DNA of 32,401 nt, from contig JAPFCT010000134.1 in assembly GCA_026169575.1 (NCBI GenBank), positions 1-32,401 of the forward strand, read 5' to 3'. The DNA is from Faecalimonas sp. (GTDB lineage: Bacteria; Bacillota_A; Clostridia; Lachnospirales; Lachnospiraceae). Each line of letters starts with the position of its first letter. Within the stretch, counting starts at the first letter, position 1. A program made the position numbers and the translations under genes. Of the stretch, positions 1 to 32,401 are shown in pieces. The notes beneath the pieces are model-generated. The model saw nothing but the letters and a program-made list of their open reading frames with translations, ran no database searches and was not told the origin of the DNA.

Positions 1-1
1 A

Positions 2-366
2 GTCGTACCCTTCGTGGGTACGTGGATTGAAATTGCAGGAAGATGGGACTGACGGAAGAAAGAGAACGTCGTACCCTTCGTGGGTACGTGGATTGAAATA
101 ATCAGCGCCTGCCGGAATTGCCGGCAGAACCGGTCGTACCCTTCGTGGGTACGTGGATTGAAATAGGATATCTTCCCTGTTCCCTCAGAAGCTGTGCCGC
201 CGTCGTACCCTTCGTGGGTACGTGGATTGAAATGGCACATGGTACAGAGTGTTATGTACTGCCGGAAGGTCGTACCCTTCGTGGGTATGTGGATTGAAAT
301 ATAAGGTTCTCCAGCCCAGTGGATTTCTGTGATCGTCGTACCCTTCGTGGCTACATGGATTGAAAT
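2..366 (+). CRISPR. CRISPR array, trailer end, type I-C style repeat (6 repeats, 5 spacers)
   Basis: Six copies of a 32-base repeat lie at 2-33, 68-99, 133-164, 202-233, 269-300 and 335-366, separated by unique spacers of 34, 33, 37, 35 and 34 bases. The repeat starts GTCGTACCC and ends GTGGATTGAAAT; inside it CGTACCC and GGGTACG form a 7-bp stem around TTCGT. This matches the known form of type I-C repeats (GTCGC-CC...GTGGATTGAAAT), in which Cas5 cuts below the stem. The first four copies are identical, the fifth has one change and the sixth has two, one of which breaks the stem. Decay towards the right, with the ATTGAAAT end on the right, means transcription runs left to right and the leader is outside the window to the left. 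No cas gene is visible here. The array may contain many more units upstream. Confidence 0.97.
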
Positions 367-541
367 TATCAAAGTCTAATACAAATAATGGCCACATCCT
401 TGCTCATCAATAGCGGACTTTTATTGATGTCGCTCCCTTTGCGGCTGCTCTGCTTGTAATATAATCCATCGACAAAATTTCCTAAAATACCCTGCTCATC
501 CATCTCCCCTCGCAATGCAATTTTCCCACTTCTTTACCTAA
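367..541. other. Non-coding stretch after the CRISPR array
   Basis: No convincing gene is present between the last CRISPR repeat and the coding remnant that begins near 542. The only structure seen is a hairpin with a perfect 7-bp stem, CATCAAT (405-411) with ATTGATG (423-429), and no U-tract on either strand. Six-base arms AAAGTC (371-376) and GACTTT (416-421) could pair instead. No terminator for the array could be identified. Confidence 0.5.
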
Positions 542-682
542 TATTTTCCTTTGAAAATAGCGGATTTCTCCTTTGTTTTTGCAGTGCGAACCGGGGATGA
601 AATGCTGGGAAACAGCAATGTCGAATATGGCATCCGGTATGGTGTGGTACATGATATGGGTATTGACTTTGAGGATATTTAG
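542..682 (+). pseudogene. Possible 3' remnant of an unidentified coding sequence
   Basis: A 46-codon stretch without a plausible start ends at TAG 680-682. Its last part reads like real protein: GNSNVEYGIRYG followed by VVHDMGIDFEDI. There is no ribosome binding site and no ATG before Met at 602-604, and the stretch begins directly after an in-frame TAA, so it looks like the surviving tail of a gene whose front has been lost. The nrdD promoter lies inside its last codons. I do not recognise the family. It may also be a chance open stretch. Confidence 0.3.
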
Positions 683-691
683 TATCATAAT
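663..691 (+). promoter_or_regulatory. Sigma-70 promoter of the nrdD operon
   Basis: TTGACT (663-668) and CATAAT (686-691) are separated by 17 bases, which predicts a transcription start near 698 and a leader of about 38 bases before nrdD. The -10 box lies inside the palindrome AGTATCATAATACT (681-694). Confidence 0.7.
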
Positions 692-716
692 ACTGATTAG
701 ACACAACATATTGTAG
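681..716 (+). promoter_or_regulatory. Likely NrdR operator region upstream of nrdD
   Basis: ACACAACATATTGTAG at 701-716 differs at three positions from an idealised NrdR box (ACACAATATATTGTGT, written from memory of the family consensus). A second palindrome, AGTAT-CATA-ATACT, is at 681-694; its centre is 21 bases upstream, two helical turns, and it covers the -10 box. NrdR usually binds paired boxes at ribonucleotide reductase promoters, and a nrdR gene is present at 14035. The second site is a weak match to the NrdR consensus, so only 701-716 is a good call. Confidence 0.55.
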
Positions 717-735
717 AGAAAGGGCGATAGACGGG

Positions 736-3021
736 ATGATTAGAAGTATTATCAAAAGGGATGGCCGTGTGGTACTGTATGATGAGAGCAAGATTGCAGC
801 GGCTATTTTGAAGGCGATGGAGGCAGCAGGAGAAGGGAATGCTACGGATGCCGCGAATGTGGCAAATGATGTGCAGAGTAAGCTTGAGAGACTGCCGGAA
901 GATATGCCGCCGCAGATCGAACAGGTACAGGATACGGTGGAGCGTGCTTTGATGAAAAAGGGATTTGAAGAGTCTGCAAAGAAATTTATTTTATACCGGG
1001 CGCAGAGAACGCACATCCGGGAAGCGAATACGAGCCTGATGAAGACGATCGATGAGATTACAAATATTGATGCGCGCGAGAGTGATATGAAGCGTGATAA
1101 CGCAAACATTGACGGAAATACTTCTATGGGAAGCATGCTGCAGATCGGAGCAGCGGGAGCGAAAAATTATAATGAGGCATACCTGCTGACACCAGAGCAG
1201 GCGAAAGCGTACCGGGAGGGAGATATCCATATCCATGATTTTGATTTTTATTCGTTGACAACAACTTGTACACAGATCGATATTGAAAAATTATTTCAGG
1301 GAGGATTTTCTACCGGACATGGTGTGATCCGGGAGCCCCAGTGCATTCAGAGTTATGCAGCGCTGGCTGCGATTGCGATCCAGTCAAATCAGAATGACCA
1401 GCATGGAGGACAGAGTATTCCGAACTTTGATTACGGTCTTGCAAAGGGAGTGGCAAAGTCTTTTAGAAAAATTTATAAAAAGCAGCTTACAGAGGCTGTG
1501 GAAGATCTGGCAGATCTTGACGATGAAGAAACCCGGGTTGCGGAAATGCTGGACAGAATTGAGCAGACATCAGGCCTTTGTCCGAAATTAAAACAGGAGG
1601 AAGAGGCATTTGACCGTGCTGTTCAGGCGGAACTTTGCGGGAAGTATCAGTTTACAGAAGAAAAAGCGGCTCATATCGCGGAGAAGGTAAGAAAACGTAC
1701 TGAAAAGTATACAGAGCGGGATACTTACCAGGCGATGGAAGGATTTGTACATAATTTGAATACGATGCACAGCCGGGCGGGTGCGCAGACACCATTTTCG
1801 TCTATCAATTACGGGACCGATACAAGTCCGGAGGGAAGGATGATCATTCGAAATGTGCTGCTTGCAACGGATGCGGGACTTGGAAATGGGGAGACTTGCA
1901 TTTTCCCGATCCATATTTTCAAAGTGAAAGAAGGGGTCAACTATAATGAAGGAGATCCGAACTATGATTTATTCCGTTTAAGCTGCAAAGTCAGTGCAAA
2001 GAGATTATTCCCGAACTTTGTATTTCTGGATTCGCCGTTTAACCTTCAATATTATAAGCCAGGGCATCCGGAGACAGAGGTGGCAACGATGGGATGCCGC
2101 ACCCGGGTCATGGGAAATGTCTATGATCCGGAACATGAGATCGCTTATTCAAGAGGAAATCTGTCATTTACGTCGATCAACCTGCCGCGCCTTGCGATTG
2201 AGAGTAAGGGAGATGAGAAAGTCTTTTATCAGAAGCTGGATGCCATGCTGGAGCTTGTTGCAAAACAGCTGATGGATCGTTTTGAGATCCAGGCGAAGAA
2301 ATGTGTATATAATTATCCATTCCTCATGGGTCAGGGAGTATGGCTGGATTCAGAAAAACTGGGGCCGAATGATGAAGTAAGGGAAGTATTAAAGCATGGA
2401 ACACTTTCTATCGGATATATCGGGCTGGCAGAAACACTGACGGCCTTGTATGGGAAGCATCACGGGGAAAGTGAAGAGATGCAGCAAAAAGGGCTTGAGA
2501 TCATCGGGCATATGCGTGCATTTACAGATGCAAAGGCGAAAGAAACGAAGATGAATTATACATTGCTTGCAACACCTGCAGAAGGCTTGTCCGGGCGTTT
2601 TATCCGTATGGACCAGAAACGTTATGGAAAAATTGCCGGAGTTACAGACAGAGAATATTATACAAACAGTTTCCATATTCCGGTCTGGTATCCGATTTCC
2701 GCGTATGAAAAGATCAGAAAAGAGGCGCCATATCATGCGCTGTCAAATGGCGGACATATCAGTTATGTAGAGCTTGACGGGGATACTGCGAAAAATGTGG
2801 AGGCATTTGAAAGCGTGATCCGCTGTATGCATGATGCAGGGATTGGTTACGGAAGTGTCAATCACCCGGTAGACCGAGATCCGGCATGTGGTTATGTTGG
2901 CGTGATCGATGATGTCTGTCCGAGATGCGGACGGAGAGAAGGAGAGCCGATCAGCGAGGAAAAATTAAAAGAGCTGAGAAAACTTTATCCGGAGATGCCG
3001 CAGTTTTGCGGTTGCAGATAG
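736..3021 (+). CDS. nrdD: Anaerobic (class III) ribonucleoside-triphosphate reductase, large part, lacking the glycyl-radical segment
   Basis: This 761-residue cytoplasmic enzyme reduces ribonucleoside triphosphates to deoxyribonucleotides for DNA synthesis without oxygen. Residues 1-95 form an ATP-cone (allosteric) domain. The catalytic core follows, with Cys178 in TTTCTQID and the finger-loop Met452-Gly-Cys454 (TMGCRTRV). A Met two residues before that Cys is typical of the formate-dependent NrdD1 type. Near the end are Cys718, Cys728 and Cys731 (CPRCGRR), expected to hold structural zinc, and a final Cys758-Gly-Cys760. The family normally continues within a few dozen residues into an R-x-x-GYL radical loop. 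Here TAG (3019-3021) stops translation first, and the loop is encoded by the next ORF in the same frame. The start follows the ribosome binding site GAAAGGG. Alternative reading: one gene interrupted by a nonsense mutation. Confidence 0.96.
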   Translation: MIRSIIKRDGRVVLYDESKIAAAILKAMEAAGEGNATDAANVANDVQSKLERLPEDMPPQIEQVQDTVERALMKKGFEESAKKFILYRAQRTHIREANTSLMKTIDEITNIDARESDMKRDNANIDGNTSMGSMLQIGAAGAKNYNEAYLLTPEQAKAYREGDIHIHDFDFYSLTTTCTQIDIEKLFQGGFSTGHGVIREPQCIQSYAALAAIAIQSNQNDQHGGQSIPNFDYGLAKGVAKSFRKIYKKQLTEAVEDLADLDDEETRVAEMLDRIEQTSGLCPKLKQEEEAFDRAVQAELCGKYQFTEEKAAHIAEKVRKRTEKYTERDTYQAMEGFVHNLNTMHSRAGAQTPFSSINYGTDTSPEGRMIIRNVLLATDAGLGNGETCIFPIHIFKVKEGVNYNEGDPNYDLFRLSCKVSAKRLFPNFVFLDSPFNLQYYKPGHPETEVATMGCRTRVMGNVYDPEHEIAYSRGNLSFTSINLPRLAIESKGDEKVFYQKLDAMLELVAKQLMDRFEIQAKKCVYNYPFLMGQGVWLDSEKLGPNDEVREVLKHGTLSIGYIGLAETLTALYGKHHGESEEMQQKGLEIIGHMRAFTDAKAKETKMNYTLLATPAEGLSGRFIRMDQKRYGKIAGVTDREYYTNSFHIPVWYPISAYEKIRKEAPYHALSNGGHISYVELDGDTAKNVEAFESVIRCMHDAGIGYGSVNHPVDRDPACGYVGVIDDVCPRCGRREGEPISEEKLKELRKLYPEMPQFCGCR

Positions 3022-3078
3022 AAGAATCGACAGGATATCCAAATGAGGTTTGGATGTGTGATAGAAAGGAAGAGTATC

Positions 3079-3225
3079 ATGGAAGAAAAATGCGTAATTG
3101 GAAAAGATGTAAAATTTGAGAGAATCAGAAGAATCACAGGTTATCTCGTAGGAACTATGGATAAGTGGAATGATGCGAAGAAAGCGGAAGAGAGAGACAG
3201 AGTAAAGCATGGACTGGGACGATAG
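3079..3225 (+). CDS. nrdD: Separate glycyl-radical domain of NrdD (48 residues)
   Basis: This short ORF carries the part missing from the large nrdD product. It contains FERIRRITGYLVGT, where Gly21 is the predicted radical glycine, and ends in a basic helix (NDAKKAEERDRVKHG) as usual for NrdD C-termini. It is in the same frame as the large ORF, separated by one TAG and 57 bases. AAAGGA (3065-3070) lies 8 bases before ATG 3079, so independent translation is well supported; an earlier in-frame ATG at 3043 has no clear ribosome binding site. It overlaps nrdG by 17 bases, suggesting translational coupling. The arrangement resembles GrcA/YfiD, a free-standing glycyl-radical part for pyruvate formate-lyase, but here it would be the only copy. 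That it assembles with the large subunit is inference. Confidence 0.85.
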   Translation: MEEKCVIGKDVKFERIRRITGYLVGTMDKWNDAKKAEERDRVKHGLGR

Positions 3226-3739
3226 AAAGATAAGGCTTGCAGGGATCGCAGGGGACAGTATTGTAGATGGTCCGGGGATCCGCATGACATTGTTTGCCCA
3301 GGGGTGTCCGCATCACTGCAATGGTTGTCATAACCCGGAAACGTGGGAATTTGACGGAGGCACCTGGTGGTCAACAGAGGATCTTATCAAAGTAATCAGC
3401 GAGAATCCGCTTGCCAGAGGAGTAACATTTTCTGGTGGAGAGCCGTTTAGCCAGGCGGAGGGATTTGCAGAACTGGCAGAAAAGTTAAAGGAAAATGGAT
3501 ACGAGGTGGCAAGTTATTCCGGATTTACCTTTGAGGAGCTTTTAAATGGCACGCGGGAGCAGAGACGACTTCTGGAAACGTTGGATGTGCTGATCGACGG
3601 GCCTTATCTTGAGTCAGAGAGAAGCCTATCGCTTGCTTACCGGGGAAGCAGAAATCAGAGGATCATTGCGGTGCCGGAGAGTCTGCAAAGTGGAAAAGCT
3701 GTGGAGATTTCTTCGGGAAGATGGCAGGGAGAATATTAG
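3209..3739 (+). CDS. nrdG: Anaerobic ribonucleoside-triphosphate reductase activating protein (radical SAM)
   Basis: NrdG uses S-adenosylmethionine and a [4Fe-4S] cluster to abstract a hydrogen from the radical glycine of NrdD. The 176-residue length is normal for the family. The cluster motif Cys33-x3-Cys37-x2-Cys40 is in FAQGCPHHCNGCHNPE, preceded by DGPGIRM, and the SAM-contacting TFSGGEP is present near residue 76. ATG 3209 lies inside the end of the small glycyl-radical ORF, so the two are probably translated together. The ribosome binding site is weak (AGAGACAGAG), which fits coupling. The activase lies directly next to the detached radical peptide, its expected substrate. Confidence 0.95.
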   Translation: MDWDDRKIRLAGIAGDSIVDGPGIRMTLFAQGCPHHCNGCHNPETWEFDGGTWWSTEDLIKVISENPLARGVTFSGGEPFSQAEGFAELAEKLKENGYEVASYSGFTFEELLNGTREQRRLLETLDVLIDGPYLESERSLSLAYRGSRNQRIIAVPESLQSGKAVEISSGRWQGEY

Positions 3740-3808
3740 AAAGAAATCTGCCATAAATCATACAGAGTGTTTGTGGGAGAACTGTGCGCTCTGTGAAGAA
3801 AATAAAAG

Positions 3809-3890
3809 AAAATACGTCCCGCCGGGGAGCAGATACTTTTTCTGATAGAAAGTTTGGAAAAAGTAAAAAACTTCTGGCAGGACGTATTTT
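3809..3890. terminator. Large bidirectional hairpin between convergent nrdG and the YbaK-type gene
   Basis: The 15-base arms 3809-3823 (AAAATACGTCCCGCC) and 3876-3890 (GGCAGGACGTATTTT) pair with one mismatch. Inside the 52-base loop a second perfect 9-bp stem forms between TACTTTTTC (3834-3842) and GAAAAAGTA (3857-3865). T-rich sequence follows the outer stem on both strands (TTTTGTTTTC on plus, TTTTCTTTTATTTTC on minus), consistent with a two-way terminator. A further 7-bp hairpin (AAGCGTT/AACGCTT, 3901-3919) touches the stop codon of the minus-strand gene. The nested form is larger than a usual terminator. Confidence 0.65.
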
Positions 3891-3918
3891 GTTTTCAGGT
3901 AAGCGTTAAAGCAACGCT

Positions 3919-4470
3919 TTACAATTCCACAGTCACCCATGTGTGCCCGGTATGTTTCAGGAATACATTCAGAATATCCTCTGTTTTTATCTTCAGGCTT
4001 GATGTATTGATGCAGGGATGGCATCCGATAGATTCATTTTCCAGCAACTCTTTGTCGATGATCAGATGAACATGGTGTCCGGTATCGTTCATCAGTCCGA
4101 GGACGCTTACGGATCCCGGTGTGATGTTTAAGTACTGCTCCATATATTCTGCTTCGGCAAAAGAGAGACGGGAGATCCCAAGCTGTTTTGAGACGTCTTT
4201 CGTCTTGAATTTCTTTTCACCTGGCATGAGAAGAAGGTAGAAAGTTGTTTTCTGCTGGTTTCTCAGAAATAAATTTTTGCACATAGATACGCCAAGCCGC
4301 TGGTCGATTTCTGCACAGGCTTCCATTGTCTCTGCCACGTCATGATCAAGTCGTTCATAAGGAATGGAAAGTCTGTCAAGAAGAGCGTAGACAGCCATCT
4401 CTTTTGGGAGGCGGCCGGCGTCATCCGGTGCAGTTGTGTAAATTTCATCGCTGCTATTGATTGTATTCAT
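3919..4470 (-). CDS. YbaK/ProX-type prolyl-tRNA editing protein
   Basis: A 183-residue YbaK/aminoacyl-tRNA deacylase domain protein, expected to hydrolyse mischarged tRNA-Pro in trans in the cytoplasm. Recognisable family features are HDVAETMEAC near the N-terminus, CKNLFLRNQQ, FYLLLMPGEKKF, the TPGSVSVLGLMND segment and a final HPCINTSSLKI. It resembles the PrdX/ProX group of Clostridia, which includes proteins named for their proximity to proline reductase genes, but no prd genes are seen here. I chose ATG 4470 because GAAAGGGG precedes it at proper distance; an upstream in-frame start at 4515 would add 15 residues without support. It is monocistronic, convergent with nrdG and divergent from the ABC operon. 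Substrate specificity (Ala-, Cys- or other mischarged tRNA) cannot be told from sequence. Confidence 0.88.
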   Translation of the reverse strand: MNTINSSDEIYTTAPDDAGRLPKEMAVYALLDRLSIPYERLDHDVAETMEACAEIDQRLGVSMCKNLFLRNQQKTTFYLLLMPGEKKFKTKDVSKQLGISRLSFAEAEYMEQYLNITPGSVSVLGLMNDTGHHVHLIIDKELLENESIGCHPCINTSSLKIKTEDILNVFLKHTGHTWVTVEL

Positions 4471-4541
4471 GTAGAATCCCCTTTCAAAAATAAAATTAGA
4501 AAATAGAATGAGCAAATAGCTGGATATTCACTTATGAAAGC

Positions 4542-4570
4542 ATTATACCACTTACCTGGATATTTGTAAA
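4542..4570 (-). promoter_or_regulatory. Promoter of the YbaK-type gene
   Basis: Reading the minus strand, TTTACA (4570-4565), 17 bases, then TATAAT (4547-4542). This places the transcription start about 60 bases before ATG 4470. No comparably good promoter for the divergent ABC operon was found in 4571-4646; TAAAAT at 4611 lacks a -35. Confidence 0.65.
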
Positions 4571-4646
4571 AAAATGTCGAAGAGGATATGGATTTTTATC
4601 GAAAAGATGGTAAAATAAGAAAAAGCATCGGTAGGAGCTGAGAAAA

Positions 4647-5336
4647 ATGATACAAGTATCGAACTTGAGTAAGTATTATGGAAAAAAGAGGATCCTTCAG
4701 GAAATCAATTTCACTGCAGCATGCGGGGAATGTGTGGCGATCGTTGGAAGAAATGGCTGCGGAAAGACTACATTAATGCAGATCCTTGCGGGGGGATTGA
4801 AACCGGATTGTGGAGAAATACGGTATTTTGGGCAGGATCCGTTGAAAAATTTCCGGTATTATCGAAAGTACTGTGGATATGTGCCGCAGGAACTGCCACT
4901 GTTGGGAGAATTGTCTGTAAGAGATAATCTGAGATTATGGGGGGCTGACCGCTCAGAACAGCATGAGTGGATTGTAGATACCTTTGATCTGGGAGAGATC
5001 ATGAAAATACCGGTACAGAAGCTTTCCGGGGGAATGAAGAGAAGACTCAGTATTGCCTGTGCCCTGGCAAAGTGGCCTCCGATCCTGCTGATGGATGAAC
5101 CTGCTACCGCCCTGGATCTTTATTATAAAGACTGGCTTTGTTCCTGGATCAGGGAATACAGGAAGATGAATGGAATTGTAGTCATGACAACGCATGATGA
5201 GAAGGAAATCATGGAGAGTGATAAATGTCTTGTGATGTGTGAGGGACATCTGCGCGAAGTAACGGAAGGATGCAGGAAGATGGAACAGATCCGAAAGCTG
5301 ATGGGGATGCAGGAAGAAGAATTTTTAAAGATCTGA
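4647..5336 (+). CDS. ABC transporter ATP-binding protein
   Basis: A 229-residue cytoplasmic ATPase subunit. Walker A is GRNGCGKTT (residues 34-42), the Q-loop region is YVPQELPLL, the signature is LSGGMKRR, Walker B is ILLMDEPATALD and the switch histidine is in TTHDEKE. GGAG lies 8-9 bases before the start. It is first in a run of four same-strand genes (4647-9070) with gaps of 40 and 14 bases and one overlap, and the last two encode ABC-2 type permeases, so it most likely powers them. The subfamily resembles CcmA/NatA-type ATPases of export systems. The substrate is unknown. The end of the protein (EEEFLKI) has no extra domain. Confidence 0.93.
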   Translation: MIQVSNLSKYYGKKRILQEINFTAACGECVAIVGRNGCGKTTLMQILAGGLKPDCGEIRYFGQDPLKNFRYYRKYCGYVPQELPLLGELSVRDNLRLWGADRSEQHEWIVDTFDLGEIMKIPVQKLSGGMKRRLSIACALAKWPPILLMDEPATALDLYYKDWLCSWIREYRKMNGIVVMTTHDEKEIMESDKCLVMCEGHLREVTEGCRKMEQIRKLMGMQEEEFLKI

Positions 5337-5376
5337 CAGTGAGATCTGAAATGAAAAGGAAGAGAGGATACAGAAG

Positions 5377-6840
5377 ATGAAAAAGTATGGAAAGAGGATG
5401 CAGTTTGATCCAATGACCGGGGAGCCGATCGACCCGGATGCGAAATTCGATCCAATGACCGGGGAACCGATCGATCCGGATGCAAAATTTGATCCGATGA
5501 CCGGGGAACCGCTCACCGGAAGATATACAAGGCCGCAGAGAAACAGAAAGAAGATGGTGATCGTCGGGACAGCTGCGGCTGTTGCTGTGATCGGACTTAC
5601 GGTATTTGGAGTTGTGAAAAGCGGGATTTTCTTTAGCGATACAACGAAGGTGATGATCGCTGCGGCAAATACAGCAAAAGATATCGGGCATTTCAAGGAG
5701 ACGGCAAAAGCGGCAGAGATCTTCCGTTCCGGAGAATATACAGCAATGCTCCATGCTGAAGCAGAAGGAGTTCTGGCGGAGGCGAAAATTGCAGCAGGAG
5801 AAACGAAAGTACAGATTGCGGCAAACGTAGACTTGCCGGAATCAGAAACGGTAAGTGCTCTTGCTGAGATGAATAAAAATGAAGTCAGAGCAGAAGTACC
5901 GGCGATCAGTGATAAAATGTTTGCCTACAATTATAACGGAGAAAAGGGCGGATATCTTGCGGAAGAGGAAGATCTGGAGGAAATCGATGACATCCTGCAG
6001 TCAGTAAGAGAGGCTTTCGTGAAAGAAAAAGACATGGGAAGTATGTGGAAAGAACTGGTCGGGGCGCTGTCGGAGGAATGGAAAGAAACAGAATTTACGA
6101 AGACAAGTCCGGAAGAATATGAAGTGGATGGAAAATTCAGAAAGTGCAAAGGGTATACGGCATCGCTCTCAGAACGGGATTTGGAAGATCTGCTCTCTGT
6201 GACTGAAGATGTCATCATGGATCATTATGACCGTGGATATGGAGAAAAATTGTTATCCAATCTCTTTGCAAGTGCAGAATATGCTCTGGAGGATCTGTCT
6301 GATCTGGGCCTGACTTGTTATATTTATAAAAGAAAGCTGGCAGCAATCCAGCTGGAGATAGATGGAAATGAGCTGGAGATCCACTTCCTCGGGGGAGATA
6401 CAAGAATCCAGAATATGGAGGTTATTGCCGAGGATGAGACGGTCGTTGAGATAGAGGGTCAGACTGATGGAACAACAGAATTTGCTTCCCTTTACATAGA
6501 AGGAGAAGAAGTTTTAGAAACAGAATATGACACAAAGTCCGGGAAATATGAGATTGGGCTTACGCAGGATGATATCGCGCTCTCAGGAGTATTTCTGGCA
6601 GATAAGAAAAAAATAGAATTGTCAGCAGAATCAATAGAAGTTTATGGGGATTCTGTTGGAGCAGACTTTCAGCTTTCAATCCAGAAAGGGGTAGAATTCC
6701 AGAAGTTTGAAGGGGAAGTATTTGATGTCGGGGAAGCTTCTGAATCTGAACTGGAAGATCTGGCAGAGGAGGTCCTGGATCAGATTGAAGATAATGAGGA
6801 TCTGGAAGACTTTGTGTATGAACTTGAGTATTATCTTTAG
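5377..6840 (+). CDS. Membrane-anchored protein with N-terminal 14-residue repeats, function unknown
   Basis: This 487-residue protein begins with a short cytoplasmic part containing FDPMTGEPIDPDAK twice in tandem (residues 10-23 and 24-37) and a third partial copy (38-45). A basic stretch (RPQRNRKK) precedes one membrane segment, about residues 60-85 (VIVGTAAAVAVIGLTVFGVV). The rest, roughly 400 residues, is predicted to be outside, strongly acidic and rich in Glu and Asp, with no Cys-based anchor; it ends in VYELEYYL. The topology is therefore N-in, C-out without a cleavable signal. It lies 40 bases after the ABC ATPase and 14 bases before the first permease, so a role as accessory or substrate-handling part of that transporter is plausible. 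I do not recognise the family; any function is inference. Confidence 0.85.
   Translation: MKKYGKRMQFDPMTGEPIDPDAKFDPMTGEPIDPDAKFDPMTGEPLTGRYTRPQRNRKKMVIVGTAAAVAVIGLTVFGVVKSGIFFSDTTKVMIAAANTAKDIGHFKETAKAAEIFRSGEYTAMLHAEAEGVLAEAKIAAGETKVQIAANVDLPESETVSALAEMNKNEVRAEVPAISDKMFAYNYNGEKGGYLAEEEDLEEIDDILQSVREAFVKEKDMGSMWKELVGALSEEWKETEFTKTSPEEYEVDGKFRKCKGYTASLSERDLEDLLSVTEDVIMDHYDRGYGEKLLSNLFASAEYALEDLSDLGLTCYIYKRKLAAIQLEIDGNELEIHFLGGDTRIQNMEVIAEDETVVEIEGQTDGTTEFASLYIEGEEVLETEYDTKSGKYEIGLTQDDIALSGVFLADKKKIELSAESIEVYGDSVGADFQLSIQKGVEFQKFEGEVFDVGEASESELEDLAEEVLDQIEDNEDLEDFVYELEYYL
5404..5511 (+). repeat. Tandem 42-bp coding repeat (2 full copies and a partial third)
   Basis: The units 5404-5445 and 5446-5487 encode the same 14 residues, with a few silent base differences, and 5488-5511 repeats the first eight codons. 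In-frame 42-base units could change copy number by slippage. The complement is also open over this stretch, which is only a by-product of the repeat. Confidence 0.9.
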
Positions 6841-6854
6841 AATGAAGTTGAGCT

Positions 6855-8075
6855 ATGAGTAGTTTGATCGTATACCTGGAACTGGAATGGAAGAGATCGC
6901 TGAAAGTACTTGGGAGGTCAGCAGTAAGTCTGCTCATGATTTTCGGTATTGCGGTCGGAGGTGTGTTCGGAATCAGTTATCTGTTGTTCCACTCACAGAT
7001 ATTTGATCCCATAGAAGTGGCAGTTGTGATACCAAAGACAGAATCAGAGTCAAAGATGATCGCACAGTTTCTGGCAGGGATGGAGAGTGTGCGAAATATA
7101 TGCAGATTTGAATATATGGACGAAGAACATGCGAGGAAAGCCGTGGGCAGTGGAGAGGCACAGGCGGCAGTTATGCTTCCGGACCATTTCTATGATGACA
7201 TTTATGAGGGAAGACCGGCGAAAGTTACATTTTTATTCCCGGAGGAAACAGAACTGCATACGGAGATTTTCCGGGAACTTTTGTCAGATGGAGTTTCGAT
7301 GATCCGGACTGCAGAGGCAGGAGTTTTTGCTGCGATGGATACGGCAAAGCTTTATGAGACAGAGCTGGAGTCGTATGAGATTGCAAATATTATTTCTTAT
7401 GAATATATTGGGCATGCATTCCGGCGCGGAGAGATCTTCCAGGAAAGTATGTATTCTCCGGTTGGAAATATGGAGCTGACAGAATTTTATACTGCATCGA
7501 TGCTGGTTGTATTTCTGATCATGACAGGTATCAATTACGGATTTTTATACAAGAAGGAGAGCCGGGCGGTAGAGCAGAAGATGTATATAGATGGTCTGGG
7601 CTTCGGATTACAGATGTTTGTCAAGATCATCGTGATGGCAGGAAATTTGTGGATACTTGCAGCTGCGGTCTGTCTGGCAGGAACTGCTGCCGGTAAGATG
7701 GCAGGAATCAGAGGGAGTGGTGTTGACAGCGCGATTTTTCTGGCGCTTGTACCGCTCTGCTTTGGTATCGCTTCTTATTTTGCGATGGTATACGAGGCTG
7801 CAGGGAGAGGGATGCAGGGAAATATCATTTTGCTCGGGTGCAATGTTTTGATGATCGTCTGCTCCGGAAGTGTAGTTCCGTCTGCATACCTTCCTAAACT
7901 GATTGGGACGATAGGAAAATGGCTTCCGCTGAATCTTTTTCACAGATATAGTGCGGCAATGTTAGCCGGACATGTGGAGACAAGGCAGCTGGTATGCATG
8001 GCAGTCTGGGTGGCGGCAGCTGCAGGAATAGGGGTTCTGATAACATGGAAAAGACGTGGTATATATTACAACTGA
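6855..8075 (+). CDS. ABC-2 type transporter permease
   Basis: A 406-residue membrane protein with the ABC-2 layout. One membrane segment lies near residues 22-46 (VSLLMIFGIAVGGVFGISYLL). A large outer domain of about 160 residues follows, then at least five further segments from about residue 215 onward (for example ASMLVVFLIMTGINYGFLY and NIILLGCNVLMIVCSGSVV). The fold with one N-terminal helix, a long extracytoplasmic loop and a C-terminal membrane bundle is typical of YhgE/ABC2_membrane_3 proteins. The ribosome binding site is weak (GAAGTTGAG). The last 31 bases overlap the next permease gene, so the two are probably made in equal amounts and pair. Substrate unknown. Confidence 0.85.
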   Translation: MSSLIVYLELEWKRSLKVLGRSAVSLLMIFGIAVGGVFGISYLLFHSQIFDPIEVAVVIPKTESESKMIAQFLAGMESVRNICRFEYMDEEHARKAVGSGEAQAAVMLPDHFYDDIYEGRPAKVTFLFPEETELHTEIFRELLSDGVSMIRTAEAGVFAAMDTAKLYETELESYEIANIISYEYIGHAFRRGEIFQESMYSPVGNMELTEFYTASMLVVFLIMTGINYGFLYKKESRAVEQKMYIDGLGFGLQMFVKIIVMAGNLWILAAAVCLAGTAAGKMAGIRGSGVDSAIFLALVPLCFGIASYFAMVYEAAGRGMQGNIILLGCNVLMIVCSGSVVPSAYLPKLIGTIGKWLPLNLFHRYSAAMLAGHVETRQLVCMAVWVAAAAGIGVLITWKRRGIYYN

Positions 8076-9070
8076 AAGCGGAAGTGAGGCGGAAGAGCTG
8101 GTGGCTTATCTGCGCAGCGATGATCGCAGCATCACTTCTTATGAGCAGTATGAGAGTACCTGATGGAGAAAATGTTTCCGTTGGACTCTATCTTGCGGAA
8201 GATCCGGTCGCAGAAGAAATCGCAGAGAAACTGGAGAGCAGAGATTCGGTGTTCCGTTTTCTCATTTTTGAGGAAGAATCTGCTCTTAGGGAAGCGCTGG
8301 AAGCAGGGGAGATTGACAGTGGATTTCTGTTTTCAGGGCAATTTGAAGAGCAGGTAGAGCAAGGACATTTGAAAGAAAGCATTACCTTTTTGCAGACACC
8401 GTTTTCTGCAAAAGGAATGGCTGCCAGGGAGACCGTGTATGCTGCATTTTTAGAACGGTACAGTGAGGAAATCCTTCTGGATGAACGAAAAGAGATCTAT
8501 GGAAAAGAGAGAGAAGATATCGTACCGTTTCTGCTGAAAAAGAATGCAGCGTATTTAGAAAGTGAAGCGTTTTTTCAAACGGAAGTAGAAGAACTGCAGG
8601 TGCAGGAGACGGAAGAAAAACAAGCACAAAAAAAGGTCTGGCCGATACAGGGAATGATCGGACTGTTCATTTTTATTCTGCTCTGGATGACATTTGGGCG
8701 CAGATTTGAAGGAGATGGCAGAGGGATTTCTCTTGCGCTGGACAGAAAGCGAAGAAGGAGATTTGAGTATCTCGGCTATCTGGCATCGGCGACACTACCG
8801 GCAGTGACCGGGATCTGCGTGATCTTATGCAGCGGTGAGAGCAGAGGGATTTTTGTGGAACTGATCCGGATGGCGGTTCTTGTATTTGGAGGGGCGCTGT
8901 GGGTTGCTGCGATCGGAGTATGGTTTCGAAGCAGTATGGCGCTGTCTGCCTGGGTGCTTACAGTTGTTGCAGTGCAGGTGGTAATATGCCCGGTATTTGT
9001 AGATCTGGCTGCCTATATACCTGCAATAAAATATTTGAAATACTTGTTCCCGCTCGGATGGTATCTCTGA
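8045..9070 (+). CDS. ABC-2 type transporter permease, second subunit
   Basis: A 341-residue protein with the same plan as the gene before it: one membrane segment near residues 19-35 (WWLICAAMIAASLLMSS), an outer domain of roughly 160 residues rich in Glu, then C-terminal segments from about residue 208 (GMIGLFIFILLWMTF onward). ATG 8045 was chosen over an in-frame ATG at 7994 because it lies 10 bases after AGGGG and starts the conserved MEKTWYILQLKAE. It overlaps the previous gene by 31 bases. It is the last gene of the operon and is followed at once by a terminator. It is shorter than its partner, and the two resemble each other only in layout. Confidence 0.82.
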   Translation: MEKTWYILQLKAEVRRKSWWLICAAMIAASLLMSSMRVPDGENVSVGLYLAEDPVAEEIAEKLESRDSVFRFLIFEEESALREALEAGEIDSGFLFSGQFEEQVEQGHLKESITFLQTPFSAKGMAARETVYAAFLERYSEEILLDERKEIYGKEREDIVPFLLKKNAAYLESEAFFQTEVEELQVQETEEKQAQKKVWPIQGMIGLFIFILLWMTFGRRFEGDGRGISLALDRKRRRRFEYLGYLASATLPAVTGICVILCSGESRGIFVELIRMAVLVFGGALWVAAIGVWFRSSMALSAWVLTVVAVQVVICPVFVDLAAYIPAIKYLKYLFPLGWYL

Positions 9071-9099
9071 AAAAGCCTGCCTTGCAGCATGCTTTTTTC
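9070..9099 (+). terminator. Terminator after the ABC-2 operon
   Basis: AAAAAGC at the stop codon can pair with GCTTTTTT at 9091-9098, with TGC/GCA extending the stem over a short loop, and the U-rich end directly follows. The next promoter starts one base later. Confidence 0.7.
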
Positions 9100-9128
9100 T
9101 TGTCATTCCGGGCGGGAATCGCTATAAT
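9100..9128 (+). promoter_or_regulatory. Promoter of the heterodimeric ABC exporter operon
   Basis: TTGTCA (9100-9105), 17 bases, TATAAT (9123-9128). The transcription start would be near 9135, giving a 30-base leader before ATG 9165 that holds GAAGGAG. No operator-like repeat is obvious around it. Confidence 0.75.
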
Positions 9129-9164
9129 GAGAAAGAATTACTAGAAGAAGGAGATGGAGAAAAG

Positions 9165-10937
9165 ATGTTTCAGCTGATTCCATATCTGAAAGGATACAAA
9201 AAGGAGAGTGTGATCGGTCCGCTCTTTAAACTTTTGGAGGCATGTTTTGAGTTGATCGTCCCGCTTGTGATGGCGAAGATCATCGATGTGGGGATTGAGA
9301 ACCGGGATATGCCTTATATTTTAAAAATGGGAGGGATCCTTGTTCTGCTTGGCGTGATCGGACTTGTCTGTTCGCTGACGGCACAGTATTTTGCGGCAAA
9401 GGCAGCGGTTGGATTCGGGACAGAGCTGCGCCATGATCTGTTCCGCCATATCAGCACGTTGTCTTACAGGGAGATCGATCAGGCAGGGAGCGCGACACTT
9501 GTGACAAGGATGACAAGTGATATCAATCAGGTTCAGTCGGGGGTAAATCTTGTTCTCCGTCTGTTTTTAAGATCCCCGTTTATCGTAGTCGGGGCGGTTG
9601 CCATGGCATTTACGGTCAATGTCAGACTGGCATGGATCTTTGTGGTCGCAGTGCCGCTTCTTTCGATCGTGATCTATGGGATCATGACGATCACAATACC
9701 GATCTACAAGAAGGTGCAGAGAGGACTTGACAGGATCCTTCTGACAACAAGAGAAAATCTGGCAGGGATCCGGGTGATCCGTGCATTTCGGACACAGAAG
9801 AGGGAGCAACAGTCGTTTGAACGAGACAGTCAAACTTTGATGAGCGACCAGCTGAGAGTCGGATGGATCTCGGGACTGATGAATCCTCTGACTTACCTGA
9901 TCGTCAACGGGGCGATCATTGTGCTTGTGTGGGCGGGAGCCTTCGAGGTGGATGGCGGGCTTGTCACGCAGGGGGAGATGATCGCGCTTGTCAGCTATAT
10001 GACACAGATCCTGATCGCACTTGTGGCGCTTGCAAATCTGATCGTGTCGTTTACAAAGGCGCTTGCATCGGCAGGAAGGATCAATGAGATATTTGTACTG
10101 CATACAACGATTGAATCACCGGTCAGCGGGAGAGAAGACGAAGTTACAGAAGAAAAATGCAGGAGATGTGCGGAGAAAACCGGGGAGGCAGTTTCTTTTA
10201 CACATGTATTTTTCCGCTATCATGGATCCGGGGAGCCGGCGCTTTCTGATGTCACATTTTCCGTGAAGAAAGGAGAGACAGTCGGAATCATCGGGGGAAC
10301 CGGATCCGGGAAATCAACCCTGGTGAATCTGATCCCAAGATTTTATGATGTATCGGAGGGAAGTGTGCTTCTGGATGGCGCGGATGTCAGAACATACCAA
10401 CTGGAAAAATTGCGGGCAAAGATCGGGATCGTGCCTCAGAAAGCAACGCTGTTCTGCGGGACGATCCGGGATAATATCCGGTGGGGAAAGAAAGATGCCA
10501 CAGATGAGGAAATCTATGAAGCATTAGAAATCGCGCAGGCAAAAGCATTTGTGCAGGAAAAGCCGCGGGAACTTGATACGATGATCAGCCAGGGCGGGAA
10601 AAATCTGTCAGGAGGACAGAGACAGCGCCTGACGATCGCCCGCGCACTTGTAAGAAAACCGGAGGTACTGATCCTGGATGACAGTGCTTCGGCGCTGGAT
10701 TTTGCTACCGATGCAAAACTGCGGAGAGCACTCGAGGAGAAGACGAAGGATATGACCGTCTTTCTTGTATCGCAGAGAGCCGCCTCGATCCTTCATGCAG
10801 ATAAGATCATCGTGATGGATGACGGTGCGGTGGCAGGTATCGGTACGCATCAGGAACTGTTAAAAACATGTGGAGTTTACAGAGAGATCTGTTATTCCCA
10901 GCTTTCCAAAGAGGAGGTGGAACAATATGAAGTGTAA
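9165..10937 (+). CDS. ABC exporter half-transporter with degenerate nucleotide site
   Basis: A 590-residue half-transporter: six membrane helices in residues 15-300, then a nucleotide-binding domain with Walker A GGTGSGKST (about residue 375), signature LSGGQRQRL and Walker B VLILDDSASALD (about 500). In place of the catalytic Glu after Walker B there is Asp (DD instead of DE). In heterodimeric exporters such as BmrC/BmrD, LmrC/LmrD or TM287/288, one partner has this change and forms a non-hydrolysing site. The next gene carries the normal Glu. An insert of about 25 residues (VSGREDEVTEEKCRRCAEK) links the two domains. Likely substrates are drugs, lipids or peptides; none can be named. The start has GAAGGAG upstream. 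Confidence 0.93.
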   Translation: MFQLIPYLKGYKKESVIGPLFKLLEACFELIVPLVMAKIIDVGIENRDMPYILKMGGILVLLGVIGLVCSLTAQYFAAKAAVGFGTELRHDLFRHISTLSYREIDQAGSATLVTRMTSDINQVQSGVNLVLRLFLRSPFIVVGAVAMAFTVNVRLAWIFVVAVPLLSIVIYGIMTITIPIYKKVQRGLDRILLTTRENLAGIRVIRAFRTQKREQQSFERDSQTLMSDQLRVGWISGLMNPLTYLIVNGAIIVLVWAGAFEVDGGLVTQGEMIALVSYMTQILIALVALANLIVSFTKALASAGRINEIFVLHTTIESPVSGREDEVTEEKCRRCAEKTGEAVSFTHVFFRYHGSGEPALSDVTFSVKKGETVGIIGGTGSGKSTLVNLIPRFYDVSEGSVLLDGADVRTYQLEKLRAKIGIVPQKATLFCGTIRDNIRWGKKDATDEEIYEALEIAQAKAFVQEKPRELDTMISQGGKNLSGGQRQRLTIARALVRKPEVLILDDSASALDFATDAKLRRALEEKTKDMTVFLVSQRAASILHADKIIVMDDGAVAGIGTHQELLKTCGVYREICYSQLSKEEVEQYEV

Positions 10938-12663
10938 AGGAACGGCAGGAAAAGTATTCCGGCTGATCGGACCATATAAGTATCTTTTGTTTTTGTCACT
11001 TGTATTTGCAACAATCTCAGTCGCTCTGACGCTTTATGTACCGATTTTGATCGGGGACGGCGTGGATCTCCTTCTTGGAAAAGGGCAGGTAGATTTTACG
11101 GCGGTACTTGTGATCTTGAAAAAGCTTGCAGTTGTGATCGTGCTGACTTGCGTGGCACAGTGGCTGATGAATCTGTGTAATAACCGGATTACATACCGTG
11201 TCGTGAAGGACGTGCGCACAAGAGCATTTGCAAAACTTCAGATATTGCCGCTGAAATATGTAGACAGCCATCCGCAGGGTGAGACGATCAGCCGGATCAT
11301 CACAGATGTGGAGCAGTTTTCCGATGGACTGCTGATGGGATTTTCCCAGTTCTTTACCGGGATCGTCACAATTTTGGGAACGCTTGTCTTCATGCTTGGG
11401 ATCCATGTACAGATTGCGCTTGTCGTGATACTGATCACCCCGGTATCGCTGTTTGTTGCAAGCTTTATCGCGAAAAGAACTTATACGATGTTTCAAAAGC
11501 AGTCCGAGACGAGGGCAGAGATGACATCGCTTGTGGAGGAAATGATCGGGAATCAGAAGACCGTCCAGGCATTTGGGTATGGCGGGGAAGCGCTCAGACG
11601 TTTTGACGGGATCAACAGAGAACTTCAGACGTGCAGTCTCAAGGCAATCTTCTTTTCCTCTATTACCAATCCAAGTACACGTTTTGTCAATGGTCTTGTA
11701 TACGCAGGAGTGGGGATCACCGGAGCGGTCTTTGCGATGCGCGGGGCAATTTCTGTCGGACAGCTGTCCTGCTTTCTGACCTATGCGAATCAATATACAA
11801 AGCCGTTCAATGAAATTTCCAGTGTGATCACCGAACTGCAGAATGCGCTTGCCTGTGCAAGAAGAGTATTTGACTTCATTGAAGAGGAAGCAGAGACTCC
11901 GGATCAGGAACGTGCAGAAGACATCGGTCAGGCAGAAGGCAGACTGGAACTTTCGGATGTGTCATTTTCTTATCAACCGGACATACCATTGCTGGAGCAT
12001 CTGAATCTGACTGTAAAACCGGGGCAGAAGATCGCGATCGTAGGCCCGACCGGATGTGGAAAGACAACTTTGATCAATCTCCTTATGCGTTTCTATGACC
12101 TTGACGGCGGGAAAATCTTACTGGATGGAAAAGAACTTTCAGAAGTAACGAAAAACAGTCTGCGCAGCAATTTTGGTATGGTCCTCCAGGAGACGTGGCT
12201 GAAATCGGGAAGCATTGCGGAAAATATTGCGTATGGAAATCCAGATGCCACAAGGGAAGAAATCATCGGGGCGGCGAAGGCAGCACATGCCCACGGATTT
12301 ATTAAAAGGATGCCGGATGGATATGACACGATGATCACCGAAGATGGAGGAAATCTGTCGCAGGGAGAAAAGCAGCTGCTGTGTATTGCGAGAGTGATGT
12401 TGAAACTGCCGCCGATGCTGATCCTTGATGAGGCGACTTCCTCGATCGATACAAGAACAGAGATCCAGATCCAGAAAGCATTTCAGAAGATGATGCAGGG
12501 AAGGACAAGTTTTATTGTCGCGCACAGACTTTCCACGATCCGGGAGGCAGATGTGATCCTTGTGATGAAAGACGGAAATATCATCGAGCAGGGTAGTCAC
12601 GAAGAGCTTCTTGCAAAGAATGGATTTTACAAAGAATTGTACCAGAGTCAGTTTGCAAAATAG
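10927..12663 (+). CDS. ABC exporter half-transporter, catalytic partner
   Basis: A 578-residue half-transporter with six membrane helices (about residues 15-300) and a nucleotide-binding domain: Walker A GPTGCGKTT (about residue 373), signature LSQGEKQLL and Walker B MLILDEATSSID with catalytic Glu. Together with the preceding protein it should form one asymmetric exporter in the cytoplasmic membrane. ATG 10927 follows AGGAGG directly and overlaps the end of the previous gene by 11 bases; an in-frame ATG at 10870 lies deep inside that gene and is unlikely. No regulator of the MarR or TetR type is next to the pair, in contrast to many drug exporters. No clear terminator follows. Confidence 0.93.
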   Translation: MKCKGTAGKVFRLIGPYKYLLFLSLVFATISVALTLYVPILIGDGVDLLLGKGQVDFTAVLVILKKLAVVIVLTCVAQWLMNLCNNRITYRVVKDVRTRAFAKLQILPLKYVDSHPQGETISRIITDVEQFSDGLLMGFSQFFTGIVTILGTLVFMLGIHVQIALVVILITPVSLFVASFIAKRTYTMFQKQSETRAEMTSLVEEMIGNQKTVQAFGYGGEALRRFDGINRELQTCSLKAIFFSSITNPSTRFVNGLVYAGVGITGAVFAMRGAISVGQLSCFLTYANQYTKPFNEISSVITELQNALACARRVFDFIEEEAETPDQERAEDIGQAEGRLELSDVSFSYQPDIPLLEHLNLTVKPGQKIAIVGPTGCGKTTLINLLMRFYDLDGGKILLDGKELSEVTKNSLRSNFGMVLQETWLKSGSIAENIAYGNPDATREEIIGAAKAAHAHGFIKRMPDGYDTMITEDGGNLSQGEKQLLCIARVMLKLPPMLILDEATSSIDTRTEIQIQKAFQKMMQGRTSFIVAHRLSTIREADVILVMKDGNIIEQGSHEELLAKNGFYKELYQSQFAK

Positions 12664-12792
12664 TATCGAACAGGTAGTGTTAAGAAAAACTGGAAATTAT
12701 TTTGCAGAGAAGCAGGTATAAAAGGAAAAAGAATGGAAATCCTCCTTAGAGAGTGAACGGCGGATCTCCGCTGAAAAGATAGGAGGAAGTGT

Positions 12793-12978
12793 ATGAAAGC
12801 GATTGTGGAAGACGGATGTATTTCCTGCGGTGCGTGTGTCGGGGCATGCCCGGAGGTGTTCCGGTTTGGAGAGGATGGACTGGCAGAAGCGTATGCGGAA
12901 GTGACGGCAGAAAATGAAGAACATGCAAAAGAGGCAAGAGACAGCTGTCCGGTATCGGTGATCGATATCCGGGCATAG
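12793..12978 (+). CDS. Ferredoxin, single [4Fe-4S] cluster
   Basis: A 61-residue electron carrier. Cys9, Cys12 and Cys15 (CISCGAC) with Cys52 (SCPVSVI) are the expected cluster ligands. Cys19 (GACPEVF) is in the position that forms a disulfide in the Thermotoga ferredoxin, but its partner Cys is missing here. The length, acidic composition and EDGL...AKEARDSCP order match clostridial and Thermotoga-type single-cluster ferredoxins. TAGGAGGAAG lies 6-8 bases before the ATG. The 129 bases before it hold no clear promoter or gene; a small GCGG/CCGC hairpin is present. It is followed by a ferritin-like gene, which may use it as reductant. Confidence 0.93.
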   Translation: MKAIVEDGCISCGACVGACPEVFRFGEDGLAEAYAEVTAENEEHAKEARDSCPVSVIDIRA

Positions 12979-13122
12979 AGAAAAGAGCGCCGGATCGCTG
13001 CCAGAATAAAGTGGGAGACATCGGTGCGGGTGTCAGGAAAACAAAAAAGAAACGAAAAAAGGTCTTCTTTATCCGAAACTGCCATAGATTGTATGGTAGA
13101 ACGGATCAGGGAGGCTTTTTTG

Positions 13123-13638
13123 ATGGAAGAAACAAAATATAGTTACGCGGACAGAGCAGAGTATCCGGAAGTATGCGCGGAAGAAAAAAACAGACAGTAT
13201 GCGGCGGCGATGCTTGGAAATGTCGGCGCGTGTGATTCGGAAATGTCGGCAGTAAATCTTTATTTTTACAACAGCGTGATCGCGGAGGGGAAATTTGAAG
13301 AAATCGCAGAATGTTTTCATCAGATCAGTATTGTGGAAATGCATCATCTGCACACTTTTGCAATGCTTGCGAATGTTCTTGGAGCGGACCCGCGTATGTG
13401 GAGTGTCGACAGAGGGAGATACCGGTACTGGTCAGGTGCATGCAGTCAGTATTCCAGAAACATCGGTGAGATTCTTCAAAATGCACTTCGAGGAGAACAG
13501 CAGACGATCGCAAAGTACCGGAGACAGAAAGAGTGGATACAAGATTGTCATATCAGGAAAATTCTGGAGCGGATCATCTTAGATGAACAGTGCCATGTGA
13601 AGGTATTTGAACAGCTGTGTGCGAAATATATTCATTGA
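13123..13638 (+). CDS. Ferritin-like di-iron protein
   Basis: A 171-residue helical protein with the ferritin-like pattern. Helix A has DSEMSAVNLYFY, helix B has EMHHLHTF (E-x-x-H), helix C has GEQQTIAKYRR and helix D has ILDEQCHVKVFEQL (E-x-x-H). These pairs would bind a di-iron or manganese centre. It resembles the rubrerythrin-like proteins of anaerobes without the rubredoxin tail, which remove peroxide or oxygen or handle iron. I chose ATG 13123 because CAGGGAGG ends 8 bases upstream; a longer ORF from 13024 would add 33 residues without a proper ribosome binding site. It lies between ferredoxin and a YlmC/YmxH gene. The exact reaction is uncertain. Confidence 0.82.
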   Translation: MEETKYSYADRAEYPEVCAEEKNRQYAAAMLGNVGACDSEMSAVNLYFYNSVIAEGKFEEIAECFHQISIVEMHHLHTFAMLANVLGADPRMWSVDRGRYRYWSGACSQYSRNIGEILQNALRGEQQTIAKYRRQKEWIQDCHIRKILERIILDEQCHVKVFEQLCAKYIH

Positions 13639-13718
13639 GAAAAACGGATCTGAAAGAAAAAGAAATGGAGAAATGCACCGGATGTGGAAAGATGAATCAT
13701 AAGAAAGCGAGGGACGGT

Positions 13719-13976
13719 ATGAGGGTATGTGAACTGAGGGAGAAGGAAGTGATCAACGTCTGTAACTGTAAGCGTCTCGGGAATGCAGTGGATATTGTAT
13801 TTGACGCATGCAAAGGCTGTGTGGAAGCGATCGTGATCCCGGGGCCGGGGAAAATATGCGGCTTTCTTGGATCGGACAGCGAGTACGTGATTCCGTTTTC
13901 CTGTATTAAGAAAATCGGAGAAGATATTATTTTCGTAGAAATCTGCGAAGAAAAATATCTGGTTCCATGCAAATGA
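13719..13976 (+). CDS. Cys-rich YlmC/YmxH family PRC-barrel protein
   Basis: An 85-residue protein matching the YlmC/YmxH family (PRC-barrel fold, often annotated as sporulation-related). Landmarks are MRVCELREKEVINV, KRLGNAVDIVFD, VIPGPGKICGFLG and EYVIPFSCIKKIGEDII. It contains nine cysteines (4, 15, 17, 31, 34, 47, 62, 76 and 84), far more than Bacillus relatives, with CxC and CxxC spacings that could bind metal. ATG 13719 follows AGGG at 5 bases. Alternative in-frame starts at 13665 and 13617 would add an N-terminal CTGCGK segment and overlap the previous gene; family alignment favours 13719. nrdR follows 58 bases later. Its function is not established. Confidence 0.85.
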   Translation: MRVCELREKEVINVCNCKRLGNAVDIVFDACKGCVEAIVIPGPGKICGFLGSDSEYVIPFSCIKKIGEDIIFVEICEEKYLVPCK

Positions 13977-14034
13977 TTTGACATTGATTTCCATTACCGA
14001 TATACTAAAGAAAAATGCGGAAGGGGAAGCTAAG

Positions 14035-14487
14035 ATGAAGTGTCCTTATTGTAATAATCCAGATACGAAAGTAATTGATTCCAGACCGGCGGATGACGGC
14101 AGTTCGATCCGGCGCCGCCGTGCCTGCGATGAGTGCGGCAAGCGGTTTACGACTTATGAAAAAGTAGAGACAATCCCGCTGATCGTGATCAAAAAAGATG
14201 ATAACAGAGAGCAGTATGACAGAAGGAAGATTGAGTCCGGGGTACTCAGCGCCTGCTACAAAAGACCGGTTTCGGCAGATCAGATCCAGAAATTTATAGA
14301 AGAGGTGGAGACCGAGATCTTCAGCAGGGAAGAAAAAGAGATCCCAAGCAAGGTGATCGGAGAGATCGTGATGGACAAGCTAAAAGAACTGGATGCAGTT
14401 GCCTATGTAAGATTTGCTTCTGTGTACCGGGAATTTAAGGATGTCAATACCTTTGTGGAAGAGTTAAAATCGATTCTTGACAAGTAA
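14035..14487 (+). CDS. nrdR: Transcriptional repressor NrdR
   Basis: A 150-residue regulator that senses ATP/dATP and represses ribonucleotide reductase genes. The N-terminal zinc ribbon has Cys3, Cys6, Cys31 and Cys34 (MKCPYCNN, CDECGKRF), followed by the ATP-cone (residues about 49-139) starting PLIVIKKDDNREQYDRRKI. Length and order are standard. ATG 14035 follows GGAAGGGGAAGC; an upstream in-frame ATG at 13978 adds residues not found in the family. The likely targets include the nrdD promoter of this window, which carries a matching palindrome at 701-716. Confidence 0.97.
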   Translation: MKCPYCNNPDTKVIDSRPADDGSSIRRRRACDECGKRFTTYEKVETIPLIVIKKDDNREQYDRRKIESGVLSACYKRPVSADQIQKFIEEVETEIFSREEKEIPSKVIGEIVMDKLKELDAVAYVRFASVYREFKDVNTFVEELKSILDK

Positions 14488-14572
14488 GAGGCAAAAGAAT
14501 CCAACAGAAAGATTTCAAAGTCCGCAGGAGGTGGATTCTGGAATAAATATCGAAAGAGAATGGAGCGAGAAA

Positions 14573-15889
14573 ATGAATCAGGAAATCAGAGAGAGAACGA
14601 AATGGTTTATGGATGCAAGATTCGGAATGTTCATCCACTGGGGAATCTATGCAATCCCGGCGTGCGGTGAGTGGGTGATGTCCCAGCGGCAGATGTCAGC
14701 GGAGGAGTACGAGCAGTATTTCAGAGAGTTTGACCCGGCAGACTATGATCCGAAGAGATGGGCGAGGCTGGCTAAACGTGCCGGGATGAAATATGCAGTC
14801 CTCACTGCGAAGCATCACGATGGATTTTGTCTGTTTGACTCGGCGCTGACGGATTATAAAGCGACCAATACGAAGGCAGGGAGAGATCTTGTCAGGGAAT
14901 TTCTGGAGGCATTCCGGGCAGAGGGAATCCGTGTCGGTCTGTATTTTTCACTGATCGACTGGCATCATCCGGATTTTCCAAAGTACGGTGACCGCCATCA
15001 TCCGATGAGAAATCAGGAGAAATATAAGGACGAGCAGGTTGATTTTGACAGATATCTGGAGTTCATGCACGGACAGGTGAAAGAGCTTGTGACAAACTAT
15101 GGAAAACTGGATCTTCTGTGGTTTGATTTTGCCTACGATGACATGTGCGGAGAAAAATGGCGTGCGACAGAACTGATCCAGATGGTAAGGAAATATCAGC
15201 CGGATGTTGTGATCGATAACAGACTGGAGGGGTCTGGTGAAAATCACGGAAGTATCATGACTTCTGAGCCGCTGATCTACAGCGGAGATTTCGCAAGTCC
15301 GGAGCAGATCATCCCGCCGGAAGGCGTCGTGGATCATAACGGAGAGCGGGTTCCGTGGGAACTTTGCGCGACCATGAATAATCACTGGGGATACTGCAAT
15401 TTTGACCATGAATACAAGCCGGCAGAGATGCTGATCCGAAAGCTGGTGGAATGTACGAGCAAGGGCGGAAATATGATCCTGAATGTAGGACCGGATGCGA
15501 AAGGGAGAATTCCGGAGGAAAGTGTGAAGATCCTTGAGAAGATCGGGGCATGGATGGAACGAAACGGGGAGAGTATCTATGGATGCGGGATCTGTGACAT
15601 TCCAAAGCCGGAATGGGGAAGATATACGCAAAAAGACGATACTGTATATGCGCATGTATATGAGGCGCCGCTTGGCGCACTGCCGCTGTATGGGATCGCA
15701 CCGGAGCAGCTGGAGAAAGTCTCCTATCTTGCGGACGGAAGTGAAATGACAAGAGGAGAGGCGTGGAATACGGTACTTTTTGATGATGTGGCATTTGTGT
15801 CATTTGGAGCCAATCCGGTATTTACTTATCCACTGCCGGATAAGACAGATACTGTTCTGAAGATCAAAATGAAAAAAGCAAGAAATTAG
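14573..15889 (+). CDS. Alpha-L-fucosidase, glycoside hydrolase family 29
   Basis: A 438-residue enzyme removing terminal alpha-L-fucose from glycans. Family landmarks are RFGMFIHWGIYAIPACGEWVM at the N-terminus, AKHHDGFCLFDS, RVGLYFSLIDWHHP and DLLWFDFAYDD, where Asp185 is the expected catalytic nucleophile, and NMILNVGPDAKGRI later. There is no signal peptide, so it probably acts inside the cell on imported oligosaccharides, as from mucin or milk glycans. ATG 14573 is preceded by GGAG at 8 bases; a longer ORF from 14477 overlaps the end of nrdR and lacks support. No sugar transporter or other glycosidase is adjacent. A strong terminator follows. Confidence 0.95.
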   Translation: MNQEIRERTKWFMDARFGMFIHWGIYAIPACGEWVMSQRQMSAEEYEQYFREFDPADYDPKRWARLAKRAGMKYAVLTAKHHDGFCLFDSALTDYKATNTKAGRDLVREFLEAFRAEGIRVGLYFSLIDWHHPDFPKYGDRHHPMRNQEKYKDEQVDFDRYLEFMHGQVKELVTNYGKLDLLWFDFAYDDMCGEKWRATELIQMVRKYQPDVVIDNRLEGSGENHGSIMTSEPLIYSGDFASPEQIIPPEGVVDHNGERVPWELCATMNNHWGYCNFDHEYKPAEMLIRKLVECTSKGGNMILNVGPDAKGRIPEESVKILEKIGAWMERNGESIYGCGICDIPKPEWGRYTQKDDTVYAHVYEAPLGALPLYGIAPEQLEKVSYLADGSEMTRGEAWNTVLFDDVAFVSFGANPVFTYPLPDKTDTVLKIKMKKARN

Positions 15890-15942
15890 CGTACGGTCTC
15901 ATTCATTTTCGGTATCATGATATCGTAAACAAGATAAGTCAG

Positions 15943-15996
15943 ACAAGGGATAGCTGCAAAAACGGAAGCAGGCTATCCCTTGTTTATTGTTTTAAC
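15943..15996. terminator. Strong terminator between the fucosidase gene and mgtE
   Basis: A perfect 12-bp stem, ACAAGGGATAGC (15943-15954) with GCTATCCCTTGT (15972-15983), encloses a 17-base loop and is followed by TTATTGTTTT. On the minus strand it can also serve mgtE, whose stop is at 16040. Confidence 0.85.
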
Positions 15997-16039
15997 TTTG
16001 GCCGGCGGCAGAAAACTGCCCCGGAGCGGACAACAGAGG

Positions 16040-17374
16040 CTATCCGAGGTGGAATACCTGCGTTGCGATAGAAAAGTAAATGATGATGGAACAGGTGTCC
16101 ACCAGTGTAGTGATCAGCGGAGCTGCCATGATTGCCGGATCTAAGTGCACTTTCTTTGCTGCAAGCGGAAGCACACAGCCGATCAGTTTGGATAAAATGA
16201 CTGTGGAGATCAGGGAAAGCCCGATGACAACCGCAAGTTTCATATCATGGTAAACAAGGAAGATCCGCAGCCCGTTCGCAAAGGCGAGAACAACGCTGAC
16301 GATCAGTGCAATCCGGAACTCTTTGAAAATCACTCTGAAAATATCTTTGAAGCGGATTTCATTGAGCGCCAGTCCGCGGATGATCAGGGTGGAACTCTGG
16401 GAACCGCAGTTTCCGCCGGTATCCATCAGCATTGGGATAAAGGATACAAGCAGCGGGATTGCGGAGAATGCATCTTCATATCTTGTGATGATCGCTCCGG
16501 TAATAGAGGCGGACAGCATCAGGACAAGAAGCCACACGATACGGTTTTTTGCATGTGAGAAGACAGAAGTCTCAAAGTAGGATTTCTCACTCGGATTCAT
16601 AGCCGCCATGATCGTGATATCTTCGGTAGCTTCCTCTACCATGACATCCATCGCATCATCGACTGTGACGATGCCGACCATCAGTCCTCCGGTGTCAAGC
16701 ACCGGGATCGCCAGGAGTCCATATTTGGAAAACAGCTGGGCTACTTCCTCCTGATCCGTATGAGTCGTGACAGAAATGATCTCTGTCTCCATGATTTCAG
16801 AGATCACAGTATCATCATCCATTGTCATCAGATCTTTGGCGGAGACGATCCCGATCAGTCTTCTTCGTTCCAGGATATAGCAGGTATAGATCGTTTCCTT
16901 ATGGATCCCCACCTGCTTGATGTGGGACATTGCCTCCCGGACAGTCATAGACTGGTGGAGAGAGACATATTCCGTCGTCATAATGCTGCCTGCACTGTCA
17001 TCCGGATAATTTAAAAGCAGGTTGATGCTGTTTCGTTTGCTGCTGTCCACTGCATTGAGGATACGGGTGACAAGATTGGCAGGAAGTTCTTCCAGAAGAT
17101 CTACCGTGTCATCCATATAGAGGTCATCGAGGATCTCTTTTAATTCCTTCTCAGTAAACATTTCTACAAGATTTGTCTGCATCGCATTGGTCATGTTGGA
17201 AAATACATCGGCCGCTTTGTCTTTTGGGATCAGCCGAAATGCGATCGCAAGTTCCTTTTCATCAAGCTCTTCCAGCAAAAGAGCGATGTCGACTGCATTC
17301 ATTACATCTAAGATACTGTGGACAGCCTTGAAATCACCTTTCAGGAGAAGTTCTGTAAAAATTTTAGCGTTCAT
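16040..17374 (-). CDS. mgtE: Magnesium transporter MgtE
   Basis: A 444-residue magnesium channel of the cytoplasmic membrane. Residues 1-125 form the helical MgtE N domain (for example LDEKELAIAFRLIPKDKAADVF). Two CBS domains follow at about 130-255 (YVSLHQSMTVREAM, SVTTHTDQEEVAQLF), and five membrane helices from about 280. The family signature PMLMDTGGNCGSQSSTLIIRG is near residue 330. ATG 17374 follows AGAAAGGGG; an ORF extension to 17458 runs into the leader. The gene stands alone behind an M-box riboswitch and a leader terminator, so high magnesium should stop transcription before the gene. Confidence 0.96.
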   Translation of the reverse strand: MNAKIFTELLLKGDFKAVHSILDVMNAVDIALLLEELDEKELAIAFRLIPKDKAADVFSNMTNAMQTNLVEMFTEKELKEILDDLYMDDTVDLLEELPANLVTRILNAVDSSKRNSINLLLNYPDDSAGSIMTTEYVSLHQSMTVREAMSHIKQVGIHKETIYTCYILERRRLIGIVSAKDLMTMDDDTVISEIMETEIISVTTHTDQEEVAQLFSKYGLLAIPVLDTGGLMVGIVTVDDAMDVMVEEATEDITIMAAMNPSEKSYFETSVFSHAKNRIVWLLVLMLSASITGAIITRYEDAFSAIPLLVSFIPMLMDTGGNCGSQSSTLIIRGLALNEIRFKDIFRVIFKEFRIALIVSVVLAFANGLRIFLVYHDMKLAVVIGLSLISTVILSKLIGCVLPLAAKKVHLDPAIMAAPLITTLVDTCSIIIYFSIATQVFHLG

Positions 17375-17459
17375 AAATATGCACCCCTTTCTGAAATTGA
17401 ATCGAAATTCAGTACGCACAGAATACGGATTTCTGTAGAAGAACAAGTTTCTGTGCAAT

Positions 17460-17493
17460 AAAAAATCTCCGACACGCCTGAAAGATGTCGAAG
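17460..17493 (-). terminator. Expression-platform terminator of the M-box
   Basis: On the minus strand CTTCGACA (17493-17486) pairs with TGTCGGAG (17474-17467), including one G-U pair, and is followed by ATTTTTT. It lies between the M-box aptamer and mgtE. Confidence 0.85.
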
Positions 17494-17530
17494 ATGGAAA
17501 TACAACTGTACCTATATCTCTGTCTGTAAA

Positions 17531-17690
17531 GACGATCGTTCAAGCTTTAGCATCATAGGGCATAAAAATTGCATTAGGTTATGCCTTATTACGACATAGC
17601 CTGCTAACCAACTAATCGTGTCTCCACAATTTTGCGGCAGCAATCTTAGGAAAATCCAAATCCCTATGGTAACCTCACCTACCGAATTTC
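17531..17690 (-). ncRNA. M-box (ykoK) magnesium riboswitch
   Basis: The minus strand carries the conserved M-box pieces in order: GGTAGGTGAGGTTACC at the start, TTGCTGCCGCAAAATTG, GGAGACACGA, a helix around GGCATAACCTAATG, and the closing ATGCTAAAGCTTGAACGATC. In other Firmicutes this RNA folds on magnesium and ends transcription of magnesium transporter genes; here it precedes mgtE and a leader terminator in the expected order. Confidence 0.93.
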
Positions 17691-17710
17691 TTATGTTTTT
17701 GTTCGCTTAA

Positions 17711-17739
17711 ATTGTAGTGGATTCCGGAATGGATGTCAA
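17711..17739 (-). promoter_or_regulatory. Promoter of the M-box/mgtE transcript
   Basis: Minus strand TTGACA (17739-17734), 17 bases, TACAAT (17716-17711). The start of transcription would be near 17704, about 14 bases before the aptamer. Confidence 0.85.
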
Positions 17740-17861
17740 GAAAAAAATAAAATTGGAACCGGATACAAAAATTTTTGGACCGGAACCGCTTTTTTTCGTG
17801 TATTTGAAACAGAGATATGATATGATATTTACAATAACGAATTTCAGAAAGGGGCATTTTT

Positions 17862-18686
17862 ATGTATCAGTATATGTATCAGTATGGAAGTCCGGCAGGG
17901 ACATTTTTTTCGACGATTTATTCGGTTATATTAATGGGAGCGTTTCTCGTGGCAGCAGTAGAATACATTTTTCTTGGAATAGGACTGTACCGGATGGCGG
18001 CAAATAGAAATCATCCTTCTCCCTGGATGGCATTTATCCCATTTGCAAGAACTTACTTAAGAGGAGAACTGTCCGGGGATATCTATCTGAAGAAACATTC
18101 TGTGAAAAATCCGGGACTTTTGCTTGCGCTTATGCCGGTTGCTTATAGTGTGATTGTTGGCTGTATGCTTTTAGTATGTTTTATGTTTGTAATATTTGGT
18201 GGGAGTGTGCTGATCAACGGAGGAATGGATATAGTAATTGTCGAAGCGTTGTCATTTACCTTTGGCATACCGGTTCTGGTCGTTTCGATTGTTTATAAAG
18301 CGGCGACAAGTGTATTGAATGTACTGGTAGATTATCAGATTTACAGACGGTATATGCCGTTACATTTTGCAGTGATCCATGCAGTTTTAGGGATTTTCGT
18401 GCCGCTTTACAGAGGTATCTATCTGTTTTCTGTCAGAAAAAGACCATGCTATGGAATGGGACAGCAGCAGAGAAGTGCCGGTCGGGAAGGAGCACAGACG
18501 GTTGGAAATGATGCTGCACAGACAGCAATGTCTTCGGACAAGATGGTGATGCCGGCTCAAAGTGCGGCGACATCTTCAGAAAGCGCAGAAGTACTTTCGG
18601 AAAATACACAAGTGCCTTCAGAGGCGCAGTCTGTCCGGGAAAATGAGACTGATCGCGCAGAAGATGCAGGAAAGGAAGAAAAGTAA
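17862..18686 (+). CDS. Multi-pass membrane protein of unknown function
   Basis: A 274-residue protein with about four membrane segments: residues 18-43, 85-118, 124-148 and 168-192. The first loop contains GLYRMAANRNHPSPWMAFIPFARTY, a layout seen in small membrane proteins with a conserved cytoplasmic W-x-x-x-I-P motif, though I cannot assign a family. After residue 200 comes a tail of about 75 residues rich in Ser, Ala, Glu and Gln, probably disordered and cytoplasmic. The ribosome binding site is AGAAAGGGG with ATG 17862; MYQYMYQYG repeats two starts and Met5 is also possible. Its stop codon directly touches the TTG start of the methyltransferase gene. A promoter in 17740-17861 was not clear; a palindrome CAAAAATTTTTG is at 17766-17777. 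Confidence 0.75.
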   Translation: MYQYMYQYGSPAGTFFSTIYSVILMGAFLVAAVEYIFLGIGLYRMAANRNHPSPWMAFIPFARTYLRGELSGDIYLKKHSVKNPGLLLALMPVAYSVIVGCMLLVCFMFVIFGGSVLINGGMDIVIVEALSFTFGIPVLVVSIVYKAATSVLNVLVDYQIYRRYMPLHFAVIHAVLGIFVPLYRGIYLFSVRKRPCYGMGQQQRSAGREGAQTVGNDAAQTAMSSDKMVMPAQSAATSSESAEVLSENTQVPSEAQSVRENETDRAEDAGKEEK

Positions 18687-19448
18687 TTGGAAGCATATAC
18701 AAGTTTTGCATCAGTCTATGATACCTTTATGGATAATATTCCATATGAAGAGTGGGCAGAATATCTGTCGGGGCTGCTTGCAGAGTATGAAGTGACAGAT
18801 GGGATCGTCCTGGATCTTGGATGCGGGACGGGAACGCTTACAGAACTGATGGCCGGGCGTGGATTTGATATGATCGGCGTGGATAACTCAGAAGAGATGC
18901 TTGAGATCGCGATGGAAAAGAGGGCAGAATCCGGCAGAGATATTTTGTATCTGCTTCAGGATATGCGGGAGTTTGAACTGTACGGGACTGTGCGTGCAGT
19001 GATCAGCATCTGTGATTCGCTGAACTATATTACAGAGGAAGAGGAACTGGAAGAAGTTTTCCGGCTTGTCAATAATTATCTGGATCCGGAAGGGGTATTT
19101 ATCTTTGATTTTAATACAGTGTATAAATACCAAGAGATCCTGGGGGATCAGACAATCGCAGAGAGCCGGGAAGACTGCAGTTTTATCTGGGATAACTATT
19201 ATTATGAAGAGGAGCAGATCAACGAATATGAGCTGAGTCTGTTCCTTCAGGAAGAAGGAAATTTATATCGAAAATATGTCGAGACGCATTACCAGAAAGG
19301 GTATGAACTGGAGACGATAAAAAGTCTGCTGGAGAAGTCCGGCATGAAATTTGTCGCTGCATATGATGCGTTTACAAAAAATCCGCCGACAAAAGAAAGT
19401 GAGCGGATCTATATGGTCGCGAAAGAATCGGGAAAGTGCCGCGAATAG
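18687..19448 (+). CDS. Class I SAM-dependent methyltransferase
   Basis: A 253-residue cytoplasmic methyltransferase. Motif I is VLDLGCGTGTLTEL (residues 42-55), the acidic residue of motif II is in MIGVDNSEEML, and CDSLNYI marks motif IV. The N-terminus YTSFASVYDTFMDNIPYEEW is typical of Lachnospiraceae and Bacillus relatives of this type, often annotated only as methyltransferase-domain proteins. The start is TTG 18687, directly after the TAA of the previous gene, with GGAAAGGAAG upstream; no ATG fits better. The gene pair with hslO (45 bases downstream) suggests co-transcription. The substrate is unknown. Confidence 0.88.
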   Translation: MEAYTSFASVYDTFMDNIPYEEWAEYLSGLLAEYEVTDGIVLDLGCGTGTLTELMAGRGFDMIGVDNSEEMLEIAMEKRAESGRDILYLLQDMREFELYGTVRAVISICDSLNYITEEEELEEVFRLVNNYLDPEGVFIFDFNTVYKYQEILGDQTIAESREDCSFIWDNYYYEEEQINEYELSLFLQEEGNLYRKYVETHYQKGYELETIKSLLEKSGMKFVAAYDAFTKNPPTKESERIYMVAKESGKCRE

Positions 19449-19493
19449 ATCGGAAAACAGATCAGAAATAGAAAAAGAAAGAGGAAGAAACTT

Positions 19494-20375
19494 ATGACAG
19501 ATTATATTGTAAGAGCAACCGCAGCAAATAATCAGATCCGTGCATTTGCTGCAACGACAAAGGAGACTGTGGAGGCTGCAAGGCAGGCGCATAACACAAG
19601 TCCGGTGGCAACAGCAGCGCTGGGAAGACTGCTGACCGGCGGAGCGATGATGGGAAGTATGATGAAAAATGACAGTGATATGCTGACAATCCAGATCAAG
19701 GGAGATGGGCCGATCGGAGGACTTACCGTCACTGCAGACAGTAAAGGAAATGTAAAAGGATATGTGGAACATCCGGAGGTGATGCTTCCTTCGAATGCAC
19801 AGGGAAAACTCGATGTAGCAGGAGCGCTAGGGATCGGTCTGATCTCTGTCATCAAGGATATGGGACTGAAAGAACCGTATGTCGGTCAGACGATTCTCCA
19901 GACAAGCGAGATCGCAGAAGATCTGACTTACTATTTTGCGACATCGGAGCAGGTGCCGTCTTCGGTCGGACTTGGTGTGCTGATGGAGCATGACAATACC
20001 GTAAAGCAGGCAGGTGGATTTATTGTACAGCTTATGCCATTTGTCGATGATGAAGTAGTAGATAGACTGGAAGAAAATATTAAGAAAATTTCATCGGTAA
20101 CTTCTATGCTTGACAAGGGGATGACACCGGAAGAGATTTTAGGAGAGGTACTGGATGGGTTTGATATTGATATCAAGGATACGATGCCTGCGCAGTTTTA
20201 CTGCAACTGTACCAAAGAGCGCGTAGAGAAAGCAATCATCAGTATCGGGAAGAAAGATATCCAGGAGATGATCGAGGATGGAAAGCCAATCGAGGTTAAC
20301 TGCCACTTCTGCGGAAAAAGTTATGAGTTTTCTGTGGAAGAATTGAAAACTTTGATCAAAAAGGCAACCAGATAA
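19494..20375 (+). CDS. hslO: Redox-regulated chaperone Hsp33
   Basis: A 293-residue cytoplasmic holdase that is switched on by oxidation. The C-terminal zinc site has Cys237-x-Cys239 (FYCNCTKERV) and Cys270-x-x-Cys273 (VNCHFCGKSY), exactly the redox switch of the family. The N-terminal substrate-binding domain includes TAALGRLLTGGAMMGSMMK and GDGPIGGLTVTAD. Length is normal. AGGAAG lies 7 bases before the ATG. It is followed 19 bases later by nadE. In an anaerobe it would protect proteins during oxygen exposure. Confidence 0.97.
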   Translation: MTDYIVRATAANNQIRAFAATTKETVEAARQAHNTSPVATAALGRLLTGGAMMGSMMKNDSDMLTIQIKGDGPIGGLTVTADSKGNVKGYVEHPEVMLPSNAQGKLDVAGALGIGLISVIKDMGLKEPYVGQTILQTSEIAEDLTYYFATSEQVPSSVGLGVLMEHDNTVKQAGGFIVQLMPFVDDEVVDRLEENIKKISSVTSMLDKGMTPEEILGEVLDGFDIDIKDTMPAQFYCNCTKERVEKAIISIGKKDIQEMIEDGKPIEVNCHFCGKSYEFSVEELKTLIKKATR

Positions 20376-20394
20376 TCAGAAGGAGTGAGAGAAT

Positions 20395-22308
20395 ATGAAG
20401 CAGGGATTTGTAAAAGTGGCAGCTGTCACACCGGATATGCGTGTTGCAGATGTCGAATATAATGTAAGAGAAATCTGCCGCATGATCGATGAAACGACAG
20501 AGCAGGGTGCAAAGGTCATTGCATTTCCGGAGCTTTGTATTACCGGATATACATGCGGGGATCTGTTTACGCAGGAGATTCTTCTGCGTGAGGCAAAAAG
20601 AGGGTTGTATCAGATCGCAGAGCATACGAAAGAAAAAGATGCTCTGATATTTGTAGGTGCGCCATATGAGGTGGCGGGAAAGCTTTACAATACGGCTGCG
20701 GCGCTGAACCACGGAAAGCTTTTAGGGCTGGTGACAAAGACGTTTCTACCAAACTACGGGGAGTTTTATGAGATGCGCCAGTTTCAGGAAGGACCACAGT
20801 CCGTACAGATGATCGAGACGGAAGGACAGAGGATCCCGTTTGGACCGGGACTTCTCTTTCAGGCGACAACGATGGAACATCTCGTTGTATCTGCAGAAAT
20901 CTGTGAGGATGTCTGGTCCGCAGTGCCGCCAAGCATCGAGGCGGCAGTCGAAGGGGCAACTCTGATCGTGAATTGTTCTGCAAGCAATGAAGTTGCCGGA
21001 AAAGAAGAATACCGAAGAAGTCTGATCGCCGGACAATCTGCCAGACTTCTTGCAGGGTATGTGTATGCAAATGCCGGAGAAGGAGAGTCGACAACGGATC
21101 TTGTATTCGGGGGGCACAATATCATCGCAGAAAACGGAACGATTTTAAAAGAGTCCAGAAGGTTTACAAATGGGGCGATCTATTCGGAGATTGATGTGGA
21201 GATGCTGCTCGGAGAACGCAGAAAAAATACTACGTTCCAGAGAAAGGGCGGGTATGCTCTCCCATATATTCCATTTGAGATTGAAAAGGGTGAGACAAGG
21301 CTGACAAGACATATCTCCATGTCACCGTTTGTTCCGGAAGATAAGGAAACGCGAAAAAGACAGTGTGAAGAGATCCTGATGATCCAGGCAGTCGGTTTAA
21401 AGAAAAGAATGCTGCATACGAATTGTCAGAATGCGGTGGTCGGGATTTCAGGAGGGCTCGATTCTACGCTCGCGCTTCTTGTCACTGCAAAGACGTTTGA
21501 TCTTCTTGGGATCGACAGAAGCCGGATATTGTCTGTTACGATGCCGTGCTTTGGAACGACAGACCGTACCTACCAGAATGCATGCATTCTGACAGAAAAA
21601 CTTGGAGCGACCTTAAAGGAGATTCCGATCCAGAATGCAGTGCGGGTACATTTTGAAGATATCGGACAAGCCGAGGAGGATCACGATGTCACTTATGAAA
21701 ATGCGCAGGCAAGAGAGCGCACACAGATCTTGATGGATCTGGCAAATAAGACAAACGGAATGGTGATTGGAACCGGAGATATGTCAGAACTTGCACTCGG
21801 ATGGGCTACTTACAGTGGGGATCACATGTCGATGTATGGTGTCAATGCCTCCGTGCCGAAGACGCTGGTATATCATCTTGTAAAATGCTATGCGGAAGAA
21901 TGTGAAGATGCAGAACTGAAACGTGTGCTGTTTGACATTCTGGATACTCCGGTCAGCCCGGAACTTCTTCCTCCGAAAGATGGAGAAATCGTGCAGAAGA
22001 CAGAGGAGAGCGTAGGACCGTATGAGCTTCATGACTTCTATCTCTACTATATTTTAAGGTTTGGCTATGAGCCGTCAAAAGTATATCGCCTGGCGCAGTA
22101 TGCATTTGCAGGGATCTATGAGGATGAAGTGATCTTGAAATGGCTGAAGAAGTTTTACTGGAGATTTTTCTCCCAGCAGTTTAAACGCTCATGCCTTCCG
22201 GATGGACCAAAGACCGGAGCGGTGTCACTTTCACCGCGAGGTGACTGGAGGATGCCAAGCGATGCGTGCGTGAGGATCTGGCAGAAAGATTTGGAGAGAT
22301 TAAAGTAA
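20395..22308 (+). CDS. nadE: Glutamine-dependent NAD+ synthetase
   Basis: A 637-residue two-domain enzyme that makes NAD+ from nicotinic acid adenine dinucleotide, ATP and glutamine. The N-terminal nitrilase-type glutaminase (about residues 1-300) has the triad Glu46 (AFPELCITGY), Lys115 (TKTFLPNY) and Cys170 (AEICEDVW). The synthetase domain has the pyrophosphate loop GISGGLDSTLALL (about residue 350) and GTGDMSELALGW. It ends with the family's SPRGDWRMPSDA segment. AAGGAG precedes the ATG. Length fits the long bacterial form. It lies in a plus-strand run with hslO upstream and an SGNH-like gene 23 bases downstream. Confidence 0.97.
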   Translation: MKQGFVKVAAVTPDMRVADVEYNVREICRMIDETTEQGAKVIAFPELCITGYTCGDLFTQEILLREAKRGLYQIAEHTKEKDALIFVGAPYEVAGKLYNTAAALNHGKLLGLVTKTFLPNYGEFYEMRQFQEGPQSVQMIETEGQRIPFGPGLLFQATTMEHLVVSAEICEDVWSAVPPSIEAAVEGATLIVNCSASNEVAGKEEYRRSLIAGQSARLLAGYVYANAGEGESTTDLVFGGHNIIAENGTILKESRRFTNGAIYSEIDVEMLLGERRKNTTFQRKGGYALPYIPFEIEKGETRLTRHISMSPFVPEDKETRKRQCEEILMIQAVGLKKRMLHTNCQNAVVGISGGLDSTLALLVTAKTFDLLGIDRSRILSVTMPCFGTTDRTYQNACILTEKLGATLKEIPIQNAVRVHFEDIGQAEEDHDVTYENAQARERTQILMDLANKTNGMVIGTGDMSELALGWATYSGDHMSMYGVNASVPKTLVYHLVKCYAEECEDAELKRVLFDILDTPVSPELLPPKDGEIVQKTEESVGPYELHDFYLYYILRFGYEPSKVYRLAQYAFAGIYEDEVILKWLKKFYWRFFSQQFKRSCLPDGPKTGAVSLSPRGDWRMPSDACVRIWQKDLERLK

Positions 22309-22331
22309 GAAACGGAGGATGACACAAAAAA

Positions 22332-23450
22332 ATGAAGGTATATTATATAAAGAATGACTCCATCAATGAGCATATTTTAAGAATGTTTTTGAGGGATGAT
22401 ATCTGTTTGGAAGGGCTTGGTGTGGAAGAAATCGGGAGGGCAGAAGAAGGAGCGGCTGTTATTGTTTCAGAGAACCAGCAGACGGATCTTCGTAAATGCG
22501 TATCAGTAGTTGTGTGGGAAGAATTGTTCGTGAATCTGTATAAGTATGCCAGGGAACTTTATTTCAAAAATTTTGATTACTATTATCTGCGGCATAATAT
22601 GGAAAAAGCGAAAAAACCGGATACGACAAATCTAGTTGTGGGTTCGTCCTATGCGCGATTTGGAATGAAGGAAGAGTTTTTCAAAGAAAAAACAGTAAAT
22701 CTGTCGCTGGCATCCCAGGATTTTTATTATGCTGTCAAAATTGCTGATGCAATATTGGAAACGAACAGAGTTATCAAAAATATTATTATTGGATGCGGAT
22801 ATTATAGTTTTAATTCAGATCTTTCCCGAACAAAATCAAATGAACTGAGAAGGATTTCTGATGTGTATTATCCGATTTTCCGGGATATGCACCATGCCGT
22901 ATTACTGCCACCGCCTATATCCCGGATAGAGAGTGAAATTCTGGATATGGAAAGAATTGAAAGAATTATTTCAGAAGATTTATTCAGAGAACGAGGAGAG
23001 GCGTATTTTTTAAATGCAGGTATGCAGGAAAACGCAAGATTATGTACATGGGGGAGAGCAGATGTCTGGTGGAGGGAATTATCCGAAGAAGAGAAGTGTG
23101 AGGCTGCTATTAAGCGTACGACGACTCACAATAAGATAGCAAACAGAGAAGCTACCTTTCGGGAGAATAAAAATCTTCTGGAAGCGTTTATAAAGAAGTG
23201 CAATGCGTGGAATATAGAGGTATGGATTGCTGTTCTGCCGTTTACAAAGGCATATATGGAACAGCTGGATCCGTCAGTGCGGGAACGTTTTACAGAAGCG
23301 TTGGATGAGATAGATGGAATGTTTCACAGTGTGGATTTTAATGAAACAGATCTGTTTACAGATGAAGATTTCATCGATTCAGATCATCTGGGAGAGAGTG
23401 GGGCTTACAAAGTTTCTGTGCTGATGGAGGAGATATTGGAAAGCAGGTAA
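22332..23450 (+). CDS. SGNH/GDSL-like protein of unknown function
   Basis: A 372-residue protein without signal peptide or membrane segment. NLVVGSSYARFGM (about residue 100) looks like the nucleophile block of SGNH hydrolases, and DSDHLGESGAYK near the C-terminus matches the block holding the catalytic Asp and His. In between is VIKNIIIGCGYYSF, similar to block II. Such proteins occur near cell-surface polysaccharide genes (DltD or acyltransferase-like), but no such genes are adjacent here. It starts 23 bases after nadE, with GGAGG rather far (about 13 bases) from the ATG. The sequence is somewhat more AT-rich than its neighbours, and the first 95 residues match nothing I recognise. It might be a recent addition at the end of the operon. 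Confidence 0.65.
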   Translation: MKVYYIKNDSINEHILRMFLRDDICLEGLGVEEIGRAEEGAAVIVSENQQTDLRKCVSVVVWEELFVNLYKYARELYFKNFDYYYLRHNMEKAKKPDTTNLVVGSSYARFGMKEEFFKEKTVNLSLASQDFYYAVKIADAILETNRVIKNIIIGCGYYSFNSDLSRTKSNELRRISDVYYPIFRDMHHAVLLPPPISRIESEILDMERIERIISEDLFRERGEAYFLNAGMQENARLCTWGRADVWWRELSEEEKCEAAIKRTTTHNKIANREATFRENKNLLEAFIKKCNAWNIEVWIAVLPFTKAYMEQLDPSVRERFTEALDEIDGMFHSVDFNETDLFTDEDFIDSDHLGESGAYKVSVLMEEILESR

Positions 23451-23451
23451 T

Positions 23452-23507
23452 AAAAAATCCAGATACGTCTATCTTGTCTGACAGAGATAGATGTTATCTG
23501 GATTTTT
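23452..23507. terminator. Bidirectional terminator between the SGNH-like and rubredoxin genes
   Basis: Arms AAAAATCCAGATA (23453-23465) and TATCTGGATTTTT (23495-23507) pair perfectly, with an inner stem CTATCT/AGATAG. A-rich and T-rich flanks serve both convergent genes. Confidence 0.88.
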
Positions 23508-23531
23508 ACAAATAAAATACGGGATACCTTA

Positions 23532-23690
23532 TTAGGCTTCTACAAATACTTCTTTTCCAAGACCGCAAATCGGGCATACCCAGTCTTCTGGAAGATCTTC
23601 AAAAGATGTTCCTGGAGCAATTCCGTTGTCCGGATCACCGATTTCCGGATCATATTCATACCCACATGGTTCACAGATATACTTCTTCAT
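23532..23690 (-). CDS. Rubredoxin
   Basis: A 52-residue iron protein read on the minus strand: [18 protein letters not shown] near the start and [14 protein letters not shown] near the end. The four ligands are Cys6, Cys9, Cys39 and Cys42 in two C-x-x-C-G knuckles, the classic rubredoxin pattern. It carries single electrons, in anaerobes often to rubrerythrin or other oxygen-detoxifying enzymes. AGGAGGTGATTAC precedes the ATG, a near-perfect ribosome binding site. A possible promoter (TTGATA at 23777-23772, TGATAA at 23753-23748) has an 18-base spacer. The gene stands alone between two terminator-like regions. The unrelated plus-strand reading frame over it is a shadow. Confidence 0.97.
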
Positions 23691-23921
23691 GTAATCACCT
23701 CCTGCTAATAAAATGGAAAATATATTTAGTGACAGTTAAATATATTATTATCAGATTTCCCATAAGTATTTTATCAAAAATAGAAATAAAATACAATAAA
23801 AAATGTATGAAAAATCGAAAGAGTATTTTCAGACATTTTGTGCAAAAGTGAAAAAGAAGAGAAGAGAGATATTACAGAAGTGAGAGGCATATAGTAGAGT
23901 AAAGAGAAAATGGAGACCAAT

Positions 23922-24683
23922 ATGAAACAATTGGGAAAATATAGCTTTCTGGTCATAGGAATATTTCTGCTGTTTACAGGTATGGTCTGGTATGTTCCGG
24001 AGTTTGTCACAGTAAGTAATAATGTTTATGGAAAGGAATTGCCGATCCAGTCGGCAGAAACAGAAGAGAAGAAGGCGGCACTGACATTTGAGTGTGCATG
24101 GGGTCATGGGAATCTGGACAAGATACTCGAGATCCTGCGCAGATATGATGTCCGTGCCGCTTTTTTTGTTACCGGGAACTGGGCAGAAACATATCCACAG
24201 GAACTTCAGAAGATCGTGCAGGGTGGGCATGATATTGGCAATCATTCGATGACTCATCGTAATTTGAAACAGCTTGAGGAAGCGGAGATTAAAGAAGAAG
24301 TGATGGAAGCGCATCAGATTCTGACAGAATTGGCTGAAAAAGAGATAAAGTTTTTCCGGCCTCCCTATGGCGCATTTGATGATACGATTTTGCTGACTGC
24401 AAAAAAGGTGGGATATCTGACCGTGATGGGCAGCATAGACTCCATGGACTGGAAAGATTACGGAACGGAAGAGATCATAAAAACGGTGATGGAAAATAAA
24501 GAACTGCAGCCGGGGGCGGTCATTCGGTTGAACAGTGAGACAAAATATACGAAAGATGCGTTGCCGAGGTTGATTGAGAAATTGCAGGAAGAAGGGTATC
24601 AGATAGTGCCGCTTTCCAATCTTTTGTATAAAGATGAGTATCATCTGGATGTCAAAGGAAGACAGTTTCCGGATGAAAATTAA
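23922..24683 (+). CDS. PdaB-like polysaccharide deacetylase with altered first motif
   Basis: A 253-residue protein with an N-terminal membrane anchor (residues 8-24, FLVIGIFLLFTGMVWYV) and an extracytoplasmic NodB domain from about residue 50. Motif 2 is present as GNHSMTH (His108, His112), motif 3 as RPPYGAFD and motif 4 as DSMDWKDYG. Motif 1, TFDDGP in most deacetylases and SFDAAWG in PdaB, reads TFECAWG, with Glu57 in place of the catalytic Asp. The AWG points to the PdaB branch, which is tied to sporulation in Bacillus. GGAG is 6 bases before ATG 23922; ATG 23910 is an alternative with a weak site. Activity is uncertain because of the altered motif. The 231 bases before the gene hold little else. 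Confidence 0.85.
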   Translation: MKQLGKYSFLVIGIFLLFTGMVWYVPEFVTVSNNVYGKELPIQSAETEEKKAALTFECAWGHGNLDKILEILRRYDVRAAFFVTGNWAETYPQELQKIVQGGHDIGNHSMTHRNLKQLEEAEIKEEVMEAHQILTELAEKEIKFFRPPYGAFDDTILLTAKKVGYLTVMGSIDSMDWKDYGTEEIIKTVMENKELQPGAVIRLNSETKYTKDALPRLIEKLQEEGYQIVPLSNLLYKDEYHLDVKGRQFPDEN

Positions 24684-24711
24684 TCTGTCTTCCGCCTGGA
24701 CTTCTGGTGGA

Positions 24712-25290
24712 TCAGTCTTCTTTTTTCAGTGGATTGGGACTGTGCACCGTCAGAATCTTTGTAATGTGACTGGTCTTGTTAGACCAGTTGTGTGGAATGC
24801 TTGACGGGATGTGAACAGAATCTCCGGGATAAAGATGATAGGTCATCCCGTCGATATTCATTGTGAGGATTCCCTCCAGAATATAGATGAATTCTTCTCC
24901 GGTGTGATGGTAGAGCTCCAGTGTTTCCTTTTCTTCAGGAAGGGGAGGCATAATCTCCACAAGACGAGGCAGAAGATCAAAGCTGGTCAGATGATCCGTC
25001 AGTGCATACTCAATGATCTCAGAATTGACAAGTGTCGTTTCTTTCTCATAGCTTCTCACTACATATTTTGGCTCCTGAGGAGAGGTAAGATCAAAGAAAG
25101 AAGAAAGTTCTACTTCCAGTACATGGGCAATTTTTTCCAAAGAGTCAATGGCGATACTTGTCAGCCCGCGCTCTAACTGAGAGAGAAAGCCGATGGAAAG
25201 CCCCGTCTGTTCACTAACATATTTCAAGGTATATTTCTTTTCTGTTCGCAGTTCTTTGATGCGAAGCCCGATAACAGCACTTTTATTCAT
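24712..25290 (-). CDS. XRE-family regulator with C-terminal cupin domain
   Basis: A 192-residue regulator. Residues 8-63 are a helix-turn-helix of the XRE type (RIKELRTEKKYTLKYVSEQTGLSIGF, start of helix pair), and residues 115-185 are a cupin (HHTGEEFIYILEGILTM, YPGDSVHIPSSIPHNW) that usually binds a small ligand. The order matches PuuR/SutR-like regulators of amine and amino-acid use. GGAG lies 8 bases before ATG 25290. It is divergent from the activase-HypD-ProC operon across a 298-base intergenic region with repeated 12-base motifs, so it most likely controls that operon, perhaps in response to hydroxyproline or proline. The ligand is inference. Confidence 0.9.
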   Translation of the reverse strand: MNKSAVIGLRIKELRTEKKYTLKYVSEQTGLSIGFLSQLERGLTSIAIDSLEKIAHVLEVELSSFFDLTSPQEPKYVVRSYEKETTLVNSEIIEYALTDHLTSFDLLPRLVEIMPPLPEEKETLELYHHTGEEFIYILEGILTMNIDGMTYHLYPGDSVHIPSSIPHNWSNKTSHITKILTVHSPNPLKKED

Positions 25291-25323
25291 CCCGGATTCT
25301 CCATTTCTTTTAGTGATAGTTCT

Positions 25324-25352
25324 ATGATAAAGGATTTAAAGACAAAAATCAA
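25324..25352 (-). promoter_or_regulatory. Possible promoter of the XRE-cupin regulator
   Basis: Minus strand TTGATT (25352-25347), 17 bases, TATCAT (25329-25324); transcription start near 25317. The -35 is only a partial match. Confidence 0.4.
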
Positions 25353-25388
25353 TTCACAGAGAATGAATTCTATAAAATTTCTAAAAAG

Positions 25389-25490
25389 TTTTTATGAAAA
25401 AAGTAAATAAAAATATCGAATAATTTTATGACAAAATAAAAATGCTGTGATATAATAGCAGAAACAGAGAAAATTTCATTTTTATGAAAA
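25389..25490. promoter_or_regulatory. Duplicated 12-mer flanking the hypD operon promoter, candidate operator
   Basis: TTTTTATGAAAA occurs identically at 25389-25400 and 25479-25490, exactly 90 bases apart, on either side of the promoter at 25428-25456. The second copy is part of a hairpin TTTCAT-TTTT-ATGAAA (25474-25489). ATGAAATTC on the minus strand near 25512-25520 is a related half. These could be binding sites of the divergent XRE-cupin regulator. The region is very AT-rich, so chance repeats are possible. Confidence 0.4.
25428..25456 (+). promoter_or_regulatory. Promoter of the hypD operon
   Basis: ATGACA (25428-25433), 17 bases, TATAAT (25451-25456). Predicted start near 25463, leaving a leader of about 125 bases with no recognised riboswitch before the activase gene. 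Confidence 0.7.
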
Positions 25491-25588
25491 TAAAACAATG
25501 TAAATTCGAAAAAGAATTTCATATGGGTTATAGAAAAAATTAACGTAAGTTGTAAAAAGTTCCCAGGTGGGGAAAGGTGGAGGGGATC

Positions 25589-26500
25589 ATGAACAATCCT
25601 GAGATTATGAATATTCAGAAATATTCCATCCATGATGGGGATGGGATCCGGACGACGGTCTTTTTTAAAGGTTGTCATTTAAAATGCTGGTGGTGCCACA
25701 ATCCGGAAAGCCAGAAATTCACACCGCAGTTGATGTTCCATGCGGACCGGTGTGGAGGATGCCATGCATGTGAGCAGATCTGCAGTCATCATGCGGTTAC
25801 GGTGGAGAATGGTGTTGCATGTACAGACCGGACAAAATGTGAACTTTGCAGGGAGTGTCTGGATCACTGTGTCAATAATGCGAGAGAGATCGTCGGCAAA
25901 GAATATACAATCGCAGAACTGATGAAAGAGATTGAAAAGGACTGCATGTTTTATGAAGAGTCCGGCGGAGGAGTGACATTGTCCGGCGGTGAAGTCATGG
26001 CGCAGAATATGGATTACATCGAGCAGCTGTTAAAGAAGCTGAAACGGAAAGGATACAATGTGGCGATCGATACGTGCGGTTATGCACCGCGGGAGAACTA
26101 TGAGAGGGTGCTTCCTTATGTAGATACGTTTCTATATGATATCAAGACAATGGATCCGGTGAAACATGAAAAATATATGGGGAAAGATAATGCACTGATC
26201 TTGTCGAATCTCCGTTTTATCAGTAAGCATGGAGCCAGGATCTATATCCGGATCCCGGTGATCGGCGGGGTCAATGATACGGAGGAGGATATGGATGCGA
26301 TCATAGATTTTCTGAAGAAATCTATTTCTGTCAGCCAGGTCAATCTGCTTCCGTATCATAAGATTGCCGGAGGAAAATATGACAAGCTGGATATCAGGTA
26401 TAAAGGGGATGCATTTACAATCCCGCCAAAAGAACAGATGGAAGCATTTCAGAGACAATTTATCCAAAATGGATTTGCAAATACAAAAATCGGAGGTTGA
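25589..26500 (+). CDS. Glycyl-radical enzyme activating protein for HypD (radical SAM)
   Basis: A 303-residue radical SAM enzyme that installs the glycyl radical on the neighbouring dehydratase. The SAM cluster motif is C-HLK-C-WW-C (FFKGCHLKCWWCHNPES). An inserted ferredoxin-like part follows with CGGCHACEQIC and CELCRECLDHC, two clusters of C-x2-C-x2-C-x3-C type, as is usual for activases of this family. TLSGGEVMAQ is the SAM-binding GGE motif. The common GPGIRTT reads GDGIRTT here. ATG 25589 follows GGAGGGG; the GTG at 25577 is an alternative start, adding four residues. The HypD start lies two bases after this stop, showing tight coupling. Often called HypD-AE. Confidence 0.93.
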   Translation: MNNPEIMNIQKYSIHDGDGIRTTVFFKGCHLKCWWCHNPESQKFTPQLMFHADRCGGCHACEQICSHHAVTVENGVACTDRTKCELCRECLDHCVNNAREIVGKEYTIAELMKEIEKDCMFYEESGGGVTLSGGEVMAQNMDYIEQLLKKLKRKGYNVAIDTCGYAPRENYERVLPYVDTFLYDIKTMDPVKHEKYMGKDNALILSNLRFISKHGARIYIRIPVIGGVNDTEEDMDAIIDFLKKSISVSQVNLLPYHKIAGGKYDKLDIRYKGDAFTIPPKEQMEAFQRQFIQNGFANTKIGG

Positions 26501-26502
26501 TC

Positions 26503-28875
26503 ATGGGAAGAGGTATGAACGAAAGAATTCAGAAACTGAGAGAACAGAGTGTGGAGGCGATCCCACATATTTATATGGAACGTGCGGATCTGGAGACGGA
26601 CGCGTATATGATGTATGAAGGTTCTGTCAGTGTGCCGGAGATGCGGGCGCTGGCATTTAAGCATTTTATGGCAAATAAGACACTTTGTATCAATGAAGGA
26701 GAACTGATCGTCGGAGAGAAAGGAGACAGCCCGCAGTCGGCGCCGACATTCCCGGAACTTTGCTGTCATACGCTGGAGGACATGCATGTGATGAATGACC
26801 GGGATTTGATCAGTTTTAAAGTGACAGAGGAAGATTTAAAACTTCAGAAGGAGAAGATTATCCCATACTGGGAGAATCGTTCTATCCGTCATAAGATCCT
26901 TCATAACATGAGTAAGCAGTGGAAAGAATGCTATGAGGCAGGGATTTTCACGGAATTTATGGAGCAGAGAGGACCGGGGCACACCGTTGGTTCTGAGAAG
27001 ATCTACAAAAAAGGATTTCTCGATTACAAGCAGGATATCATCGAGAGCAGAAACCGTCTGGATTTTCTCAATGACAAGGAAGCGCTTGACAAGCGTGCGC
27101 AGTTAAATGCGATGGAGATCGCCTGCGATGCGATCATGATCCTCGGAGAGCGTTATGCGGCGCTTGCAAGAGAACTTGCAGAGAAAGAGGAAGATGAAGT
27201 AAGAAAGCAGGAACTGCTGCAGATTGCGGCAAACTGCGATGTGGTTCCGGCGCATGCGCCGCAGACGTACTGGCAGGCGATCCAGATGTACTGGTTCGTA
27301 CATCTTGGGGTGACGACGGAGTTGAATCCATGGGATGCATACAGTCCGGGAAGACTGGACCAGCATTTGAATCCGTTCTATGAGAGAGATACCGAGGCGG
27401 GGATTTTAGACGATGAGAAGGCGCTGGAACTTTTAGAGTGTCTCTGGGTGAAATTTAACAATCAGCCTGCACCGCCAAAAGTAGGTATCACCTTAAAAGA
27501 GAGCAGCACTTACACGGATTTTGCCAATATCAACACCGGAGGGATCACGCCGGATGGACAGAACGGAGTCAATGAGGTCAGCTATCTGATCTTAGACTGT
27601 ATGGATGAGATGAAGCTTCTGCAGCCAAGCTCCAATGTACAGATCAGTAAGAAGACACCGATGAAGTTCTTAAAGCGTGCCTGCGAGATTTCTAGAAAAG
27701 GATGGGGACAGCCGGCATTTTATAATACGGAGGCGATCATCCAGGAATTGTTAAATGCGGGAAAATCGATCGAGGATGCAAGAAGAGGCGGAACGAGCGG
27801 ATGTGTGGAGACCGGTGCGTTTGGAAATGAAGCGTATATTCTGACCGGATATTTCAACCTTCCGAAGATTTTAGAGATCACACTGCACAATGGATTTGAT
27901 CCGGTCAGCAAAAAGCAGCTCGGACTTCAGACTGGGGAAGCGACAGAGTTCCATTCTTATGAGGAACTGTTTGATGCTTATAAAAAGCAGGTAGAATATT
28001 TTGCAGATATCAAAATGGAAGGAAGCAATATCATTGAGAAGATCTATGCAGAATATATGCCGGCGCCATTTTTGTCAGTGATCACAAACGACTGTATTTC
28101 CACCGGAAAAGATTACAATGCCGGAGGAGCGCGCTATAACATCAACTACCTGCAGGGGGTAGGGATCGGTACGATCACAGACTCTCTGACAGCGATCAAA
28201 TACAATGTGTTTGATGAGAAGAAGTTTACGATGGCAGAGCTGATGGAAGCGATGGAGCATAACTTTGAAGGATACGAAATGATTGCAAATCTTGTACGCA
28301 ACAAGACGCCGAAATATGGAAATGACGATGACTATGCGGATGATGTGATGCAGGCAGTTTTTGACTTTTATTATCACACGGTGACCGGAAGACCAAATAT
28401 GAAGGGTGGTACTTACCGGATCAATATGCTCCCGACGACGTGCCACGTGTATTTCGGTGAGGTAATGCTGGCAAGTCCGAACGGACGTCTCGCGCACAAG
28501 CCGGTATCAGAAGGAATCTCCCCGGAGAAAGGTGCAGATATCTGCGGTCCGACCGCAGTTGTGAAATCTGCTTCCAAAATGGATCATGTGCGGACCGGAG
28601 GAACACTTCTGAATCAAAAATTCACACCGAGTGTTGTTGCAGGGGAAGAAGGACTGACACAGATGGCAAATCTTGTGCGCAGCTACTTCAATATGGATGG
28701 ACATCATATCCAGTTCAATGTCATTGACAGACAGACGCTGATCGATGCCCAGAACAACCCGGAAGAGTATAAGGATCTGATCGTTCGTGTGGCAGGATAC
28801 AGTGACCATTTCCGAAATCTGAGCAAGGCGCTTCAGGACGAGATCATTGAACGTACAGAACAATCATTTAATTAG
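26503..28875 (+). CDS. hypD: Trans-4-hydroxy-L-proline dehydratase (glycyl-radical enzyme)
   Basis: This 790-residue glycyl-radical enzyme dehydrates trans-4-hydroxy-L-proline to 1-pyrroline-5-carboxylate in the cytoplasm. The thiyl-radical Cys434 (GTSGCVETG) and the radical Gly765 (RVAGYSDHF) fall at the same numbers that I recall for the Clostridioides difficile enzyme. So do its reported active-site residues: Phe152, His160, Asp278, Ser334, Asp339, Phe340, Glu436, Tyr450 and Thr645. The numbers were counted here; their roles are from published work as remembered. This separates it from pyruvate formate-lyase, choline lyase and glycerol dehydratases. ATG 26503 lies 6 bases after GGAGG; a TTG at 26497 is less likely. 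proC follows 42 bases later, as expected for the pathway. Confidence 0.96.
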   Translation: MGRGMNERIQKLREQSVEAIPHIYMERADLETDAYMMYEGSVSVPEMRALAFKHFMANKTLCINEGELIVGEKGDSPQSAPTFPELCCHTLEDMHVMNDRDLISFKVTEEDLKLQKEKIIPYWENRSIRHKILHNMSKQWKECYEAGIFTEFMEQRGPGHTVGSEKIYKKGFLDYKQDIIESRNRLDFLNDKEALDKRAQLNAMEIACDAIMILGERYAALARELAEKEEDEVRKQELLQIAANCDVVPAHAPQTYWQAIQMYWFVHLGVTTELNPWDAYSPGRLDQHLNPFYERDTEAGILDDEKALELLECLWVKFNNQPAPPKVGITLKESSTYTDFANINTGGITPDGQNGVNEVSYLILDCMDEMKLLQPSSNVQISKKTPMKFLKRACEISRKGWGQPAFYNTEAIIQELLNAGKSIEDARRGGTSGCVETGAFGNEAYILTGYFNLPKILEITLHNGFDPVSKKQLGLQTGEATEFHSYEELFDAYKKQVEYFADIKMEGSNIIEKIYAEYMPAPFLSVITNDCISTGKDYNAGGARYNINYLQGVGIGTITDSLTAIKYNVFDEKKFTMAELMEAMEHNFEGYEMIANLVRNKTPKYGNDDDYADDVMQAVFDFYYHTVTGRPNMKGGTYRINMLPTTCHVYFGEVMLASPNGRLAHKPVSEGISPEKGADICGPTAVVKSASKMDHVRTGGTLLNQKFTPSVVAGEEGLTQMANLVRSYFNMDGHHIQFNVIDRQTLIDAQNNPEEYKDLIVRVAGYSDHFRNLSKALQDEIIERTEQSFN

Positions 28876-28917
28876 GAAAGCTGTTTTTTGGAGCTACTGT
28901 GAAAGGAGAAGAGAAAT

Positions 28918-29727
28918 ATGGAGAAGAAATTAGGATTTATCGGTGCCGGAAATATGGCAAAGGCGATGATGGGCGGAATTTTAAAAAATAAACTTCTGCT
29001 GCCAAAAGAGGTGATCGCATCAGATCTTTATCTGCCGGGGCTGGAGCAGACGAAGGAAGAGCTTGGAATCTCTGTGACAACAGATAATAAAGAAGTGGTG
29101 AAAACTGCAGAAGTAGTCATTCTGTCTGTAAAACCGCAGTTTTACGCGTCTGTGATCGAAGAGATACGGGAATTTGTGACAGCGGAGCAGATCATTGTTA
29201 CGATTGCTCCGGGGCAGACACTGGAACAGTTGCAGGAACTGTTTGGAAAACCGGTAAAGATCGTCCGGACGATGCCGAATACACCGGCGCTTGTCGGAGA
29301 GGGGATTACAGGGATCTGCAAAAATGAACTGGTGACAGAGGAAGAACTTTCTTATGTCTGCAAGATTTTCAGCGGATTTGGAAAGGCGGAAGTGTTAAGT
29401 GAAAAGCTGATGGATGTAGTAGTATCTGTGAGCGGAAGTTCACCGGCATATGTCTTTTTATTTATCGAAGCGATGGCAGATGCGGCAGTGGCAGACGGAA
29501 TGCCGCGGGCGCAGGCATATCAGTTTGCGGCACAGGCAGTCTATGGAAGTGCGAAGATGGTACTGGAAACCGGAAAACACCCGGGAGAATTAAAAGATAT
29601 GGTATGTTCGCCGGGGGGAACGACGATCGAGGCAGTGCGTGTGCTGGAAGAAAAAGGATTCAGAAGCAGTGTCATTGAAGCCATGAAAGCGTGCGTAAAA
29701 GTTGCAAAAGAGCTCGGAAAGAAGTAA
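28918..29727 (+). CDS. proC: Pyrroline-5-carboxylate reductase
   Basis: A 269-residue NAD(P)H enzyme that reduces pyrroline-5-carboxylate to L-proline. The N-terminal Rossmann motif is GFIGAGNMAKAM (residues 6-17), the central part has RTMPNTPALVGEG and the C-terminal dimer domain has the signature SGSSPAYVFLFIEA and CSPGGTTIEA. AAAGGAG precedes the ATG. The gene follows hypD directly, so here it most likely turns the HypD product into proline rather than serving only proline biosynthesis; the hypD-proC pair is known from Clostridia. Whether the cell has another proC is not visible. Confidence 0.96.
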   Translation: MEKKLGFIGAGNMAKAMMGGILKNKLLLPKEVIASDLYLPGLEQTKEELGISVTTDNKEVVKTAEVVILSVKPQFYASVIEEIREFVTAEQIIVTIAPGQTLEQLQELFGKPVKIVRTMPNTPALVGEGITGICKNELVTEEELSYVCKIFSGFGKAEVLSEKLMDVVVSVSGSSPAYVFLFIEAMADAAVADGMPRAQAYQFAAQAVYGSAKMVLETGKHPGELKDMVCSPGGTTIEAVRVLEEKGFRSSVIEAMKACVKVAKELGKK

Positions 29728-29766
29728 AATAAAAAGAAAATGCAGCGCGAAAGGAGCTACGCAGGG

Positions 29767-30771
29767 ATGGAATATCACGCAAACAAAGACAGATACAGCA
29801 CAATGAAGTATCAAAGAAGTGGGAAGAGCGGGCTGAAGCTTCCGGCGGTATCGCTTGGACTTTGGCATAACTTTGGAACAAACGATGACTTTGAATCGAT
29901 GCGGCAGATGTGTTTTACCGCATTTGATCTGGGAATCACACATTTTGATCTGGCAAATAATTATGGACCGCTGCCGGGAAGTGCAGAGATGAATTTCGGA
30001 AAGATCCTGAAGCAGGATCTGGGAACTTACCGCGATGAACTGATCATCAGTACAAAGGCAGGGTATGAGATGTGGGATGGTCCTTATGGGAGAGGCGGCA
30101 GCAGGAAATATATGCTTGCGAGTCTGGATCAGAGTCTGAAGCGTATGGGGCTGGAATATGTCGATATTTTTTATCATCACTGCACAGATCCGGAGACACC
30201 GGTTGAGGAGAGCATGATGGCGCTTGACACAGCAGTGAAGCAGGGAAAGGCGCTGTATGCGGGGATTTCCAACTATGACCTGGAACATACGGTGCAGGCG
30301 ATGGAGATTTTAAAAGAACTGAAATGTCCTTTCGTGATCAACCAGATCCGCTATTCGATCCTGGATCGTTGGATCGAGGAGGATGGACTGAAAGCATTTG
30401 CGAAGAAAAATGGATGCGGACTGATCGCATTCAGCCCGCTGGCGCAGGGGCTTCTCTCTGACCGCTACCTGCATGGGATCCCGGAGGACAGCCGGATCCG
30501 AAAGAGCGGAAGATTCTTAAAGGAAAGCGCAGTTACAAAGAAACGTCTGGAACAACTGGAGGCATTGAATACAGTTGCAAAAGAGCGTGGACAGACACTG
30601 GCGCAGATGGCGCTTTCGTGGGTACTTCGCGATGGGGATGTGACAAGTGTCCTGATCGGAGCATCCAAGCCGGAGCAGATCCGGGAGAATGTAAAAATCG
30701 TTGAAAAAACAAAATTCAGTGAAGAGGAGCTTAGACGAATCGATGAATTGTCAAAAGCAGTCACAAAATAA
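29767..30771 (+). CDS. Aldo/keto reductase, YghZ/Gpr-like
   Basis: A 334-residue NADPH-dependent reductase closely following E. coli YghZ (L-glyceraldehyde 3-phosphate reductase): KSGLKLPAVSLGLWHNFG, THFDLANNYGPLPGSAEMNFG, STKAGYEMWDGPYGRGGSRKY and VLIGASKPEQIRENV. The tetrad Asp, Tyr, Lys and His is in FDLANNYG, ISTKAG and FYHHC. ATG 29767 aligns with the E. coli start and has GGAG 10 bases upstream; ATG 29740 would add nine residues. It lies 39 bases after proC and may be co-transcribed, though no role in hydroxyproline use is known. Related proteins detoxify methylglyoxal or bind potassium channels. Confidence 0.9.
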   Translation: MEYHANKDRYSTMKYQRSGKSGLKLPAVSLGLWHNFGTNDDFESMRQMCFTAFDLGITHFDLANNYGPLPGSAEMNFGKILKQDLGTYRDELIISTKAGYEMWDGPYGRGGSRKYMLASLDQSLKRMGLEYVDIFYHHCTDPETPVEESMMALDTAVKQGKALYAGISNYDLEHTVQAMEILKELKCPFVINQIRYSILDRWIEEDGLKAFAKKNGCGLIAFSPLAQGLLSDRYLHGIPEDSRIRKSGRFLKESAVTKKRLEQLEALNTVAKERGQTLAQMALSWVLRDGDVTSVLIGASKPEQIRENVKIVEKTKFSEEELRRIDELSKAVTK

Positions 30772-30782
30772 CAGCGATTTCG

Positions 30783-30811
30783 TTGACAAATAAAATAGAG
30801 ATTGTTATGAT
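30783..30811 (+). promoter_or_regulatory. Promoter of glnA
   Basis: TTGACA (30783-30788), 17 bases, TATGAT (30806-30811). The predicted start near 30818 is only about 6 bases before a terminator hairpin. Confidence 0.85.
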
Positions 30812-30823
30812 GAAACACAGACG

Positions 30824-30854
30824 AGGGCGTTTTCTATGGAGGAACGCCCTTTTT
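30824..30854 (+). terminator. Leader terminator (attenuator) of glnA
   Basis: AGGGCGTT (30824-30831) pairs with AACGCCCT (30843-30850) and is followed by TTTTT. G-U pairs can extend the stem to a 7-base loop CTATGGA. A second hairpin, TTTTTCTG (30850-30857) with CAGAAAAA (30863-30870), uses the same T-tract, so the two may compete. Placed between promoter and glnA, it suggests control by antitermination. Confidence 0.8.
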
Positions 30855-30897
30855 CTGGATAGCAGAAAAAGAAAAGGTTCTGACCGGGGAGGGGACT

Positions 30898-32223
30898 ATG
30901 AGAACATATACAAAGGAAGATATTATACGGATCGTGGAAGAGGAGGATATTGAATTTATCCGCCTTCAGTTTACAGACATGCTTGGGACACTGAAAAATA
31001 TCGCGATCACAGCAAGCCAGCTTCAGAGAGTGCTGGATCATCAGTGCATATTTGATGGCTCATGTATGGAAGGATTTATCCAGGTGGAGGAGGAAGATAT
31101 GTATCTCTGCCCAGATCTCAGTACATTTGAAATCTTTCCGTGGCGTCCGCAGCAGGGAAAGGTGGCACGTTTTCTCTGTGACGTCTGTAAGAGTGACGGA
31201 ACTCCGTTTGAGAGTGATTCACGACAGATTTTAAAGAGAACGATCCAAAAGGCCAAAGAAAAGGGATACACGATGGAAGTCGGAAGTGAATGTGAGTTCT
31301 TCTTATTTCATATAGATGAGGAAGGGACACCGACAACGGTGACACATGAATGTGCCGGATATTTTGATATGGATCCGATGGATTTTGGAGAGAATACAAG
31401 GAGAGATATTGTACTGACGTTGGAGGAGATGGGATTTGTGATCGAGTCTTCCCATCATGAGATCGCTCCTGCACAGCATGAGATCGTATTTCGGCACAGT
31501 GAGGCGTTGCCTGCGGCAGATGATATCATGACGTTTAAGATGGTTGTGCGGACGATTGCGAAAAGGCACGGACTGCATGCGACGTTTATGCCAAAGCCAA
31601 AAAGTGAGAGCGCAGGTTCCGGGATGCATCTGAATCTGACGCTCCAAAAAGATGGAAAGAATCTGTTCCTCGACGGGCAGGACCCATATGGGCTGAGCCA
31701 AGATGCATACTATTTTATCGGAGGTCTGATGAAACATATCGGTGCAATCTCGCTGTTTGCCAATCCGATCGTCAACTCTTATAAAAGAATGATACCGGGA
31801 TTTGATGCTCCGGTCTATGCCAACTGGTCAGTGAAGAAGAAAAGTGCGCTAATCCGCATTCCGTTTGCAAGAGAAGGGAAAAAATGGATCGAATTAAGAA
31901 GCCCGGATGCGGCGGCAAATCCATATCTGGCATTGGCAGTATGCCTGGCAGCGGGAATGGATGGAATAGAGAATCAGATCCTTCCGCCGGCATGTATCGA
32001 TGAGAATCCATCGGTAAAAGAAGGGCAGGAAAGCACAGAAGTCTTCCGGCTGCCGAAAAGTCTTTCGGAGGCGGTAGAAGCATTTGCCGGAGATGAACTG
32101 ATCCAGAGTGTGATCGGAAGAGAATTGTCGCAGAAGTACATGCAGGCGAAAAAAAGAGAATACCAGGATTACTGTGCACAGGTTACGGACTGGGAACTGG
32201 ATCGGTATTTGTACCGGATATAA
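30898..32223 (+). CDS. glnA: Glutamine synthetase type I
   Basis: A 441-residue enzyme that makes glutamine from glutamate, ammonia and ATP, and forms a dodecamer in the cytoplasm. Landmarks are the N-terminal beta-grasp (FIRLQFTDMLGTLKNI), the metal-binding VGSECEFFLF and APAQHEIVF, FMPKPKSESAGSGMHLN, the NPIVNSYKRM loop and the RSPDAAANPYLALA segment with the ammonia-site Glu region. Length fits the GSI-alpha form of Firmicutes, without the insert and adenylylation Tyr of the beta form. GGGGAGGGG precedes the ATG. It is transcribed from a promoter followed by a leader terminator, and the next gene appears to encode an antiterminator-type regulator. Confidence 0.97.
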   Translation: MRTYTKEDIIRIVEEEDIEFIRLQFTDMLGTLKNIAITASQLQRVLDHQCIFDGSCMEGFIQVEEEDMYLCPDLSTFEIFPWRPQQGKVARFLCDVCKSDGTPFESDSRQILKRTIQKAKEKGYTMEVGSECEFFLFHIDEEGTPTTVTHECAGYFDMDPMDFGENTRRDIVLTLEEMGFVIESSHHEIAPAQHEIVFRHSEALPAADDIMTFKMVVRTIAKRHGLHATFMPKPKSESAGSGMHLNLTLQKDGKNLFLDGQDPYGLSQDAYYFIGGLMKHIGAISLFANPIVNSYKRMIPGFDAPVYANWSVKKKSALIRIPFAREGKKWIELRSPDAAANPYLALAVCLAAGMDGIENQILPPACIDENPSVKEGQESTEVFRLPKSLSEAVEAFAGDELIQSVIGRELSQKYMQAKKREYQDYCAQVTDWELDRYLYRI

Positions 32224-32264
32224 AATGCTCTGTCAGATAAAACAAGATGCAGGGAGGGATGAGC

Positions 32265-32401
32265 ATGAGCAGGATCATAGTGGGGATCCCGAAGCGGGAG
32301 ACGGGGATACAGATTCGAAATCTGCTTGTCCGAAATGGATTTGATGTAGCGGGAGTCTGTACTTCCGGTACGCAAATATTAAATTATGCAGATCTTCTAG
32401 G
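32265..32401 (+). CDS. Start of a probable ANTAR-type response regulator (cut by window end)
   Basis: Only the first 45 codons are in the window. MSRIIVGIPKRETGIQIRN, then LLVRNGFDVAGVCTSGTQIL resembles the beginning of the receiver-like domain of clostridial ANTAR antiterminators, which are often encoded next to glnA. GGGAGGG lies 6 bases before ATG 32265; ATG 32259 in the same frame is possible. The RNA-binding ANTAR domain would be at the C-terminus, outside the window, so the call rests on the N-terminus and on context. It is 41 bases after glnA and probably in the same transcript. Confidence 0.6.
   Translation, partial: MSRIIVGIPKRETGIQIRNLLVRNGFDVAGVCTSGTQILNYADLL

Follow-up and report, generated by a model that had tools for sequence, protein, structure and literature searches.

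Cells depend on ribonucleotide reductase (RNR) for all de novo synthesis of DNA precursors. In the class III NrdD/NrdG enzymes of T4, P. copri and S. thermophilus the glycyl domain is part of one chain in the listed solved structures, and an nrdD gene that stops short of its glycyl-radical loop raises the question of where the radical glycine is carried. Such a gene lies in a 32,401-nt stretch of Faecalimonas sp. DNA (contig JAPFCT010000134.1), hereafter the window. Both pieces of the gene, their conservation and selection, the operon order and genomes searched for another RNR without success indicate, at the level of sequence, that the locus very probably encodes a class III RNR of two chains, a 761-aa NrdD and a 48-aa radical peptide, which we call NrdD-S.

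The large ORF has the catalytic domain and the ATP cone of a class III RNR. Pfam NRDD (PF13597) matched it at 621.8 bits over profile positions 1-531 of 562, the ATP cone PF03477 at 72 bits and NCBIfam NF005497 at 1085.9 bits (cut-off 764) over positions 1-711 of 746, and the comparison with the P. copri NrdD structure 8p23 gave an E value of 9.2e-176. The nearest named proteins to its C-terminal region are from Lachnospiraceae, two of them from Faecalimonas. The ORF ends in ...QFCGCR-TAG, its C-terminus reading ...CPRCGRREGEPISEEKLKELRKLYPEMPQFCGCR-TAG, and the R-x-x-G-Y-L motif is absent from it; the glycyl-radical loop lies on a separate ORF. This small ORF begins MEEKCVIGKDVKFERIRRITGYLVGT..., encodes FERIRRITGYLVGT with the RRITGYL loop, follows the nrdD stop after 57 nt in the nrdD frame, with no further stop in that frame between the two ORFs, and overlaps nrdG by 17 nt. 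Pfam NRDD matched it at profile positions 524-562 of 562 (E 1.6e-9) and NF005497 at positions 701-744 of 746. Because these profile positions complement those of the large ORF, the two pieces together are, as the profiles read them, one NrdD, which differs from other class III NrdD in that a cut falls within its glycyl domain, after the zinc ribbon and before the loop with the radical glycine. A cognate NrdG activase is encoded nearby, with a TIGR02491 score over the cut-off (Table 1). The initial annotation had placed the nrdD stop before any R-x-x-GYL loop, as ORF reading and profile positions confirm, and its description of the 48-codon ORF, with its frame, its own AAAGGA and its nrdG overlap, proved exact. 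GrcA models did not match the small ORF in an NCBIfam search to E 1, or six related free peptides to E 10; NrdD models matched in both cases, and the searched set does contain GrcA models, two of which match another protein. By sequence, the small ORF does not belong to the GrcA/YfiD family.

Table 1. Features of the split nrdD locus in the window, of the related locus L001 and of free-standing homologues
Feature	Position	Strand	Basis or remark
NrdR-box-like palindrome ACACAACATATTGTAG upstream of nrdD	701..716	+	weak consensus match
nrdD large chain, 761 aa	736..3021	+	ATP cone, catalytic barrel, zinc ribbon, C-terminal extension; without glycyl loop
Zinc ribbon residues D-x-x-C ... C-x-x-C (DPACGYVGVIDDVCPRC)	2878..2928	+	pattern match
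Large-chain C-terminal extension, helix EEKLKELRKLY	2929..3018	+	residue counts and predicted helix
Large-chain stop TAG	3019..3021	+	ORF reading; P0121 ends at the equal residue
AAAGGA, ribosome-binding site of small ORF	3065..3070	+	8 nt 5' of ATG
Separate 48-aa peptide with glycyl-radical loop; GGT codon of the radical Gly at 3139-3141	3079..3225	+	ORF (ATG 3079 to TAG 3225), profile matches, conservation
nrdG, radical SAM activase	3209..3739	+	TIGR02491 143.8 bits, cut-off 126.1
L001, terminator-like hairpin after nrdD and peptide 1	3085-3109		consensus match
L001, promoter-like pair	3313-3341		consensus match
L001, NrdR-box-like site before peptide 2, which overlaps nrdG	3348-3363		consensus match, one mismatch
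Free-standing NrdD-type glycyl-radical proteins, ~90-120 aa	L092:2521-2820, L131-L138, L146-L151		most beside or with intact NrdD

The NrdR-box-like palindrome has two mismatches to the consensus, and a scan of the window gave three matches at three mismatches or fewer where 0.74 were expected, a signal that is weak alone. An NrdR gene lies in the window at 14035-14484. Upstream of nrdD, positions 2-370 hold a CRISPR-like array of six copies beginning GTCGTACCCTTCGTGGGTACGTGGATTGAAAT at a spacing of 65-69 nt; the last two copies are altered, and the array may extend beyond the window. The protein encoded at 5377-6840 starts with three FDPMTGEP repeats followed, as judged by eye, by a transmembrane-like stretch. 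A glycyl-radical enzyme in one chain, the trans-4-hydroxyproline dehydratase HypD, is encoded at 25577-29727 together with its activase and a pyrroline-5-carboxylate reductase of the proC type.

Related loci were taken from named genomes as the best 80 of 587 nrdD loci by similarity to the window, a choice from which no prevalence can be read. A large ORF was found by motif in 77 of them (L050, L052 and L069 being without one), and 37 of these are split and 40 fused. The linked splits, 56 in number, include the window and 18 further loci; the duplicates L087, L089 and L090 were excluded from tree and counts. All 56 contain a detached small ORF, preceded in every case by a Shine-Dalgarno-like word of at least 4 nt, the start codons having been chosen by the best Shine-Dalgarno match. 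The large chains end at TAA in 38, TGA in 15 and TAG in three loci, the small ORF is in frame 0, 1 or 2 relative to the large one in 20, 22 and 14 loci, respectively, and the gap between them spans 1-336 nt. An nrdG motif follows the small ORF within 400 nt in 43 of the 56 loci; for ten others a search over 3 kb revealed none, and one of these ten ends 414 nt past the small ORF. The peptides share a 32-residue core with 18 invariant positions, and the median pS of the small ORF is 0.75 against a pN of 0.11 (uncorrected counts, with some pS above 1), pN reaching pS in one of 1540 pairs; as measured by these counts, strong purifying selection acts on the small ORF. Among 8000 candidates in the protein collection, at least 7994 matched with a length of 26-84 aa, some of them surely contig-end fragments. 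One of these proteins, P0105 (48 aa), occurs on 1000 contigs and has the same sequence as the Gemmiger An87 small ORF.

Twelve further genomes have an unlinked split, with the radical protein on a contig other than that of nrdD; ten of these are among 60 re-read genomes described below and were read in sequence, and two (G191 and G298) were assigned by match positions. Each of 107 sequences has the motif D-x-x-C...C-x-x-C, whether fused (41/41), linked split (56/56) or unlinked split (10/10), and the residues of this motif, recognised here by pattern, presumably bind zinc as in known NrdD structures. From the last zinc Cys to the loop strand there are 8-10 residues in 41/41 fused NrdD; the chain continues for 30-53 residues after this Cys in 56/56 linked splits, and for 19-26 residues of another kind in 10/10 unlinked ones. 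The linked-split extension is similar across linked splits and occurs in 0/41 fused proteins, and the window's tail helix is confidently predicted (model residues 741-750, block pLDDT 87). A strand remnant, [ED]R[IV]xR, ends the large chain in 10/10 unlinked and 0/56 linked splits; because this strand precedes the loop, the unlinked large chain stops just before the missing glycine. The initial annotation had suggested that the terminal Cys-Gly-Cys of the window's chain completes the zinc site. We rejected this candidate: a C-x-C end occurs in nine of the 56 linked split chains, and the zinc residues are complete in all of them without it.

Could nrdD nevertheless be a single gene, broken or bridged in the window? 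A fresh nonsense mutation or a sequencing error would agree with the 40 fused homologues among the 77 large-ORF loci (from the best 80 of 587), but other records carry near-identical pieces with the same ends, for which reason the TAG is not a sequencing error of the window: P0121 (761 aa) is 98% identical over the C-terminal region and has the same last residues, FCGCR, and P0001 is 98% identical and ends as the window piece does, both being near-identical rather than identical to the window and not necessarily from one genome. Moreover, when close relatives were inspected for an uninterrupted ORF, every row proved split in the two smallest starred tree sets that include the window, of 21 and 23 rows; the linked tails are several times the length of the fused ones, and the small ORF is under purifying selection. 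We regard a broken gene as very improbable, and the earlier view of a real split rather than a mutation is borne out by the detached ORF in 56/56 linked loci and by this selection. Read-through or recoding of the TAG into one long NrdD is suggested by the common frame of the window's ORFs, with no stop between them. However, relatives use TAA, TGA and TAG, all three frames and gaps of up to 336 nt, unlinked copies exist, a separate ribosome site precedes the small ORF, and the joined spacer is predicted to be disordered (pLDDT ~36). Because stops, frames and gaps vary among the 56 linked loci, read-through is excluded as a general mechanism, and for the window we find it scarcely credible. Judged by gap length, the pieces are not separated by an intein, intron or homing endonuclease: the 57 nt of the window are too short for one, and the 56 linked loci have 1-336 nt.

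How widely the pair might serve as the only RNR was addressed in 60 genomes with two matches and a best E value above 1e-199, a selection hence rich in splits, and 36 further genomes with three or more matches were re-read. Among the 60, 41 have a split NrdD (31 linked, 10 unlinked). The class I/II large subunit (PF02867) matched in 16 of these 41, five only weakly; no PF02867 match was found in the other 25, and no second intact NrdD in any of the 41. In 20 genomes of split loci, nine have a second full-length NrdD, five a class I/II match and six neither. Many of the genomes are MAGs, in which a missing contig may mimic the lack of another RNR (the order sample was requested at 95% completeness); single absences are soft, yet 31 genomes agree. 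In the 25/41 split genomes that gave no other RNR, the radical should therefore have no carrier but the detached peptide. In a sample of 297 genomes of one order, match positions place a split NrdD in at least 75 (31 + 28 + 4 linked, 12 unlinked; two of the 28, G093 and G136, were judged at contig ends), and 43 have a class I/II match. Genome G237 carries its linked split on one 4.0-Mb contig, and this genome also has a class I/II match. Across the class, 125 of 392 genomes match the small peptide; in 28, as we read the matches, it lies in a free frame of less than 160 aa, split and spare-part forms taken together and not counting a fragment (G551) and a scrap of 32 aa (G509), and most other matches lie in fused frames, so the split or spare-part peptide is a minority trait there. 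Eight genomes (G217, G101, G095, G059, G081, G251, G124 and G125) contain frames of 787-832 aa with weak Ribonuc_red_lgC matches (E 2e-15 to 4e-11), which may belong to an odd RNR-like family.

The radical protein of unlinked splits is ~90-105 residues long, with a predicted beta-alpha-beta-beta domain of ~50 residues ahead of the loop. The N-terminal domain of this longer free-standing form was modelled with a pLDDT of 72, and Foldseek returned no match to it at E<=0.001, the best being a hibernating ribosome chain (E 0.025, TM 0.27). The same form accompanies an intact fused NrdD in eight of 20 genomes picked from fused loci and in 31 of at least 44 holders among the 297 genomes of the order; the other 13 holders are the 12 unlinked splits and G206. 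Among the 31, genome G261 additionally encodes an unlinked-type large chain. Six cases in which the free copy directly adjoins an intact nrdD were seen, and all six were read. We regard these free-standing NrdD-type proteins as candidate RNR spare parts. A free-standing-like match from Victivallis (G324) was not recognised by the motif pattern, the free-standing homologues P0267 and P0269 are without a Pfam NRDD label, and the aligned row of P0267 is without the loop; these two homologues are probably errors. L155, considered as a split, was rejected as a fragment retaining the zinc ribbon.

All members of the series fused only, fused with free copy, and free copy only are present in living genomes, and we infer that evolution ran in this direction. 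On a quick tree of 107 rows, the split and fused states require seven changes, and the AU test rejects both all linked splits (p 3e-10) and all splits (p 3e-5) as one clade, while not rejecting a single clade of unlinked splits (p 0.97); a single origin of all splits was rejected on these grounds. The similar extension that the linked splits share, and that none of the 41 fused proteins has, points the other way, and gene transfer between lineages appears as likely as repeated splitting.

Some genomes encode several peptides. Locus L001, the window's nearest tree row, holds two radical peptides in one nrdD-nrdG locus (2940-3556), the second behind promoter-like and NrdR-box-like sequences (Table 1). 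These sites are consensus matches, one promoter-like and one terminator-like sequence having been found where 0.4 of each were expected. G087 has a linked split nrdD and three peptides, with unlinked ones on contigs C10 and C12 (L153, L154), and G232 a linked split nrdD and two peptides, with an unlinked one on C2 (L152). This arrangement suggests that peptide supply is under separate control.

Under the two-chain reading, the active-site barrel would belong to the large NrdD, together with the ATP cone, the zinc ribbon and a new helix at its C-terminus; NrdD-S would supply the strand and the radical-glycine loop, followed by the C-terminal tail. NrdD-S would dock at the site of the fused loop, and NrdG would install the radical on it. 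The structure model gives modest support to such docking, because it is a single chain whose glycine loop (residues 801-811) has a pLDDT below 50 and which was superposed after removal of long weak stretches. Since NrdD-S is small and separately made, an oxygen-cut peptide could be swapped without remaking NrdD, and exchange and repair in this way are plausible. A GrcA-like free copy of the loop may first have backed up an intact NrdD and then become the only copy. We give roughly even chances to the broader proposal that in many gut Clostridia the RNR radical cofactor is an exchangeable peptide, derived from a spare part turned sole carrier, with several peptides, perhaps separately controlled, competing for one large chain in some genomes.

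Two other accounts of the pair bear on this proposal. A second intact NrdD or another RNR might do the work, leaving the pair as a side system or spare, as the nine of 20 split genomes with another full-length NrdD and the class I/II matches in 5/20 and 16/41 would allow; this seems unlikely to us, given that the search revealed no further RNR in 25/41 and 6/20 split genomes and that the window pair lies with nrdG behind an NrdR-box-like site. It is quite possible, though we would put it somewhat below an even chance, that the peptide is instead a permanent, tight subunit and the split a neutral accident without repair or exchange. Linked splits mostly adjoin nrdG in one gene row, and the split class II enzyme NrdJab acts as a tight complex, according to excerpts of PMC4520616. 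Against permanence stand the 12 genomes that encode the radical protein away from nrdD, the second peptide of L001 with its own promoter-like and NrdR-box-like sequences, the three peptides of G087 and the free copies beside intact NrdD.

The exchangeable-peptide proposal has its closest parallel in GrcA/YfiD and T4 Y06I, the spare part of pyruvate formate-lyase (PFL), likewise a small free protein with a loop copied from the large enzyme; excerpts of PMC8683613 (2021) name YfiD and Y06I as the only validated spare parts and allow that others may exist. Unlinked NrdD chains, ending just before the glycine, resemble the oxygen-cut PFL that YfiD repairs in the same source. NrdD-S differs in deriving from NrdD rather than PFL and, in contrast to the backup role of GrcA, it is the only carrier found in 25/41 split genomes. 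The initial comparison with GrcA, but with the peptide as sole radical carrier, is upheld by the conservation, the unlinked copies and the split genomes without another RNR found. NrdJa/NrdJb of Pseudomonas aeruginosa is likewise an RNR divided between two chains that are both required in vivo, one large and catalytic, the other small, but NrdJb serves thiol-disulfide exchange and not radical storage (excerpts of PMC4520616). Single phages also have nrdD in coding pieces, which excerpts of PMC3653736 attribute to introns, inteins or homing endonucleases, or to a recent break of unexplained cause; the split described here has instead a conserved cut in many species and a ribosome site for the second piece. 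The word 'split' has no occurrence in the excerpted text of the RNRdb 2009 paper (PMC2795772), and the 2022 RNR tree removed sequences of less than 400 residues (excerpts of PMC9531940). Within excerpts of the open-licence literature we found no split NrdD in cells; it may be mentioned elsewhere.

Such peptides are named 'anaerobic ribonucleoside-triphosphate reductase' or 'hypothetical protein' in annotations, and length filters drop them. Oxygen kills glycyl-radical enzymes by cutting the chain at the radical glycine. If this RNR has its radical on a detachable peptide, repair, activation by NrdG and regulation based on loosening could each be tested directly with a small peptide; for P. copri NrdD, excerpts of PMC11226230 report regulation in which the glycyl domain loosens with dATP. 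The split NrdD would thus carry the spare-part idea from PFL to an essential enzyme and, if the exchange reading is true, oxygen damage would cost the cell a 5-kDa peptide and not a whole RNR chain.
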